Assembly: GCA_030765605.1 (NCBI GenBank)
Contig: JAVCCG010000048.1
Coordinates: forward strand, 1 to 64,000
Reading direction: 5' to 3'
Source: Candidatus Alcyoniella australis
Lineage (GTDB): Bacteria > Lernaellota > Lernaellaia > JAVCCG01 > Alcyoniellaceae
DNA: 64,000 nucleotides
Positions within the stretch are counted from its first letter, which is position 1. Each line of letters opens with the position of its first letter. The translations under genes and the position numbers were made by a program. Of this stretch, positions 1-64,000 are shown in pieces. A model generated the notes under the pieces. It worked only from the letters and a program-made list of their open reading frames with translations, had not been told where the DNA came from and made no database searches.

Positions 1-1
1 G

Positions 2-271
2 CCGACCTATGAGGAGCGCTTCAAATCCAAGCGCCAACCGTTCATGTTCATCCAGGGAAACCTCGACAGCACAGTGCCGCTGGAATCGATCCAAGCCGCT
101 CTGGACCAGTACGAGGGTCCTAAAACCCTGCGGATTTTCGGGCAGAGCAACGAAGAGCCGGAGTTCGGGCACATCGATTTGCTCACCGGCGACGAGGCGC
201 CGAACCACGTCTGGCCCGCGATGCTCGATTGGATGACCGACGTGCTCGATTCCTCAAGCTCGCAGGGCTGA
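2..271 (+). CDS. C-terminal part of an alpha/beta hydrolase (partial)
   Basis: Open from the left edge of the window, about 89 codons in frame 2 ending at TGA. The fragment reads FMFIQGNLDSTVP, the usual late beta-strand of alpha/beta hydrolases carrying the acid residue (the D of LDSTVP), followed by GHIDLL near the end, where the catalytic His normally sits. This spacing of acid and His is what one expects of the last third of a hydrolase or lipase. The nucleophile elbow lies outside the window, so substrate and exact family cannot be told. It is convergent with the thiolase gene and separated from it by a terminator hairpin. Confidence 0.6.
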   Translation, partial: PTYEERFKSKRQPFMFIQGNLDSTVPLESIQAALDQYEGPKTLRIFGQSNEEPEFGHIDLLTGDEAPNHVWPAMLDWMTDVLDSSSSQG

Positions 272-276
272 CATAG

Positions 277-308
277 AAAAGGCCCCGTCCGCTAAGCCGG
301 ACGAGGCC
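277..308 (-). terminator. Intrinsic terminator of the thiolase operon
   Basis: An 11-bp arm GGCCCCGTCCG (281-291) pairs with CGGACGAGGCC (298-308) with one mismatch and a 6-base loop. Read on the minus strand, the hairpin is followed by TTTT (277-280), so it fits termination of the minus-strand genes ending at 329. The plus-strand side lacks a T run. Confidence 0.7.
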
Positions 309-328
309 CGTTATCAATCGCGTTAATA

Positions 329-1525
329 CTACTTGCCGAAGATCGCCACCGAACAGACCGAGCCCGAGGGGAACCCGCCCAGGTTGTGGGTCAGGCCGAC
401 CTTCGGATCGCTGAGTTGCCGCTCGTCAGCCTTGCCCTGCAGCTGCTTGTAGACCTCGTAGATCATCCGCAGGCCCGATGCGCCGATCGGGTGGCCGAAG
501 CACTTCAGTCCGCCGTCGATCTGGCAGGGGAGCTGGCCGTCGTGGTCGAAGAATCCGCTCTCAACGTCGTCGCGCGCTTTGCCCCGCGGCGAAATCTGTA
601 GATCCTCGTAGGTCACCAGCTCGGTGATCGAGAAGCAGTCGTGGACCTCCATCAGGCTGACCTCATCGCGCGGCGACTTGATACCCGCCTCCTCGTAAGC
701 GCGGATCGCTGCGCGGCAGGTGGTCTCGACGTGCGAACCGTCCCAGGAGTTGTGAGCCGCTTCCATCCCCGATGTGACCGCAATCTGCAGCGCCTTGACG
801 TAAATCGGATCGGGTCGCAGGCTCTTGGCGATCTCGGGGGTGGTAATGATGGCGCAGGCTCCGCCGTCGGACACACCACAACAGTCGTAGAGACCCAGCG
901 GATCGGCCACGATCGGCGCTTCCATTACTTGATCGATGCTCACCTCGCGGCGCAGGTGCGCCTTGGGATTGAGCGCGCCGTTATGGTGACTCTTGGACGA
1001 GATGTGGGCCAAAACTCTCTTGCCCTCCTCGCGGCTGAGCCCGTAGCGGTCGAAATAGCGCGTGGCCATCATCGCGAATCCGCCCGGGGCCGTGAGGTTG
1101 GGGAAGATGAAACGGTTGGTCGAGCCGGTGGCCGTACCGAAGTCCGGCAATCCGCCGTAGCCGGTGTCCTTGAGCTTCTCCACGCCCATCGCCAGAGCGA
1201 TGTCGCAGGCCCCGGCCGCCACGGCGTAGGCCGCGGCGCGGAACGACTCGGTCCCCGAGGCGCAGAAGTTCTCAACGCGCGTGACCGGCTTGAAGTCGAG
1301 CTTGAGCGCCGTGGACAGCGGGATCGCGCTCTTGCCCACGTTGACCTCGTCGAAGCACGCGCCGAGCCATGCGGCGTCGATCTGCTTTTTCTCCAGGCCC
1401 GAGTCCTCGAGCGCCTCGATCATCGCGTCGACCATCAGGTCGGCCGGACCCTTGTTCCACAGTTCGCCGAAATTGGTGCATCCCATTCCGACGATCGCTA
1501 CCTTGTCCCTAATTCCGCTTGCCAT
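329..1525 (-). CDS. Thiolase family protein (SCP-x-type acyl-CoA C-acyltransferase)
   Basis: A 398-residue thiolase-fold enzyme of normal family length. The nucleophilic Cys is Cys88 in NFCASGTES. The C-terminal half has EVHDCFSITEL and GGLKCFGHPIGASG, the His-containing motifs of SCP-2/SCP-x-type thiolases. This subfamily cleaves or forms beta-ketoacyl-CoA, and in archaea and some bacteria works with a DUF35 OB-fold partner that channels the CoA intermediate. Here the DUF35 domain is in the next gene upstream (1536-2999), only 10 bases away, so the two are probably one transcript and one complex. A strong Shine-Dalgarno (GAGGAGG) precedes the ATG. The active site looks intact. The substrate is unknown; acetoacetyl-CoA or a longer or branched ketoacyl-CoA are both possible. 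Confidence 0.85.
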   Translation of the reverse strand: MASGIRDKVAIVGMGCTNFGELWNKGPADLMVDAMIEALEDSGLEKKQIDAAWLGACFDEVNVGKSAIPLSTALKLDFKPVTRVENFCASGTESFRAAAYAVAAGACDIALAMGVEKLKDTGYGGLPDFGTATGSTNRFIFPNLTAPGGFAMMATRYFDRYGLSREEGKRVLAHISSKSHHNGALNPKAHLRREVSIDQVMEAPIVADPLGLYDCCGVSDGGACAIITTPEIAKSLRPDPIYVKALQIAVTSGMEAAHNSWDGSHVETTCRAAIRAYEEAGIKSPRDEVSLMEVHDCFSITELVTYEDLQISPRGKARDDVESGFFDHDGQLPCQIDGGLKCFGHPIGASGLRMIYEVYKQLQGKADERQLSDPKVGLTHNLGGFPSGSVCSVAIFGK

Positions 1526-1535
1526 CGGTGCCTCC

Positions 1536-2999
1536 TCAGCCCAGCTCGGCCACGGGAACGGCCTTCCAGAAGTAGCCGTGAATCCCGCGCTGCTGATCGT
1601 AGTACTTGCGCCGGAAGCTCATTTTCACCTGTTGACCGACCTTGATCTTCTCGAGCAGGCAGTCGGTGAAATCCATCTGCGTACGACCGCCGCCCTCGAA
1701 GTCGACAATGCCGTAGACCGCGGGCGGATCGAAGCTGAAGGCCAGCATGTCGCCGGTGTAGGTAAAAATCGTGCCCGGTTTGTCCGAGAAGCGGTAGGGC
1801 TCCATCTGATCGATCGCACCGCACTCGGGATTAACGCAGATTCGTTGCGATGGGTACTGCGCCCAACCGCAGGCCTGACATTTGGTGCCCACCAGTCCCA
1901 TCACCTGGCGTCGTTCGCGCCACAGCACGGACAGTGGAGTTGGTGCCTGGGTCTCACCGCGGATTCCCAGCTCCATGGGCACGATGTTCCGGAACACCGT
2001 GTATTTCTGGTAAGAGTTGAGGTCCTCTTTGAGCTGCAGGCAGCCCGAAACTCCCAGCGGTCCCTTGAAATCGGCGATGGCGTCGGTGCACTGGAAGAGC
2101 AGGGCGTCGGCCCCGTTGCCGTACCCCACGACGACCAGTTTATCTCCGGGCTTGGCCTGCTCCAGCGCTGCGATCAGCATCAACAGCGGGTGAGCGGAGC
2201 CGCTGTCCCCGACCTCGTCCATCAGCATCGACTGCACCTGCCCGCGTTCCAGCCCGAGCCGCTTGCCGATCGCGCGGTGTTCGCGCCCGAAGTGGCAGGG
2301 GTAGATCACCTTGGCCACGTCTTGTGGGTCGAAGGAGAACTTTTCGGCCAGCTTCTTGAGCGCCTTGGGGATCAGCTTGCTGTACCCCTCGTCGCGCATC
2401 CAGCGCTCTTCCCAGTTGCGGTCGAAGCGCGCTCCGCATTCGCGGATATGATCGGGGAAATCGGCGCTGATGCTCACCGAGCCCTTGAACTCGGCGATCA
2501 CGTCGTGTGAGCCCACGCACAGGGCGGCCCCGGCGTCGCCAAAGAACATCTCCTGCAGGCTGCCCATCTTGCCCAGGCGGCTGTCGGCCGCTGCCACCAG
2601 CATGTTGCTGTTGGCGCCGGATTTGATCGCGTCGATCGCTCCGAGCAACGCGGAGGTCGAGGCGCGCAGGCTCGAACTGAAATCGGCCGTACGGCAGTTC
2701 TCGTTCAGGTCCAGCGCCGAGGCCGCAATCGCGGCGTTGAGCCGTTCGCTGTAGGGCAAAGTGGTCGAGGCCAGATATAGGCCGTCGATCGATTCGCGCG
2801 AAATTGCCGGAGCGGCGAGGCAGTCGATGGCAGCGGAGACCGCCATCGTGATGCTGTCCTCGTCGAAGTTCGCCACAGCCTTCTCACCCCCGGCAGCAGC
2901 CATTGTTACGGGATTGAACCAGCCCATGGCCATGAAGACCATCATCCGGTTCAATCTGTAGCGTGGCACGCACCCGCCATAGGACACAATGCCGATCAT
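1536..2999 (-). CDS. HMG-CoA-synthase-like / DUF35 OB-fold fusion lacking the catalytic Cys
   Basis: A 487-residue fusion. Residues 1 to about 345 have the thiolase fold of HMG-CoA synthases (GDAGAALCVG, YPCHFGREH, VGDSGSAHPLL). Residues from about 360 to the end form a DUF35 rubredoxin-like/OB-fold unit with a zinc ribbon (C374, C377, C388, C393). At the position of the catalytic Cys (archaeal FACKAGTAAL) the protein reads SSLRASTSAL, so Cys is replaced by Leu111. Classical Claisen condensation through an acyl-Cys intermediate therefore looks impossible. The protein may be a scaffold or CoA-channelling partner of the adjacent active thiolase, or catalyse a different reaction such as a retro-aldol step. 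GGGAGGA lies upstream of the ATG. Domain assignment is firm; function is not. Confidence 0.75.
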   Translation of the reverse strand: MIGIVSYGGCVPRYRLNRMMVFMAMGWFNPVTMAAAGGEKAVANFDEDSITMAVSAAIDCLAAPAISRESIDGLYLASTTLPYSERLNAAIAASALDLNENCRTADFSSSLRASTSALLGAIDAIKSGANSNMLVAAADSRLGKMGSLQEMFFGDAGAALCVGSHDVIAEFKGSVSISADFPDHIRECGARFDRNWEERWMRDEGYSKLIPKALKKLAEKFSFDPQDVAKVIYPCHFGREHRAIGKRLGLERGQVQSMLMDEVGDSGSAHPLLMLIAALEQAKPGDKLVVVGYGNGADALLFQCTDAIADFKGPLGVSGCLQLKEDLNSYQKYTVFRNIVPMELGIRGETQAPTPLSVLWRERRQVMGLVGTKCQACGWAQYPSQRICVNPECGAIDQMEPYRFSDKPGTIFTYTGDMLAFSFDPPAVYGIVDFEGGGRTQMDFTDCLLEKIKVGQQVKMSFRRKYYDQQRGIHGYFWKAVPVAELG

Positions 3000-3206
3000 C
3001 AGGCAGTCCTCCCTGAGTAGAATTGAATTATTAGTTTTGTGAGGATTAAGCGCTGCCGTATCGTTGCTGCAGAATACGAAAAGGATTTGAACAGAAGCAT
3101 CTGACTAATGCAAGGTGAGTCAAAGCGTTGCGCTTTGCGTACTTGACCTGCCTGGTGCCTGTGGCTAGTCTCAGCGCGAATCAGCCGACCACCGGAGAAT
3201 ACGCAA

Positions 3207-4541
3207 ATGAAACTGACCTTGATCGGAGCCGGAGGCATCAGGACTCCGCTGTTCATCAGCTCCTTGCTCGGTCGTCCGCAACAGGCCGGAATCAGTGAGC
3301 TGATGCTCTACGACAACGATAAATCCCGTATGCCCTTGATGCGGCGGATGGGGGCGCGGCTGATCCAGCGTTCCGGTGCCGGGCTCAAACTAAAGTCGAC
3401 CCACAGCCTGTCCCAGGCCGTTGACGGCGCCTCGCTGGTGATCACCACGATCCGCGTGGGCAAAGAACTGGGACGGACCGCCGATGAGCGGATCGCGATG
3501 CGCCTGGGGCTGTTGGCCCAGGAGACTACTGGCCTGTGCGGATTCAGCTTTGCCGCGCGCTCGATTCCGGCCCTGCTCGAGATTGCAAAGCAGGTCGCCA
3601 AGCGCGCGCCCCGCTGCTGGCTGGTGAACTTCACCAATCCCGCGGGACTGGTGACCCAGGCGATGCACGACGCGGGATTCAACCGTTCGGTGGGTGTCTG
3701 TGACAGCGCGTCGGCTCTGGCGCGCCACGTTGCCAACGAGCGCGGCCTGGGTTTGGACGATATCGAGCTGGGCGTAATCGGCCTGAATCATCTGAGCTTT
3801 GTCACCCAGGCCCGGCTCAACGGGCGAAGCATCCTCGGCGCGCTGGTGCGCGACAGCGGCTTCCTGCGCCGCAACTACGGCGTGTTTCAGCCGACGAAAA
3901 TCACCGACCTCGGGGCGATTCCCAACGAGTACCTCTATTACTTTTGGCGGCACGCCCACGCGATGCAGGTTCAGTCCCGTAAAAAACAAACCCGCGGCGA
4001 TCAGGTGCTGGAGCTGACCAACCGTTTTCTCGAGGCTGCGGGAAAGTGCCGCAACGCCGAGGAGCTGCTCGAGGCTCACGAACAGATGATCGCCTCGCGC
4101 GAATCGAGCTACATGAGCGCCGCCTGGGGCAAGGGACGCCAACGCCCCACGGATGCGCTGTCCAATGAGGGCTACGCCGGTGTAGCGCTGAACTTCCTCA
4201 ACGCATTGCACGCTGAGCAGCCCCGTCGGATGGTGCTGATCCTGCCCAACCACAGCGGCGCCCTTGACCTGCCGCGTAGCGACACCATCGAAAGCTCGTG
4301 TGTGGTCGGCCCGGAAGGCCCGCGAGCGATACCGGTCAAACGTCCCGCCCCGTCGGCTGTCGCGCTGTTGCGTCGGATCAAGACCTTCGAGAGCCTCTCC
4401 AGCCGCGCGATCATCACCCGCGATAAACGCGCCGCGCTCGAAGCGCTTTCGATCCACCCGTTGATCGGCCCCAAGCAGGCCCAACGCGCCCTGTCCGCAC
4501 TGCTTAAGGAGCACGCCGAGTATGTCGGCAACTGGAGCTAA
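3207..4541 (+). CDS. Glycoside hydrolase family 4 protein
   Basis: A 444-residue protein, the usual GH4 length. GH4 enzymes cleave alpha- or beta-glycosides, often 6-phosphorylated, by an NAD- and metal-dependent oxidation-elimination mechanism. The N-terminus is a Rossmann nucleotide loop (LIGAGGIRTP, residues 5-14). NFTNPAG (near 141), GVCDSA with the metal-ligand Cys (near 158) and GLNHLSF with the metal-ligand His (near 191) are all present. The start has GGAGA upstream. The gene overlaps the following PfkB kinase by 20 bases, so hydrolysis and sugar phosphorylation are probably coupled. Substrate class (alpha-galactoside, 6-phospho-glucoside or glucuronide) cannot be read from the motifs. 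No transporter lies beside it. Confidence 0.8.
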   Translation: MKLTLIGAGGIRTPLFISSLLGRPQQAGISELMLYDNDKSRMPLMRRMGARLIQRSGAGLKLKSTHSLSQAVDGASLVITTIRVGKELGRTADERIAMRLGLLAQETTGLCGFSFAARSIPALLEIAKQVAKRAPRCWLVNFTNPAGLVTQAMHDAGFNRSVGVCDSASALARHVANERGLGLDDIELGVIGLNHLSFVTQARLNGRSILGALVRDSGFLRRNYGVFQPTKITDLGAIPNEYLYYFWRHAHAMQVQSRKKQTRGDQVLELTNRFLEAAGKCRNAEELLEAHEQMIASRESSYMSAAWGKGRQRPTDALSNEGYAGVALNFLNALHAEQPRRMVLILPNHSGALDLPRSDTIESSCVVGPEGPRAIPVKRPAPSAVALLRRIKTFESLSSRAIITRDKRAALEALSIHPLIGPKQAQRALSALLKEHAEYVGNWS

Positions 4542-5463
4542 GCTCGACGTCCTGGTCCTGGGACTCGACCCGATCTACCTCGACCTGATATTCAGCGGGC
4601 TCGAAGGTGTGCCGCAACCTGGCGAGGAAATCTTTGCAAAAAGTTTCCAGCTGCTGCCCGGCGGAGTGTTCAACATCGCCGGATGCCTGGGCAAACTCGG
4701 GGTCGACGTTGCCCTGGCCGCCGACGTGGACCAGGGGTTGTTCGGCGACTTCATGCTGCGCGAGCTGCAGCGCGTCGGCGTGCGCATTGATGCGATTCGC
4801 CGTCTCGAGCTGGGCGGCACGGCGCTGACCGTCAGCTACAGCCTGGGCAATGAGCGGGCGTTTCTGTCGTACAAGGATCCGTCTCCCCAGCGACGCGACG
4901 TCCGACTGCTGTGCGAGCAGCACAAACCGCGGATCATGATCATCCCCGGATTCCCGTTTCAGGCTTTCGAGCCCGAGGTGCTCGATCCGTTGTGCTCGGT
5001 CGCAATGCAAGATGATTACAGCGTGCTGATCGACTCCTGCCATTGCGAGGCGAGTCTGGAGCAGCCCGAGGTCGCACGCCTGGTCTCTTTGGCCGATGTG
5101 TTTTTCTGCAACCAGGCCGAGTGCCTGCGGATCACCGGCGAGGACGAATGGCAGGCGGGCGCCGACCGTTTACTGAGTTTCACCGATGCCGTGGTGATCA
5201 AGCTCGGCGAGCAGGGGGCCGCGTTTGTCAGCCACGACGAATCATTTATCGAATCGGCTCCGCAGGTCGAGGTCAAGGATACAACCGGCGCAGGCGACTG
5301 TTTCGTGGCAACCTACGCCTTCGGACTATTACAGGGGATGTCTGATCGCGATTGCCTGCGTATGGCCGTGCTTCAGGGCACGGCCTCGGTACGCGGGGCA
5401 GGCGGCACGACCACGTTGATGGGACGCGAGGAGTTGATCGAGGCGCTGAAACGATCCGACTAA
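4522..5463 (+). CDS. PfkB-family carbohydrate kinase (first copy)
   Basis: A 313-residue ribokinase-fold protein. The N-terminal half has the LPGGVFNIAGCLGKLG signature (PfkB pattern 1). The C-terminal half has DTTGAGDCF, the anion hole and catalytic Asp, near residue 252. Such kinases phosphorylate sugars or nucleosides with ATP. The start lies inside the GH4 gene, giving translational coupling and a likely role on the sugar that GH4 releases. The substrate is unknown. It is clearly different from the second PfkB kinase at 9518, so this is not a recent duplication. Confidence 0.82.
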   Translation: MSATGAKLDVLVLGLDPIYLDLIFSGLEGVPQPGEEIFAKSFQLLPGGVFNIAGCLGKLGVDVALAADVDQGLFGDFMLRELQRVGVRIDAIRRLELGGTALTVSYSLGNERAFLSYKDPSPQRRDVRLLCEQHKPRIMIIPGFPFQAFEPEVLDPLCSVAMQDDYSVLIDSCHCEASLEQPEVARLVSLADVFFCNQAECLRITGEDEWQAGADRLLSFTDAVVIKLGEQGAAFVSHDESFIESAPQVEVKDTTGAGDCFVATYAFGLLQGMSDRDCLRMAVLQGTASVRGAGGTTTLMGREELIEALKRSD

Positions 5464-5474
5464 TCGGGGGAGCA

Positions 5475-6014
5475 ATGGGCGCGAGTCACGGCCGGCGGAT
5501 CGTAATTGTCTTGCTGATCTTGTGCGGCATGGCTGCCCACGGCTGTCAGTGCAACGATGATCCCAATATTGCAAAACCCAATGCCGCATCCATTCCCGAT
5601 AGGCCGACGTTGAATCTGGTCCAGCTCGCCACGCCCGTTGAAATCCCGCGCAAGATCACCGTAGCAGTCGATCTATCGACTCCCAGCGCGTTGAAACGAC
5701 TGGACTACGAGCTGGTCTGGGACGGCGACGTGCTGCAATACCTCGACAGCCGGCCCGAGGAGTCTCTAGGCCGCGACGTAAGCTTCGTAGCGCTGGCCGC
5801 AACGGAGGATGAAGGCCGGCTGCAGCTCTCCCAGGCCTGGATCAACGACAATGCAGCTCCGGGAAGCAACCTGCGGCTGTGCAATGTAAGTTTCACAGTC
5901 CGGGCTCCCGCCGGTCTGGAGACCGGAATCATGCTCGACAAGATCAAGGTCCGTGGCGTTCGTGGAGAGATCGACGCCGCGCAGCCCGCCGGCCTGGTAT
6001 TGAGGATCGAGTGA
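5475..6014 (+). CDS. Secreted or lipoprotein-like protein with cohesin-like domain
   Basis: Start chosen at 5475 because GGGGGAG lies 5 bases upstream; longer readings run back into the kinase gene. About 179 residues. The N-terminus is a hydrophobic signal (RRIVIVLLILCGMAAHGC). The Cys after HG could be lipidated, although the lipobox is imperfect. The rest resembles a single cohesin-type beta-sandwich: TVAVDLSTPSALKRLDYELVWD, the VLQYLD segment and a closing LRLCNVSFTV strand, the arrangement seen in cohesin and related carbohydrate-associated modules. No dockerin is visible in the window. Its stop overlaps the GTG of apbE. Function unknown; likely an envelope binding module. Confidence 0.55.
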   Translation: MGASHGRRIVIVLLILCGMAAHGCQCNDDPNIAKPNAASIPDRPTLNLVQLATPVEIPRKITVAVDLSTPSALKRLDYELVWDGDVLQYLDSRPEESLGRDVSFVALAATEDEGRLQLSQAWINDNAAPGSNLRLCNVSFTVRAPAGLETGIMLDKIKVRGVRGEIDAAQPAGLVLRIE

Positions 6015-7033
6015 TCGGGCCACGCAACGCCCCGGCGCTGCTGTGTCTGATCCTGCTGGTTTTCGCCCTCGGATGCTCCCCTGACCATGCCGCCCTCAGC
6101 CCGCGGGTCTATCGCTTCGAGCGGATGCAGCTGGGCACCCAGGTACAGATCAGTCTGGTCGCTCCCACGGCCGACGTTGCCGACATTGCCGCGGATGCGG
6201 CCTTTGCCCAGATCGATCGCATCGAGGCCCGGCTGTCTGATTACCGGCCGGACTCCGAGATCTCGCAAATCAACAGTGCAGCGGGGCGGGACTGGGTCGT
6301 GGTCTCCGATGAGACCTTCAAACTTATCGAGCTTGCCAATCAGATCTCGCAACGTTCAAACGGCGCCTTTGATCTTTCATTCAAGGGACTGGGGCTGTGG
6401 AGCTTCGGCCGCGACAATGCCCGGCCGCCCGACCCGGCGCAGATCGCGCAACGCCTGCCGCTGATCGACTTTCGACTGATCGAGCTCGATCCCCAACGCA
6501 GGGCCGTGCGCCTGGCAACTCCGGGCGCGGCGATCAGCCTAGGGGGGATGGCCAAGGGTTACGCTGTGCACCGCGCCGTCGAGGTTCTGCGCAGCCACGG
6601 CATTGACGCGGCGATTGTCAACGCCGGCGGCGATCTCTACGCATTGGGCGAGAAACCCGCCGGACCCTGGAGCGTCGGAGTTCAGCACCCGCGCGAGATC
6701 GGAAAGCTGCTGGCAACCATCGAGCCGCACGATGCCGCGGTGGTCACCTCCGGCGATTACGAGCGATTTTTCATCTATCAGGGCAAGCGCTATCATCATA
6801 TAATCGATCCACGGACCGGATGGCCCGCCGATGGCTGCATGTCGGTTACGATAATCGCGCTCGATCCGACCCTGGCCGACGCCCTGGCCACGGCCGTGTT
6901 CGTGCTCGGCCCGGAACAGGGGATGGAGCTGATTGAATCGATGCCCGATGTCGAGGTGCTGATCGTGGACAACGCAGGTTCGGTGACATCGAGTTCCGGC
7001 GCCGCCGCACTGGGCCTGAAGCTGGTCCGATGA
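6011..7033 (+). CDS. apbE: FAD:protein FMN transferase (ApbE family lipoprotein)
   Basis: Start is GTG at 6011, overlapping the previous stop (GTGA). About 340 residues, with a lipoprotein signal ending LVFALGC. ApbE transfers FMN from FAD onto Thr of flavoproteins such as Rnf or Nqr subunits, in the periplasm. Family marks: LGTQVQISL near the start, LSDYRPDSEISQIN, SLGGMAKGYAVHRA, VNAGGDLYALG, and the C-terminal HHIIDPRTGWPADG and TLADALATAVFVLG metal/FAD-site motifs. No flavoprotein target gene (rnf, nqr) is in the window. It is translationally coupled to the FtsB-like gene by ATGA overlap. Confidence 0.9.
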   Translation: MIGPRNAPALLCLILLVFALGCSPDHAALSPRVYRFERMQLGTQVQISLVAPTADVADIAADAAFAQIDRIEARLSDYRPDSEISQINSAAGRDWVVVSDETFKLIELANQISQRSNGAFDLSFKGLGLWSFGRDNARPPDPAQIAQRLPLIDFRLIELDPQRRAVRLATPGAAISLGGMAKGYAVHRAVEVLRSHGIDAAIVNAGGDLYALGEKPAGPWSVGVQHPREIGKLLATIEPHDAAVVTSGDYERFFIYQGKRYHHIIDPRTGWPADGCMSVTIIALDPTLADALATAVFVLGPEQGMELIESMPDVEVLIVDNAGSVTSSSGAAALGLKLVR

Positions 7034-7362
7034 ACATCTCCAAGACCGTAATCTATATCCTGATCGCGCTGTTGCTAGGTCTGCTGTTCTACCTGTTCTG
7101 CGGTGACTACGGACTATGGACCTACGTCAAGCTCAACAACGAGCTGGAACAGATCAATACCGAGAACCAGGAGCTGTCGCGCGCCAACCAGGAACTGTCC
7201 GAACAGATCAAGATGCTCACCGAGGATGTGCGCGCCATCGAACAGGCGATCCGCCAGGAGCTGGGATACGTCAAGGACGGTGAGATCGTGGTTTTTTTCG
7301 AGGACGATGACGATCAGCGCGACGAGCGAACGCCCGCCGACGATTCGGGAACCGATCCTTGA
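7030..7362 (+). CDS. FtsB/DivIC-like septum formation initiator protein
   Basis: A 110-residue protein with one N-terminal membrane segment (about residues 6-24), a coiled coil (about 33-75, NNELEQINTENQELSRANQELSE) and a tail containing QELGYVKDGEIVVFF, which matches the usual end of FtsB/DivIC proteins. These small bitopic proteins form a complex with FtsL and FtsQ during division. The acidic end (DDDDQ) is lineage-specific. ATG overlaps the apbE stop and its own stop overlaps the next start, so it sits in a tightly coupled group. FtsB is often next to eno; that gene is not here. Confidence 0.75.
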   Translation: MNISKTVIYILIALLLGLLFYLFCGDYGLWTYVKLNNELEQINTENQELSRANQELSEQIKMLTEDVRAIEQAIRQELGYVKDGEIVVFFEDDDDQRDERTPADDSGTDP

Positions 7363-9509
7363 TGACCTGGTTGCAATCGGCCCTCAGCGGCGCATGGCGT
7401 TTTCTGCGGCGCAACTACGCGATGCTCTATTCGGCGGCCCTGCTGCTGATGATCGTCTTGGGCGTAATCGGCGGACCCAATTCGCGGCTGATCGATATCG
7501 AGCTGTGGAAGCTCGGGGTGATCTTCTGCGGCGCGCTGTTGCTGATCTTCAAACTGTTGCGTTACTTCCGCCGCGAGACGCGCTCGACCTTCGACACCCT
7601 GGAGATCGGCATCCTCAGCGTGGCCGTGGTCAATTCGATTATCCAGAGTTCCGGCGGCGTGTCCGGCCAGCTCTACCCGATCAACTACATGCTGGTCGTT
7701 TTGATCGTCGCCTTTTCCACGATTCCGATCGGGCTGCTGTTCTCGGCGATTCTGGCCGCGACTGAGCTTGGGCAGAAGCTGTATTTGGGAATCGAGCCGA
7801 TCGAAATGTTGCAGGTGCTATATCACTTCTGCTTCATGCTGCTGTTTTGTCTGGGATTGGGAATCTTCCTCAAACTCGAGCGCGACCAGGTCAAACGAGC
7901 CCAGGCCGTCCTGGCCAAACTACGACATGACGCGGTGGATCTGGCCTCGCGCGCCGGAACCCACGACGAGCTGGCCTCGCTCAGCCGCGACGCCAAGGAT
8001 CGCAGCACGGTGCGCAAGGTATTCTCCCTGGACGAGGAGCTGTACACAGTACTGACGATCGCCCAGCGGGTCTTCGGCGCGTACAGTGCGGTACTGCTGC
8101 TGCTCGACCCTGACAGCCGCTACCTGCGCGTGCGGATGCAGATCAGCGGTTCCAAGCACGTGTGCGACGTGGAGTCGATCAAGCTTTCGCAGACAGCCCT
8201 GAACTGGGTAATCAAACACGGCACCCACCTGGCGCTGCCCACGATCCGCGACTCCGACCAATTGGGCTACTACAAACGGCGCGAGCGCGTGCGTTCGGTG
8301 CTCGCCGCGCCGGTGCTCCGGCTCGAATCGCCGACCGGCGTACTGGTCGTGGACAGCCTCGAGGAATCGTCTTTTGACCGCCGCGACGGGCGCGTGCTGG
8401 GCAGCTTCGCTCAACTGATCTCGCAGTCGATCGAGCAATCCCGGCTCAACGCGGAGCTCGAGGCCGAAAAGAGCGAGTTCGCGGCGTTCTTCAAGGTCAG
8501 CCAGGGTCTCACCAGCAGCCTCGAACTATCGAACCTGGGCAGGATCGTACTCGAATCGGCGCAGAGCATTCTGGACTACGGCTCGGGTTTGATGGTGTTG
8601 CTCGAATCGGACGGCAAGCAAGCCTGGATCGAATCGACCCGTGGCAGATTCGCCGATGAGTTGGCCGATAAAAAGTTCGATCTCCGCGAGGGCCTCGTCG
8701 GATGGTCGATCACCAACCGCAGATTCCTGGCCTATGCCGACATCCGGGAGTGGGAGCGTTCGCTGAAAAAGAGCAGACGTCGACCGCTGCTCTCCAACAA
8801 TCTAAAACTGCGCGACGTGGGCAGCTTGCTGTGTATCCCGCTGTTGCACCTGGACCGCGGCATCGGCGCAATTGTCCTTGCCTGGCGCAAGCCGCGCTCG
8901 TTCTCCGACTTCGAACAGAAGATCATGCGCGTGTTCGCCGACCAGTGCACACAGGCGCTGGTAAACGCGCGGATGTACCTGCGTATGGAGCAGATGGCCA
9001 CCACCGACGGATTGACCAACCTGGCCAACCATCGCATCTTCCAGGAGTTCCTCGTGCGGGAGCTGGCACGGGCCGAACGCATGCCCACGCAGATCAGCCT
9101 GGTAATGGTCGATATCGACCACTTCAAACTGGTCAACGATACTTACGGTCACCCGGCGGGAGACGAGGTTCTGCGCAGGCTCGCGGCGCTGCTGGGCTCC
9201 TCGGTTCGTCGGATCGATCTCGCTGCGCGCTACGGCGGCGAGGAGTTCGCGATCGTACTGCTGAACACCAACGCCGAGGGAACGATCAAGTTCAGCGATC
9301 GTTTGCGCAAGGCGGTCGCCAACATGCGCATCCCCTTTGAACAAAAGACGCTGAAGATAACAATCAGCGTGGGGATCGCCTGCTATCCCGACGATGCACT
9401 GACCAAGCCGGATCTGATCGAGATGGCCGACAATGCGCTGTATTTTTCAAAGAACAATGGACGCAATCGTGTAACCCACATCCGCGATCTTTCCGCAAAG
9501 GACGACTGA
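7362..9509 (+). CDS. Membrane-bound GAF-GGDEF diguanylate cyclase
   Basis: About 715 residues. An N-terminal region with several membrane helices (about 15-170) is followed by a coiled-coil linker, two GAF-like sensor domains (roughly 230-375 and 385-540) and a C-terminal GGDEF domain. The active-site loop is RYGGEEF (near 623), with the product-inhibition I-site RRID exactly five residues before GGEEF, so an active, feedback-controlled cyclase making cyclic di-GMP is expected. VDIDHFKLVNDTYGHPAGD supplies the metal/GTP contacts. ATG at 7362 overlaps the FtsB-like stop (TGATG). The link with a division protein suggests coordination with cell cycle or envelope state, but that is inference. Confidence 0.9.
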   Translation: MTWLQSALSGAWRFLRRNYAMLYSAALLLMIVLGVIGGPNSRLIDIELWKLGVIFCGALLLIFKLLRYFRRETRSTFDTLEIGILSVAVVNSIIQSSGGVSGQLYPINYMLVVLIVAFSTIPIGLLFSAILAATELGQKLYLGIEPIEMLQVLYHFCFMLLFCLGLGIFLKLERDQVKRAQAVLAKLRHDAVDLASRAGTHDELASLSRDAKDRSTVRKVFSLDEELYTVLTIAQRVFGAYSAVLLLLDPDSRYLRVRMQISGSKHVCDVESIKLSQTALNWVIKHGTHLALPTIRDSDQLGYYKRRERVRSVLAAPVLRLESPTGVLVVDSLEESSFDRRDGRVLGSFAQLISQSIEQSRLNAELEAEKSEFAAFFKVSQGLTSSLELSNLGRIVLESAQSILDYGSGLMVLLESDGKQAWIESTRGRFADELADKKFDLREGLVGWSITNRRFLAYADIREWERSLKKSRRRPLLSNNLKLRDVGSLLCIPLLHLDRGIGAIVLAWRKPRSFSDFEQKIMRVFADQCTQALVNARMYLRMEQMATTDGLTNLANHRIFQEFLVRELARAERMPTQISLVMVDIDHFKLVNDTYGHPAGDEVLRRLAALLGSSVRRIDLAARYGGEEFAIVLLNTNAEGTIKFSDRLRKAVANMRIPFEQKTLKITISVGIACYPDDALTKPDLIEMADNALYFSKNNGRNRVTHIRDLSAKDD

Positions 9510-9517
9510 GGCGCCCA

Positions 9518-10456
9518 GTGAGACATACAACCGTTGATTCCCGGCCGTTCGACGTGGTCTGCCTGGGCTACAACTCGGTCGACCTGATCTGCTGCATCGA
9601 GCGCTTTGTGGAACACGGCAAGAAAACACAGATGACCGCGTTGCATAAACAGGGCGGCGGACAGGCTGCGACCGCCGCGGTTGCAGTGCAGCGCCTGGGC
9701 TTTAGGGCGCGCTATTTGGGAAAATTCGGCGGCGACGAGCTCGGCTGCTTCAGCCGGCAGACCCTGATCGACCTTGGCATCGAAACCCAGGGCTGCGTGC
9801 ACGCCGCGCCGCATGTAGCGAACCAACTGGCGATCGTGCTCGTCGACGAGCTCAGCGGCGAACGCACCATCGCCTATCACCGGTCTCGGGAGTTGGAGCT
9901 GCTGCCCGGCGAACTTCAGCGCGAACACGTAACATCGGGCCGAATGCTGCTGTGCGATTCGCACCAGATCCCGGCCCTGTTCGAGTCTGTGGGCTGGGCA
10001 CGTGAGGCGGGCATGTGCGTGGTGCTCGATGCCGAGCGCACGCCGCCGGGGATCGAGCGGCTGCTCGAGCTCGTGGATTACATCGTCTCGGACAGCAGCT
10101 TCGTTTGCACCATCACCGGCATCGACGATAAACGCCGGGCGCTGGCCCAGCTGGCGCGCATGCACGGCAAGGGCAATCCCGTGGTGATGACCGACGGCCG
10201 CAACGGCTCGTTGGCATGGCACGAGGGGCGGATCGTCGAAGCGGCGGGCTTTGATGTAAAGGTTTGCGACACTACCGGCGCGGGGGACGTGTTCCACGCG
10301 GCATTTGTCTGCGGACTGCTGCACGGCTACGACCTGCCGCGCCTGCTGACGTTCTGCAACGCGGCGGCAGCGCTCAAATCGACGCGGCTGGGCGGCAGGG
10401 ACGGGATTCCCGACCGCGAGACCCTGCTGCGTTTCATCGCGGACAACGGCAGATAA
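9518..10456 (+). CDS. PfkB-family carbohydrate kinase (second copy)
   Basis: A GTG start, 312 residues, 8 bases after the cyclase stop. It has the PfkB N-terminal GGGQAATAAVAVQRLG signature and the C-terminal DTTGAGDVFHAAF motif with the catalytic Asp (near 255). The lid region resembles ribokinase-like sugar kinases. The substrate is not recognisable. It shares the plus-strand run with GH4 and the first kinase, although four unrelated genes lie between. A convergent terminator hairpin follows. Confidence 0.8.
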   Translation: MRHTTVDSRPFDVVCLGYNSVDLICCIERFVEHGKKTQMTALHKQGGGQAATAAVAVQRLGFRARYLGKFGGDELGCFSRQTLIDLGIETQGCVHAAPHVANQLAIVLVDELSGERTIAYHRSRELELLPGELQREHVTSGRMLLCDSHQIPALFESVGWAREAGMCVVLDAERTPPGIERLLELVDYIVSDSSFVCTITGIDDKRRALAQLARMHGKGNPVVMTDGRNGSLAWHEGRIVEAAGFDVKVCDTTGAGDVFHAAFVCGLLHGYDLPRLLTFCNAAAALKSTRLGGRDGIPDRETLLRFIADNGR

Positions 10457-10458
10457 TA

Positions 10459-10491
10459 GAAAAACAGCCCCGGCAGTAATGCCGAGGCTGT
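10459..10491 (-). terminator. Intrinsic terminator of the Asp-rich lipoprotein gene
   Basis: ACAGCCCCGGCA (10464-10475) pairs with TGCCGAGGCTGT (10480-10491) with one mismatch and a GTAA loop. On the minus strand it is followed by a run of T, matching the end of the 10522-11052 gene. It may also weaken plus-strand readthrough. Confidence 0.7.
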
Positions 10492-10521
10492 CGATGACTT
10501 GGTCTTTGAATTTGGTTCGCG

Positions 10522-11052
10522 TTATTTAGCGACCGGCTCGATCACCTCGAAAGCGAAGTTGTCCGGATCGCTGATCGCGCCGCAGTTGTCCTCGAGCTGA
10601 ACGTTGACAGCGTGGTCGCCCACGGCCAGTCCGCTGGGGCCCGCGTCATCGCCGATATACAGCTTGACGAAGTCGTCCACGCAGGGGAAGCCGTCGGCCA
10701 CGTCCTCGGCGGTCAACGCGATCGTGCTCCAATCGCCGCCGTCAAGCTGCACCCAGATCTGACCATCGACCAGGTTGCACTCCAGATCTGCGTAAACAGT
10801 GCCGAAATCGAACGCGTCGTCAGTGTCGATCACCAGCGGCGTAGTCGTGGTCTCGGTATCGTTGATCCAGAAGCGGAACTCGAGAATTCCCGGAGGGGAG
10901 TTGTCCGTGCAGTCGTCGTCATCGTCGTCGTCGATCGGAGGATTGGTATCGTCATCGTCATCGTCGCCCTCGTCACAGGCGACCGTTGCAAACAGCATCA
11001 TTGCGGCAACGATCGATACGGCTAAGATCAGCCAGAATTTGCTCTTCATCAT
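10522..11052 (-). CDS. Lipoprotein with poly-Asp linker, unknown function
   Basis: A 176-residue protein. The signal peptide ends MLFATVAC, a good lipobox. Mature Cys is followed by two poly-Asp runs around a short TNPPI spacer, then a globular domain of about 130 residues with paired Cys and an Ig-like pattern (ILEFRFWIND, WVQLDGGDWSTI, HAVNVQLEDNCGAI). Such Asp-rich spacers after the lipidated Cys recur in this window (24064 and 34234 genes) and probably hold the domain away from the membrane or bind Ca2+. GGAGAAAA precedes the double ATG. The gene stands alone between two terminators or gaps. No family recognised. Confidence 0.6.
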   Translation of the reverse strand: MMKSKFWLILAVSIVAAMMLFATVACDEGDDDDDDTNPPIDDDDDDDCTDNSPPGILEFRFWINDTETTTTPLVIDTDDAFDFGTVYADLECNLVDGQIWVQLDGGDWSTIALTAEDVADGFPCVDDFVKLYIGDDAGPSGLAVGDHAVNVQLEDNCGAISDPDNFAFEVIEPVAK

Positions 11053-11142
11053 TTTTCTCCAACATTAAGTGGTGGATTGTTGTAAGCAAAATACAATAAA
11101 CCGTAAAACCTCCGCAAGGGAATTATCTTGGGGTTAAACGGC

Positions 11143-11625
11143 TCAATCCTTGTCTTCGCCGGAATCCTGTGATTCTTCGTCGACCACGCTCCACATATCG
11201 TCTTCCTGAACTATCTCGCCCGGCGACAGATCCCAGGTATCTTTTGACATCTTCACTTCCTCATGCTCTTGAGGAGAAGCAAGAAGCTTCATCACCTGTT
11301 CGTAGATCTCTTTCTTCGGAATCCGGTGTTTCTCGAACACCATGTCGACTGCCTGGCGGACGGTCGGGGCTTTGCGCACGGCCTCGATGATATCGTTGTG
11401 AACGTCGGACACTGTGAGCGGTCTGTCCTCAAGCTTGATCGTGCGCGGCACCGTGGCGAGCCTGATGATCCAGCGGACGATCACCAGTACGCAGCACAAG
11501 CAGAAAAGCGCGATGGTCACCGGAAGCTCATAGGGCTCCAGGCTGTAGATGTGCTGCGGCGAAAACAGGTGGTAAGCCAGCGATGCAATTGCCAACATCA
11601 GCGTCGACAGGGCTAGTTTCAGCAA
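11143..11625 (-). CDS. Small membrane protein with acidic cytoplasmic tail, unknown
   Basis: A 160-residue protein with two N-terminal membrane helices (about residues 3-20 and 35-55), then a soluble region of about 100 residues ending in an acidic tail (DEESQDSGEDKD). The segment HNDIIEAVRKAPTVRQAVDMVFEK is helical and charged. No family recognised. It has its own promoter region and is divergent from the lipoprotein gene at 11748. Confidence 0.5.
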   Translation of the reverse strand: MLKLALSTLMLAIASLAYHLFSPQHIYSLEPYELPVTIALFCLCCVLVIVRWIIRLATVPRTIKLEDRPLTVSDVHNDIIEAVRKAPTVRQAVDMVFEKHRIPKKEIYEQVMKLLASPQEHEEVKMSKDTWDLSPGEIVQEDDMWSVVDEESQDSGEDKD

Positions 11626-11747
11626 ATTTCCAACTCACTGTATTGTGTCTGGTCTTTATTACCAGTCAGCGGCTTGTCGGGTCAATCCAAGATAATCGTT
11701 AAGCAATGGGCTTGCCAGCATCAATCACCGGTCTATATTGTTTGACG

Positions 11748-12785
11748 ATGCTATATAGATCGATTTCTATCCTGGCGACGCTGTTGGCGCTGATAATGAT
11801 CCCGGCCTGTTCGTCGCGCGATCAACGAAGCCTCAAACGATTCGCGGACGAGCAATCGGCCCTGGTGGTGATCGTTCCGCAGACGCTGGAGGTCTCGCAA
11901 GTGATCGACGTCGGTGTGGCTGCGGACGCGCTGCACCGGCGGATCGACTACGATTCCAGACGATTCATTGAGATCTTCGTCGCCGAGATGTTGCAGGCAT
12001 CCGATGTTCCCGCTCACGAGCGCAGCGAGGATCAACAGGACGCGCCGACCCTCCGGCCCTACGACGGTCCGCCGATCGAGTCGACTATTGACCGCGATCA
12101 GTACTTGTCGCTGCTCTCGCGCAACCGCGCCGTGGCGCTGGTCGAACCCCTGGAAGGGGACGAGTTCCAGCGGCTGTGGGAAGAACCGCAAGATGTTCCA
12201 CGCGGCGGCGAGCTGTTGTACGACGAGCAGGCCAGGGTACCCGGCCCGAACCTGGCGCCGCGGGTCTACCGCATCAAACACCGTCCGCGTTCCCAGCGCG
12301 GCAGGCTCGGGCTGTATTGCGTGGAGCTGATCCGCGACAACGATTCCAGCCGGGTCTACCGCGGACTGGCCCTGGACAAGCTGACGCAGCGCGGCCGATC
12401 GGGATTCGTCGTGGTGGCGGACGTTCTGAAGCTCGAGCTGGTCTGTGGCCCGCAAGGCTGCGATCTACGCTACTGCGTTGCGGCAATGGCGCTGGACGTG
12501 GAACACGGCTCGCTGTTGGCCTTCCAGGTCATCCGCGGTTCGGCGCAGGGCGATCCGAGTCTGCCTGGGCCGGGCCTGCGTCAGATCGACACAGTGCAGG
12601 CGGCCATGGCCGGACCGCTGCAAAACTCGTTGGACCTGCTCGCCCAGCGCTGCTCCGCCAAGTCCGCGGCCGTGGTCGGCCTGCTCGACGAAGAGGACAT
12701 GAAATCATTGGCGCGGCTGTGGGCGTTCGAGAATCTCAACCAGCTTGAACAGCTCGGCCCGCCGGGCAGCCGGGAGATGAATTGA
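11748..12785 (+). CDS. Probable lipoprotein, unknown function
   Basis: About 345 residues. The start at 11748 is chosen because it gives a standard signal peptide (MLYRSISILATLLALIMIPAC) ending in a Cys that could be lipidated; an in-frame ATG at 11706 adds 14 residues. Neither has a clear Shine-Dalgarno. The mature protein has a possible CsgG/LpoB-like alpha-beta pattern (SALVVIVPQTLEV, FIEIFVAEML), a CGPQGCDLRYCV cluster of three Cys and no repeats. Its stop overlaps the TTG start of the SurA-like gene, so the two are translationally coupled and probably act together at the outer membrane. Function unknown. Confidence 0.5.
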   Translation: MLYRSISILATLLALIMIPACSSRDQRSLKRFADEQSALVVIVPQTLEVSQVIDVGVAADALHRRIDYDSRRFIEIFVAEMLQASDVPAHERSEDQQDAPTLRPYDGPPIESTIDRDQYLSLLSRNRAVALVEPLEGDEFQRLWEEPQDVPRGGELLYDEQARVPGPNLAPRVYRIKHRPRSQRGRLGLYCVELIRDNDSSRVYRGLALDKLTQRGRSGFVVVADVLKLELVCGPQGCDLRYCVAAMALDVEHGSLLAFQVIRGSAQGDPSLPGPGLRQIDTVQAAMAGPLQNSLDLLAQRCSAKSAAVVGLLDEEDMKSLARLWAFENLNQLEQLGPPGSREMN

Positions 12786-13420
12786 ACCATCGGGGCGCCG
12801 GGACGCTGATCATCGCATTGCTGATCGTCTGCCTGCTGTGCGGCCCGGCGTGGGCCAAGCTGATCGACAAGATCGTGGCCACGGTCGATTCCGAGGTGAT
12901 CACGCTCAGCGACCTGATCCGCCTCCGTAAGATCGTCGAGCGTACGCAAAACAGCCTGCTCCAGATCGACGTCGTGCTCGAACAGGGAACGCTCAAGGGA
13001 GTGCTCGACGAACTGGTGATCCTCACTTTGGTCTATCGCCAGGCGGTGAAGCTCAACCTGACCGATTACGACGAACAGCAGCTGCAAAGTGACTTCGAGC
13101 ACTTCAAAGATGGCTTCGCCGATCAGCAGCAATTCGAGCAATTCATCTACAGCAACGGCTGGCGGACCCAGGAAGATCTGCTGGAGGTCTTTAAACGCTA
13201 CATCGTAGCCCAAAACTTCGTGGCCAAACGCGTCAACCTACAGGTGGAACTGCGGCTGAACAGCTACTACGAGGAGAACAAGGAAGATCTGTACGGCGGA
13301 GCGTTGCTTAACCAGATCGAGGACCGAGTGCGCAAGGATCTGTACAACGAGGAACTCAAGCGCTGGTGGGAGGAACTGACGCGCAATGCGCAGGTCAAAA
13401 TCATGCCCACGCCTCTTTAA
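12782..13420 (+). CDS. SurA-N-like periplasmic chaperone lacking a PPIase domain
   Basis: A TTG start inside the preceding stop gives 212 residues. The signal peptide (residues 1-25, LLIVCLLCGPAWA) is followed by KLIDKIVATVDSEVITLSDL, the standard opening of SurA/PpiD-type chaperones, then a helical body. There is no parvulin PPIase domain and the protein ends after a helix that in SurA precedes or follows the PPIase units. Minimal SurA-N proteins are known in many bacteria and assist outer-membrane protein or lipoprotein folding. The coupled upstream lipoprotein could be a dedicated client. Confidence 0.65.
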   Translation: MNHRGAGTLIIALLIVCLLCGPAWAKLIDKIVATVDSEVITLSDLIRLRKIVERTQNSLLQIDVVLEQGTLKGVLDELVILTLVYRQAVKLNLTDYDEQQLQSDFEHFKDGFADQQQFEQFIYSNGWRTQEDLLEVFKRYIVAQNFVAKRVNLQVELRLNSYYEENKEDLYGGALLNQIEDRVRKDLYNEELKRWWEELTRNAQVKIMPTPL

Positions 13421-13447
13421 TAGCGTCGAGAAATCGAGGGGGACTCG

Positions 13448-13636
13448 ATGAAGAAATTAATCGTTATCCTGGTGATCCTGGCGTTCATCTTCGCACTGCT
13501 CGCAGCGATACGGCAGCTTCCCGAGCCGGTTCAGACCTACGTCGACCAGAAATTGGAGCAGTGGTTCCCGGCCAAGGACAAGCTCGAGAATCAGCGCGAT
13601 AACTACCTCGATCAGGCACAGGAAGCGTCCGACTAA
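13448..13636 (+). CDS. Small single-pass membrane protein
   Basis: A 62-codon gene with GAGGGGGA upstream of ATG. It has one membrane helix (residues 3-21) followed by an amphipathic acidic tail (DQKLEQWFPAKDKLENQ). Short, well-started and following the SurA-like gene by 27 bases, so it looks real, but there is no recognisable family. Its stop overlaps the end of the convergent 13633 gene by four bases. Confidence 0.5.
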   Translation: MKKLIVILVILAFIFALLAAIRQLPEPVQTYVDQKLEQWFPAKDKLENQRDNYLDQAQEASD

Positions 13637-16146
13637 CCCTCAGCGTCAGACGTGTCTGCCGGAGCCCCGGCTCCTGCGGCCAACATCAGCAGCAGCGCCA
13701 GAGCATAGGCCGCGGCGGACAACCACAACGTGCCGGTGAAACCGTAGAGCTTGTTGGTCAGCAGAGCGACCGAGGTGGCCACTGCGCCTGCCGATCCGTT
13801 GAGACCGAAAGCCATCGCCGACAGCCGCGGCCCGCTGCTCTTTGCCAGCATGTTCAGACAGATCGGCAGCGGCATGCCCATAAAGAATCCGATTGACCCG
13901 ACGATCAAGGCCGAGACTACGATGCGTAGGCTCAGCGGCAGGAAGATCAGCGCGCGCAACAGCCCGGGGACGGCGTATGCGCAAAACAGGATCGCCGCCA
14001 AGATCGCCACGAACGCCAGCGCCGCCTTGCGGCCGTGGAAACTTCCGCCGAACAGGCTGCCCAGTCCGGAGGCGAAAAGCATCACGCCCAAAACGACCAG
14101 CACGGCCCAGATCGGCGAATCCAGGAACATCTGGAAGCGCTGGATCAACACGATCTCGGTCAGCAGGTAGCCCAACCCGAGGGCCATGGCGTAGAGCATC
14201 AGCACTCCGGCGCGGCCGGGATTGCGCACACGCTTACGCGCAAACAGGCCGACTCCGAGTAACAGCGCCGGCAGCACGCCGAGCAACAGGGCGAAGATCG
14301 CCACCCTGCGAATCACCCGCCAATGCTCATCTCGCGCCTTGAACACGTCGTAGGGAAACGGCTTCTCGTCCGTGATCAGCGACATATTGTGTGTCGTGGG
14401 CGGAGCCAGCTTCGCCAGGCCGATTCCGCTGACCGCCGCCTCGTAAACCGACCCTGTATGGAACCCAGGGAACGCCGACCAGCGCACCCGCCGGGCAGGG
14501 GAGTTGTGCATGCGCCAGCTTTTGTCGAGCCAGGCCAGTTCCTCGTCGGTGAACGGCGTCTTTTTAATTAGAATTGAGACGTACTTACTGCCAGCGATCC
14601 AGGTATAGACCAGGATCTGTCGCGACAGGTCCTGGGCGCCGAAACGATCGGTCAGCACGCGTCCCGCAGTGAGAACGATCCGCGCGATGCCGTACGGCGC
14701 CTTTTCCGACAGCGCACGCTCCTCAAGCACAATCACCCCGCGGTCGTTCATGTGATCGAAGTAGCTGCTAAACGCCTCATAGGTGTGCAAATATTCCGGC
14801 GGTCCGACGTCGCCCACAGTGCGAATGCGGTGGGTGTTGAGCATGGTGATCATGTCGAAAGACCGCTTGCTGTCGGCCAGATATGCGCGGGCGTCCATTG
14901 CGCGGATTTCCATGTCGTCGTAGGCATGGCCGCTGACGTCTCCGTCATAGATCTCGGTCATCAGTTTGACGATCGCCGGGTTGATCTCAACGCCGACCAC
15001 GCGGCCGTTGGTTCCGGCGGCAATTTTAGCCGGCTTGGTGATACCCTCGGCGGCCGGACCGACGATCATCACGTCCTTGGGCTCGTACAGGGTATGGCCC
15101 GGATCGCTGATAGCCCGCAGCGTCGGCCAATGGCGACTCAGTGCCGCCGATAGTCCGGAGTCCAACACCCGCAACGCGCGAGACGGCGGCGAGAGATCGA
15201 AACGTTCCGGGATCATGGCGCGCCGCACCCGCTGGTCCGGATCCATTACGTGCATCAGGCCCACGGGCAGCCGCCGATCATGACGATGCCTGGCGGGCAG
15301 GTTGCGGGTGAAATGATCGTTGGGGTATCCGTTGTAATACACAACGTAGCGCGAGCGGCGCTTGACCACATCCACGCGCTCGATCAGGCTGCCCAATCCG
15401 CGCTTATAGACCGTCTCGTCGGAGGGTTGAGATCTCCTCTCGCGCGCCAAACGGCTATAGATCTTGTTGCGGTCCTCGGGATTCTCCCGCACCTGCTGCG
15501 CCACGTTGAGCCAATCGAATCGCTGGTTGGTGATGATCCCGAAAATCGCCATGCCGGCGATCAGCCCGGCCACGATCTGTGCGGCGATCAGCAGTCGTAG
15601 GCTGGCCTTGGTTCTGTTGGTGATCATCAATGCGATAAACGCGCCGATGCTCACCAGCAGCAGCACACTGCCTTCCTCGCGCAGCAACGGCAGGCACAGC
15701 GTCGTGGCCGCCACGCCCAGGGCGGCGCCGACCAAATCCGCAAAGTAGACCTTGTGGCACGGATGAAGCGTGAGCTGAATCGAGATGATCAGGCTGCCCA
15801 GAATGAACGGCGATGCCAACGCCAGCTCGATCAGCGCCGTGCGCGACGGGAAGAGCATGATCAGCGCCAGGCTGGCCAGAACCGAGACTGGCATAGCCCA
15901 TCCGGCGGTGACCGCGACCTGCATCGCATTGCGCGAGGGGACTATCGAGGCCACGATTCCGCCCAGCCCGATCCCCAGCAGCGCCATGGAGATCACCTGG
16001 CAGGCTTGCAGGTAATTTACGGTGAAAGTTATCAGCTGAAAAAAGACGGTCTCGAACAGCAGCATCCATAGCGCGCACAGCGCGACAATGGTCAGCGTCT
16101 TCCTGTCCACAGCCGTGTTAAATTGTTCCACAAAAGGCTCTTTCAA
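13633..16146 (-). CDS. Polytopic membrane protein with spermine-synthase-like domain
   Basis: About 837 residues from a TTG at 16146 that has AAGGA upstream; longer starts up to 16218 are possible. It has an N-terminal bundle of membrane helices (to about residue 220), a soluble domain of about 330 residues and a second bundle of at least five helices. The central part is a Rossmann methyltransferase-like fold of the spermidine-synthase type (VMIVGP, VVGVEINPAIVKL, MDARAYL). The glycine-rich loop and the catalytic Asp expected after the MDARAYL strand are missing (DMITMLNTHR), so aminopropyl transfer is unlikely. Such double-bundle fusions are widespread and uncharacterised. Confidence 0.65.
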   Translation of the reverse strand: MKEPFVEQFNTAVDRKTLTIVALCALWMLLFETVFFQLITFTVNYLQACQVISMALLGIGLGGIVASIVPSRNAMQVAVTAGWAMPVSVLASLALIMLFPSRTALIELALASPFILGSLIISIQLTLHPCHKVYFADLVGAALGVAATTLCLPLLREEGSVLLLVSIGAFIALMITNRTKASLRLLIAAQIVAGLIAGMAIFGIITNQRFDWLNVAQQVRENPEDRNKIYSRLARERRSQPSDETVYKRGLGSLIERVDVVKRRSRYVVYYNGYPNDHFTRNLPARHRHDRRLPVGLMHVMDPDQRVRRAMIPERFDLSPPSRALRVLDSGLSAALSRHWPTLRAISDPGHTLYEPKDVMIVGPAAEGITKPAKIAAGTNGRVVGVEINPAIVKLMTEIYDGDVSGHAYDDMEIRAMDARAYLADSKRSFDMITMLNTHRIRTVGDVGPPEYLHTYEAFSSYFDHMNDRGVIVLEERALSEKAPYGIARIVLTAGRVLTDRFGAQDLSRQILVYTWIAGSKYVSILIKKTPFTDEELAWLDKSWRMHNSPARRVRWSAFPGFHTGSVYEAAVSGIGLAKLAPPTTHNMSLITDEKPFPYDVFKARDEHWRVIRRVAIFALLLGVLPALLLGVGLFARKRVRNPGRAGVLMLYAMALGLGYLLTEIVLIQRFQMFLDSPIWAVLVVLGVMLFASGLGSLFGGSFHGRKAALAFVAILAAILFCAYAVPGLLRALIFLPLSLRIVVSALIVGSIGFFMGMPLPICLNMLAKSSGPRLSAMAFGLNGSAGAVATSVALLTNKLYGFTGTLWLSAAAYALALLLMLAAGAGAPADTSDAEG

Positions 16147-16384
16147 TGCTTTTCCTTCAAGCCATTGCGCCAAGTTGTGGAAGAGTATCAAGGAGCCCCA
16201 AACGGGGCAACAATCCAAAGCGTTTACACGTTTTCTTCATATTTCGCTCTATACATTAAGTGCGGCCCTTGCTTATAATACGTGCTTGGCGCTATTTCCC
16301 GATGCAATGGAATAATAAGTATTTTAACTTAAGCGCGGCCGTTAATCGCGGGCGTCAAGTCGGCGAAGAACTCTTAGGAAGATA

Positions 16385-18505
16385 ATGGCACCTCAATACG
16401 CCAAGCTACTGATCGTTGACCACAACGCCGAAGCGCTGAACGAGATTTTTCGCTACCTCAGTGCCAAGGGATACGATGTCGAGGTCGAGTTCTCGGGTCG
16501 CAAAGTCATCGACAGCTTCAGACGCACTCCACCGCACGTCGCAGTGATCAGCATGCTCACCGCCGACCTCAACGGAATGGACATCTGCCGCACGATGCGC
16601 GAGGACCCGTATTACAAGGACGTGCCGATCATCCTGCTGTTCGACATGCGTCGCAGCCCCAAATTCATCCGCGAGGTGATGGACAAGGCCGACGCCGCAA
16701 GCTACCTGGAAAAACCGTTCGATATGACTACCCTGGAAAAGGCGATCGAAAATCTGTTGGACGATTCGCTGATACCGCAAGAGCCGGCGTCTCTGGTCGA
16801 GATCGACGCTAACGGATCGGATAAATCAGCTTCGGCTGTCAAGAAACCCGAGCCTTCCCCGCCAACGCCCCGACCGGCCGCACGAGATCTTCCGCAGGTT
16901 ATTCCGTCGATCGGCACCACTGATTCGGCAAACCTGCCGCAGATCCTGTTGGCGATATTCCAGCAGAAGATCGATTGCGTGGCCACCATCGAGACCGGCA
17001 ACAACGGACTGTGGAAGCTCGAGTTCGAGCAGGGCGTGCCCACGTTGATCCTCTCGCCGTTCATCGAGGAGATGAGTACCGGTCGGCTGCTGCGCGATCG
17101 CGAGTTGATCGACCTGGACGACCTGGATCAGTTGCGCAAGAAAGCCCTTGTCCACGAACGACCGCTGGGCGAGGTGCTGATCGAGTCGGGATTAATCACG
17201 CCCCACGAGCTGCACGAGGTGCTGTTGGATCAACTTGTGCGCAAGCTCGCGGCCGTGCTCAAGCTCAACCTGAGCAGCTACCAGATCGAACTCGCCAACG
17301 TCTCCACCACCGCGCAGATCGCAGCGTCGGAATATATCGTGCTGCTGCTCAAGCAGGTTCGCGAAGCCTACGGCCTGGAAAAATTGGAACCGTTGCTCTA
17401 CGAACATCGCCGACTGCGTGTGATCAACAACGTCGAACAGGCGAACGTAGAAATTAAAATCGCGATCAACATCGGCAGCGGCGGCAGAAAGCTGCTCGAA
17501 CTGTGCAACGGCAAACGTACGCTGGGCGACCTAATGGCCGGCAGCAGCATGGGACTGGTCGATACATTCAAACTACTCTACCTGTTGCTGATAACCGGCA
17601 TGATCCGCCTCAAGGGCATCGCCGCCGGTCCGGGTAAAGTCGACTTCAATGCGAGCTATATCTCGACCCGACCGTCTATTGACCAGCCGCCTGCGGCCGC
17701 GGACCCGGTCCCGACCCCGAGCGTTGAAGATCCTCCGAGCAGCCAAGGCGCCGCGTTGCGCGGGACGAACCGGCAGGCGTTCCAGACCGAGGTCTCCGGA
17801 AGCCGAAGCGGGGAAATCGTCGGTCTGAATCTGCCTCGGGAGTTGATGCGTATCCACCACCATCAACCTACCGGACGTTTGGGCGTCAACGGCCGGGACG
17901 ATACGCTGGTGCTCGAAGTGCACGATGGAAAGCCGCTGAAAGTCACCTCGGAGGGCGCGGTCGTGCCCTGCCTGGGTGAAATCATGATCGATCAGGGATG
18001 GATCGACGAGCAGCAGCGCGACAATGCGCTGATCCAGGCCGCAGACGAGGGCCGGAAACTGGGCGAGGTATTATTAATCAACGGTCTGGTTAAGCCGCAC
18101 CAGGTGTTCGAGGCTTTGCAAATCCAGATCGAAAAAGGGATGACGAAACTGCTGGCGATCACCGAGGGGAACTGGGAGTTCGCGCCCGTGACCCTCGAGC
18201 AGGATCCGGCTTTACAGTTCCAACTGACCCTGCCGCAAGCGATCGCCGATTGGATGCTCAACCTGGCCCAACAGCGCACCTTGGCTCAACTGATCTCTCG
18301 CTTCAGAGACAGCAGACCGCGTCTTTACAAAGAAGCGACGATCCCTCTGGACAGCCTGCTGCGTACGGCCGCGCAGCGCTCTTGTCTGCGCTCGTTCAAC
18401 GGACGCAGCAGCGTTGCCGAGCTGCTCAGCGGCACGCCCGAACACGACCGCACGATCTCCGCTGTAATTCTGCTGGGAATCACGATCGAAGCCTTACAAA
18501 TTTAG
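16385..18505 (+). CDS. Degenerate receiver domain with two DUF4388 modules
   Basis: A 706-residue regulator. Residues 5-120 form a CheY-like receiver, but the phospho-acceptor Asp is Ser56 (AVISMLTADLNGMD), one of the acidic pair is His13 and the switch Thr is Phe86; the Lys110 of YLEKPF is kept. It is therefore probably phosphorylation-independent. After a Pro-rich linker come two DUF4388/PatA-like units (about 175-310 and 475-620), each with an LGEVLIESGLI-type helix (MshEN-like element), plus a helical end. DUF4388 proteins occur in gliding and type IV pilus regulation in deltaproteobacteria. It has its own upstream region and no partner kinase nearby. Confidence 0.75.
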   Translation: MAPQYAKLLIVDHNAEALNEIFRYLSAKGYDVEVEFSGRKVIDSFRRTPPHVAVISMLTADLNGMDICRTMREDPYYKDVPIILLFDMRRSPKFIREVMDKADAASYLEKPFDMTTLEKAIENLLDDSLIPQEPASLVEIDANGSDKSASAVKKPEPSPPTPRPAARDLPQVIPSIGTTDSANLPQILLAIFQQKIDCVATIETGNNGLWKLEFEQGVPTLILSPFIEEMSTGRLLRDRELIDLDDLDQLRKKALVHERPLGEVLIESGLITPHELHEVLLDQLVRKLAAVLKLNLSSYQIELANVSTTAQIAASEYIVLLLKQVREAYGLEKLEPLLYEHRRLRVINNVEQANVEIKIAINIGSGGRKLLELCNGKRTLGDLMAGSSMGLVDTFKLLYLLLITGMIRLKGIAAGPGKVDFNASYISTRPSIDQPPAAADPVPTPSVEDPPSSQGAALRGTNRQAFQTEVSGSRSGEIVGLNLPRELMRIHHHQPTGRLGVNGRDDTLVLEVHDGKPLKVTSEGAVVPCLGEIMIDQGWIDEQQRDNALIQAADEGRKLGEVLLINGLVKPHQVFEALQIQIEKGMTKLLAITEGNWEFAPVTLEQDPALQFQLTLPQAIADWMLNLAQQRTLAQLISRFRDSRPRLYKEATIPLDSLLRTAAQRSCLRSFNGRSSVAELLSGTPEHDRTISAVILLGITIEALQI

Positions 18506-18536
18506 ACAAGCGGGGCAGCCGTCCGGCCGCCGTAAA

Positions 18537-19628
18537 TCATTTAATCAAAATCAGCTGACCCAGGACCTCTGCGGGCACAGTGCGGCTCGAGCCGTTGAGC
18601 TCGAGGTTGAGCATTGCCTTGGAGTAGACGCGGATGTAGGCCGGATCCGCGACAAAGGTGCGCACGATCGCCGCGGTCACCGGGTTGAGCTTTTCCAGTA
18701 CCTCCATGCGGTTGACGATGTAATCCCCGCTGACCGTGAAGTCCATCTGCAATCCCTCGCCCACCGCGCGTACAGTGATCCGCCGGGGCAGCAGTCTGCC
18801 GGTGTACGGCTCCTTTGCAAAATCGCTGCGAATCAATTTCACCCGGTTGGTGGCCGCCAGGTAACGGCCGTCCTCGCAGATCAGGACGAGGTAGATCGCC
18901 GCATCGTCGAAGTCCTCGTTGGCGTCGAACCCGAGCACGATAATATCCAAATCGCCCGCATGCACCTGGAAGGAGACCCAGCTGTCGGCAAAGGACGGTC
19001 CGAGCATCGTCTGCACCAGGTGATCCAACGAGCCCCAACCCGAGGCGTCGATCGGGCGCCCGTCGATGGTCAACGTCCCCTCGATCCGCGAGTCCGGCGC
19101 CGGCCAGCAGATCCGCATCGTCTTGCCGTTTCGCAGGGACATGCGGCCGTCGCCGGCTGAAAAACCAGGGCCGCGCGAGGTGATCTCCAGATCGCAGGAT
19201 ACGCGCTCGCCGTTGATCTTCAGCCGATAGTGCGGGTGTTGCCCGCTGAGCAATACCGGGCCGAAGTGCAGGTCCAATTTGTCGCGTGAGGCGACCAACT
19301 GTTGCGAGTCGTACTCCTGGCTGTCGGTAACCGAGGTGCCGTCGGGCCCGATGATCGTCAGGCTGTATCCGGGAAAAAAGTTCGAGAATCCGGTGGAGCT
19401 GATGATCACCTGGGCGAAGATCATCGCGCCGTTGTCGCTGCGCATCATCAGCGTCCAGGTTTCGCCGTACTGCTTGCCCGGCTGCGGATCGTAGGCCGCA
19501 TCCTTGGCCGGCAGACCCTTCGTAATATCGTCCGGTCCCAGGTTGTAGCTCGGCCCCGACTCGGCCGCCGCAGGCAGACCCGCGGCGATCACGGTAATCA
19601 GTAACAGTAGTGCGCCCAGCGATCTCAT
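18537..19628 (-). CDS. Secreted protein, possibly lipocalin-like (AttH/Svf1-type), unknown
   Basis: A 363-residue protein with a Sec signal peptide (residues 1-22, ending AAGLPAAAE). The body is beta-rich: ETWTLMMRSDNGAMIFAQVI, a middle IEGTLTIDGRPIDASGWG and LDIIVLGFDANEDFDDA, a pattern reminiscent of the double lipocalin-like fold of AttH/CrtC or Svf1 proteins. That resemblance is by eye only. No catalytic residues stand out. It is convergent with the regulator at 16385 and followed on the same strand, 80 bases upstream, by the CPBP protease. Confidence 0.45.
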   Translation of the reverse strand: MRSLGALLLLITVIAAGLPAAAESGPSYNLGPDDITKGLPAKDAAYDPQPGKQYGETWTLMMRSDNGAMIFAQVIISSTGFSNFFPGYSLTIIGPDGTSVTDSQEYDSQQLVASRDKLDLHFGPVLLSGQHPHYRLKINGERVSCDLEITSRGPGFSAGDGRMSLRNGKTMRICWPAPDSRIEGTLTIDGRPIDASGWGSLDHLVQTMLGPSFADSWVSFQVHAGDLDIIVLGFDANEDFDDAAIYLVLICEDGRYLAATNRVKLIRSDFAKEPYTGRLLPRRITVRAVGEGLQMDFTVSGDYIVNRMEVLEKLNPVTAAIVRTFVADPAYIRVYSKAMLNLELNGSSRTVPAEVLGQLILIK

Positions 19629-19708
19629 GGAGCGCGGATGTTAGGAAACCACGCGGTCGGTTGTCAAATCGGGCAAACGACCATGGGCAAGTTTCATCGA
19701 AATCTGGA

Positions 19709-20530
19709 TTAAACCAACGAGCGCAGCACCACGACCCACTCCATCGAGGCGGCGACCATCCAGTGCAAAATTACGCACGGCCAGAAACTGCGAGTCTTTA
19801 GCGCCAGCACGCACAGGGCTATTCCGGCGATCACCGATCCCAGGGCCTCGGGAAACGGCTTGGAATAGTGCAGCACCACAAAGGGTAGGTTGGCGATCAG
19901 CACGGCGTTGAAACCCAGGCGGTCGTAGAGGCCGAACAACATGTATCCGCGGAAGAGAAACTCCCAGCCGATAAAGTAGAGAAATAGAAACAGGTGCACC
20001 AACAGCAGCCGCCCGACCATGGTTCCGGCGGAGACCGGGGTCTTGCCGATCAACAGCGGGTCGACCCACTTGACCTGGGGATAGTAGTCAACGAACGCGT
20101 CCAGCGCCTCGGCCCCGGATTGCCAGCCCGCAAAGTTGCAGAGGTCGGGCAGCAGTCCGACCAGCACGGTCAGCGGCAACATGATCAGCGCGAACAGGCC
20201 GACGATCTTCAGCGCCAGACGACTGTCGCCGATCCCCAAGCCGAAATCGGAGAGCTTACGGCGGTGCAGCAGTTTGATCAAAAGCAGCGGGATCACGAAA
20301 TAGATCACAAACGAGGACAGAGCCCAGATCGCATAAGGGTAGAGCTCGCTGAACTCGCCCTTGATCGGCTTGATGCCGAACTGGGGGAGGATGTTGCGCC
20401 TGATAGAGCCGCGGCGGAAAAAGCTGTGGTGCACCAGGATCAGCACGCTGGAGATCAACAGCACCAGCGCCTCGGGCTGCCGCAGCTCGCGGAAGACCCT
20501 AATCAGCTCAGACTTAATCGCCTTGAACAT
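19709..20530 (-). CDS. CPBP family intramembrane metalloprotease
   Basis: A 273-residue polytopic protein. The C-terminal half has the CPBP/Abi motifs: GWEFLFRGYMLFGL, then VVLHYSKPFPE and VILHWMVAAS carrying the two His metal ligands. The first motif is ExxxR with Phe where many members have the second Glu (EE), a known variant class. CPBP proteases cleave membrane proteins or prenyl-type substrates; many are of unknown role. It is last in a minus-strand run with NamZ-like and phosphoesterase genes. Confidence 0.8.
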   Translation of the reverse strand: MFKAIKSELIRVFRELRQPEALVLLISSVLILVHHSFFRRGSIRRNILPQFGIKPIKGEFSELYPYAIWALSSFVIYFVIPLLLIKLLHRRKLSDFGLGIGDSRLALKIVGLFALIMLPLTVLVGLLPDLCNFAGWQSGAEALDAFVDYYPQVKWVDPLLIGKTPVSAGTMVGRLLLVHLFLFLYFIGWEFLFRGYMLFGLYDRLGFNAVLIANLPFVVLHYSKPFPEALGSVIAGIALCVLALKTRSFWPCVILHWMVAASMEWVVVLRSLV

Positions 20531-20539
20531 TCAGTCGCC

Positions 20540-21712
20540 TCAACGGTAGAGCAAAATCTCCGCGCGCGCGGCCATGAAGTCGGCGTCGACCTCTTCGGCC
20601 ACAGCCAGCAGCTCGTCCAACGCGGCGTGGGCGTCGATCATTCGCCGTACCCTGTCTGTGCCGCACAGCATGTCGATCGCCAGGCGGTCGGACACGAATT
20701 CGTAGGGCTCGGTGCGCCAGTTGAACTGCGAGCCGGCGACCTTGTTGGCGGCCCACAGCAGGGCCAATCCCGTGCGATAGGGCCTGAAGGAGTGCTGCTC
20801 GATTACGTGACAGAATACGCCGTCACAATCGTTCGCCGCGTGTTTGCCGAAAACAGGGTTGAAGCTGATCGGACGGAAGCGCACTCCCGGAAGTCCGACC
20901 AGATTCAGGCGTTCGGCCAAAGCGCCGGCGCTGATGAACGGCGCACCGATCTGTAAAAACGGCATGGTCGTGCCGCGCCCCTCGGAGAGGTTGGTGCCCT
21001 CGACCAGACAGGCGCCGGGGTAGACCAATGCGGTCTCGAAACTTGGCATGTTCGGACTGGGCGCGATCCAGCGCAAATCGGTCTGGTTAAAAAGCATCGA
21101 GCGCTTCCAGCCCTGGCATTGCAGCACCGTGACCTCGCAGTACAAACCCAAATGGCGCGTCATGAAGATCGCCAACTCGCCCAATGTCATGCCGTGCCGG
21201 ACCGGAATCGGGAACAGCCCGACAAAGCTCTGGTACTCCGGCTCGAGCAGGTTGCCCTCGACCTGTTCGCCGCCCAGGGGATTTGGTCGGTCGAGCACCA
21301 GCGCCGGAATTCCGGCCTGGCCGGCAGCGCGCAACGCATGGGCCATGGTGGCGGCGTAGGTGTAGTAGCGCGCACCGATATCGACCAGGTCGATCACCAG
21401 CAGGTCGATCTCCGCCAGGCGCTGCGGATCGATCTGCAGGCTCTGCTCGTCGCCGCCGTAAAGGCTATCCACTTCAATACCGCGGTACATCGTGTCCTGA
21501 GCCGCGACTTGGTCCTGCAACGTGCCGAATAAACCGTGCTCGGGCGAGTGGATCTGCACCAGCTCGGCGTCCACGCCGTCGATCAGCACGTCGGCGGCGC
21601 TCGCCAGCTCGCGGGTCAGGGCTGCGGCGTGAGTCAACAGGGCGATCCGTTTGCCGCGAATATTGGGATATTCTCCGGCCGCCAGTCGGTCCAATCCGCA
21701 GAGCACTCTCAC
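20540..21712 (-). CDS. DUF1343 protein, NamZ-type exo-beta-N-acetylmuramidase
   Basis: A 390-residue protein of DUF1343. NamZ of Bacillus subtilis belongs to this family and removes terminal MurNAc from peptidoglycan fragments. Motifs seen: GKRIALLTHAAALT near the N-terminus, IHSPEHGLFGTLQDQ, LVIDLVDIGARYYTY and VLDRPNPLGGEQVEG, all hallmarks of the family. There is no signal peptide, so it is either cytoplasmic or the start is atypical. It overlaps the upstream phosphoesterase gene by four bases. No mur recycling genes are adjacent; the GH4 and PfkB kinases at 3-5 kb might handle related sugars, but that is speculation. Confidence 0.85.
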   Translation of the reverse strand: MRVLCGLDRLAAGEYPNIRGKRIALLTHAAALTRELASAADVLIDGVDAELVQIHSPEHGLFGTLQDQVAAQDTMYRGIEVDSLYGGDEQSLQIDPQRLAEIDLLVIDLVDIGARYYTYAATMAHALRAAGQAGIPALVLDRPNPLGGEQVEGNLLEPEYQSFVGLFPIPVRHGMTLGELAIFMTRHLGLYCEVTVLQCQGWKRSMLFNQTDLRWIAPSPNMPSFETALVYPGACLVEGTNLSEGRGTTMPFLQIGAPFISAGALAERLNLVGLPGVRFRPISFNPVFGKHAANDCDGVFCHVIEQHSFRPYRTGLALLWAANKVAGSQFNWRTEPYEFVSDRLAIDMLCGTDRVRRMIDAHAALDELLAVAEEVDADFMAARAEILLYR

Positions 21713-22482
21713 AGCTCGATCCGCCTCAGGGTGCGATGTTTACGAAAGTAGCCCAGGTTGACGCAGTTGGTGTCGTGAATTTTCTTTTCATGGCTTTGGG
21801 GCTGGTGCACGTGACCGAAGTAGCATTCCCGCGGCTTGAACCGTTCGATAAACGCCGAAACGGCTGCACAGCCCTCTTCATCGCGTTGAGCGTGAATGTC
21901 GACGGTCAACTCCGCGTCGGCCGGAGGTGGGTGGACCAGTAGCACGTCGACCTCGCCCAGCCCGTAGAGTAGTTCGGCGTAATCATGCGGCGGCCGTTCA
22001 CCCGGCAGGCCGAAGCTGAAAGGCCCGGGCGGCATACCCGAGAGCATGCCGACCGTGCTCGAGCCGATCTCGATGCACAGGCTGTCGACCACCGTAATTC
22101 GCTCGTTCCCCTCGGCGGCAGCTTGCAGCAGATGCGGCACGTCGACGTTGCCCCACAGCAGGTAGGCGCGGCAAGGAATGGAGTTGATCAGTTCGACGTA
22201 CGACTCGGCTACACGCTGCATCACTGTGGCATAAAACTGCGGCCTGTCGCCGCCGACATCCTGCATGGTCCGTTTTACCGACTCGCGGTCGCCACGGCGT
22301 AGCGCCTCGAGCGCGCTCGCCACAACGTCATGGCCCAGCAGGTCGACCAAGATCCCCTCAATGTCGTCGTAGTCCACTAGGTTCAGGTAATCGCCCAGGC
22401 CGATAAACAGGTCGTCCGCGGAGAGTCCGCTTGCCAGTTCGTCGAAGCGGCCGTGGATGTCGGCGGCAAGCTTGACGATCAT
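21709..22482 (-). CDS. Calcineurin-like metallophosphoesterase
   Basis: Start at 22482 (MIVKLAADIHGR), overlapping the thioesterase stop; the longer upstream reading is in shadow of that gene. About 257 residues. Metal ligands: AADIHG (D, H), GLGDYLN (GD), LLWGNVDVP (GNxD), VLLVHPPP (H) and YFGHVHQP (GHxH), so all five metallophosphoesterase motifs are present. It probably hydrolyses a phosphomonoester, phosphodiester or nucleotide. The substrate is unknown. It is translationally coupled on both sides in the 20.5-24 kb run. Confidence 0.8.
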   Translation of the reverse strand: MIVKLAADIHGRFDELASGLSADDLFIGLGDYLNLVDYDDIEGILVDLLGHDVVASALEALRRGDRESVKRTMQDVGGDRPQFYATVMQRVAESYVELINSIPCRAYLLWGNVDVPHLLQAAAEGNERITVVDSLCIEIGSSTVGMLSGMPPGPFSFGLPGERPPHDYAELLYGLGEVDVLLVHPPPADAELTVDIHAQRDEEGCAAVSAFIERFKPRECYFGHVHQPQSHEKKIHDTNCVNLGYFRKHRTLRRIEL

Positions 22483-22937
22483 GAGGTGGGCGCCTGCCTG
22501 GCCTTGGCGATCAACTCGCGGGTCTGGGGATGGATCACGGCGTAGGTGATCAGGGCCTTGCACACCATCGCGCCCTGAGCGTCGAAGATCTCGACGTCGC
22601 AGACCGCGGTCGTGGTCCCCTTGCGCACAACGCGCGCCTCGCAGATGCATTTCCCCGGCGCGGCAGGGGTAAGGAAATTAATTTTCATCTCGATGGTCGT
22701 CACCCGCTCCTGCGGATCGCACAGCGATAGCACGGCGATCGCCGTGGCCGAGTCGGCCAGAGAGGACAGTGCGCCGCCGTGGATTACGCCGCCGGCATTG
22801 GACAGCTGTTCCGATTGGGCCATCACCAGCCGGGCGTAGCCATTATCGATGTGTTCGATGGTGATGCCCAGATGGCTCCAGAACGGACTGCTCTGGGCAA
22901 TGTCGGTCACCAGTCGGCGCCAAGTCTGCTCGTCCAT
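22479..22937 (-). CDS. PaaI-type hotdog-fold acyl-CoA thioesterase
   Basis: Start at 22937 (MDEQTWRRLV), sharing one base with the preceding stop (TAATG). About 152 residues, the usual size of PaaI/DUF4442-type thioesterases. NAGGVIHGGALSSLADSA carries the conserved HGG loop and the downstream acidic residue. The C-terminal half has TIEMKINFLTPAAPG, which is typical. It hydrolyses acyl-CoA or aryl-CoA thioesters. Its neighbours do not indicate a substrate. Confidence 0.85.
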   Translation of the reverse strand: MDEQTWRRLVTDIAQSSPFWSHLGITIEHIDNGYARLVMAQSEQLSNAGGVIHGGALSSLADSATAIAVLSLCDPQERVTTIEMKINFLTPAAPGKCICEARVVRKGTTTAVCDVEIFDAQGAMVCKALITYAVIHPQTRELIAKARQAPTS

Positions 22938-24034
22938 TAATCGCTTTCCAAGTTGCGCGCGACCAGCCGCTTGCCGATCGGATCGCGGTTGAGAACACTC
23001 GCAACATTGCGCAGCCAGGTATAGCGACGGCTGGGCTCGGGCTCGGCCGGCTGAGCCTCGATCAGCATCTCGAACCAGGCCCGCGCATCGCGCTCGCTGC
23101 GCCTGCGAGTGCCTGCGCCGTCGCTGTAAAGCACGCCCTCGAGGCAGTAGAGCCAGAACTCTTTGATCCCCGCGGCCTTGGCCGCGGCAACATCGCAACG
23201 CATATCCTCGGGACCGCCGTATGTGCGCAGCGGCTTGCCGGGCAACACGGCCTCGTAATTGCTGCCCAGTGTAATCTGTCCGTGATCGCCGAAGCGTTCG
23301 CGCAGCAGCCGCGACTGCTCAAAGACCATGCGCGTGACGCCGCGGCGGTCGAGCAGGTTTCCCATCAGGTCGCCGAGGTACGAGGTGTACATCATCAGGT
23401 TGTAGTTGCGATAGTCCACCGAGAAAATCGGCATCTCCAACAAGTCCTGCAACCGGTAGCCCTCGACGAGCAGATCGGCGAGCAGCAACGGGAAGACCGC
23501 CACATAATTGGTTTCACACCTCTGGGCAACGGCGCGAACCATGCGTTCGATCTCCTGCGATGCGCCTGCAAATCGCCGCGGATTGCGGTTTTCCAATGCG
23601 AATTTCAACAGCTCAGCGGCCTTAGAAAGCCCGCAGGTCTGCGGATCGAGCATCGCGCTCATCTGCTGCCAGGGAGTCTCCACGTCGTAAACCACGCCGG
23701 GCAGATCGGCCTTGCAGTTGTCGAACCAGTCCAGCAGCCGCGACATGGATTCGGCGAAACGCCGCGCGTTGCGCTCGTTGAGCCAGTAGCCGTGATCCTT
23801 GGGAAGCAACGGCCAGAGTAGGGCGCGTCCGCCGCGCTGATTGAACGTATCGATCCAGCGCCGGATGCCGTTCCAAAAACGATCGTCAACCGCGATCGGC
23901 TCCAGCGGCAGGGGTACGGCGTAGGCCACGGTCAGGTTATAACGCTGGACGATCTCCAGGGTGCGCCGATGGCTCAACTCGTCCAGCGGCATGGTCTCGG
24001 CGTATGCCCCAAGGCGCGGCAACGAATCGCCCAC
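22937..24034 (-). CDS. Unknown protein, possible glycoside-hydrolase-like TIM barrel
   Basis: A 365-residue protein with no signal peptide or membrane segment. Features seen: alternating helix-strand pattern, RALLWPLLPKDHGYWLNERN, LPGVVYDVETPW and a late IKEFWLYCLEGVLYSD, which together suggest a beta/alpha barrel with acidic residues at strand ends (VYDVE, CLEG), as in polysaccharide-active hydrolases of unknown family. I do not recognise the family. It is the first gene of the coupled run with thioesterase, phosphoesterase and NamZ-like genes, 29 bases after the M14 gene on the same strand. Confidence 0.45.
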   Translation of the reverse strand: MGDSLPRLGAYAETMPLDELSHRRTLEIVQRYNLTVAYAVPLPLEPIAVDDRFWNGIRRWIDTFNQRGGRALLWPLLPKDHGYWLNERNARRFAESMSRLLDWFDNCKADLPGVVYDVETPWQQMSAMLDPQTCGLSKAAELLKFALENRNPRRFAGASQEIERMVRAVAQRCETNYVAVFPLLLADLLVEGYRLQDLLEMPIFSVDYRNYNLMMYTSYLGDLMGNLLDRRGVTRMVFEQSRLLRERFGDHGQITLGSNYEAVLPGKPLRTYGGPEDMRCDVAAAKAAGIKEFWLYCLEGVLYSDGAGTRRRSERDARAWFEMLIEAQPAEPEPSRRYTWLRNVASVLNRDPIGKRLVARNLESD

Positions 24035-24063
24035 TATCTTGCCTGCAAAGCGCTGATCAGCGC

Positions 24064-26181
24064 TTACCCGCAGCAGCTCTGGTCGTCGTCGTCATCGTCG
24101 CCGGACGCATCGTCGTCATCGTCGCCAAGATCGTCGTCGTCATCGTCGCTGTCGTCGTCATCATCGTCGTCATCGTCGCCGGGCTGGTCGACCACAATAT
24201 ACTCGACGCGCGTGGCCACGCCGCTGCCGATGCTGCTGTCGATCGTCAGCTGAACCGTATAGCGACCCGGATACTGGTACACGTGGCTCGGGTTCTGATC
24301 ACTGCTGGTATCGGTGTCGCCGAAGCTCCAGCTCCAGCCCGTGATATTGCCCATCAGGCACTGGCTCATGTCGGTGAAATCGACGCTAAGCGGCGCGTCG
24401 CCCTGGGTCGGATCGCCGACGAAATCGACGACCAACGCAATATAGCTGCCCACGGAATCGAGGTTGAGCGTCCCCTTGGAGCAGTTGTCCACGCGTAAAT
24501 AGCGCACGCTGGACAGTCCGCTGCCGTCCAAATCGAAGCTCGATGTTCCGCTGCCGTATCCCAGCAGCTTCCAGTTGCTCGACGGCTGATGCCACGGCGT
24601 GTTCGAGCCGTAGAGTGCGTAGCCCTCGCTGTCGGAGACCACCACCAGGACGTCGTCGCCGTCGTTATCGTCGATCGCCCCCTCCGGGCTGAGGTCGATC
24701 ACCGCGTAACCGTTGTTGCCGATGGCCACGTACCCGCCGTCGGTGGGGCCCAGGGCGTCGATGGTCAGGGTGGTGGTGGACTCGCTGTTGGTCATGAACG
24801 AGTACAGCCAGCGAAAGCCGTAGCTCATCGGCGTGGCTTGCGGTGTCAGTTCCAGGTCGACCTGGGTACGGCTACCCGTGCTGACTACCACGTCCTGCTG
24901 CGTGGCGACCTGGTAGCCCGGGGCCCAGGCGGTGACGTCGTAGGTGCCCGGACGCAGCACGCGGAAAAAGTCGCCGACCAGCGGGTCGCTGTAGACCACC
25001 CAGGCCGGATCAACGTAGAGCATGGCGCCGACGGGCGCGTCGCTGGTCGCGTCGGTCACCATCCCCTGGATACCGGTATCAACCTGGGTCATCAGGTCGA
25101 ATACGCCGTCGTCGTTGATGTTGATTATCCCGGGAATCTGCGAGTACGGCGGTGTCTTGATGGTGCTAATCTCGATGGTCCAGCCCAGGGATCCGAACGT
25201 ACCGTAGAGCGTATCCTTGCTCGATCCGTGGTACGGCGAGCCGTAGAGTCCGGCCCCCTGGTACCGCTGATACCCGGTGTATCCGCAGTAGACGCCTCCC
25301 ATATAATCCATCAGCGCGCCGTCCGGCGGGCTGGTGTAGGTGTAGCTCCAGGCCCAGAGGAATTTTGTTGTCCCGGTGTGGTAACTGGTCCCCATTGAGA
25401 ACTGGTTGTCCAGCCACAGGTTGGCGATCGCCTGGCTCTCGGGCTCGCCATAGGGGAAGTCCGATCCGCCCTCTGACTCCCACATGTAGCCGTAGTCGCG
25501 GTTGAGGTCCACACTGTCGCCGTTGTAACGACTGGAATTGACGTGTCCATCGGGATTGACGATCGGCACGAACCAGTTTTCAAGGTCGTCAACCAACGCC
25601 GTCATATCCCAGTCGGTGCCGTAGCCGGTGACCATCTGATTGATCACGTCGAGCAGCAACTCGGTGCCCGGCGGTTCGTCGCCGTGGGTCGTGGAGTCCC
25701 AATAGATCTCGGGCTCGGCCTCGTCCACCGTAACGTTGTCCGAGATCTTCAGCGCCCACAGCGTGCGCCCGCCCAAGCTGGTGCCCAGGTTGTGCAGCTG
25801 CGCGATACTCGGATAGTTCGTGGCCACGTTGCTTAAAAACGTCGCCATCTCAGAGTAGTCGTAGTACTCGGCCGGCGGCCCGTCCAATCCGCGGGCCAGT
25901 CGATCGCCCCAGTAATCCTCGATCAACACGTCGAAGGCGATCGAGCTGTCGATTAATTGCTCGATCTGCTGCGGCGAAAACAGAAAATCAAGATGCAGCT
26001 CGTCCGCACCCATGTAGGCCCGTGCGGCAAGCTGCACCGTTGCGATGTCCTGCGGCCCTGCAGAATAGACCCGCACCAGCGATTCGAGTGGATGAAAATT
26101 GTAATCGCGCGCCAGGCCGGGTAGGGCGCAAATCAGCGTCAGACACAGTGCGATCAACAGGCAACGCTTGAATGTGTTCAT
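24064..26181 (-). CDS. Secreted M14 zinc carboxypeptidase with PKD domain and Asp-rich Cys tail
   Basis: A 705-residue protein with a signal peptide (1-24). The M14 domain covers about 105-390: zinc ligands H166 and E169 (HGDE) and H268 (SYHTG), substrate Arg in LNRDY (R228), NPDG at 209-212 and catalytic Glu in TIEIS. After a carboxypeptidase-regulatory-like beta domain and a beta-sandwich comes a PKD domain (GWSWSFGDTDTSSD). The last 40 residues are poly-Asp blocks ending QSCCG. That tail has no membrane helix, so it differs from known Cys-containing C-terminal sorting tags such as MYXO-CTERM; it may bind Ca2+ or mark surface attachment. AAGAGG precedes the ATG. Confidence 0.85.
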   Translation of the reverse strand: MNTFKRCLLIALCLTLICALPGLARDYNFHPLESLVRVYSAGPQDIATVQLAARAYMGADELHLDFLFSPQQIEQLIDSSIAFDVLIEDYWGDRLARGLDGPPAEYYDYSEMATFLSNVATNYPSIAQLHNLGTSLGGRTLWALKISDNVTVDEAEPEIYWDSTTHGDEPPGTELLLDVINQMVTGYGTDWDMTALVDDLENWFVPIVNPDGHVNSSRYNGDSVDLNRDYGYMWESEGGSDFPYGEPESQAIANLWLDNQFSMGTSYHTGTTKFLWAWSYTYTSPPDGALMDYMGGVYCGYTGYQRYQGAGLYGSPYHGSSKDTLYGTFGSLGWTIEISTIKTPPYSQIPGIININDDGVFDLMTQVDTGIQGMVTDATSDAPVGAMLYVDPAWVVYSDPLVGDFFRVLRPGTYDVTAWAPGYQVATQQDVVVSTGSRTQVDLELTPQATPMSYGFRWLYSFMTNSESTTTLTIDALGPTDGGYVAIGNNGYAVIDLSPEGAIDDNDGDDVLVVVSDSEGYALYGSNTPWHQPSSNWKLLGYGSGTSSFDLDGSGLSSVRYLRVDNCSKGTLNLDSVGSYIALVVDFVGDPTQGDAPLSVDFTDMSQCLMGNITGWSWSFGDTDTSSDQNPSHVYQYPGRYTVQLTIDSSIGSGVATRVEYIVVDQPGDDDDDDDDDSDDDDDDLGDDDDDASGDDDDDDQSCCG

Positions 26182-26204
26182 CGTCGAATCCTCTTGGAGT
26201 TTAG

Positions 26205-26277
26205 CCTGGATTATTCATGCGGGTTCGTCAACGAAACGTGCCGGGAGCCGCAGCTAAACCTTGATGCATAATCCAGG
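26205..26277. repeat. 73-bp inverted-repeat element with CCTGGATTAT ends
   Basis: CCTGGATTAT (26205-26214) and its exact complement ATAATCCAGG (26268-26277) bound a 73-bp segment; TTTAGC (26200-26205) and GCTAAA (26253-26258) give a second imperfect pairing, and TTCGT-CA-ACGAA a small inner hairpin. It has no coding capacity. The ends resemble terminal repeats of IS1380-type elements as I remember them, so it may be a miniature element or solo remnant, but a stem-loop in the M14 5' region is equally possible. The rest of 26182-26431 shows no gene. Confidence 0.45.
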
Positions 26278-26431
26278 TTAGGATTGGCAACAAATTAGCC
26301 CGTAGCGAGGTGAAAATCAAAGCCGGTCAACTCCATTGCCTGCTCTGGCCCCTTCCGATCAAAGTGCGATCCGAGGCAACGCACGAAGATCCGATTCGGC
26401 CCTATTATCCACCTGGGCTATAATCCCCGCG

Positions 26432-28450
26432 ATGCACAGTCCCAAAGATCTTTCATTGCGCACGGTCGTATTTGCACTCATCGCGTTGCTGGCGCTGGCC
26501 GGACTGCTGCGGTTCTGGGGGGTCTGGGACCGGCCGCTGTGGGACGATGAGATCTCGACCTTGCACTACAGCGAGCAGGGGTTGCGGCAAATCTACCAGA
26601 TCCACGGCGGACGCGATTCCAGCCCGCTGGGGCTCTACTTCTTCTACCATTACTACGGACGGCTGGGAGTCGGGCACGTGATCAGCCGGCTGCCGATGCT
26701 GGTCTCCTCGATCCTGGCCGTGCTGTTTACCTACTTGTTGGCCCGCAGCTTTGGTTCGCGGCGCATGGCGCTGATCGCGGCCGCAGCCCTGACAATCAGT
26801 CCGCTGGCAACCGCCTGCTCCCAGGATCTGCGAATGCAGAGTCTGGTGCTGCTGTGCGCGACCGCCGGATCGTTGTCCCTGGTCAAGCTGCTCCAGGGAC
26901 GAAACCTGGGCTGGTCCGTGCTCTTGGCAATCTGCTGGGCCGCATTGATCAACCTGCACTACGCCACCGCGTTCCTGTTCGCGGCCTGGGTAGTGATGAT
27001 CGTGGTGTTCAGCTTGCGGCTGTTCCGGGCTCAGGGCGCTGTCAACCAGCCGCAGAGCCTTGAGCGCTGGGCCGTGTCGCTGCGCTCACGCTACCTGACA
27101 CTGCTGGCCTTGCTTTTTGCCATGGGCTTTGCCGCTGCCAGCTTCGTACCCACGTTGAAAATCTTTTTCGTTCAGGCGATGCGCGGACAGACTTGGCGTC
27201 CGCCGATCGGCTTGTTCGAGCTGCTGATTAAACTGGCGATTTACTTTTCCTACGGAGCTGTGGACGATCATTTTCCAACACTGATCGGTCCGCTGGATCG
27301 TTTTACTAATCAGCAGATGTTGGCCGGGATTATCTTGATGGCGGCGATGTCCATACCGTTTGCAGCGCTGTGCCTGCGCGGCGCCCGCGGCAAATTTCAA
27401 GATCGCTGGATGCTGCTAATTTTGGCTGCGCTGCCGCCGTTGATGCTGATCGTGATCACGCGCGCGGTCAACCTGTTCGACGTGCGCCCCACGTTGTACA
27501 TGCTACCCGCGTTGCTGATCCTGCTCGCCATCGGTTTGGAGCGGACCTGGAACTCGCGCCCCACATTGGCGGTCATTGCGGCCAGCTGGCTGTTGCTCAC
27601 CAGCGGCCTGAGCCTGCGCGACTATTACTACAACCCGGACTTCGTCGGACAGGACTTCCGCCTTGCCGCCCGACAGATTGAGGACGGGTTGCGGCCCGGC
27701 GACGCAGTGGTCAGCTTTCATCCGCAAAAGACATTCGGACTTGAATACTACCTCCAGATCAACCAACCGCTGATCTACCTGTTCGACGACGCAATGATCA
27801 ATCAGCCTCCCGAGGAGATGCAGTCGCGGATCTCCGAGAAGCTCGACCAGCTAGTGGCCGATCACAATCGGATCTGGCTGTTCGATTATCATGGCAAGGT
27901 CTACGACTTCCTGGGCTACACCAACGAGCAACTCCGGCAGCGGATGTATCAGGTCGGTCGCTGGAGTTGGGGGCGCGAGCCCAAGGGCTTCAGCCTCGAA
28001 CTCTACAGTTCCGACGTGTACCAGGCCGCAAGCTCCTACGTGGAGCAGATCGACCTTCGGCCCGGCGGGCGAGGCGAAGGGCAGATCCTCTCGGGCCTCT
28101 ATCCCCAAAGCCCGGAAGGCCGTTGGATGGCTCAACGTGCGCTGTTCGTGCTGCCCAACCCCCAGACCGCGGGCAAGGCCTGCGCCGATTACCACCTGGC
28201 CGCGTACCTGGGCGAAGAGCCGCTGGAAGTAAGCCTGGTTATTGACGGCGCAACCCTGGCCGCGCGCAGCGACCGGGCTCCAGGCGACTTCGATCTCTGC
28301 GGACCGTTCCAGCCCTCAAGCCGCCCGCTGCTTTACCTCGAGCTGATCGCCGACCGGACTTTTATTCCCGGCCAGGTCGATCCGCGACTAAAGGCCGACA
28401 CGAGCAGCAAATCGATTTTCGTCTATGGAGTTGGAATCGAAAGTCAGTGA
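26432..28450 (+). CDS. GT39/ArnT-like membrane glycosyltransferase
   Basis: Start taken at 26432 (MHSPKDLSLR), which removes a hydrophilic leader of the longer reading; no clear Shine-Dalgarno. About 672 residues with roughly ten membrane helices in the first 420, then a soluble C-terminal domain. GT-C marks: WDRPLWDDE (acidic pair in the first extracytoplasmic loop), SSPLGLYFFYHYYGR, and SQDLRMQSLV. Such enzymes move a sugar from a polyprenyl-phosphate carrier to lipid A, protein or a surface glycan. Acceptor unknown. It is convergent with the rhomboid gene (7-base overlap). Confidence 0.75.
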   Translation: MHSPKDLSLRTVVFALIALLALAGLLRFWGVWDRPLWDDEISTLHYSEQGLRQIYQIHGGRDSSPLGLYFFYHYYGRLGVGHVISRLPMLVSSILAVLFTYLLARSFGSRRMALIAAAALTISPLATACSQDLRMQSLVLLCATAGSLSLVKLLQGRNLGWSVLLAICWAALINLHYATAFLFAAWVVMIVVFSLRLFRAQGAVNQPQSLERWAVSLRSRYLTLLALLFAMGFAAASFVPTLKIFFVQAMRGQTWRPPIGLFELLIKLAIYFSYGAVDDHFPTLIGPLDRFTNQQMLAGIILMAAMSIPFAALCLRGARGKFQDRWMLLILAALPPLMLIVITRAVNLFDVRPTLYMLPALLILLAIGLERTWNSRPTLAVIAASWLLLTSGLSLRDYYYNPDFVGQDFRLAARQIEDGLRPGDAVVSFHPQKTFGLEYYLQINQPLIYLFDDAMINQPPEEMQSRISEKLDQLVADHNRIWLFDYHGKVYDFLGYTNEQLRQRMYQVGRWSWGREPKGFSLELYSSDVYQAASSYVEQIDLRPGGRGEGQILSGLYPQSPEGRWMAQRALFVLPNPQTAGKACADYHLAAYLGEEPLEVSLVIDGATLAARSDRAPGDFDLCGPFQPSSRPLLYLELIADRTFIPGQVDPRLKADTSSKSIFVYGVGIESQ

Positions 28451-29211
28451 ATCGTCGGACCGTCGTCGCGGTCGTCCCGTCCGCCGTCGATCACCTTGAA
28501 GCTGTCCTTGATCCGCTTGAGCTTGCGGCGGTAGTAGACCTCGCGCAGGCGATGGTAGAGCACGCTGTAGCGTAAGTAGAGGAATCCGAAAAGCATCCCT
28601 CCCAGGTGGGCGATGTGGCCAATGCCCGAGCCGCCCTGGTCGCGGATCATCCGTAGCGAGAACACCAGCTCAATCGCGCCGAAGATGATCACCATCCAAC
28701 GCGCCTGAATCGGAATCACGAAAAACAACAGGATCTGCCGCCGCGGCCATAGATAGGCGAAGGCGAACAGCACGCCGTAGGCGATGCCCGAGGCGCCGAT
28801 GGCGGGAATCATCCACTCTTCGCGCTGCATCAGCGGCATTGCCGCCAGGTTAAGCAGGCCCGCGCCAACTCCCGTGATCGCGAAATAGACGATGGTCCGC
28901 CGCGGCCCCAATGTGCGCTCGAGGTCCGCGCCGAACATCCAGATCGCGAACAGGTTGAAGAACAGGTGCAGGAAGTTGGCGTGAAAGAAGTTGAAGCTCA
29001 ACGGCTGCCAGATAAAGCCGTGGATCACCCGTTCGGGCACCAGCCCGAAAAACATAATTAGGCCGTATAACGCCTGATCGCCGAGGAACTCCCGGACCAG
29101 GAATTCCACGCCGAACACCGCGGCGCAGATGATCAAAAATACCTTGACCACGGGCGTCAACGGCGGGCCAAAGCGCACCGTGGCCGGGCCTTGTCGCGAA
29201 TCCATTCTCAC
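28444..29211 (-). CDS. Rhomboid family intramembrane serine protease
   Basis: A 255-residue protein with at least six membrane helices. The catalytic dyad is Ser141 in GASGIAYG and His202 in HIAHLGGMLFG, both in the right helices. FFHANFLHLFFNLFAIWMFG holds the conserved HxxxN-type helix (L/H/N pattern). A basic cytoplasmic tail follows. Rhomboids cleave single-pass membrane proteins. The stop of the upstream gene overlaps its start. Confidence 0.9.
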   Translation of the reverse strand: MRMDSRQGPATVRFGPPLTPVVKVFLIICAAVFGVEFLVREFLGDQALYGLIMFFGLVPERVIHGFIWQPLSFNFFHANFLHLFFNLFAIWMFGADLERTLGPRRTIVYFAITGVGAGLLNLAAMPLMQREEWMIPAIGASGIAYGVLFAFAYLWPRRQILLFFVIPIQARWMVIIFGAIELVFSLRMIRDQGGSGIGHIAHLGGMLFGFLYLRYSVLYHRLREVYYRRKLKRIKDSFKVIDGGRDDRDDGPTIH

Positions 29212-30035
29212 GGTGCGTTCACCAGCTCGAACAGTGCGTCCAGGTGCAGTTCCAAAGGCCCGAACATCTGGGCCAGGTTGCTGCTAACGCCGGCTCCGGC
29301 CCTGAGGATCATCCGTTCGCGGCACACGACCTGGAAGGTCCAACCCAGCTGCTCAATGTGTTCCGCAGCCTCCTGGATCCGTTCGGAAACCGATCCGATC
29401 ATTTCGTAGAGGTCTGCCACCGAGAATTTGCGCAGGCTGGTCGCACGTCGTCCCTTGAGCACCAGGGTCGCCAGGTCGAGGTAGGTCCGCGGATCGCACA
29501 GCTCAACCGCTAATATCGCGCCGTCCCAACGCACGTCGTACAGCTTTTGGTCGCCGAACAACGCGCTGAAACGCAAACCCCGATCGGCGGTCAGCTCGAA
29601 GTAGCGCGTGGCCAAGGTCAACAGGTCGGCAAACGGCCGATCGTCCAGCAACAGCTCGAGCAGGACCTTGAGCTCGCGTAGCGACTCGAGCCGATCCTCG
29701 ATGAACTCTTGCGGGCCCGACCAGCCCTGCGGAGTGCGCAGCTCGAAATTCCAGGGCTCGACCACCCACAGCTCGAACAGTGCGCTGCGGTCCATTTCAA
29801 TCACGATCCGATCCGTCGAGCTGCCAAGCAGCGGCTTGCCCTGACGACGCAACTCGGTCCGCGAATCCGGGAGCGCTGCGATCAGCGGCTCGATCTGGGT
29901 GCAGCGCTCGTTGTGTTGAAATACAAAACGCATATCCGCGCGGGCTATGGTCTGCGAAAGCCGCAACAGCAGGCGTTTGGTCTTGATTGCGAAATCGACC
30001 AGCGTGTTGACCATTTTGGGATCCTTGCTGCTCAT
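29208..30035 (-). CDS. Unknown soluble protein linked to acyl-CoA synthetase
   Basis: Start at 30035 (MSSKDPKMVN), sharing one base with the preceding stop (TGATG); the longer reading is in shadow of that gene. About 275 residues, mixed alpha-beta, no signal peptide, no membrane segment. Long helices such as RLESLRELKVLLELLLDD alternate with strands (RWDGAILAVELCD). I do not recognise a family or catalytic motif. Coupling to an acyl-CoA synthetase and rhomboid gene gives no clear role. Confidence 0.5.
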   Translation of the reverse strand: MSSKDPKMVNTLVDFAIKTKRLLLRLSQTIARADMRFVFQHNERCTQIEPLIAALPDSRTELRRQGKPLLGSSTDRIVIEMDRSALFELWVVEPWNFELRTPQGWSGPQEFIEDRLESLRELKVLLELLLDDRPFADLLTLATRYFELTADRGLRFSALFGDQKLYDVRWDGAILAVELCDPRTYLDLATLVLKGRRATSLRKFSVADLYEMIGSVSERIQEAAEHIEQLGWTFQVVCRERMILRAGAGVSSNLAQMFGPLELHLDALFELVNAP

Positions 30036-31549
30036 CAGATGCTGTTTAGGAAGCGTTCCATCAAGCTTTGCTTGTTGAGCTTGCCATGGGAATCGCGCGG
30101 CAGTTTTTCCACGAACAGCACGCGGGTAGGGCATTTGTATCCGGCGAGGGGTCCCAGGCAGCGCTCGATAATCGACTGCTCGTCCGCACGGCAATCGGGT
30201 TTAAGCACCACGAAGGCCACTACCTGCTCGCCGTAGATCTCGTCCGGCGCGCCGATCACCGCGGTCTCTATCACTCGTTCGTCGTTCTCCAGCGCCTCGA
30301 CCACCTCGCGTGGAAAGATGTTTTGGCCGCCGCGGATGATCAGCTCGCGCGCGCGGCCGACGATGAAGAAGAATCCGTCGCGGTCGCAGTATCCAACGTC
30401 GCCGGTGTGCATCCAGCCCTCGACGATCGTCTCGGCCGTGGCCTGGGGGTCGTTGTAGTAGCCGAGCATCACGTTGGGCCCCTTGATCTGGATCTCGCCG
30501 ATGCGTCCCGGCGGAATCGGATCGCCTTGCCGGTCGACAATCCGCATCTGCTGGTCGGGGACCGGCAATCCGACCGAGCCGATCTTGCGCGTCGAATCCA
30601 GCGGGTTGACCGATGCGGTACAGGTGGCCTCGCTCAGCCCGTAGCCCTCGATGATGGTTGCGCCGAAGCGACTTTCGAAACCGTGGAGCACATCCACGGG
30701 CAGCGGCGCCGCGCCGCTGATACAGTAACGTAGCGAACGCAGGTCGTAGCGCCGGGTGTCCCGAAGCTTATTGAGAATCGCGTAAACCGTAGGCACGGCG
30801 CTGAAGGCCGTAACCTTGTGCTTGCTCAGCGCCGGGAGGAAGTCGTGGGCCCTGAACTTGGGCACCAGCAACACCGATGCCCCGGCGTACAACGGAGCGA
30901 GCAGGGTCACCACCTGGGCGTTGACGTTGTACAGCGGCAGCATGCACAGCAGCCGATCCTGCTCGCGCATCTGAACGCCGACTGCGGTCTGTGCGGCGTT
31001 GACCGTATAGTTGGCGTGGCTGAGCATCACGCCTCGCTGATGCCGGGAAGAGGCCGTTGCATAGAGTATCGCCGCAAGATCGTCGTCCCCCACATCCGTG
31101 GAGTCTTTGCACGGCGTACATGAGGTCAGCTCGGAAAACGCGCGGCCGCCTGCAACGTCCAGCGAGCCGACAACGACCAGATTATCGATAAGTTCCCGCT
31201 CAAGCAGCGAGCGCACCCGCTCGACTCGGGTGTGGTGCACGATCAAGGTGCGGGCGCCGCAATGCTGGACGATATTTCGAATCTCGTCGTGTTTGAGGTG
31301 CGTGTTCAGCGGTACGGCCACCGCACCGAGGCGCATAATCCCGAGGAAGCTCTGCACGAACTGCGGACAGTTGGGAAGCAGCAGCGCCACGCGATCGCCG
31401 TGGGCAACTCCCATGTTGCCCAGGCCCGCGGCCACTGATGATGTCGAGCGGTTTAACTGCCCGTAGGATGTCGTCGATTCCTCGAAAAACAGAAAAGTCT
31501 TATCGGCGTATTTGCGGGCGCGCTCGTTCAGCAAATCAACAAGGTTCAC
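30035..31549 (-). CDS. AMP-dependent acyl-CoA synthetase-like protein with altered A3 loop
   Basis: Start is taken at GTG 31549, overlapping the upstream stop (GTGA), because the family opens VNLVDLLNERARKYADKT; an earlier ATG-type start at 31582 is possible. About 504 residues. Typical motifs: GYGLSEATCT (A5), GWMHTGDVGYCDRDG (A7), GRARELIIRGGQNIFPREVE-like (A8/A10 region) and the C-terminal catalytic Lys in SHGKLNKQ. The A3 phosphate loop, normally YTSGTTGxPKGV, reads YATASSRHQRGV. The loss of its glycines and Lys suggests changed ATP binding or a non-adenylating role. The reading frame is intact, so this is not a frameshift. Confidence 0.75.
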   Translation of the reverse strand: MNLVDLLNERARKYADKTFLFFEESTTSYGQLNRSTSSVAAGLGNMGVAHGDRVALLLPNCPQFVQSFLGIMRLGAVAVPLNTHLKHDEIRNIVQHCGARTLIVHHTRVERVRSLLERELIDNLVVVGSLDVAGGRAFSELTSCTPCKDSTDVGDDDLAAILYATASSRHQRGVMLSHANYTVNAAQTAVGVQMREQDRLLCMLPLYNVNAQVVTLLAPLYAGASVLLVPKFRAHDFLPALSKHKVTAFSAVPTVYAILNKLRDTRRYDLRSLRYCISGAAPLPVDVLHGFESRFGATIIEGYGLSEATCTASVNPLDSTRKIGSVGLPVPDQQMRIVDRQGDPIPPGRIGEIQIKGPNVMLGYYNDPQATAETIVEGWMHTGDVGYCDRDGFFFIVGRARELIIRGGQNIFPREVVEALENDERVIETAVIGAPDEIYGEQVVAFVVLKPDCRADEQSIIERCLGPLAGYKCPTRVLFVEKLPRDSHGKLNKQSLMERFLNSI

Positions 31550-32400
31550 CCGTCGGACTCGCCCACACGTTTGAGCAACCACTCGCGCATGTCGTTAAGC
31601 GGCTTCTCCTTGCCGATCTCGTTGAAAATCTCGTGGTAAAAGCCCTCGTAGCGCAGCAGGGTGCGGTCTTCAACCGTGAGCCCGTCGTAAAACGCGCGGC
31701 TCCCCTCAGGGTTGCAGATCGGGTCGGCGTCGCCGTGCATCAGCAGGCACGGCAGGGTCAGTTCGCCGGCGCGTTCGACGGTCGACGCCATCGTCGCGAC
31801 CATCTCGGTAAACAGCCGGGTCGTTATCTTCGGATGGACCAACGGGTCGGCGATGTAGGCCTCGACCACCGCCGGATCGTGGCTCAGAGACTGCGGATCG
31901 AGCTCGTTGTTGAGGCTTAATTTGGGGATGAACTTGCTGGTGACGTTGCCCAGCAGCCTCTTAACCGCGGGAACCTCCACTGCCAGCTTCAACGCAGCGC
32001 CTGAGCTCACCACGCCGCTGAGCCCCTCGGGCCGGGCCAGTGCGTATGACAGTACAATCAGGCCGCCCAGAGAATGCCCCGCCAGAAAAACCGGCAGGCC
32101 CTTGGCCTCAATCGACACCTCGGAGATCAGCTGACCCAGGTCGTCGTGAAATTGGTCAAAGCGTTTCACGAACGCGCGCTGCCCCTCGGACCGACCGTGT
32201 CCGCGATGATCCAGGGCGGCGACTGCAATGCCGGCGGGCAGCAGCACATCGACCACGTTGTTGTAACGCCCGGAGTGCTCGCCCAGTCCGTGGGCCAGCA
32301 CCACCCAGGCGCGGGGCGACTGCGGCACCCACTGTTGGACGAACAGCGACAGGCCGTCCGCCGAGAAGATCGTACGCGTGGTATTCGTAATTTGTGTCAT
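31546..32400 (-). CDS. Monoacylglycerol lipase-like alpha/beta hydrolase
   Basis: Start at 32400 (MTQITNTTRTIF), with AGGGA upstream; about 284 residues. Motifs: VLAHGLGEHSGRY (oxyanion loop), LDHRGHGRSEG, the nucleophile elbow LAGHSLGG, the acid in LLMHGDADPIC and the catalytic His in EGFYHEIFNE. This is the serine aminopeptidase S33/monoglyceride lipase family, which releases fatty acids that the adjacent synthetase could activate. The two genes overlap by four bases. An inverted repeat (32413-32426) sits just upstream and could be an operator. Confidence 0.85.
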   Translation of the reverse strand: MTQITNTTRTIFSADGLSLFVQQWVPQSPRAWVVLAHGLGEHSGRYNNVVDVLLPAGIAVAALDHRGHGRSEGQRAFVKRFDQFHDDLGQLISEVSIEAKGLPVFLAGHSLGGLIVLSYALARPEGLSGVVSSGAALKLAVEVPAVKRLLGNVTSKFIPKLSLNNELDPQSLSHDPAVVEAYIADPLVHPKITTRLFTEMVATMASTVERAGELTLPCLLMHGDADPICNPEGSRAFYDGLTVEDRTLLRYEGFYHEIFNEIGKEKPLNDMREWLLKRVGESDG

Positions 32401-32412
32401 GGCGATTTCCCT

Positions 32413-32426
32413 AGTGTTAGAACACT
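32413..32426. promoter_or_regulatory. Inverted repeat upstream of the lipase gene
   Basis: AGTGTT (32413-32418) and AACACT (32421-32426) are exact complements separated by two bases, 13 bases before the lipase start. The size and spacing suit a dimeric repressor site close to the ribosome-binding region. No regulator gene is adjacent. Position-based inference only. Confidence 0.35.
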
Positions 32427-32557
32427 TGATAGGAGAATCAAAATCTATCGTTCGCAAGATATTCAGTCAAGGATCGCAGGCCGATCTGACACCGATCATA
32501 TTCGTGGGAGCGCCAAGGATTATCATCTATGATTGAGACATTCTTAAGGAGCTTTGA

Positions 32558-33571
32558 ATGGACAAGAGAAAAATGAAAACGGAAGATTGCCGTCAACCGC
32601 TGCGCGACGAACTTCTCCATCGTGAAAAGCTGCCGCAGATCATCGACGGAATCGTGGCCTCGTGCCACGAACTAAAGGCTATTCAGCACATCAACGCGAC
32701 GCTGATGCCCAGCCGCGACGAGGTGGCCAAGATCGTCGAGCAGCTCAGCGCGGTCCTCTTTCCCGGTTACGTCGGCCGCAGTTCGTTGGAGAGCAATAAT
32801 CTAGTTTTCTACATCGGCGAGATGATCAACACGGTCTTCGAAGGGCTGGCGGGCCAGATCGAGCGCGCCATTCGACACGAGTGCCTGCGGCGCGAATCAG
32901 AAGTCTGCCTAAAATGCTTCGAAGCTTCCCGCGATAAGACAGTCGAATTTCTCAGCCGGATTCCGCAGCTCAGAGCAATCTTGGCCGACGATGTGCGCGC
33001 CGCCTACGAGGGAGACCCTGCCGCCCGCTCTCACGACGAGATCATCTTCAGCTACCCCGGAGTGCGCGCGGTCTCGATCTACCGCATGGCCCATGAGCTC
33101 TATCTGCTGAAGGTGCCAATCATCCCGCGGATCATGACCGAACACGCGCACCAGATCACCGGGATCGACATCCATCCCGGCGCGACCATCGGTCCGGGCC
33201 TGTTCATCGACCACGGCACCGGCGTGGTAATCGGCGAAACCACGGTGATCGGTCGTAACGTCCAGATCTACCAGGGCGTAACTCTCGGTGCACTGCGCGT
33301 GCATAAGGACGAGGATGGTCGCGTGATGCGCGGCCACAAGCGCCACCCGGACATCGGCGAGGGAGTGACGCTCTACGCCGGGGCCACGATCCTCGGCGGC
33401 GAGACCTCGATCGGTAGCAACAGTACGGTCGGCGGCAACCTGTGGCTGACCCATTCGGTGCCCGATGGAACGATCGCCGTGATGGAGCAAAACCGGATCA
33501 GCCTTCGCAAGCGCAAAGTCGATGGGATGGGACGCGACGTCGAGGAATCGACCATGGACTATTCGATCTAA
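32558..33571 (+). CDS. cysE: Serine O-acetyltransferase (EpsC/CysE-type)
   Basis: A 337-residue protein with AAGGAG upstream of ATG. The N-terminal helical region (about 1-170) is followed by a left-handed beta-helix: GIDIHPGATIGPGLFIDHGTG, IGETTVIGRNVQIYQGVTLG, IGEGVTLYAGATILGG and IGSNSTVGGNLWL are hexapeptide repeats. The DHGTG loop and His residues match acetyl-CoA and serine sites of SAT. It makes O-acetylserine for cysteine synthesis. There is no cysK next door, so the pathway is split in this genome. The long N-terminus is typical of the EpsC-like family. Convergent with the next hydrolase, overlapping by four bases. Confidence 0.85.
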   Translation: MDKRKMKTEDCRQPLRDELLHREKLPQIIDGIVASCHELKAIQHINATLMPSRDEVAKIVEQLSAVLFPGYVGRSSLESNNLVFYIGEMINTVFEGLAGQIERAIRHECLRRESEVCLKCFEASRDKTVEFLSRIPQLRAILADDVRAAYEGDPAARSHDEIIFSYPGVRAVSIYRMAHELYLLKVPIIPRIMTEHAHQITGIDIHPGATIGPGLFIDHGTGVVIGETTVIGRNVQIYQGVTLGALRVHKDEDGRVMRGHKRHPDIGEGVTLYAGATILGGETSIGSNSTVGGNLWLTHSVPDGTIAVMEQNRISLRKRKVDGMGRDVEESTMDYSI

Positions 33572-34230
33572 GCCAGCTCCGCCTGCCAGCCGTTGATCTG
33601 CACCACGATCTCCTCGTAGATCTCGCGCATCGAGCGCCCCTTGACCACGTAGGAATGTTCTCCGCCCTGAACCAGGTGGACTTGATGCGGTACCTGGACC
33701 TGCCGCAGGGTGGTGGTCAGTAGGTCCAGGTGGCAAAACGGATCGCGGGTTCCCTGGACAAAGAGCATCGGCCGCGTTACCGACTTGATCAGCTCGTCGC
33801 GCGTCTCGCTGTGGAAATCGGGCGTATGCAGTGGGAACCCGAGAAATATCAGGCCGTCGCACTGGAATCCCATGGATACTGTCAGCGCGGCGATGCGCGC
33901 GCCCAGGCTCTTGCCGCCGAGGATCAGCCGCACGTCCCGGCCGTTCACCGCAGCCCGGGCGACGAACTCCAACGAGCCGACCAGCACCGGTTCGGGATCC
34001 GGCGTCTGATTGCCGGCATGGGTGAACGGAAAATTGAACAGCGCCACCTCGTGTCCCAGGTCCACCAGACCGTGGGCCACGGTGCGCATTATCGGGTGGT
34101 CCATGTTGTTGGAGACCCCGTGGGCCAACACGAACAGCGTGAAGTTATCGGTCGGGGCGTCCGGCGTCAGGTGAACCCCGTAGACCCAATCGCCATGGGT
34201 GATCCGCACCTTAAGCGATCGCTGCTGCAT
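33568..34230 (-). CDS. Tex30/KANL3-like alpha/beta hydrolase
   Basis: A 220-residue protein. VLAHGVSNNMDHP is the oxyanion loop, LGGKSLGARIA the nucleophile elbow with the GKSxG form typical of the KANL3/Tex30 (dienelactone-hydrolase-like) family, FVQGTRDPFC the acid strand and GGEHSYVV the His segment. The fold and catalytic triad look complete. Substrate unknown. It is cytoplasmic by sequence (no signal). Four bases separate it from the heparinase-like gene. Confidence 0.75.
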   Translation of the reverse strand: MQQRSLKVRITHGDWVYGVHLTPDAPTDNFTLFVLAHGVSNNMDHPIMRTVAHGLVDLGHEVALFNFPFTHAGNQTPDPEPVLVGSLEFVARAAVNGRDVRLILGGKSLGARIAALTVSMGFQCDGLIFLGFPLHTPDFHSETRDELIKSVTRPMLFVQGTRDPFCHLDLLTTTLRQVQVPHQVHLVQGGEHSYVVKGRSMREIYEEIVVQINGWQAELA

Positions 34231-34233
34231 TAA

Positions 34234-36546
34234 TTAATCTTTCAGGATAGCGGGAACAGTGCGGCTCGAGATGCCGAACTGCGGCAGATCCCAGGCGGCC
34301 GATAGAGCGGGCTTGTCCAAACCGTAGATCACTATCCCGCTGTCAGTGCAAATCTCTTGGGAAGCGCTTTGCAGCGGCAGCGTGATACAGAAGCTGTCGT
34401 CTCCGGCCTGCGAGACCGCAAAGACGTCCAAATGTTGATCGTCTTCCACGATCCAACCGGCCAGGCCTTCGGCCTCAAGCTCAGCTAGTTGCGGCAGCAC
34501 GTCCCCGAGGCGATAGGGGATCAGCACGGTCGCCCAGGCCGGGTTGAGCGCTGATACTGTGGAGCTGACCACCTGGTGGCTGTCCACGATCGAGTGGTAC
34601 TGACCGTGATAATCCCACAGGGAGTCCAACGACTGTCTGTCGGTGCTGCTGATCCAGGCCTCGAGCCCCACATCGTCGGCCTCGAACCTGAAGCCCGACC
34701 CCTCAATCTGTAGATTGCCGCCGATGGTTCCGCTCGACAGGGTGTGCCACAGCGAGCTGTATTCGTGATCTGCGTCATCGGCGGTGCGATCGATCACCAC
34801 CAGGTAGTTATCCCGCACCAGCAACAGTCGGCGCTCGAAATCGACTCCCGCGTAGCGCGCCTCAACCTTGAGTCCGGACAGGTTGTCCAGGTCGACATCG
34901 GTCGAGAGGTAGGCGTCCACGCCGCAACCCAGTCCACGTAATCCGCTGGGCGGGCCCTTGCCGTCGACCAGGATCAGGTTGTGGTTCTCGGCGTCGGCGA
35001 CCAGACCGCGCTTCTCGAAGTTGATGTAGCCCGAGTCGATCAGCAGCATCCGGCCGAAGGCTGCGACGCTGAAGCTGGTTGCGTCGGGATGTTCGTGGCC
35101 GATGCCGTGCTCGCGCGCCACGCCGTGCTCGCCCAGCAGCAGCGCGTACAGCGCGTCGGGCGATGCCGAGCTGCGCAGCACTCCCTGTCCCGCCGGTTCG
35201 AGCAACTTCAGCCGCGGTCGGGAGGGCACGCCGATCGACGGGTTCTCCTGATAAAAGGCCAGGTGCATCAAATCGAGCCTGCCGGTCATCCCGCGCTGTT
35301 GGAAATTCCAGTAATACTCCGGATCGTGGGTCAACGCGGCCCAGATCCCGCTGTAGGCGTCGTGCAGGTTCGAATCGTCGATCATCGGGCCCTGGCCCCA
35401 GGGCAGCGCGATATCGAGCCACCAGCGGTGGATCTGTTCCAGCCGCGGATCGAGCAGCATGTCGTTGATCTGCAGCACGCCGCCCTCGCAGCCACCGAAG
35501 CGCACTCGGCAATCGACCGTATAGGGGTAGTTCTCACCCTGTGCAAATCGGTTGTAGGCAGCCAAATAGGGCAGGGAGGACTCCTCGGTGTAGCTCAGGT
35601 AATTGGGGCCCTCGGCCCAGCCACCGCCCTCCACGTACTGCCAATCGAGCATGTAATGGTAGATCTCGGTTTGGGCAAAGCTGACGTAGACCGCGGCCTC
35701 GGGCCGCATGTTAAAGCACAGGCCGGCCATCCCCAGTCCTGCGGCGAATTTAATGTTGTGGTTGTTCTGGGTCAGCATCAGCTCGATGGGCAGAAACTCG
35801 ACCTGGAAGTGATACAGTGCGTCGGCCAGCGCGACCACTCCCAGCCGCGCATTCTCGAGCGCCACCGGGTCCAAGCCGCGAATCGAGGCTAGTAGATCGT
35901 AGGCCACGCTGAACTGCCCCAGGGCTGTTCCGCCGAGAATCGTGTTCTCGTCCAGCTTGTTCAGCGGAAGTTCGTGCACCCGATGCTCGATCGATGCCAA
36001 AATCTGCAACGCCTTGCTGCACAGCGACCGATCATTGTCGAGGATCGAGACGAACGCCGCGGCCTGGGCGATGTCGGATTGTTGCAGGGTCACCGTGGGA
36101 TCGTAGTAAGCGGTAGGCATTTGCGGAATCGTCCGCTGGGAGCGGGAGCGCAATCCGCGGACGATCTTGTTGTAGGGCCATTGGTCGCTCTGAGCGCGAA
36201 TCAACATCTGCTCGAGCCCGCCCGAATCGAACAGCAGGCGCGGACGCTGGTCATATTCCGGGTGCCAGGCCGGAGCGCTGGCAGGATCGAACGGATCGAA
36301 TCCCATCTCGAGCTCGACCCGGCTGTCGATGCCGTCGCGGTCCGGGTCGCCGATCAGTTCCTGCAAGGCCCCTGCGGTTGAATCGTCGTCCGCCGGATCG
36401 TCGTCGTTGTCGGCCGGCTGATCAGCGTCCTGCGACGGGGAGTCGTCGAAGTCGGATTGCACGCAGGCAGCACCGCAAAGGCACATCCCCAGCGCGGCGA
36501 TCGACATCACCAGGCGCGGCAACCAACGTTCAGCGTTCAATCCCAT
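34234..36546 (-). CDS. Heparinase II/III-like lipoprotein
   Basis: About 770 residues. Start 36546 is chosen for a standard lipoprotein signal (ending GMCLCGAAC); an ATG at 36561 and a TTG at 36540 are alternatives. The mature Cys is followed by an Asp-rich spacer (DNDDDPADDDS), then an alpha/alpha-toroid with a GWAEGPNYLSYTEE-type motif (about 290-310) and a C-terminal beta-sandwich that begins GHEHPDATSFSVAAFGRMLL and IDSGY, the signature of heparinase II/III-type polysaccharide lyases. A DGIDSRVELEMGFDPFDP segment near residue 70 resembles a thrombospondin type-3/EF-like Ca2+ repeat. It probably degrades an acidic polysaccharide at the cell surface. Confidence 0.75.
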   Translation of the reverse strand: MGLNAERWLPRLVMSIAALGMCLCGAACVQSDFDDSPSQDADQPADNDDDPADDDSTAGALQELIGDPDRDGIDSRVELEMGFDPFDPASAPAWHPEYDQRPRLLFDSGGLEQMLIRAQSDQWPYNKIVRGLRSRSQRTIPQMPTAYYDPTVTLQQSDIAQAAAFVSILDNDRSLCSKALQILASIEHRVHELPLNKLDENTILGGTALGQFSVAYDLLASIRGLDPVALENARLGVVALADALYHFQVEFLPIELMLTQNNHNIKFAAGLGMAGLCFNMRPEAAVYVSFAQTEIYHYMLDWQYVEGGGWAEGPNYLSYTEESSLPYLAAYNRFAQGENYPYTVDCRVRFGGCEGGVLQINDMLLDPRLEQIHRWWLDIALPWGQGPMIDDSNLHDAYSGIWAALTHDPEYYWNFQQRGMTGRLDLMHLAFYQENPSIGVPSRPRLKLLEPAGQGVLRSSASPDALYALLLGEHGVAREHGIGHEHPDATSFSVAAFGRMLLIDSGYINFEKRGLVADAENHNLILVDGKGPPSGLRGLGCGVDAYLSTDVDLDNLSGLKVEARYAGVDFERRLLLVRDNYLVVIDRTADDADHEYSSLWHTLSSGTIGGNLQIEGSGFRFEADDVGLEAWISSTDRQSLDSLWDYHGQYHSIVDSHQVVSSTVSALNPAWATVLIPYRLGDVLPQLAELEAEGLAGWIVEDDQHLDVFAVSQAGDDSFCITLPLQSASQEICTDSGIVIYGLDKPALSAAWDLPQFGISSRTVPAILKD

Positions 36547-37072
36547 CCCTGGCAGGTACATGGTTGGTATAGTAGTGCTTGACCTCGCGCATTTCCGTCA
36601 CCAGGTCGGCCGCCTCGATTAAACTCTCCGGGGCGTAGCGCCCGGTGAGCACCAGCTCGATCCCCTCGGGCCGCAGCTTGATCAGCTCAAGGGCCTGCTC
36701 AATGCTCAGCAGCCCAAACCACAACGCGGTGTTGATTTCGTCGGCGACCACGATGCTATATTCGCCGGAGATCAGCGCCTTGCGCAGGGCCGCGAGGCAC
36801 TGTTGGGCCTTGTCCACGTCGCGCGGATCAGGCGGCTTGGTCACGTGCACAAACTCGTCGCGGCCGAACTGCTCAATGGTCACTAAACCGCCGAGCATTT
36901 GAGCTCCTTTGAGCTCGCCGTAGAGCTGGCCCTTCATGAATTGGCCGATGTAGGTTTTAATCCCTCTGCCCGCAGCGCGCAGGGCCAGGCCCAGGGCGGC
37001 GGTGGTTTTACCCTTGCCGTTGCCGGTGTAGACCTGGACGTAGCCTCTACCGATCGGGGCGTTGCTGGTCAC
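36530..37072 (-). CDS. cobO: Cob(I)yrinic acid a,c-diamide adenosyltransferase
   Basis: Start is GTG at 37072 with GAGG upstream, giving 180 residues (MTSNAPIGRGYVQVYTG); the longer ORF has no sensible N-terminus. P-loop TGNGKGKTTAALG is at residues 16-28. VVADEINTALWFGLL is the Walker-B-like segment and LVLTGRYAPESLIEAADLVTEM completes the CobO/BtuR family pattern. It transfers the adenosyl group from ATP to Co(I) corrinoids in coenzyme B12 synthesis or salvage. There are no other cob genes in the window, so it is likely salvage. The MutL ATPase at 54 kb is of a family that services B12-dependent mutases, a possible functional link. Confidence 0.88.
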   Translation of the reverse strand: MTSNAPIGRGYVQVYTGNGKGKTTAALGLALRAAGRGIKTYIGQFMKGQLYGELKGAQMLGGLVTIEQFGRDEFVHVTKPPDPRDVDKAQQCLAALRKALISGEYSIVVADEINTALWFGLLSIEQALELIKLRPEGIELVLTGRYAPESLIEAADLVTEMREVKHYYTNHVPARDGIER

Positions 37073-37204
37073 TGATTGTGTATCCTCGTTCGCTAAAGCG
37101 GGGCGCAGTGCAAGGTACCATGATCGGCCGGCCCTTGAAAACAGATTCAATTGACAGTTCGCGCAACTAGAACATAGGCTGCAAAGATTAATTTGCCCGC
37201 ATTC

Positions 37205-37291
37205 TTCTTGAGGGTTCGTAGCGAGGCGTGCAAGATGCCGCAAGAACAAGGAAGCCGAGCTGGTACTCCGCAGGCTTACTCCCCGCAGTAC
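37205..37291 (+). ncRNA. Possible structured RNA upstream of the DMT transporter gene
   Basis: The 312-base gap between cobO and the transporter holds no ORF. TTCTTG (37205-37210) pairs with CAAGAA (37241-37246) around an inner hairpin GGCGT-GCAAG-ATGCC (37225-37239). A second stem GTACT/AGTAC (37263-37267 and 37287-37291) follows. The inner hairpin uses a G-U pair only on the plus strand, so the RNA probably reads toward the transporter. The layout reminds me of intergenic elements in other deltaproteobacteria, but I cannot name a family. Confidence 0.35.
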
Positions 37292-37384
37292 GTCGAGGAC
37301 GGATCAGCGAGGATGACACGGTTATTGCGAGCAGATTGTACGCCGTAGTAGAAGCCTCATGAAAAATACGGGCTTGGAGGTCAC

Positions 37385-38296
37385 ATGATCGTTTACCTGC
37401 TTATCATCGTTATAGCCATCCTCTGGGGCTCCGGGGGATCGATGCAGAAGCACGGCATGGCGACCGCTTTTCCCAAGCTCAGCCTACGGACCCTGGCCAA
37501 AGACTGGCACAAGATCATCGCCGCACTGCTGATGAACAAGGTCTGGATCAGCGGCCTGGGCGCGATGGCGTTGGGCAGCATCGTATTCGTCTACACCACG
37601 AGCATCGGCGACATCAGCGTGATCCAGCCGCTGACCAACATCAACGGCATTGTCGCGGTGCTGATCGGCGTGTTTCTGCTCAAGGAGCGCGTGCAATCCA
37701 TCGAGCTGGTGGGAGTGATGCTGCTGGTCGGCGGAGCGCTGGTGGTCGGTTTCTCCTCAGAGGCCTCCACCGCCGGTCAGGCTAACGAGTCGATGCTGCT
37801 GATGCTCACGGCGGTCACCGTGGTGCTGCTGGTGCTGGGATTCGTGGTCTTCGGCCTGGGATCGCGCCTGGGGGGCGGAAGCTGGTCCGCCTTGATCATG
37901 GCGTTCATCGCCGGTGTCGGCTTTGGCTGCGCCAACCTGTTCGTCAAAGTGCTCACCGAGAGTACTAAAGAAGGCGGCGAGGCGATGCAGCTCAACGGCG
38001 CAGTGCTCGTAGATCTGCTGACCTCCTATCATATCTATGCCCTGCTGGTGGTGGTGATAATCGGCTCGGTGGCTTTCCAGCTCGGCTGCTCCCACGGTCG
38101 GATCGCGGTGATTCAACCCACGACCACGGTCTTCAGCAACATCATGCCCGTGGCCGGAGGCTGGCTGGTTTTCGGCGAGCTGATGAACCCGGGCAAGATC
38201 GTCGGCATCGTGATTATCGTGATCGGCACCCTGCTGCTGGCTTTGGGAAAGCCTGAGGAGCCCGTATCGTCAATCACTCAAAATTGTAGCCCCTGA
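37385..38296 (+). CDS. DMT (EamA/NIPA-like) superfamily transporter
   Basis: A 303-residue protein with about nine to ten membrane helices. GGAGGT lies just before ATG. Two halves show the DMT pattern: YTTSIGDISVIQPLTNINGIVAVLIGVFLLKERVQ in the first, and AVIQPTTTVFSNIMPVAGGWLVFGE in the second, where the IQP motif recurs at the same helix. Related proteins include small-molecule exporters and NIPA Mg2+ transporters; the IQP repeats are closest to the latter in my view, but the substrate is open. A possible structured RNA precedes it. Confidence 0.8.
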   Translation: MIVYLLIIVIAILWGSGGSMQKHGMATAFPKLSLRTLAKDWHKIIAALLMNKVWISGLGAMALGSIVFVYTTSIGDISVIQPLTNINGIVAVLIGVFLLKERVQSIELVGVMLLVGGALVVGFSSEASTAGQANESMLLMLTAVTVVLLVLGFVVFGLGSRLGGGSWSALIMAFIAGVGFGCANLFVKVLTESTKEGGEAMQLNGAVLVDLLTSYHIYALLVVVIIGSVAFQLGCSHGRIAVIQPTTTVFSNIMPVAGGWLVFGELMNPGKIVGIVIIVIGTLLLALGKPEEPVSSITQNCSP

Positions 38297-38310
38297 ACCA
38301 GAGAACGAAC

Positions 38311-39705
38311 TTGGCGACCAAGGGTAAGCGGCACCGCGGCGGCGGACTGCAGCGGGCCGCGCAGAACGGGCCCGCCGCGCTGCTTGCCGCGCTGGTGGCG
38401 TTCGACACTACTAACCCGCCGGGCAACGAGACGCCGCTGGCAGCGGCCATTGCAAAGCTGCTCCAATCCTACGGCGCGCAGCCTGTGCTGCTTGAGCCGC
38501 AGCCCGGACGCGGCTCAGTGGTCTGCCGCATCAAGGCCACGGGAACATCCGCTTCCAAGGGGCTGCTGTTGATGAGCCACATCGACGTGGTCCCGGCCAA
38601 GGCCGAGGAGTGGAGCGTGCCGCCGTTCTCCGGAGTTGCGCGCGACGGGTTCCTATATGGCCGCGGCACGTTCGACGATAAATACCTCACCGCCACCCAC
38701 TTGACGGCTGTGATCCAGACGCTGCGCAGCTCGCGCCCGCTGAGGCGCGACTTGATCTTCGCCGCCACTGCGGATGAGGAGGCCGGCGGCGGATTAGGCA
38801 TGGACTGGATCGCCCGCAACCACTTCCCGTTAATCGACTGCGACGCGGGCCTGAACGAGGGCGGCGGCTTCAGCCTGGAGCTGGATAAGCGCAACGTCTA
38901 CCTGCTGCAGGCCGCTGAACGCGGCTCGATCTGGCTCGAGCTGATCGCACGCGGCGAACCGGGACACGCCTCAATGCCGCGCAAGGATGCGGCTGTGGAT
39001 CGGCTGCTGGCCGCACTGGGCGAGCTGCAATTCACGCCCGCGCTTCCGCACTTGACCCGCACCGGCGGCCAGTTCCTGGCCGGAATGCTTCCCGGGCTTA
39101 ACTACCCGAGGCTCGCGGCGCAGCTCGTCTCCTCGGCCGCCTCGGGCTCGTCGCTGGCGCGGTTGTTCCCAACGGATAAAGATCAACCCGCCCCTGGGCA
39201 GTCGAATATTGAGATCGTTAAGCGGATGTTTTTCAACAGCATGGCGATCACCGGCCTGGAGGCGGGCGACAAGATCAACGTGGTTCCGTCGCGGGCGCGT
39301 GCGACCCTGGACATCCGCGTGCTTCCCGGCATCGACCCCGAACAGGTGGTCAAACGCGTGCAACGCATCTGCCGCAAGCACAACGTCGAGGTGGGTACGA
39401 TCCGCTCGGTCCCCGGCGTGCAGGCCGAGTTGGAGCACACGCTGCTGCCCGCGATCAGCCAGACCATGCGCGAGCTCGACCCGCTGTCCCAGGTCGTGCC
39501 GTACATGCTGCCGGCAAGCACTGACGCGCGTTTCCTGATCGAGCGCGGGATTCCGATCTACGGCTTCGCACCGGTCATGCCGCGCAAGCAGGTCACCGAC
39601 CTGACCTCGCGCGCCCACGGAATCGACGAACGGATCAGCCTGGACGACATTGAACTGGCGGCGAATTTCGCGCGCCGGATCGTCGCAAAGATTTGTCTCT
39701 GTTGA
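38311..39705 (+). CDS. M20 family metallopeptidase
   Basis: A TTG start at 38311, 464 residues, 14 bases after the transporter stop. The metal-site motifs are LLMSHIDVVPA (His, Asp), GRGTFDDKYL (Asp), ATADEEAGGG (Glu-Glu) and the C-terminal His in TSRAHGIDERISLDD. A dimerisation domain fills the middle. M20 enzymes remove C-terminal or acyl residues from peptides or N-acyl amino acids. The cargo of the neighbouring transporter may be related. Length and motif order are normal. Confidence 0.85.
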   Translation: MATKGKRHRGGGLQRAAQNGPAALLAALVAFDTTNPPGNETPLAAAIAKLLQSYGAQPVLLEPQPGRGSVVCRIKATGTSASKGLLLMSHIDVVPAKAEEWSVPPFSGVARDGFLYGRGTFDDKYLTATHLTAVIQTLRSSRPLRRDLIFAATADEEAGGGLGMDWIARNHFPLIDCDAGLNEGGGFSLELDKRNVYLLQAAERGSIWLELIARGEPGHASMPRKDAAVDRLLAALGELQFTPALPHLTRTGGQFLAGMLPGLNYPRLAAQLVSSAASGSSLARLFPTDKDQPAPGQSNIEIVKRMFFNSMAITGLEAGDKINVVPSRARATLDIRVLPGIDPEQVVKRVQRICRKHNVEVGTIRSVPGVQAELEHTLLPAISQTMRELDPLSQVVPYMLPASTDARFLIERGIPIYGFAPVMPRKQVTDLTSRAHGIDERISLDDIELAANFARRIVAKICLC

Positions 39706-39739
39706 TGCTAGCTAGGGATTATGTGCCATAAGGATATAT

Positions 39740-41242
39740 ATGGTTTTTCATATTAAATTTATTAACGTACTAAAGGCACTCGGTCTATTATCCTTACCAT
39801 ATATATTTCTATGTATATTAGCGGTCAATTCTCCTCCCGCCTGGATAATTCCCGGTGATCAGACGGACCTGTACTCATTTATCGTCATCTACCATACATT
39901 AAGACTCCTGTTACTTATAACTACATCCCTCTTAATATTTCTCTTGAGAAAGGTGTATTTATCGCAGACCGTCAGCCTGTTAAGGCGTCTGCACTCGACC
40001 CGACTGGTCAAATTAATAATCGCGAAACCACAGTTCCTACTGGCCAGTCTTTTAATTCTTTTCATCTCTGCCAATATCGCGTGGCTGAATCCGCAACCTT
40101 CATTTTCTCCGATCTGCGTTTTCCATAAACGAATACCGGTCATCTGGCAATACAACTACGACTCGAGAATGGAACTGGAAACCGCGTATTATTTCCCGGC
40201 ATATGACCGAATTCCGACAAGAACAAACCGGCCTTTATTCAATGGTATAGTACATGGAATACAAAGATTTATTGGGCTGTCCCTGAGACCTTTTTGCCAA
40301 CATGAGAAGCTGATTTTTGCCGCAATCGGCTTTATCATATTAAATCTGATCACGGTTAATGTTTTCGCATATCTCGGATATCTCGTGCTTCGTGAATTCA
40401 TCGAAGACACTCCTGCAACGCTTGCTGTCCTGATACTTTTATTCCATAGATTTACAATCAGTTATATAACCACGTACCATACGGCTCTTTTAGAAATCCT
40501 TTCCCCGGTTGTCATCATATTTTTGTTTATGAAGTTATACAAAGATCCCAGACTATCACGCGTAGCCCTTTATTCATTGATAGTCGGCGTGCTGATGCTG
40601 GGGAAACAGAATTACAGCACGTACATCGCCTTGCTTGGGCTGGGCTTGTTTAATAGAAAGTTCTTTACTGTCTTCATCAGTGTTGTTGTACAGTTCATTC
40701 CTCTCGCATTATGGATTCTTTACCTGAAATCTACTGGTCTCCCTTACTACAACCACGAGGCTGCCGCATATGGACAGGGGGTTTGGTTATACCAGGAATA
40801 TATTTACTTGCCGGTTTTCGAGATGATATCACGTATGCTTTCAGGAATATTCATGTACGGAAAAATATTGCTGAGGTTTTACGGCATCTGGTTGTTGCTT
40901 GCCCTGGCAGCGGTGATGCTAAGACCCAAGCCCGCTCTTTTCAAGGGGACGTGGCTGACAGTCTCATTATTGTTGCTCATATTTTTCAACTTTCTACAGG
41001 TTTTTGCCGCCAAGCGCTATATCCCATATATGACAGCGGACATTTCGATTGTTGTATTGGGCCTGGCCTGTTATACAATCCAAAAATGCAAGTACTTATT
41101 CTTAGTGCTTAAATCCAAATATTGGCTGCTGTTTATCCTCGTTGTCTGGCTTGGCTACAACCTGCTGCAAATTATCCATCTGCCCTGGATTCATCCATAT
41201 TTACAGTTGAACAATTGCTCGTTGGGCTTGCCGCTCGCCTGA
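39740..41242 (+). CDS. AT-rich polytopic membrane protein, probably acquired
   Basis: A 500-residue protein with about ten membrane helices, AAGGA before ATG. Three sampled 60-base lines are 37-42% GC, against 60% in a neighbouring purL line, and Ile ATA and Leu TTA codons are common, so the gene looks laterally acquired. TDLYSFIVIYH near the N-terminus and the extracytoplasmic AYYFPAYDRIPTRTNRPLFNGI segment resemble GT-C glycosyltransferase or O-antigen-type membrane proteins, but no family is certain. It sits between an M20 peptidase and the purine genes, with no transposase or att site visible. Confidence 0.6.
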   Translation: MVFHIKFINVLKALGLLSLPYIFLCILAVNSPPAWIIPGDQTDLYSFIVIYHTLRLLLLITTSLLIFLLRKVYLSQTVSLLRRLHSTRLVKLIIAKPQFLLASLLILFISANIAWLNPQPSFSPICVFHKRIPVIWQYNYDSRMELETAYYFPAYDRIPTRTNRPLFNGIVHGIQRFIGLSLRPFCQHEKLIFAAIGFIILNLITVNVFAYLGYLVLREFIEDTPATLAVLILLFHRFTISYITTYHTALLEILSPVVIIFLFMKLYKDPRLSRVALYSLIVGVLMLGKQNYSTYIALLGLGLFNRKFFTVFISVVVQFIPLALWILYLKSTGLPYYNHEAAAYGQGVWLYQEYIYLPVFEMISRMLSGIFMYGKILLRFYGIWLLLALAAVMLRPKPALFKGTWLTVSLLLLIFFNFLQVFAAKRYIPYMTADISIVVLGLACYTIQKCKYLFLVLKSKYWLLFILVVWLGYNLLQIIHLPWIHPYLQLNNCSLGLPLA

Positions 41243-41297
41243 GGTTTGAGTAAACTGCCCATCGTTCAACCATTGTAATTATTGCCTCGGAGCACCC

Positions 41298-44276
41298 ATG
41301 GCCCACAGGATCGAAGTCGCACTCCTTGAACAGATGGACGACGCGGTCGGCCGCAAGATCGGACGGCGGATCAACGAAGATCTGGGCCTGAGCATCGATG
41401 ACGTGCGCACGATCCAGGTCTACACCGTCGACAAGCAACTCAGCGCCGAACAGCTCGAGGCCTGCGCCTCAGGACCGCTGTGCGATCCGATCATCCAGAC
41501 CTACGCGGTCGATAATCCGCTGGCGCGCGACTTCGATTGGCTGATCGAGGTCGGCTACCTGCCCGGCGTCACCGACAACATCGGACGCACCGCCCGCGAG
41601 GCGCTCGAGGTCCGGCTGGGACTGCGCTTCGAGCCCGGTGAGTCGGTCTACAGCTCGATCCAGTATCTGGTTAAGGGCAAGCTCGAGCCCGGCCAGGCCG
41701 AGGCCATCGCCCGCGACGTGCTGGGCAACGGGCTGATCCAACGCTTCACCGTGATCAGCGCCGAACAGTTCGACGTTGCCGGCGGCGTCCCGCTGGTGGT
41801 TCCCAAGGTGACGTCGATGCACCATCCCGAGGTCCGCCGGATCGACCTCGACGTTCCCGAAGCAGAGCTGTTGCGCATCAGCAGCGAGGGCGTGCTGGCG
41901 CTGAGTCTCGAGGAGATGCAGACCCTTGCCTCGTATTATCATCGGCCGGATGTGCGCAAGCGTCGCAGCGACGCGGGCCTGCCGCCGGATCGGCCCACCG
42001 ACGTGGAGCTGGAATGCCTGGCCCAGACCTGGTCCGAGCACTGCAAGCACAAGATCTTCAACGCACTGATCGACTACGACGACGGCAGCGGCGAAGGCGA
42101 GGTAATAAATTCGCTGTTCAACACCTACATCAAAGGCGCTACCCGCGACGTGCGCGAGACGCTGGGCGAACGGGACTACTGCCTCTCGGTGTTCAAGGAT
42201 AACGCCGGCGTGATCCGCTGGGAGCCCGACACCAACCTGGTGATGAAGGTCGAAACGCACAACAGCCCCTCGGCTCTCGACCCCTACGGCGGAGCGCTGA
42301 CCGGAATCGTCGGCGTCAACCGCGATCCGTTCGGCACGGGCATGGGCTCCAAGCTGTGCTTCAACGTCGACACCTTCTGCTTTGCCTCGCCGTTCTGGGA
42401 CAAACCGCTGCCGCCGCGGCTGCTGCATCCCAAGCGGATCCTCGAAGGCGTACGCGAGGGGGTCGAGCACGGCGGCAACAAGTCCGGAATTCCGACCGTT
42501 GACGGCGGACTGGTGTTCGACGACCGCTTCGCGGGCAAGCCGCTGGTGTTCTGCGGCACCGGCGGGATTATGCCGGTCGAGATCAACGGCAAACCGGCAC
42601 ACGAAAAGCAAGTGCTGGCCGGCGACTTGATCGTGATGTGCGGCGGCCGTATCGGCAAGGACGGGATTCACGGCGCGACCTTCAGTTCCGAGGCGCTGCA
42701 CGCCGGAAGCCCGGCCACGGCAGTTCAGATCGGCGATCCGATCACCCAGAAGCGGATGACCGACTTCCTGCTCGTGGCGCGCGACATGGGGCTCTACAAT
42801 TCGATCACCGACGACGGCGCGGGCGGACTCTCCTCGTCGGTGGGCGAGATGGCCCGCGACTGCGGCGGATTCACCCTCGAGCTGGACAAGGCTCCGCTCA
42901 AGTACGCCGGGCTCGACCCTTGGGAAATTTTAATTTCCGAATCCCAGGAGCGCATGACCCTTGCGGTACCGCACGATAAGCTCGAAAGCCTGCTGGCGCT
43001 CTCGGAAAAGATGAACGTCGAGTCCACGGTGCTCGGCGAGTTCAACGACTCGGGCATGGCCTGCTGCCGTTTCCAGGAGCGTACGGTGCTGCTGCTCGAG
43101 ATGGACTTCCTGCACGAGGGACTGCCGCAGATGCGGCTTAAGGCGGTCTGGCAGCCGCCGCAGCGCGACGAGAGCGAGCCCGACGAGCCGCAGGACTACG
43201 GCTCGATCCTGCACAAACTGCTGGCGCGACTCAACGTCTGCTCCCGCGAGTACGTGATCCGGCAGTACGACCACGAGGTGCAGGGCGGCTCGGTGATCAA
43301 GCCGCTGGTCGGCGCGTTGAACGACGGCCCCTCCGACGCCGCAGTGGTCAGGCCATTGCTCGACCGCTGGAGCGGGGTGGTGGTCAGCAACGGCATCTGC
43401 CCCAAGTTCTCGGACATCGACGCCTACGCCATGGCTGCCAACGCGGTGGACGAGGCGGTGCGCAACGCCGTGGCCGTGGGCGGCGACCCGAATTATCTGG
43501 CGGGCCTGGACAACTTCTGCTGGTGCGATCCGGTGCAAAGCCAGTCCACGCCCGACGGACACCACAAGCTCGCCCAACTGGTGCGCGCCAACAAGGCGCT
43601 CTACGCGATGTGCTTGGCCTACGGCATCCCGCTGATCAGTGGCAAGGACTCGATGAAGAACGACTTTCAAATCGGCGAACACAAGATCAGCATTCCGCCG
43701 ACCCTGTTATTCTCGATCATCGGCCGCGTGGACGACGTGCGCAACTGCGTGACCATGGACGCCAAAGCTGCGGGCGATTTGGTCTACGTGCTGGGGACCA
43801 CGCGGCACGAGCTGGGCGGCTCCGAGTATTGCGCCATGTTCGGCACGATCGGCGCGCAGGCGCCAAGCGTGAACGTCGAGCACAACCTGGACATTTACGA
43901 GGCCCTGGCCGCCGCGATCCAGAGCGGGTTGGTGCAAAGCTGCCACGACGCATCGGACGGCGGACTGGGCGTGAGCCTGGCCGAGAGCTCCTTTGCCGGC
44001 GACCTGGGAATCGAGATCGACCTCGAGCGCGTGCCGGCCCAGGGCGCTCTGCGCTCGGACGTGCTGCTGTTCAGCGAATCGTCGGGACGCTTCGTGGTGA
44101 CGGTCAGCCCGGATCTGGCCGCTGATTTCGAGCAGGCGATGGAGGGCGCGTCGTTGGCCAAGGTGGGAACGGTGACCGACGATCGTACCCTGACAATCAA
44201 GCGTAAACAGCTCTCACTGATCAATGAGAACATCGACGAGCTGCGCGCAACCTGGAAAAGCACGCTGGACTTCTGA
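41298..44276 (+). CDS. purSL: Phosphoribosylformylglycinamidine synthase, PurS-PurL fusion
   Basis: A 992-residue protein. The first 160 residues hold two PurS-like repeats (RIEVALLEQMDDAVGRKIGR and DWLIEVGYLPGVTDNIGRTA, each followed by a helix). The rest is PurL: TWSEHCKHKIF (catalytic His), KVETHNSPSALDPYGGALTG, DGAGGLSSSVGEMA and the second half QYDHEVQGGSVIKPL and SGKDSMKN. It makes FGAM from FGAR with ATP, with ammonia from PurQ, encoded next with a one-base overlap. The fusion is a known PurSL type; the duplicated PurS part is less common. Confidence 0.92.
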   Translation: MAHRIEVALLEQMDDAVGRKIGRRINEDLGLSIDDVRTIQVYTVDKQLSAEQLEACASGPLCDPIIQTYAVDNPLARDFDWLIEVGYLPGVTDNIGRTAREALEVRLGLRFEPGESVYSSIQYLVKGKLEPGQAEAIARDVLGNGLIQRFTVISAEQFDVAGGVPLVVPKVTSMHHPEVRRIDLDVPEAELLRISSEGVLALSLEEMQTLASYYHRPDVRKRRSDAGLPPDRPTDVELECLAQTWSEHCKHKIFNALIDYDDGSGEGEVINSLFNTYIKGATRDVRETLGERDYCLSVFKDNAGVIRWEPDTNLVMKVETHNSPSALDPYGGALTGIVGVNRDPFGTGMGSKLCFNVDTFCFASPFWDKPLPPRLLHPKRILEGVREGVEHGGNKSGIPTVDGGLVFDDRFAGKPLVFCGTGGIMPVEINGKPAHEKQVLAGDLIVMCGGRIGKDGIHGATFSSEALHAGSPATAVQIGDPITQKRMTDFLLVARDMGLYNSITDDGAGGLSSSVGEMARDCGGFTLELDKAPLKYAGLDPWEILISESQERMTLAVPHDKLESLLALSEKMNVESTVLGEFNDSGMACCRFQERTVLLLEMDFLHEGLPQMRLKAVWQPPQRDESEPDEPQDYGSILHKLLARLNVCSREYVIRQYDHEVQGGSVIKPLVGALNDGPSDAAVVRPLLDRWSGVVVSNGICPKFSDIDAYAMAANAVDEAVRNAVAVGGDPNYLAGLDNFCWCDPVQSQSTPDGHHKLAQLVRANKALYAMCLAYGIPLISGKDSMKNDFQIGEHKISIPPTLLFSIIGRVDDVRNCVTMDAKAAGDLVYVLGTTRHELGGSEYCAMFGTIGAQAPSVNVEHNLDIYEALAAAIQSGLVQSCHDASDGGLGVSLAESSFAGDLGIEIDLERVPAQGALRSDVLLFSESSGRFVVTVSPDLAADFEQAMEGASLAKVGTVTDDRTLTIKRKQLSLINENIDELRATWKSTLDF

Positions 44277-45103
44277 TGGACAAACAAGTTCGCGCGATGG
44301 TGATGGCCGGCAACGGCACCAACTGCGAAATGGAAATGGCCCATGCCTGCCGCATGGCGGGCGCGGAGGTGGTCGACACCGTGTCGATCTACGAGCTGCT
44401 CGACGGCGAGCGCAAGCTCGAGGACTACCATTTCCTCAACATTCCAGGCGGCTTCCTCGATGGCGACGACCTGGGATCGGCCAAGGCCGCGGCCAACATC
44501 TACGCCCACGCCAAAGTGCGCAACAGCGACGAAACCCTGCGCGGCCAGCTCGAGCGCTTCGTTGAGCAGGGCAAGCTGATTCTCGGCATCTGCAACGGCT
44601 TCCAACTGTTGATCAAGCTCGGGCTGGTCCCGGCGATCGACGGAAAATATTTCGAGCAGCAGGCCACGCTGACCTTCAACAAGTCCGGACGCTTCGAGAA
44701 CCGTTGGGTGCGGCTGACGATCGACCCCCAATCGCCGTGCGTGTTTACCCGCGGGCTGACCAGCATCGAACTGCCCGTGCGTCACGGCGAGGGGCAGGTA
44801 GTGGTTCCCGACAGCGCCATGGGCGAGCGCCTCAAACACGGGCACGTTGCGCTGCGCTATGCCGCTTGCGTGGGCGGATTGCCGACCGAGGAATATCCGG
44901 CCAACCCCAACGGCTCTCAAGACGGCGTGGCCGGACTGTGCGACCCCAGCGGCCGGGTCTTCGGCATGATGCCGCACCCCGAGGCGTTCCTGCATCGCAC
45001 CAACCACCCGCGCTGGACCCGCGAGACCCTGCCCGAACAAGGCGACGGACTGGCGCTGTTCATCAACGCCGTGGACTACATCAGGGACAACCTGCTCGAC
45101 TGA
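44276..45103 (+). CDS. purQ: Phosphoribosylformylglycinamidine synthase glutaminase subunit
   Basis: A 275-residue class I glutamine amidotransferase. The nucleophile is in GICNGFQLL (near residue 103). The catalytic His and Glu are in MMPHPEAFLHRT near the C-terminus, as in PurQ. N-terminal VMAGNGTNCEMEMAHACRMAG and NIPGGFLDGDDLGSAK complete the family pattern. It supplies ammonia to PurSL. The ATG shares one base with the purSL stop. It is convergent with the PqqD-like gene. Confidence 0.93.
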   Translation: MDKQVRAMVMAGNGTNCEMEMAHACRMAGAEVVDTVSIYELLDGERKLEDYHFLNIPGGFLDGDDLGSAKAAANIYAHAKVRNSDETLRGQLERFVEQGKLILGICNGFQLLIKLGLVPAIDGKYFEQQATLTFNKSGRFENRWVRLTIDPQSPCVFTRGLTSIELPVRHGEGQVVVPDSAMGERLKHGHVALRYAACVGGLPTEEYPANPNGSQDGVAGLCDPSGRVFGMMPHPEAFLHRTNHPRWTRETLPEQGDGLALFINAVDYIRDNLLD

Positions 45104-45107
45104 AGTC

Positions 45108-45443
45108 TCAGCGGTAGCTGACCAGCCGGTTGCGCTCGAAAATCTGCAACAACTGCATAATGCGCTGGACCACCGGCTCGACCTCGTCGCCGAAACGTTG
45201 CTGCATCTGGTCGCAGATCTGTTGCACGTTGCGCTCTCCGTCGATCAACTTCCAGCAGTAAGCGCTACGTTCGTCGAGTTTCAGGCTCAGCTGCTCCGAG
45301 CGGCGCAGCAGCCTGCCGAAGAATTGCCCGATTTTGGAGCGGAAACGCGGTGCATGGATTACGACGCAGCCCGGATCGCCCGTAATATCGGCCGGCCGCT
45401 GCAGCGGAACCAGTGTGAGGAAGTTGCGTGGCGCCAGCGCCAC
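45108..45443 (-). CDS. PqqD-like (RRE-fold) protein
   Basis: A 111-residue protein. The C-terminal 60 residues (KLDERSAYCWKLIDGERNVQQ, then QMQQRFGDEVEPVVQRIMQLLQIFERNRL) have the winged-helix PqqD pattern: a strand with CWKLIDG, a helix and a final helix ending in NRLV. In RiPP pathways PqqD-like domains bind precursor peptides. No RiPP enzyme or precursor is visible nearby. It is the last gene of the 56.8-45.1 kb minus-strand cluster, five bases after the OPT transporter gene, so it may regulate or bind a peptide of that system. Confidence 0.6.
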   Translation of the reverse strand: MALAPRNFLTLVPLQRPADITGDPGCVVIHAPRFRSKIGQFFGRLLRRSEQLSLKLDERSAYCWKLIDGERNVQQICDQMQQRFGDEVEPVVQRIMQLLQIFERNRLVSYR

Positions 45444-45448
45444 GCGGG

Positions 45449-47521
45449 TCAGCCCTCCTCGGTCCTGGACAAGGCTACCTTGACCAGCATCCAGACGACC
45501 ACGCCGAGCATGATGATCGGCATCAATCCCTTGGGGTCGAGCTTGAAGAACACCATCGACGCCAACAGGATGCCCATAATCGCCTCACCGGCGATCAACC
45601 CCGAGGCGAACAGCGTTCCACGGTGGATGCTGTGTTTCGGGTCGTCCCCCTTGCCCTTGGCGCGTCTGGTGAGGACCAGCGCGATCAGTCCGCCGAAGAG
45701 GATCGGCACCGACAGGCTCAACGGCAGATAGATCCCCACGGCAACGGGCATGATGTGCATGCGGAAGACCTTGCCCGACGAGCGGAGGATCTCGTCGATG
45801 GCGATGATCACCACGCCGATGATCGAGCCTGAAATCAGCATGCCCCAGGGCAGGGGAGTCTCGGTGAAGATCGAGCTGACCAGCGAGGCGAACAGCGTGG
45901 CCTGGGGCGCCTTGAGCGGCTGCACCCCCTCGATCACCTCAATGCCGATGCCCGGGTAAGTGTGCAGCAGGGTCAGGATCGGGGGGATGATCGCCGCCGG
46001 AGTGATGACCGCCACGAGCTGCACTGCCTGCTGCTTCCAGGGGGTCGCGCCGACCAGATAACCGGTTTTCAGATCTTGGCAGATGTCGCCCGAGGTGCAG
46101 GCCGCGCAGCACACAACGCCGGCAATGCCCAGCGAGGCGATGATCCCGGCTGTGCCGGTCATCCCCATCTTCCAAAGCACGGCCGAGGAGAGCAGCACCG
46201 TACAGATCGTCATGCCCGACACCGGGCTGTTACTCGATCCGACCAATCCGACAATATAGCTGGCCACAGCCACGAAGAAGAAGGCTGTGACCACCATCAG
46301 CAGACCGGAGATCACACCGATGCCGAAGCTTTTCGTGAGCACGATATAGAGCACGAATATGGGAATAATCGTCGCCAGTAGGAAACCGAGGATCGTGGGC
46401 AGCGAAAGATCGCGCTCAGTGCGCGACACCGCGCTGCTGCCGTCGGCGTGGGTGGCCTTGCTGTAGCCGGCCATCGCCCCGCCGATGCCGCGCACGATTC
46501 CCTTGCGCACTTTGATGATCGACCAGATGCCGCCGACCACCATCGCGCCCACGCCCAGGAAGCGGATGCGCGTATCCCAGATGGTCCACATCATGTCCAG
46601 GGACGAGTATTCCCCGCCCGAGGACGCGGAGATCAACATTGAGCTCAGCGATAGCTCTTTGGTCGCGTGGGTCATCTCGGCCACACCCATTGAGCTTTGA
46701 GTGAGCATTGCCTGGGCCATGGCCAACGCCGCCTGCGCCGTTCCGGCCGTTGAAGGATCGAAGGCCAGGGCGTAGCGGGCAATGAAGATCGGAATCGCGG
46801 CCAGCCAACCCAGGGCGCCACCGATGAATACCAACAACGAGATATTGAAGCCGACAATGTAGCCCACGCTGAGCAGGGCCACCGAGACGTCGGTGCCCAT
46901 GTACAGCGAGACCTGCAGCTTGCCGATCATCCAGACCCAGGCTCCCTCGAGGGTGCCGGCCACCATGTTCCAGCCCGAGACCAGGAATTTGAAGATCGCG
47001 CCCACGGCCATCGCCTGGAAGATGTAGCTCACCGATACGCCGCCGCGATCGCCCGCCTCGAGCACCTCGGCGCAGGCCACGCCCTCGGGGAAGATCAGCT
47101 CGGCCTCCTCGACGATCAGCGCCCGACGCAGCGGGATCATGAACAGCACGCCCAGCAGTCCGCCGAAGATCGCGATCAGGGTCGTAGGCCAGAACTTGAA
47201 CTCGGTCCAAACGCCGGTGATCACCATCGCCGGGATGGTGAAGATAATGCCCGCGGCCAGACTCTCGCCTGCCGAGGCGATGGTCTGGACGATGTTGTTC
47301 TCGAGAATCGTGGCCTTGCTGAACGCTCCACGCAGAATGCCCATCGAGATCACGGCCGCGGGAATCGAGGCCGAGACGGTCATGCCCGCGTACAATCCCA
47401 GGTAGGTGTTGGCCGCGGTCATAATCAGCCCGAGTCCGATGCCCAGCAACAGGGCCTTGATCGTAACCTCGGGAACGGTCCTCTCGGCGGGAATGTAGGG
47501 CACGAAGTCGGCTTGGCTCAT
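45449..47521 (-). CDS. OPT family oligopeptide/metal transporter
   Basis: Start at 47521 (MSQADFVPYIP) with GAGGTG upstream; the longer ORF has no sensible N-terminus. About 690 residues and some fourteen to sixteen membrane helices. OPT marks: AANTYLGLYAGMTVSASIPAAV near the N-terminus, PEGVACAEVLEAGD, SGDICQDLKTGYLVGATPWKQQ and GLIALVLTRRAKG. Bacterial OPT proteins import oligopeptides, glutathione or siderophore-like metal chelates. It belongs to the same operon as the FN3/MutL cluster. Confidence 0.88.
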   Translation of the reverse strand: MSQADFVPYIPAERTVPEVTIKALLLGIGLGLIMTAANTYLGLYAGMTVSASIPAAVISMGILRGAFSKATILENNIVQTIASAGESLAAGIIFTIPAMVITGVWTEFKFWPTTLIAIFGGLLGVLFMIPLRRALIVEEAELIFPEGVACAEVLEAGDRGGVSVSYIFQAMAVGAIFKFLVSGWNMVAGTLEGAWVWMIGKLQVSLYMGTDVSVALLSVGYIVGFNISLLVFIGGALGWLAAIPIFIARYALAFDPSTAGTAQAALAMAQAMLTQSSMGVAEMTHATKELSLSSMLISASSGGEYSSLDMMWTIWDTRIRFLGVGAMVVGGIWSIIKVRKGIVRGIGGAMAGYSKATHADGSSAVSRTERDLSLPTILGFLLATIIPIFVLYIVLTKSFGIGVISGLLMVVTAFFFVAVASYIVGLVGSSNSPVSGMTICTVLLSSAVLWKMGMTGTAGIIASLGIAGVVCCAACTSGDICQDLKTGYLVGATPWKQQAVQLVAVITPAAIIPPILTLLHTYPGIGIEVIEGVQPLKAPQATLFASLVSSIFTETPLPWGMLISGSIIGVVIIAIDEILRSSGKVFRMHIMPVAVGIYLPLSLSVPILFGGLIALVLTRRAKGKGDDPKHSIHRGTLFASGLIAGEAIMGILLASMVFFKLDPKGLMPIIMLGVVVWMLVKVALSRTEEG

Positions 47522-47537
47522 CGGGACACCTCGCGTA

Positions 47538-48320
47538 TCAGCGCACGACCATGTGCAGCCAATCTCCGAATAGGAACTCCATCCGACCAATCAGCAGCGA
47601 AATACGGCCCATCACGGTATAGCCGAAGCTCGCGCCGAAGGTGACCATCAGCACCATGATTCCGGCCTTGCTGGCCACTCCGAACGCTCCCTTGTGCTCT
47701 TTGCTGAAGAAGAAGTAGACCAAGCCGCAGAGCACTCCGAGGATGATCACGATGTTCGAGAACGTCTCGCCGACGGAAAACTTGCCCTCGACCATCCCGA
47801 CCACCGGCAAGATCGTGCTGTAGATCTGGCCCATGAAATCGGAGTTGAAGTAGCTGATCAGGTAGAAGCCGGCCGTGGCGCCGACCACGAAGCTCAGCGC
47901 CCAGCGGCTGAGCCAGCCGATCTTGGGCACCAGCTGCATCAGCAGCAGCATGCCCAGCAGCAGCGGAATGACGTACCAATAGTTCGGGTCGTTCTCCATC
48001 ACGCCGGGGATCAGGCTCGAGGTCCAGACCGGCGTGAGCTTGCCGAACAGGTTGGGGATCATCACCTGCCACACGCCCAGAGCCATGTAATAGCCGGCGC
48101 TGACCCCGATGAACAGGTGCTCGGCAAAGCGGTACAGCGGGTTGTCGCGGTACAAAAAGCTCAGGATACAGATCGTGAGAAAGGCGCCGATCCAGACCCA
48201 GAAGGCATCGTAGCTCGACCAGGGAGCCAGTGCGGGACCGAATGCGGTGTAGAGGACGACCATCAGCACCAGCACGCCGGCAACGATCCATTCAGTCTTC
48301 CGAGTCGTCTTTTCATCCAT
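47538..48320 (-). CDS. Polytopic membrane protein of the MutL/FN3 cluster
   Basis: Start at 48320 (MDEKTTRKTEW). About 260 residues with roughly seven membrane helices. The segment RFAEHLFIGVSAGYYMALGVWQVMIP is unusually conserved-looking, with a His and Glu in a helix start. No transporter or enzyme family is recognised. It lies 16 bases from the OPT gene and overlaps the 292-residue protein gene by eight bases, indicating one transcript. Unknown role; probable core subunit of the cluster's membrane complex. Confidence 0.6.
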   Translation of the reverse strand: MDEKTTRKTEWIVAGVLVLMVVLYTAFGPALAPWSSYDAFWVWIGAFLTICILSFLYRDNPLYRFAEHLFIGVSAGYYMALGVWQVMIPNLFGKLTPVWTSSLIPGVMENDPNYWYVIPLLLGMLLLMQLVPKIGWLSRWALSFVVGATAGFYLISYFNSDFMGQIYSTILPVVGMVEGKFSVGETFSNIVIILGVLCGLVYFFFSKEHKGAFGVASKAGIMVLMVTFGASFGYTVMGRISLLIGRMEFLFGDWLHMVVR

Positions 48321-49191
48321 TGTCACTACCTCCCCTGGCCTGTCTGCGGCGCTCGACGAAGTAGGTGATGTTTCCCAGCAGAATGAAGGCGACAATCACC
48401 AGGTGAGCGATGGCCTGAGGGCTCATGTTACGAATCGCACGCTTGTAGCTGTTGTCGGAGAACCGCGGGTAGGCGTCGCCCAGCGCCGCCTCGAACTCGG
48501 CCGCTCCCTTGAGTCCGCCCATCAGGCCGACCAGCTGGCGCGGGTAGTACGGGTAGAGCAGGGGAGCCTGGACCGCGGTCGATCCGCCGACGATCGGAAT
48601 GTTGGCCTTGTCGCCGGCGAACTGGATCCACTCTTTGAGGCCCGGCGTGCCCGCGGAGATGTTGATGATCAGATCCATCTGCTGCAGGTTCTGCACGCCC
48701 TTCATGATCTCGAGGTCGTTGAGGCTACGCCCCTCGACGTCGGTGAAGTACAGCCCGCGGAAGTTGGTCAGAACCACGTTGATCACGCCCTGGGCCCCGG
48801 ATTTAAAGCCCAGGTTGACGTAATCGCGGCCCGATTTGTAGTTGGGAAAATCTTTCTTAATTACAGATTCGATGGTGCTCACGGACATCGACTGGCCCAT
48901 CGGCCACAGCGCCATGATGTAGATCCGATGGTTCTTCTGGCACAGGTGGCGCATCAGCGCGTCGGCCATCGGCTGCAGCTCGGGCTCGGAGGGCGGGTCG
49001 TAGTCGAAGCTGACCAGCACGCGGCTGCCGTCGGGCAGCTCGTCGATGGCGTCGAACACCGCCTGGACGATCTTGGTCGGCTTCTCGGGAAAATAGACCG
49101 GGATCAACAACGGAATGATCACCGACAGAGCGATGCACAGGAAGATCACCCGCCGGTCGATGTTCATTAATATGTCTAGTACTTTGTTCAT
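48313..49191 (-). CDS. Twice-anchored extracytoplasmic domain protein, cluster member
   Basis: A 292-residue protein with one membrane helix near the N-terminus (about 15-35) and one near the C-terminus (about 262-282). Between them lies a domain of about 225 residues with a Rossmann-like alternation (RVLVSFDYDPPSEPELQPMA, HRIYIMALWPMGQSM, VINVVLTNFRGLYFTD, LIINISAGTPGLKEWI). It resembles no family I can name. The two-anchor topology suggests a periplasmic domain fixed at both ends, or an inward one. It is coupled to its neighbours by short overlaps. Confidence 0.6.
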   Translation of the reverse strand: MNKVLDILMNIDRRVIFLCIALSVIIPLLIPVYFPEKPTKIVQAVFDAIDELPDGSRVLVSFDYDPPSEPELQPMADALMRHLCQKNHRIYIMALWPMGQSMSVSTIESVIKKDFPNYKSGRDYVNLGFKSGAQGVINVVLTNFRGLYFTDVEGRSLNDLEIMKGVQNLQQMDLIINISAGTPGLKEWIQFAGDKANIPIVGGSTAVQAPLLYPYYPRQLVGLMGGLKGAAEFEAALGDAYPRFSDNSYKRAIRNMSPQAIAHLVIVAFILLGNITYFVERRRQARGGSDNG

Positions 49192-49204
49192 TTTCTCCTC
49201 CCCC

Positions 49205-49891
49205 CTATTCGACGTCGGAACCGAGATAGCTGCGTTCCACGCCGAGGATCAGACGCAGCGAGGTGGAGATGATGCCCAGTGCAATGCCGATCATGATCGC
49301 CCGCTGTCCGGCGAGGTTGGGCACGCGCATCACCCAATTGGCCAGGGAGGGTATCGAGAGGAACTCCAGGTTCGCAGGCAGCCAGGAGGTGATGTAACTG
49401 CCGATGAACGTGCGGCCGATGAGGATGATGAACGCCGAGACCAGCAAGATCGTGGCGTCGCGGTTCTTGGCGCGGAAGGCGCGGTAGCTCGCGGAGGCCA
49501 CGTAGAACGCGAGCAGCGCGAACATCGTCGAGCTCAGCGGCGCGAAAATGAACAGATAGACCGTGTCGAACAGGCTGCCCGCGGCCGTGATTTCGGCCGT
49601 GATCCCGCCGGGGTTGCCCAGCTTGAACAAGCCGATGAGCAGGGTGAAGAAAAATCCGGCCAGGGCCACAACCGCATAGCCCCAGCCCTTGCTGCGCTTG
49701 TAGATGCGGTTGCCCATAATCTTGATCAGGTTGCCCGCGCCCAGTACGAAGGCAAACACGGCAATGATGTCGAAGAAGACCGAGAACTCCTCGCCGAGGT
49801 TGGCGAAGGCGTGATGCGGGATGTAAGCCGAGAGGATCAGGGCCCAGCCCGCGGCGAAGCAGATAATAATCGGTATGGTGCGTCGCAGCAT
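49205..49891 (-). CDS. Six-helix membrane protein of the MutL/FN3 cluster
   Basis: A 228-residue protein with six predicted membrane helices (about 5-24, 39-59, 71-90, 106-135, 146-163, 195-214). A basic loop (NRIYKRSKGWG) after helix 2 suggests a cytoplasmic face. No family recognised. It lies 11 bases from the large FN3 protein gene. Small conserved-looking membrane partner of unknown function. Confidence 0.6.
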   Translation of the reverse strand: MLRRTIPIIICFAAGWALILSAYIPHHAFANLGEEFSVFFDIIAVFAFVLGAGNLIKIMGNRIYKRSKGWGYAVVALAGFFFTLLIGLFKLGNPGGITAEITAAGSLFDTVYLFIFAPLSSTMFALLAFYVASASYRAFRAKNRDATILLVSAFIILIGRTFIGSYITSWLPANLEFLSIPSLANWVMRVPNLAGQRAIMIGIALGIISTSLRLILGVERSYLGSDVE

Positions 49892-49902
49892 GGCCTACCT
49901 CC

Positions 49903-52734
49903 TCAGTTCGGAAGGGCGAACAGTTCGCGGAACCAATGGGAGAATCTGACGATCGCGCTGGTCGATTCCGGGTTCGCGGAAAGGATGAATTGCGAGATCG
50001 TCTCCAGGATGCCTCCGAACACGATGGCGAACATAGCGATTCCCTTGCCGATGTCCTGCCCCTTGAGGCTTCCCAGCTGTCGGGGCTCGCCCGAGAGGTA
50101 GGCCGAGGCTGCGAACAGCTCCTCGCCGATCAAGGTGTAATCGCATGCGGCGATAAAGAACGGCAGCTGCGCCGGCTGGGCCGTTCCCGCGATCTGGATC
50201 GCGCCGATCAGGTTGCCGGTCTCGGCCAGGATCAGCGACTCGGCATAGAACGAGCCGAGGAAAAAGCAGGTGGCCGGCTTGTCGCGGACCATCATTCCGG
50301 TGACGCCGGCCACGTAGCCGAACTGGTCGTCGGTGAGGTAGGTGATGTTGTCCACGTTGTAGGCGTCGGGACGCCCGGCCTCGAGAAACGCCTCCTTGAC
50401 CACCTCGCGCGCCGTGGTCATCACCAGCGACTTGGAGGTCGGGACGTTGAGCTGCGTGTCGTGCTCGGCGATCGTCTTGGCGATGCGCGAGAGGATCGTC
50501 AGCGACGCCAGGGTTTGCACGTCGTTGATGTCCATGATCCCCGGGACGAACATGATGTTCTTACCCATCTCGGTCGCGCGGCCGATGGCGTCGTCCACCG
50601 CCTCGAGCCCGGCGATCTTGCGGATGAACATCTTGCGGCCCTTCTTGGCGTGCTCGATAAAGAAGATAATCGCAAAACTGATTATCAGCATCACCACGAA
50701 GTAGGGCAGCTTGGCCATGTCGAACCACTGCGGGTGGGACTCAACCGCCTCGGCGGTAATCACCGGATCGCTGGTTACGGCGGAGACCGCCACCACGCGG
50801 TAAGCAAACGAAGTGCGGTTGCTCACGTAGAGATCCAGGTACTCGGTGGTTCCAGTGGGCACGTGGTCGTGCAGCTGGAATTCGCCGGAGTCGATGTTCT
50901 CTTTGGTGGCGCGATAGATGTCGTAGCCCGTGACGCCGGCGCGGCCCGCTGAGCCGACCGGATCGTCAGGGCTGAGATCCCAGGTGATCTTGATCCGACC
51001 GCGCATCCGGCTCGCGTCGGTAACGATCGGCACGGCTTGCACGTTGCTCGGCGGCGCGGGCGGCAGTTTGTCGGTGTAGGCCATGGCCGGCGAGCCGTTA
51101 TTGGCCAGGACGCTCTCCGAATCGCCTTCGACCTTCTTGACGATAACCAGATAATAGTAAGGCACGCCGTCGAGCACATCTTTGTCGTCGATCAGGAAAT
51201 AGTGATCACGCCCCAGTGCGGGCTGAAGCGCCACCCCCTCAAACGGTAGAGAGGGATCCTCGGAGCGCAGAACCTCGTAGCCGATGAACGACTCGTCGGG
51301 CTGACCCTCATCGAGCGTTTCGTCCGGCGAGGCCCTGAACGAGATCAGAATCCGCGAGCCGAAATCGCCGCGCACGTCGCGGGCCAGCACATCTTGGGGC
51401 GGGGCGGCGCTGATCGCGGGCTCGACAACTTGCGGCTCCACGGCTGAGGGTTGATCCGCCGCAGCCTCGGCCGTCGCTGCTGCGTCCCCTGCATCAACAT
51501 CGACGACGACAGACTCTTCACCGGATTCGGTCGCCTGCTGCTGATCATCAAGCTCTTTGTCCGGCATAGCGGGCTCGGGCGGGGCCACGTAGGGCTGCTG
51601 CGCGGCCACTGCCTGAGCAGTGACCGGATTGTCGACGCTCGTCGCGCCGGTGGTCGTGGTCACCACGCGATAGAAATAGGCAACGCCGGGTTGGGCAGTA
51701 CGGTCGGTCCAGGTCTGCTTGCGCGGCCTTGAGTCCTTGTTGCCCACGGCGTCCACGTCGGCGAGCAGGTTCGCCGAATCCTCAAGCCCCGCTGAATCGG
51801 CGGCGCGATAAACCTGATACGATTCGACTATCTGGCGGTAGAGCCCGTCGTCAGGCGATTTTTCCCAAGTCAGGTCGATCCCGCCGTTGATCCCCGGCGC
51901 GGCCTTGACCCAGTCGCCGGGCTTGGGCGGAGCTACGATCACCGCGCCGGAGCACGCGGTGGGCTCGGACTCGCCCTGAACCTTGGCCACCACTCGGTAA
52001 TAGTAAGGTACGGAGTTGGATACGTACTTCGGGTCTTCTTCAACAATTTGCTTGACCGAGGCGTTGATCAACAGGTAGCGCATGGAGTCTGGAGTCGCCG
52101 GTTCGCCGGCCTTGGCCGCGTCCTCGTAGGCTCCGACGTTGAAGCCCAGCAGCTTGGCGGTCTGACCCGATGCGAGGGTTCCGATCCAGACTTCCTGATC
52201 GAACTCGGGGCTCGCGGAACGGTAGATTTCGTAGCCGTTGACCGCATAGCTGCCGGCGTTGTCGTCGCTCGAGGCCTGCCAGACCAAGTGGATCGAGTGT
52301 CCCGAATCGTTGACCGAGTCAAAGGCGGCCAGCGCCCTGGGAGGCGCCGGTACCGGGATCTGGGCCGAGATCATGATCGGACCGATCACTGCGGCCTCGC
52401 CCGGGCCGTTGGGACCTATTGCTTCAACTTTATAGAAGTAGGGAATGTTCGGCCCCACACCCGAATCGCTGAACTCGGTCCGGTCGTACCCCTTGGCTAC
52501 CTGGACCATCCGGTCGGCGTCAGGGCCGTGAAAGATGTTGTACCCCTTTGCTCCCAGCTCATCTCCCAAGGGCTCCCACGAGATCAAGATACTGCGGCCG
52601 TCCTGGCCGATCTCGGCTTTGAGCCCTGTAGGAGCAGGCAAGTTGTCCTGGGCCAGCGCCGGATAGGCAATAAGAGCCAGCGCCGCGCACAGCAGGACAA
52701 GGGCAAAGGACATCTTGCGCAGTTGAACGTCCAT
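49903..52734 (-). CDS. FN3-repeat membrane protein with DUF6754-like cytoplasmic domain
   Basis: A 943-residue protein. Signal peptide (1-28) is followed by four to five fibronectin type III units (about 32-125, 130-265, 270-375, 440-550, 555-670), interrupted by an acidic, Ala-rich linker near 385-430. A membrane helix at about 675-693 leads to a cytoplasmic domain (700-940) with VPGIMDINDVQTLASLTIL, YVAGVTGMMVRDKP, PFFIAACDYTLIGEELFAAS and a hydrophobic IGKGIAMFAIVFGGILETI end. The C-terminal part matches my memory of DUF6754. No catalytic residues are evident. It is probably the central scaffold of the cluster. GGGGGAGG precedes ATG. Confidence 0.65.
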   Translation of the reverse strand: MDVQLRKMSFALVLLCAALALIAYPALAQDNLPAPTGLKAEIGQDGRSILISWEPLGDELGAKGYNIFHGPDADRMVQVAKGYDRTEFSDSGVGPNIPYFYKVEAIGPNGPGEAAVIGPIMISAQIPVPAPPRALAAFDSVNDSGHSIHLVWQASSDDNAGSYAVNGYEIYRSASPEFDQEVWIGTLASGQTAKLLGFNVGAYEDAAKAGEPATPDSMRYLLINASVKQIVEEDPKYVSNSVPYYYRVVAKVQGESEPTACSGAVIVAPPKPGDWVKAAPGINGGIDLTWEKSPDDGLYRQIVESYQVYRAADSAGLEDSANLLADVDAVGNKDSRPRKQTWTDRTAQPGVAYFYRVVTTTTGATSVDNPVTAQAVAAQQPYVAPPEPAMPDKELDDQQQATESGEESVVVDVDAGDAAATAEAAADQPSAVEPQVVEPAISAAPPQDVLARDVRGDFGSRILISFRASPDETLDEGQPDESFIGYEVLRSEDPSLPFEGVALQPALGRDHYFLIDDKDVLDGVPYYYLVIVKKVEGDSESVLANNGSPAMAYTDKLPPAPPSNVQAVPIVTDASRMRGRIKITWDLSPDDPVGSAGRAGVTGYDIYRATKENIDSGEFQLHDHVPTGTTEYLDLYVSNRTSFAYRVVAVSAVTSDPVITAEAVESHPQWFDMAKLPYFVVMLIISFAIIFFIEHAKKGRKMFIRKIAGLEAVDDAIGRATEMGKNIMFVPGIMDINDVQTLASLTILSRIAKTIAEHDTQLNVPTSKSLVMTTAREVVKEAFLEAGRPDAYNVDNITYLTDDQFGYVAGVTGMMVRDKPATCFFLGSFYAESLILAETGNLIGAIQIAGTAQPAQLPFFIAACDYTLIGEELFAASAYLSGEPRQLGSLKGQDIGKGIAMFAIVFGGILETISQFILSANPESTSAIVRFSHWFRELFALPN

Positions 52735-52900
52735 TGGCCTCCCCCGACTTTTCGTTATTTATCGACTACGAATGTGTTGGTTCGGTAAGTCTGAATCTGG
52801 CGCAGAATACGTTACAAATCAGCCTTAGTCAATCCTTCGGCTCAAGACGCATTCGGAATGGGAATCGTTAGAAAGTATCCGGATTGGGCGTGTCCGCGGA

Positions 52901-54031
52901 TCAGCTTTCGATCAGCTCGACGTTGGCCCTGGGCACTACCACCTCCGCCCCGTCGGGGAAGCGAACCTTGAGGATCCGCGCCTTTGAGCCCGACTCCAGT
53001 ACGGTCGGCTCCGAGGGCAATCCAGCCACCTCGCCCAGACGGCCGAAGTACGGCTGCCGGATCACGCGCACCGGGGATCCGACCTCCAGGCCCATCGTCG
53101 CCTCGTGGTGCACTTGGTCGTCGTTGACTACGTCGCTCTCCGCTATGGGGATCACCACCTCGGGACGGATCACGCCGGCGCGAATCTGGGTGGCGCCGTT
53201 GATGCTCGCCAACCGTCCGGCCTTGGACTTGAACAGCTCGAAGGTCTTGCCCGCCATAGTGATCTCGCCGAAGCCCTCGGTGACGATCAGCGTAATTCCG
53301 AGGTCCTCGTGTCCGGTGATCGCCACGCCCAGGTCGTAACCCAGGAAAGCGACCAAGTCCTTGTCGTGGAATCCTCCGGAGACAACGCCCGCGGCGCCGA
53401 CTTCGATCGCCTTGCGCAGGGCCTCGGCGGTCACCAGCTCGCCGCCGATCAGGATCTTGCCCTTGTGCTCGGGCTTGATCAGGTCGGCGGTAAGCTTCTG
53501 CTCGGGCGTTTGGCAGACCATCTCGATCAATCCGTGGGTCTCGCCGCCGATGCCGAAGATGCCCTGGATGAACGAGGCCCGGCATTCGACCACGCAACCC
53601 TCGTCGGGTACGACCTCACAGACCCGGCCGATGATGTAGGCCAACACCTCCACCGGCTTGGGGTAGCCGCGCAGCAGCACCTGACCGGTGATGTCGGAGA
53701 TGTTCTCGATCGTGCCTTCCATTGTGGCCTTGGACTCGCTCTTGAACATGCCGAAGAAGGATTTGGAACGGGCGATGATCTCATCGGCAGAGACCTTGTC
53801 GCCGATCTTCTTGAGCATGATGCTCGGAACTTCCTTGGGCTCGACGTTGCACTGCTGGGCCACGTTGACCAGCGACACGTCTCCGGGAAGATTGGTGCGC
53901 GCCACAGCTTGTTCGGGAACGACCTGATCGTCGAGCTTGACCAGCACCTCGCCTTTGAGCGGCAGGATGCGGCGCTTGCGCACCAGCGTCTGCTCGGTGA
54001 CCTTGAGACCCGGGGTATATGCGTGAGCCAT
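52901..54031 (-). CDS. KOW-motif protein of the MutL/FN3 cluster
   Basis: A 376-residue soluble protein with AAGGAG before ATG. The N-terminal region reads RKRRILPLKGEVLVKLDDQV, then MEGTIENISDITGQVLLRG; the middle has GGETHGLIEMV and repeated glycine-rich beta turns. The C-terminal segment (GSPVRVIRQPYFGRLGEVAGL, near 315-335) is a KOW-type turn as in translation and transcription factors. No signal or membrane helix. It is adjacent to MutL (11 bases) and probably acts with it. A 166-base gap separates it from the FN3 gene. Function unknown. Confidence 0.6.
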   Translation of the reverse strand: MAHAYTPGLKVTEQTLVRKRRILPLKGEVLVKLDDQVVPEQAVARTNLPGDVSLVNVAQQCNVEPKEVPSIMLKKIGDKVSADEIIARSKSFFGMFKSESKATMEGTIENISDITGQVLLRGYPKPVEVLAYIIGRVCEVVPDEGCVVECRASFIQGIFGIGGETHGLIEMVCQTPEQKLTADLIKPEHKGKILIGGELVTAEALRKAIEVGAAGVVSGGFHDKDLVAFLGYDLGVAITGHEDLGITLIVTEGFGEITMAGKTFELFKSKAGRLASINGATQIRAGVIRPEVVIPIAESDVVNDDQVHHEATMGLEVGSPVRVIRQPYFGRLGEVAGLPSEPTVLESGSKARILKVRFPDGAEVVVPRANVELIES

Positions 54032-54042
54032 GGATTAACTCC

Positions 54043-55866
54043 TTACTTGTCCAGTGCGCCGTCGGGGTAGACCTGCCACTCGATCATCCATTGGGTGATC
54101 TTGGCCAGACGGGTATCAACGTCCTCGGGCAACGCCAGCGGACGTCCGCGGCCGTCGAGCAGTACGCCCATCGTGCCGCCTTGCACATCGCGTTCGATGG
54201 CCACGCCCGAACCCTCGCCCAGGTTGAAACCGCGGGCGGGATTGGCGTGCAGCCGGGCCTTGGTGTCCAGACCCAGTTCGATCAGCTTGACATCGCCAAA
54301 TTTGAGCACGCCCTCGTCGATCACCCCCTGATCGCCGACCAGCTTGTAGGTCATGATCTGCTTACCCGGCTTGGTGATGCCGGCGGGCGCAATGCACGTG
54401 CCCAGGTAGACTAGGCAATCTTTGGTAAAGACCTCGGTGGCGGCCTTGGGATGCACTTCGGCCATCACGCCCAGGTGCGGCATCATGAAGATCGAGTCCT
54501 TGGCCAGCTGGGTCACGCCCTCGGGCTGGAACGCGTCGATCATCATCATCGCGGTCTGGTTAAAGCGCGGGGCGTGGCTGAGTACGCCGCCGGAGCCCAC
54601 CAGCAGGTCCAGCGTCAGCATGTTGACCAGGGTTCCACCGGCGTTGGACTGCTGGAAAGTGTCGCCGATGGTGCGCTGCTGCTGCACTCCCTTGAGCTTG
54701 GTGGCGAAGCTTTTATGCTGCACGAACGCCAGGCGCAGCGCCTCTTTGGCGATCGCCTGCTCAAAGATCAGCTCCTCCATGCTCTGCGGGATGGTGGTCG
54801 GCCGGATCATCTTGTTCTTCACGCGGTTGCGCAGGTCCTCCTCGTCCATCGAGAACGGGACCCAGCGCATCACGTTGGCCATCCCGGCCTCGGCAAAGAC
54901 GTTGCTGATCGAGTAGCTCATGCCCAGGTTGGCCGATACCGTGCGGTTGAAGATCCCGGTGAACACCGAAAACACGTCGGTGGTCGCGCCGCCGATGTCA
55001 ACGCCCACGACCTCGATGTCCTGGATCTCGGCCACGCGCTTGAGGATGTTGCCCACAGCGCCGGGGGTGGGCATGATCGGCGCGTCGGTCCATTCCATCA
55101 GCTTGCGGTAGCCCGGCGCCTGGGCCATCACGTGCTCCATGAACAGATCGTGGATCTTCTCGCGCGCCGGCAGCAGGTTCTCGACTTCCATCGACGGGCG
55201 GATGTTGTCGACCATCGACAGGTCGGTCTTCTCGGCCAGGACCTCCTCGATCTTGTCCCGGGCGTCCTTGTTCCCGGCGTAGATCACCGGCAGCTTGTAG
55301 GCCGATCCCAGGCGCGGCTTGGGGTCGGCGGCCGCCACGATCTCGGCCAGATCGACCACGTGCTTGATCGTGCCGCCGTCGGCGCCGCCGGAGAGCAAAA
55401 TCATGTCCGGCCGCAGTTGGCGGATGCGCTCGATCTGCTGGTGGGGCAGGCGCTTGTCGTTGTGCGCCAGCACGTCCATCACGATCGCGCCCGCGCCCAA
55501 CGCGGCGCGCTCCGCACTCTCGGCGGTGATCTTGCGCACCACGCCGGTGACCATCATCTGCAGTCCGCCGCCCGCCGAGCTGGTGCTGATGTAGATGTCG
55601 CACCCGCGGTCGCCCTGAGCGGGCTGGATAATCCTGTCGTTTTCGTCGATCAGTTGACGACCGGCCAGCTCCCCAACCTCGCTCACCGAGTTGAGCACGC
55701 CCATGGTCACGTCCTCGAAGGGGGCCTCGACCGTGGTCGGGGACTCGCCGCGATATGTCTGGCGGTACTCGTCGCCCACCTTTTGGATCATGATCGCCTT
55801 GGTGGTCGTGCTGCCGCAGTCCGTGGCCAGGATGACCTTGATGTCATCGGGCTTCAGATCACTCAT
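54043..55866 (-). CDS. MutL-family ASKHA ATPase (glutamate mutase reactivase-like)
   Basis: Start at 55866 (MSDLKPDDIKV), overlapping the upstream stop. About 607 residues. ILATDCGSTTTKAIMI (phosphate-1 loop) and VGVDIGGATTDVFSVF (phosphate-2) identify the ASKHA (actin/Hsp70-like) fold, and the overall sequence is that of MutL/GlmL proteins beside glutamate mutase and other B12-dependent mutases. LLSGGADGGTIKHV, YAGNKDARD and GSGGVLSHAPRFNQ are further family motifs. No mutase (mutS/mutE, glmS/glmE or mcm) is in the window. In this operon it may instead energise an envelope complex. Confidence 0.82.
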   Translation of the reverse strand: MSDLKPDDIKVILATDCGSTTTKAIMIQKVGDEYRQTYRGESPTTVEAPFEDVTMGVLNSVSEVGELAGRQLIDENDRIIQPAQGDRGCDIYISTSSAGGGLQMMVTGVVRKITAESAERAALGAGAIVMDVLAHNDKRLPHQQIERIRQLRPDMILLSGGADGGTIKHVVDLAEIVAAADPKPRLGSAYKLPVIYAGNKDARDKIEEVLAEKTDLSMVDNIRPSMEVENLLPAREKIHDLFMEHVMAQAPGYRKLMEWTDAPIMPTPGAVGNILKRVAEIQDIEVVGVDIGGATTDVFSVFTGIFNRTVSANLGMSYSISNVFAEAGMANVMRWVPFSMDEEDLRNRVKNKMIRPTTIPQSMEELIFEQAIAKEALRLAFVQHKSFATKLKGVQQQRTIGDTFQQSNAGGTLVNMLTLDLLVGSGGVLSHAPRFNQTAMMMIDAFQPEGVTQLAKDSIFMMPHLGVMAEVHPKAATEVFTKDCLVYLGTCIAPAGITKPGKQIMTYKLVGDQGVIDEGVLKFGDVKLIELGLDTKARLHANPARGFNLGEGSGVAIERDVQGGTMGVLLDGRGRPLALPEDVDTRLAKITQWMIEWQVYPDGALDK

Positions 55867-56302
55867 GGTCACCTCGTTTGCCGCCGCGCCGCGAACGCCT
55901 GGATCGACGCTGCTCGGCGTGGGCCGCCTTCTGCTCATCCCGACGCTCCTGCCGGAGCGCCTCGAAATGGTCTATTCGGTCCAGCAGCAGCTCGACGCTG
56001 CCGCGCTTCTCCAACGTCTGGTAAAAGATCGTGTACTCGCGCCAGTCGAACACCCCGCGAATCATCGGCTCGAAGAACGCCAGGAGTTGGCTGCCCAGGT
56101 AGTTCAGCGGCCGAAGCATTTCGATGAATATCGCGCCCGGCGCGGTCAGGCCCCACTCGACGATCTTCTCGGCCAACCTGTCCAACAGCTTGGACTGCTC
56201 GTCGGTCAGCTCGAGATCCTCGGGCTTTTCTACGGCAAAGGCGTGGGACAGTCCACTACGCAGCCGTTTTCGGCGGCTCGGTTGCGCGTCCGGGGCCTTC
56301 AC
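55859..56302 (-). CDS. Small helical protein of the MutL/FN3 cluster
   Basis: Start is GTG at 56302, overlapping the previous stop (GTGA) with GGAG upstream; the longer ORF is shadow of the neighbour. About 147 residues. Acidic-helical middle (EDLELTDEQSKLLDRLAEKI), then a hydrophobic PGAIFIEMLRPLNYLGSQLL helix and a very basic, repetitive tail (HAEQRRSRRSRRGGKR). The tail could bind nucleic acid or phospholipid. No family recognised. Confidence 0.55.
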   Translation of the reverse strand: MKAPDAQPSRRKRLRSGLSHAFAVEKPEDLELTDEQSKLLDRLAEKIVEWGLTAPGAIFIEMLRPLNYLGSQLLAFFEPMIRGVFDWREYTIFYQTLEKRGSVELLLDRIDHFEALRQERRDEQKAAHAEQRRSRRSRRGGKRGDHE

Positions 56303-56757
56303 TCCGTCTCCCGCGTCTCGCTCGTCGGAGCTTGGCCGGTCGTCTCGATCCTTTGGCGGATGAATCGCAGCACCTCCTCGCGGGGCGTATGTGCAGCCCA
56401 TCGCAGAAAGAACCCGCGAAAATTCTCCAGGCGCGAACGCCTGGCGAACGGGCTGAGGAACACCCCACGGCGTTCGGGGTAGATCCGCTTGATCGAACTC
56501 CAGGCGACGCTGCGCTCGAAGAACAGCAGCCTGCTGCGCACCCCGTGCTCGTCGAGCGTAAAGACCACCGGCATAAAGAATTCCCTGACGCCGATCGCCA
56601 CCACCAGCGCCCCGAAAATCCCCCAATAGACTGAATTTCCCAGGGCCCAGACGGTCCAAAACACCGCGAGCAGACACAGTACAAAGAGCACTGCCTTGCC
56701 CGGCTGAGAAGCGATTGGCAACACTGTCCAGCGATAGTCGACGGACTCGTCACCCAC
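56299..56757 (-). CDS. PH-like-domain membrane protein, first gene of the cluster
   Basis: Start is GTG at 56757 with GGAGGG five bases upstream; an earlier GTG at 56772 lacks a site. About 152 residues. Two membrane helices (about 22-40 and 45-63) are followed by a beta-rich unit (VVFTLDEHGVRSRLLFFERSVAWSSIKRIYPERRGVFLSP) with the strand-turn pattern of bacterial PH (YcxB/DUF2244-type) domains, then a C-terminal helix. It opens the operon running to 45108. Possible lipid or partner-binding role. Confidence 0.55.
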   Translation of the reverse strand: MGDESVDYRWTVLPIASQPGKAVLFVLCLLAVFWTVWALGNSVYWGIFGALVVAIGVREFFMPVVFTLDEHGVRSRLLFFERSVAWSSIKRIYPERRGVFLSPFARRSRLENFRGFFLRWAAHTPREEVLRFIRQRIETTGQAPTSETRETE

Positions 56758-56885
56758 TTCAGCCCTCCGCACTTCCGGCCAAGGCCGGCCAAAGGATAAT
56801 CGAAGCTTGGATCACGGTCAACATGGCGTCAGTAGGCGATAAACATCCTTGACGAGCTCGCCGCGCTACGCTGAGTGAAAGCATC

Positions 56886-57485
56886 TTAGCCAAGCAGGAC
56901 GCTTGATTCACAGGTTTTAACCCCTGCCTCTGCGAGCTCTCTGAGGGCATGTTCTCCGCCCGCGGCCGTAACCGGGGCCACTGCATCGGTCAGCAGCGTG
57001 ACCTCGTAGCCACACTCGATCAGGCCCAGGCAGGCGGCTTTAACGCAGTAGTCCGTGGCGACTCCGAAGACCACGGCATGGCCGCGGCCGACCGAACGCA
57101 GGATCGTCTCGGCCTGCGGATTGGCAAACAGACTGAACACCGGGCTTTCGATCACCGGCTCGACCCCGGGTTGGTAAAGATAGTTCCCGGGCTCGCAACT
57201 GATCCGCTGATGGGGCTCGATCACGGACTGCGGGATCTTTTCCGCACCCGGCGTCCCTCTGACGCAATGCGGCGGGAACTGCTCGAACTCCGGATCGTCC
57301 GGGGCGTGGGCGTCGACGCTGGCCACGATCGGCACGCTGTTTTCAACGGCGAAGCGCACCAGCCGCTCGATGGTCGGAATCAGCGCGTCGGCTCCGGGCA
57401 CGTAAAGCGCTCCGTTGGGCAGCATGAAGTCGTTTTGGGTATCCACATCCACCAACATAATTTCGCCAAGATCGATCATCGTCAT
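56886..57485 (-). CDS. pncA: Nicotinamidase-like isochorismatase hydrolase
   Basis: A 199-residue protein of the isochorismatase fold. The acid residue is in VDVDTQNDFMLPNGAL (first strand), a Lys in PGAEKIPQSV and the nucleophilic Cys in GVATDYCVKAACLG. SVDAHAPDDPEFEQFPPHC holds metal-ligand His/Asp, as in PncA. It deamidates nicotinamide to nicotinate, which the overlapping upstream PncB gene product then converts to NaMN. The four-base overlap (ATGA) supports the pairing. Confidence 0.85.
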   Translation of the reverse strand: MTMIDLGEIMLVDVDTQNDFMLPNGALYVPGADALIPTIERLVRFAVENSVPIVASVDAHAPDDPEFEQFPPHCVRGTPGAEKIPQSVIEPHQRISCEPGNYLYQPGVEPVIESPVFSLFANPQAETILRSVGRGHAVVFGVATDYCVKAACLGLIECGYEVTLLTDAVAPVTAAGGEHALRELAEAGVKTCESSVLLG

Positions 57486-58819
57486 TCCTCCACGATCTTC
57501 AGCCCGGGATCAACGCGCACGTCGTACTCCAAACGCGCGTCAAGGTGCCTGGCCGATTCCGGAAGTTTGCCCAGCTGTTCTGCGGCGCGTTGCTTAATGC
57601 TCTCAAGCGACGGTCGGCCCTCGATCCGCCGTCCGCTCTCCATCACATCGACGAGTTGGGGGCTCGCTGTTGCGGGACCCGGATCGCCGCGCCTTGTCAG
57701 CAGATCGTACAGCGGGAGGCCCTGTTGGTCTGTCGCCCGCCAGACCTGCTTGGCCCAGGGCAGGGTGGCCTTATCAGTGCTGTTCTTGTACGCCGGTTGA
57801 GTTTGGCCGTCGCGCTGGATCTGCACCAGCTTGTACACGCCGGAAAGATTGGGCGCGTCCGCGCTGGTGACCATCTGGGTGCCCACGCCGAACAGGTTGA
57901 TCGACGCGCCCGAGCTGAGCAGCTTGTCGATGCGGTACTCGTCCAGATCGGAGCTGGCCACGATCTTGGTCGCTTGCATTCCGGCTTGGTCGAGGATCGC
58001 GCGCACCTCGTTGGAGGAACGCACCAGGTCGCCCGAGTCAATGCGCACGCCGGTCACCTGCGGACCGAACGAGGCGGCGATCCGCGCTCCGGCCAGGGTG
58101 TCGTAGGTATCGATCAACAGAGTCGCGTTGTGCGGGAAGTCGCGCAGATAAGCGGCAAAGGCGCGTTGCTCGTCGCCGTAGGCCATGATCTGGCTGTGGG
58201 CCACTGTGCCGAAAATCGGCACGTCGAAACGCTGTCCGGCCTCGACGTTGCTGGTGCCCGCGCACCCACCGATGAAGCAGGCGCGCGCCGCGAGTACCGC
58301 GGCCTCGGGCCCGTGGGCGCGACGGCTGCCAAAGTCGACCACCGCGCGACCGCGCGCCGCCGAGCAAATGCGGCTGGCCTTGGTGGCGATCATCGTCTGG
58401 AAAGTGATCTGACTCAGCAGGTAGGTCTCGACTATCTGCGCCTCGATCAACGGTGCGCGCACCTGCAGCAGCGGCTCGCCCGCGAACGCCACTCCGCCCT
58501 CGGGAATCGCGCTGACCGAGCCGCTGAAACGCAGCTCCGCGAGCATCTCGAAAAATGAGGGCGCTACATCGGCGAACACCGGGTGCGATCGTAGGTAGTC
58601 GATCTGGTCGCCGGTGAAATGCAGGTTCTCCAGAAAATCCAGGGCCTGCTCCAGCCCGGCGACCAACAGGTAGTTGCGTTTGGGCGGCAGCTTGCGCACG
58701 AACAGCTCGAAGCAGGCCTGATCGCAAAAGCCCGACTGATGGTAGGAGGCGGCCATGGTCAGCTCGTAGAGATCGGTCAGCAACGCGCCGTGCCCCGACA
58801 TTGCTGTCCGCTCATCCAT
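57482..58819 (-). CDS. pncB: Nicotinate phosphoribosyltransferase
   Basis: Start taken at 58819 (MDERTAMSGHGAL), inside the end of the upstream gene; 58801 is an alternative. About 445 residues. LLTDLYELTMAASY opens the protein as in NAPRTase. FGSRRAHGPEAAVLAARACFIGG, GTVAHSQIMAYG, LIDTYDTLAGA and RIDSGDLVRSS are the substrate and PRPP-site motifs. The enzyme makes nicotinate mononucleotide for NAD. With PncA it gives the full salvage route from nicotinamide. Confidence 0.92.
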   Translation of the reverse strand: MDERTAMSGHGALLTDLYELTMAASYHQSGFCDQACFELFVRKLPPKRNYLLVAGLEQALDFLENLHFTGDQIDYLRSHPVFADVAPSFFEMLAELRFSGSVSAIPEGGVAFAGEPLLQVRAPLIEAQIVETYLLSQITFQTMIATKASRICSAARGRAVVDFGSRRAHGPEAAVLAARACFIGGCAGTSNVEAGQRFDVPIFGTVAHSQIMAYGDEQRAFAAYLRDFPHNATLLIDTYDTLAGARIAASFGPQVTGVRIDSGDLVRSSNEVRAILDQAGMQATKIVASSDLDEYRIDKLLSSGASINLFGVGTQMVTSADAPNLSGVYKLVQIQRDGQTQPAYKNSTDKATLPWAKQVWRATDQQGLPLYDLLTRRGDPGPATASPQLVDVMESGRRIEGRPSLESIKQRAAEQLGKLPESARHLDARLEYDVRVDPGLKIVEE

Positions 58820-59462
58820 CAGTTGCACTGGATCGCTGTGGAGCAAACGCGGATGTGCTCGGCTGTTCCAGGGTTCCGCTGGCTGTAATGTCGTCGGCAT
58901 TGCCCAGCCGGCGGTCAGGACCCGAGGAACGCAAAACGAACCGATCGCCCTCACATTCGAGCTTCAACCGGCAACCCCAGGGGTCGCGCAACGGGATCTC
59001 TCGATAGAATGTAAAGCTGCGGTCGTTCTCAAGGTATACTACCAAGCCGTTCCAGAGGCCGTAACCAAAGACCGTTTCAGCCACGCAGGGAAACTGCGTG
59101 CAAGAATCGATCGCTTCGTACCGGGCATGCACGGCCGTGTAGCCGCTGGCGAGCTGGTCGAGCATCAGCTCGGTCGCCACGCTCTGGATACGCCTGGTGT
59201 GTCCGCCCTGGACGATGGCGGCCAGTCCGACCACGAACGTCGCCGCCAGACACAGCGTCAGCATCGCGGGCTTGAACACCGGCCGCCGCGTGCGCCAAAG
59301 TCCGACCACGCAGGCAGCAATTCCGGCGAAGACCACCGGGTAGATCAGCGCCTGATCGTAGTTCACGCCCACGGCCACGCGGGTCGTCCAGGCCAACACC
59401 AACAGCGGCGTGAGCCAGGGAATCGAGCGTTCCACCAGTCCGGCGCTGCGTTCGGGCATCAT
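58812..59462 (-). CDS. Membrane protein with GspG-like C-terminal domain
   Basis: A 216-residue protein with three membrane helices in the first 90 residues. The C-terminal part (IPLRDPWGCRLKLECEGD, then SSGPDRRLGNADDIT) matches the end of type II pseudopilin GspG, including the calcium-binding GADD-like acidic motif. GspG normally has a single N-terminal helix, so this is a domain reused in a polytopic protein. A CTQFPC pair before the domain may form a disulphide. It overlaps the SEC-C gene by four bases. Function unknown. Confidence 0.6.
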   Translation of the reverse strand: MMPERSAGLVERSIPWLTPLLVLAWTTRVAVGVNYDQALIYPVVFAGIAACVVGLWRTRRPVFKPAMLTLCLAATFVVGLAAIVQGGHTRRIQSVATELMLDQLASGYTAVHARYEAIDSCTQFPCVAETVFGYGLWNGLVVYLENDRSFTFYREIPLRDPWGCRLKLECEGDRFVLRSSGPDRRLGNADDITASGTLEQPSTSAFAPQRSSATDG

Positions 59463-59722
59463 TTACCCCGCTTGTCACGCTCCTTGGCCTGCTTCTTGAG
59501 CAGCTTGGCCTGGCGTTTATCCTCCTTGGCCTGCACTTTGGCCTGCTTTTCCGCCAATTTCCGCAGGAAGGTATCACCCTTGGACACGCAGCAATCCTTG
59601 TATTTCCTGTCAGATCCGCAGGGGCAGGGGTCGTTGCGGCCAATATCGATAGTCTTGCGCGGCCCGGTGACCACGCTTTTTCTCATGCTCAGGCTGGGCT
59701 TGATCCGCGTTCTACGTACCAT
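59459..59722 (-). CDS. SEC-C motif small basic protein
   Basis: Start at 59722 (MVRRTRIKPSLSM) with GGGAGGA upstream. 87 residues. GRNDPCPCGSDRKYKDCC is the SEC-C zinc motif (CxC...CC) as at the C-terminus of SecA, and the second half is a Lys/Arg-rich coil (KQAKVQAKEDKRQAKLLKKQ). Stand-alone SEC-C proteins occur in many bacteria and may bind ribosomes or nucleic acid. First gene of the 59.7-56.9 kb operon. Confidence 0.75.
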   Translation of the reverse strand: MVRRTRIKPSLSMRKSVVTGPRKTIDIGRNDPCPCGSDRKYKDCCVSKGDTFLRKLAEKQAKVQAKEDKRQAKLLKKQAKERDKRGK

Positions 59723-59785
59723 GATTGATTCATCCTCCCGGCCGCCCGTTGATCTGTCTCGGGCGGCGCCGTTGAGGGCCAAGAG

Positions 59786-59793
59786 ATTATAAT
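59786..59793 (-). promoter_or_regulatory. Possible -10 region of the SEC-C/pncB operon
   Basis: ATTATAAT reads TATAAT on both strands about 65 bases before the SEC-C start; there is no strong -35. Plausible but unproven. The gap 59723-60111 also holds the fad promoter; no gene is seen in it. Confidence 0.3.
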
Positions 59794-59949
59794 AAAAAGC
59801 CGATGATGAATAGCCGGTTGCAACAAGTTAGTCATTTGATTCCAGCGGGAAACGGCCGCGACGTTCGCCGCGCAGAGCCGCGGAATCCGGAGCCGGAAGC
59901 TGCGCACAAGGCCGTTGTGACGAATCCCGATAAATGATCCGGTCTAGAA

Positions 59950-59979
59950 TTGACATTCAAGCTCTTGTCATGTTATTGA
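59950..59979 (+). promoter_or_regulatory. Probable sigma-70 promoter of the fad operon
   Basis: TTGACA at 59950-59955 and TATTGA at 59974-59979, 18 bases apart. The -35 matches the consensus exactly; the -10 is weak. The operator at 59977-59994 overlaps the -10 and start-site region, as expected for repression. Confidence 0.5.
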
Positions 59980-59994
59980 ATGAGCACTCATTCA
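59977..59994. promoter_or_regulatory. FadR(TetR)-type operator upstream of fadBA
   Basis: TGAATGAGCACTCATTCA has perfect 8-base arms (TGAATGAG and CTCATTCA) around CA. This is nearly the operator of the TetR-family fatty acid repressor FadR of Bacillus subtilis (TGAATGA..TCATTCA, from memory). It overlaps the predicted -10/start region about 120 bases before the FadB-like gene. A TetR repressor relieved by acyl-CoA is predicted; the repressor gene is not in the window. Confidence 0.65.
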
Positions 59995-60111
59995 GTGGGG
60001 GCGTGAAGCCGACCCGACTTCAGCCTCCAACCAAGTCAATCAACGGCTGTAAGCGAGATTTTCCCGAGTCGAGCAGTCTCAATTATCTTCCAGTATCGGA
60101 GGTAGCGCGTT

Positions 60112-62511
60112 ATGAAAAAGCAGATCAAGAAGGCTGCCGTATTGGGCTCCGGTGTTATGGGGAGCGCCATTGCGGCCCACTTGGTGGGATGCGGCATCGA
60201 TGTACTGATGCTCGACATCGTCCCGTTCGACAACATGCTGTCGGACGCGGAAAAAGCCAAGAAGGACAGTGATCCCAAGATACGCAACAAGATGGGCAAC
60301 GATTCCCTCAAGGCCGCCTTGAAAGTCAAGAAGCCCACGCCGGTGTTCTACTCGCCCAAGGACGCCAAGCGCATCACCATCGGCAACTTCGACGATGATA
60401 TGCCCAAGATCGCCGATTGCGACTGGATCATCGAGGTCGTGGTTGAGCGGATGGACATCAAGAAGAAGATTCTGGGCGAGATGGCCAAGTACCGCACGCC
60501 GGGAACGATCTGCACGTCCAACACCTCCGGCCTGAGCATCGAAGGCATGGTCGAGGAGCTGGACGACGATTTGAAGGAAAACTGGCTGGGAACGCACTTC
60601 TTCAACCCGGTTCGCCACATGAAGCTGCTCGAGATCATCCCGCACAGCAAGACCTCGAAGGAAGTTCTGGACTTCATGGCCGAGTTCTGCACAACCGTGC
60701 TGGGCAAGGGCGTGATCTGGGCCAAGGACACACCGAACTTCATCGCCAACCGCATCGGCGTTCACGGCATCATGAACGGCATGAAGCTGATGCAGGAGAT
60801 GGACTACCGCATCGACGAGGTCGACGCAATCGCCGGCCAGCCGATGGGACGCCCCAAGACCGCGGCCTACGCCACGGCCGACCTGGTAGGACTGGACACG
60901 CTGCACCACGTGGCGATGACCGTCTACAACAGCTGCACCGAAGATCCGGTACGCGACGTGTTCAAGCCGCCCAAATTCTTCGACGAGATGGTCGAGCGCA
61001 AGTGGCTGGGCAACAAGACCCGCGGCGGATTCTACAAGCGGGGCCCCGAGGGAAAGATGGTCGTCGACTGGAAGACCATGGAGTACGTCAAGGCCGAGAA
61101 GTTCAAATGGGAGTCCACGGGCAACGCCCGTTCGGCTAAGAACCTGGGTGACAAGCTCCAGGCCATGTGCTACGGCGACGATCGCGCCGCCGAGTTCGCC
61201 TGGAAACTGACCGCCGACAGCCTGAACTACACCGCCGGCCTGATCCCTGAGATCTCCGACACGATCCTCGAAGTCGACCGCGGCATGATGTGGGGCTTCA
61301 ACTTCAAGGTCGGCCCGTTCGAGAGCTGGGACCTGATCGGCGTGCGCAAGAGCGTCGAGAAGATGGAAGCCGACGGCATGGCCGTTCCCGAGAACGTCAA
61401 GCAGATGCTGGCGGCCGGCAACGAGTCTTTCTACAAGGAAGAGGGCGGAGTCCGCTACCAGTACGATCTGGTCAACGGCAAGTACGTCCCGATCCAGAGC
61501 GACGATCGCATCTTCACCATCGCCAAGTTCGAGGCCGACAAGAAGGTCGCGGGCAACGACGGCGCCACCCTCTGGGACATCGGCGACGGCGTGGCGATGC
61601 TCGAGTTCCACACCAAGATGAACGCCATCGACAACGAGATCATCGAGATGATGAACACCTCGATGGACATCGTCGCCGACAAGTTCACCGGCATGGTCGT
61701 GGCCAACCAGGCTGCCAACTTCAGCGTTGGCGCCAACATCGTGATGATCCTCGCGGCCGCCAACAACGAGATGTGGGACGACATCGAGAAGCTGGTCAAG
61801 GCGCTGCAGGACGCGAACATGCGGATGAAGTACTTTGACAAACCGATCGTCACCGCTCCGGCCGGTATGGCCTTGGGCGGCGGCTGCGAGATCACCTTGC
61901 ACGGCCAGAAAGTTCAGGCCGCGGCCGAGACCTACATCGGACTGGTCGAGGTCGGCGTAGGCGTGATCCCGGCCGGCGGCGGCACCAAAGAGTTCGTGCT
62001 GCGACTGAGCGAAGGAATCCGCGGAGGCGCCGAGCCGCCGATGCTGCCCTTCTCGATGAAGGCCTTTGAGGCGATCGCAACGGCCAAGGTGGCGTTGGGC
62101 GCCAAAGACGCAATGGATATGGGCATACTGCGCGAGACCGACCAGATCACGATCAACCGCGACTACCAGATCTACGATGCCAAGAACCTGGTTCTGGGCA
62201 TGGCCAAGTCCGGCTTCAACCCGGGCAAGCCGCGCACCGACGTTAAGGTGGCCGGCGAGGGCGCCACAGCAGCCTACATGGTGGCAGTCGACGGTATGTA
62301 TCGCTCTGGATGGGCGACGGACTACGACCGTGTCGTGGCCGCCAAGGTCGCTCATGTGGTCGGCGGCGGAGCCATGGCCGAAGGGACCCAGGTCAGCGAG
62401 CAGTACCTGCTCGACTTGGAGCGCGAGGCTTTCCTGAGCCTGCTCGGTGAGCAGCGCACCAAGGACCGCATCATTACGATGGTCACCACCGGCAAGCCCC
62501 TGCGTAACTAA
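60112..62511 (+). CDS. Fused 3-hydroxyacyl-CoA dehydrogenase / enoyl-CoA hydratase
   Basis: A 799-residue protein with GGAGG upstream of ATG (CGGAGGTAGCG). The N-terminal half is the NAD-dependent 3-hydroxyacyl-CoA dehydrogenase: [33 protein letters not shown] (catalytic His) and [12 protein letters not shown]. The C-terminal part (about 490-700) is a crotonase fold: [26 protein letters not shown] and [16 protein letters not shown], where the two catalytic Glu normally lie. This order (dehydrogenase first) is the FadN type, opposite to classical FadB. With the thiolase behind it, it runs the last steps of fatty acid beta-oxidation. A FadR-type operator controls it. Confidence 0.9.
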
Positions 62512-62537
62512 ACGGTTTTGAACGGAGGAATATACAG

Positions 62538-63785
62538 ATGCGCGAAGTCGTAATCGTTGCTGCGTGCCGCACGGCAGTCGGTAAGGCCAAACGCGGGTCG
62601 CTGGTTGATACCAGGCCCGACGACATGGCCGCAACCGTTATTGCCGAAGTGGTGAAGCGTGCCGGCATCAAGCCGGAAATTATCGATGATGTAGTCTTCG
62701 GCTGCGCCATGCCCGAGGCCGAGCAGGGCATGAACGTAGCTCGTAACGCGGTGTTCCTGGCCGGCCTGCCGCAGACCGTCCCCGCAATGACTCTTAACCG
62801 CTACTGCTCCTCGGGAATGCAGGCGATCTGGAACGTCGCCACCGATATCATGGCCGGAACAATCGACGTCGGCATCGGCGGCGGTACCGAGACCATGAGC
62901 ATGATCCCGATGGGCGGCAATAAGATCGTGCCCAACATCAAACTTGGCAAAGATTGGCCCGGCGCCTACTCGGGCATGGGACAGACCGCTGAGAACGTGG
63001 CCATGAAATACGGCGTCAGCCGCGAGGACCAGGACCAGTTCGGACTGGAGTCCAACCGCAAGGCGGCCAAGGCCAACGAGACCGGCGCGTTCAAAGAGCA
63101 GATCGTACCGCTCAACACCTACATGTTTGACGGCAAGGGCAATAAAAAAGAGTTCGTGTTCGAGGTCGATGAGGGACCGCGCGGCGACGCCAACATTGAG
63201 ACCATGGCCAAGCTACGTCCCGCATTCGCCAACCCCAAGGCCAAAACGCCCGAGAAGCTGTTCGACGGCTCCGAGCCCAAGGGCAAGCTTGGCACAGTGA
63301 CGGCAGCCAACAGCTCGCAGATGAGCGACGGCGCAGCCGCAGTGCTGCTGATGGCGCGCGAGAAGGCCGAAGAGCTGGGCCTCACTCCGATGGCCCGCGT
63401 TCACGGCGTGGTCACCGTGGCCTTTGAGCCCGAGCTGATGGGCATCGGACCGGCACTGGCCGTCCCACGACTGATGGAGAAGGTCGGCAAGCCCCTGGGC
63501 ATCGGCATGGACGACATCGGCGTGTTCGAGCTCAACGAGGCGTTCGCCAGCCAGGGCGTGTATTGCTCACGCGAGCTGGGTCTCGTGGATGATCCGCGGG
63601 TCAACCCCAACGGCGGCGCGATCGCCCTGGGGCATCCGCTGGGCTGCACCGGCGCCAAGCTGACCACCCAGATTGTCTACCACATGAAGGACAACAACCT
63701 GAAGTACGGTGTGGTCACGATGTGCATCGGCGGCGGTATGGGAGCAGCCGGACTCTACGAGAACCTGCTGTACGAAGAGAAATAA
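62538..63785 (+). CDS. fadA: Acetyl-CoA acyltransferase (3-ketoacyl-CoA thiolase)
   Basis: A 415-residue thiolase with GGAGG before ATG, 26 bases after the dehydrogenase gene. Active sites: Cys90 in [10 protein letters not shown], His in [16 protein letters not shown] and second Cys in [26 protein letters not shown] completes the signature. It cleaves 3-ketoacyl-CoA in beta-oxidation and is distinct from the SCP-x-type thiolase at 329. A strong terminator closes the operon. Confidence 0.93.
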
Positions 63786-63800
63786 TCTAGCTTCGTTCGG

Positions 63801-63840
63801 CCCCGACGGCGCATTCGCCGTCGGGGCTTTTTCTTTTTTT
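63801..63840 (+). terminator. Intrinsic terminator of the fad operon
   Basis: CCCCGACGGCG (63801-63811) and CGCCGTCGGGG (63816-63826) form a perfect 11-bp stem with a CATT loop, followed by CTTTTTCTTTTTTT. A textbook rho-independent terminator 15 bases after the thiolase stop. Confidence 0.92.
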
Positions 63841-63934
63841 GGCATCAGCTCCAGGCATCGAACTCACTGGGGTTGATTAATAGCGCGATAACCACGAAAA
63901 TCCACCAAAGTTCAACTCATGGCGGAGGATTTCG

Positions 63935-64000
63935 ATGCAGTTATCGCGTCTGTTCCTGATTACGGTTATGGCCTTGTCGCTGTTGTCGTTTACTGCAGTG
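63935..64000 (+). CDS. N-terminus of a secreted protein (partial)
   Basis: ATG at 63935 with GGAGG upstream, open to the right edge. The 22 codons read MQLSRLFLITVMALSLLSF..., a typical Sec signal peptide or lipoprotein start. Nothing more can be said. Confidence 0.5.
   Translation, partial: MQLSRLFLITVMALSLLSFTAV

Follow-up and report, generated by a model that had tools for sequence, protein, structure and literature searches.

A thiolase paired with a fused HMG-CoA-synthase-like/DUF35 protein lacking the synthase catalytic residues in Candidatus Alcyoniella australis

A gene pair on contig C48 of Candidatus Alcyoniella australis encodes a thiolase and, fused to a DUF35 domain, an HMG-CoA-synthase-like (HMGCS-like) domain which has lost the catalytic residues of the synthase. 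The evidence says that the two proteins belong together as a unit in which a thiolase is accompanied by a dead paralogue, kept across many bacterial lineages. The fusion probably serves a degradative 3-oxoacyl-CoA thiolase as a structural subunit without catalysis of its own; this reading rests on the loss of the catalytic Cys, Glu and His, on purifying selection acting in relatives, on the close pairing of the two genes and on the catabolic neighbourhoods of many relatives. We infer in addition that the HMGCS-like fold is retained, that the proteins form a physical complex, that the thiolase acts in the thiolytic direction and that its substrate is branched, aromatic or bulky; direction and substrate are guesses. 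An active thiolase that has a dead HMGCS-like partner has been described before (PhlABC, with PhlA as the dead partner), and we regard the pair as a relative of this known arrangement, fused and apparently catabolic, and not as a new kind of system.

Gene organization at the locus

The DNA analysed, referred to here as the window, comprises bases 1-64000 of the contig, which comes from a 4.29-Mb genome that is approximately 98% complete. An intact open reading frame on the minus strand (1536-2999) with profile and phmmer matches encodes the 487 aa fusion, and its stop codon is separated by 10 bp from the start of a gene for an SCP2-type thiolase of the PRK06157 family (398 aa, 329-1525, minus strand), which scored 644.5 bits with NF004810 against a cut-off of 403. 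A terminator-like hairpin with a 12-pair stem followed by a T-rich tail is located 3' of the thiolase gene (280-309, minus strand), and a glycoside-hydrolase-4 gene begins at 3207 and is divergent from the fusion gene. With these features on either side the pair looks like a two-gene transcription unit, the hairpin being weak evidence since the terminator scan returned three sites of this kind and shuffled sequence gave 2.5 on average. A sigma-70 promoter scan of positions 1-3300 gave no match, nor did Rfam and tRNA scans of the 64-kb window. Plus-strand open reading frames at 641-1645 and 1281-2510, which overlap the pair, were taken as shadow ORFs. Within the window the pair stands alone, with no acyl-CoA catabolic cluster around it. 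A second thiolase gene, containing both classical Pfam thiolase domains, is found at the far end of the window (62538-63785, plus strand).

Active-site residues of the HMGCS-like domain

Residues 1 to approximately 340 of the fusion (1980-2999, minus strand) were assigned as HMGCS-like from matches to NF003274 and Pfam PF08541 and phmmer matches to 5m3k_A and 6esq_I. The profile scores fell below their cut-offs, with 210.9 bits for NF003274 on residues 1-338 (cut-off 244), 141.1 bits for TIGR00748, the archaeal-type HMG-CoA synthase model, on the window fusion (cut-off 353.35) and 26.2 bits for PF08541 on the fusion protein, just under its cut-off of 26.6.

The active-site columns were read against the M. 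thermolithotrophicus HMG-CoA synthase (6ESQ chain I). Pro234 of the fusion (codon 2298-2300, minus strand) occupied in MAFFT alignments the column of the catalytic His. The nucleophile Cys114 and catalytic Glu82, numbered as in PMC6392133, were aligned with Leu111 (2667-2669, minus strand) and Thr79 (2763-2765, minus strand) respectively, the latter in MAFFT alignments and the former both there and by phmmer against PDB sequences. The Leu in place of the active-site Cys had been reported in the initial annotation, and the alignment to archaeal HMG-CoA synthases that it proposed was run and placed no Cys at the nucleophile position of the fusion. The synthase partner had also been called dead there; the loss in fact goes beyond the Cys to the catalytic Glu and His, which had been missed. 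AlphaFold prediction of the fusion alone from a 7-row alignment was poor (mean pLDDT 47.9).

Survey of the fusion family

Fifty fusions including that of the window, found by profile among the fetched loci and reading more than 430 residues, were put in one alignment with 13 unfused HMGCS of archaeal type, among them 6esq_I, and with three further HMGCS-like proteins (L018, L142 and L143), 12 proteins labelled FabH-like, PhlA and 9vbo_A. Cys was present in the nucleophile column of none of the 50 fusions, 28 having Leu there, 14 having Gln and the other eight each a different residue, and the His column likewise contained no His (Pro in 24 fusions, Ala in nine, Tyr in eight, Ser in four and another five residues once each). 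The Glu column contained Thr in 43 fusions and Ser in three, with Met, Val, Glu (L098) and a gap once each. Cys, Glu and His were all kept in the 13 archaeal-type unfused HMGCS as well as in L018, L142 and L143, and Cys and His were kept in 12 of 12 FabH-like proteins. All three residues were lost from PhlA (Gly, Cys and Gln in the Cys, Glu and His columns) and 9vbo_A (Glu, Cys and Gln). Judged from the alignment, loss of the catalytic residues is a trait of the whole fusion family examined, beyond chance. Gly205, Gly267, Ala269 and Leu272 were nearly fixed in 39 core fusions and common to PhlA, not to HMGCS, a pattern which would fit a remodelled pocket. 9vbo_A is a solved HMGCS-like chain, and the same PDB entry contains a thiolase-like chain, 9vbo_E; entry 9vbo was not named in the open-licence literature searched.

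We estimated dN/dS in nine pairs of closely related fusions drawn from two genome groups, the window copy having no relative close enough. Eight of the nine pairs yielded a value for the HMGCS-like part, between 0.03 and 0.11 and with dS above 2 in three of the eight; seven pairs yielded values of 0.01-0.10 for the DUF35 part. By these codon-level estimates purifying selection acts on the dead domain in the relatives.

A tree of the HMGCS-like domain (68 rows, 308 columns) placed the fusions in one clade (93/76) and HMGCS together with PhlA in another (94/86), with long branches for L016, L098, L111 and 9vbo_A. A topology in which PhlA, 9vbo_A and the fusions were forced together was not rejected (p-AU 0.229), so PhlA and the fusions may have lost the residues in a single event or in two. 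The window fusion grouped with those of a Geothermincola (Actinomycetota) MAG and a Syntrophomonadaceae (Bacillota) MAG (98/80). The survey panel comprised 154 genomes, nearly all of different families, and among the matches listed at least 15 had a fusion of the 50 and at least 12 had an HMGCS match above 490 bits; no genome among the matches listed had both, one 472-aa match in G102 aside. The fusion/thiolase pair was patchy in the phylum of the window, being present in three of seven genomes, with four of seven having no full-length copy; in three other small phyla the fusion occurred in 3/3, 9/9 and 2/3 genomes.

The DUF35 domain and the thiolase partner

Residues 360-485 of the fusion (1545-1922, minus strand) form a DUF35 domain comprising a zinc ribbon and an OB fold, matched to 6esq_E by phmmer (1e-15) and to the OB-fold model OB_ChsH2_C (Pfam PF01796) with 33.9 bits, above the 27.1 cut-off. 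The zinc ribbon, which the initial annotation had called intact, does appear so from its residues, as Cys374, Cys377, Cys388 and Cys393 (1821-1880, minus strand) are all there, though the Pfam zf-ChsH2 model gave 16.9 bits, under its cut-off of 23.2. The four Cys were complete in 48 of the 50 fusions. Two fusions on plasmids of Sphingomonas and Variovorax (L104 and L112) had lost three of the four and kept the thiolase partner.

The neighbouring thiolase is intact at Cys88 (codon 1262-1264), as had been stated, and also at Cys297 of the HDCF motif (635-637) and His345 of the GHP motif (491-493, all minus strand). From known thiolases we take Cys88 to be the acyl acceptor and Cys297 and His345 to serve as acid/base. 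All of these motifs were invariant across 16 aligned thiolases, three of which were partners of unfused HMGCS.

A thiolase gene on the same strand adjoined the fusion gene in 47 of 50 cases, downstream in 46 and upstream in one (Natrialba, locus L111). No adjoining thiolase was found at L127 (270 bases of sequence beyond the gene), L129 (1104 bases) or the divergent L016. The nucleophile Cys was visible in 46 of the 47 partners, the exception being L027, where the residue was unread across a frame break. At L027 (Smithella) the thiolase gene is split over two frames at 10478-11678, representing a frameshift or an assembly error. The open frames of the L114 and L086 partners stopped ahead of the later catalytic motifs, and in the L084, L136 and L139 thiolases one or both later motifs were not seen, the available sequence not spanning a complete thiolase gene. 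Two genomes each contained two distinct fusion copies a few kb apart (L006 and L045 in G030:C75; L042 and L044 in G061:C87), and the thiolases adjoining L044 and L045 had a NACCTAT stretch at the nucleophile.

Metabolic context

No HMG-CoA reductase match was obtained in the approximately 98% complete genome, where the same search was positive in 5 of 14 control genomes, and no HMGCS above cut-off was found, the best match in the genome being the window fusion itself, below cut-off. The genome had 14 acyl-CoA dehydrogenase matches. A separate acyl-CoA cluster of the same genome, outside the window (G000:C146:40414-46892), consists of a tandem pair of thiolase-like genes with two acyl-CoA dehydrogenase matches near.

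Many relatives lie in acyl-CoA catabolic neighbourhoods, scored as raw presence of such genes. Five of six named contigs were annotated for context (L023, L024, L025, L027 and L028; the short L026 was left out). The pair of L025, a Myxococcota MAG, is surrounded by genes for AMP-binding ligases, acetyl-CoA hydrolase/transferase, SDR, enoyl-CoA hydratase and acyl-CoA dehydrogenases, and that of L027 has SDR, acyl-CoA dehydrogenase and family III CoA-transferase neighbours. Two family III CoA-transferases were present upstream at L023, and L024 had an SDR upstream and a 3-hydroxyacyl-CoA dehydrogenase near. At L028, a relative from the branch nearest to the window fusion, a scan of six neighbours identified no beta-oxidation gene. 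Of 55 plasmid records matched, 12 were annotated and all 12 contained acyl-CoA dehydrogenase, enoyl-CoA hydratase/MaoC, ligase or CoA-transferase by deposited names within the annotated stretch, again as raw presence. The weakest plasmid context was that of L106, with SDRs close by and one cut acyl-CoA dehydrogenase at the edge.

Comparison with known systems and alternative explanations

A likeness to the archaeal thiolase/HMGCS/DUF35 complex had been proposed in the initial annotation and is borne out by phmmer matches to all three 6ESQ components, the thiolase matching 6esq_A at 2.7e-55 and the HMGCS-like half the HMGCS chain at 2.4e-27, in addition to the DUF35 match given above. The archaeal complex differs in that its HMGCS keeps the Cys, Glu and His and serves the mevalonate pathway, and in that it consists of three separate chains. 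PhlABC, the MAPG acetyltransferase (a Friedel-Crafts acylase; 5M3K/5MG5), is similar in having an active thiolase, an HMGCS-like subunit without Cys, Glu and His, and a DUF35 protein, but there PhlA and PhlB are separate proteins and here they correspond to one chain. PhlABC also acts in antibiotic synthesis without added CoA, whereas many fusion relatives lie in acyl-CoA catabolic clusters. PMC6392133 describes PhlABC as dodecameric, with a cavity that runs continuously between its three kinds of subunit; the product is contacted solely by PhlC residues, and PhlA lacks the Cys and Glu. The complex is reported there to be functional only if the whole operon is expressed, with PhlA and PhlB very likely needed for assembly, and the paper leaves possible a role for these two in earlier biosynthetic steps.

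By analogy, the simplest reading would be a division of labour like that of PhlABC with PhlA and PhlB fused, in which catalysis falls to the thiolase, held in place and shaped by the dead domain together with DUF35. The thiolase next door would do the chemistry, cleaving a 3-oxoacyl-CoA with CoA; Cys88 would take the acyl group and Cys297 and His345 would act as acid/base. The dead HMGCS-like domain and its attached DUF35 domain would build a thiolase/HMGCS-like/DUF35 assembly as in the archaeal complex and PhlABC, and thiolase folding, CoA entry and the shape of the pocket would depend on the fusion. The initial annotation had suggested a channelling scaffold or a different acyl-CoA chemistry. 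A scaffold would be the best reading of the sequences, but channelling is weakened, as there is no second active site and no obvious destination to channel to. A different chemistry is favoured indirectly by the missing HMG-CoA reductase match and by the acyl-CoA catabolic neighbours of many relatives.

The BbsB equivalog model, for the benzoylsuccinyl-CoA thiolase BbsAB (7PXP), gave 158.2 here against a cut-off of 750. BbsAB is not known to contain an HMGCS-like domain. As described in PMC10818641, BbsAB is a degradative thiolase with a zinc-finger subunit; it catalyses the last step of benzylsuccinate beta-oxidation, and its partners (CoA-transferase, acyl-CoA dehydrogenase, hydratase and hydroxyacyl-CoA dehydrogenase) resemble the gene company of L025 and L027. 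A substrate lead sought by name (vanilloyl acetic acid, VceA) gave nothing useful in the literature search.

The pair could act as a C-acyltransferase like PhlABC, in which the thiolase would transfer acyl groups from one carbon acceptor to another in Friedel-Crafts fashion, with no cleavage of a CoA thioester, and the fusion would represent PhlA plus PhlB. Among solved chains, those of PhlA type match the HMGCS-like half best (9skh_A, 3e-38; 5m3k_A, 6.6e-38; 1.3e-68 and 3.9e-66 with profile search), PhlA lacks the same three residues, and a clade of PhlA, 9vbo_A and the fusions was not rejected. We nevertheless consider this function improbable, given that the window thiolase is far from PhlC (6.8e-23) when compared with its match to 6esq_A, that acyl-CoA dehydrogenase, hydratase and CoA-transferase genes lie near many relatives, and that the best tree sets PhlA by HMGCS and apart from the fusions.

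Ltp2-type aldolases are not known to have the nucleophile Cys. It is very unlikely that the pair is a retro-aldolase of the Sal or Ltp2 kind, with a thiolase-fold protein and its DUF35 partner cleaving a side chain off a CoA ester: PMC12329534 states that Sal needs a YDCY motif, and the window thiolase has the ordinary Cys88, HDCF and GHP. What the pair has in common with the steroid aldolases Sal/Shy and Ltp2/ChsH2, according to the same paper, is a DUF35 domain bound to a thiolase-fold partner, DUF35 domains being credited with holding such complexes together. Besides being retro-aldolases these systems differ in that Shy fuses DUF35 to MaoC and not to an HMGCS-like domain, as given in PMC11321319.

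Equally little credence can be given to the HMGCS-like domain being still an enzyme with a rebuilt site, in which Cys235 (codon 2295-2297, minus strand), one residue past the lost His, would be a relocated thiol. Cys235 was present in 24 of the 50 fusions overall. It is conserved by lineage: when proteobacterial plasmid rows are left aside, the window's branch has 24 fusions, of which 22 carry it (16 of 18 after thinning of near-duplicates), and this and the prevalence of Thr at the Glu column speak for such a site. It was, however, found in none of the nine fusions that this branch has on proteobacterial plasmids and in two of the 17 remaining fusions, and nearly all of those without it are still paired with a thiolase. 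Cys235 may be a structural residue or a relocated thiol. We hold it very doubtful that in the window's branch Cys235, Thr79 and a CoA cavity common with the thiolase make up a second, rebuilt site, giving a two-site complex with a chemistry undescribed for the fold.

An HMG-CoA synthase for isoprenoids with an alternative nucleophile is extremely improbable. The sequence and partners are like those of the archaeal thiolase/HMGCS complex and one fusion, L126, just exceeds the NF003274 cut-off, but Cys, Glu and His are lost and the window fusion scores below the cut-offs of both synthase models; as its own genome gave no match to HMG-CoA reductase and has no genuine HMG-CoA synthase, a mevalonate role is unlikely and was rejected. 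A functionless, decaying relic or sequencing artefact, to which the missing catalytic residues and the four genomes of the phylum without a full-length copy might point, is hardly credible in view of the intact frame, the many bacterial lineages and the constant thiolase partner, and is rejected for the relatives by the dN/dS of the HMGCS-like part, the window copy lying outside that test.

Annotation of the fusions

The reading as a structural subunit of a degradative thiolase points to a widespread, apparently uncharacterised thiolase type in acyl-CoA catabolism, and it offers a clean test case for why a thiolase retains a dead partner. No description of the fusion family was found in the open-licence literature searched. 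The L126 fusion (G038), which is without the Cys, Glu and His, just passes NF003274 with 244.5 against 244 bits. Proteins of this kind can thus be given a wrong name by family models, and fusions should not be read as HMG-CoA synthases. In plasmid records the fusions were mostly named 'OB-fold domain-containing protein', '3-oxoacyl-ACP synthase III C-terminal domain-containing protein' or 'hypothetical protein', and the partner carried, as a name only, 'acetyl-CoA acetyltransferase'.
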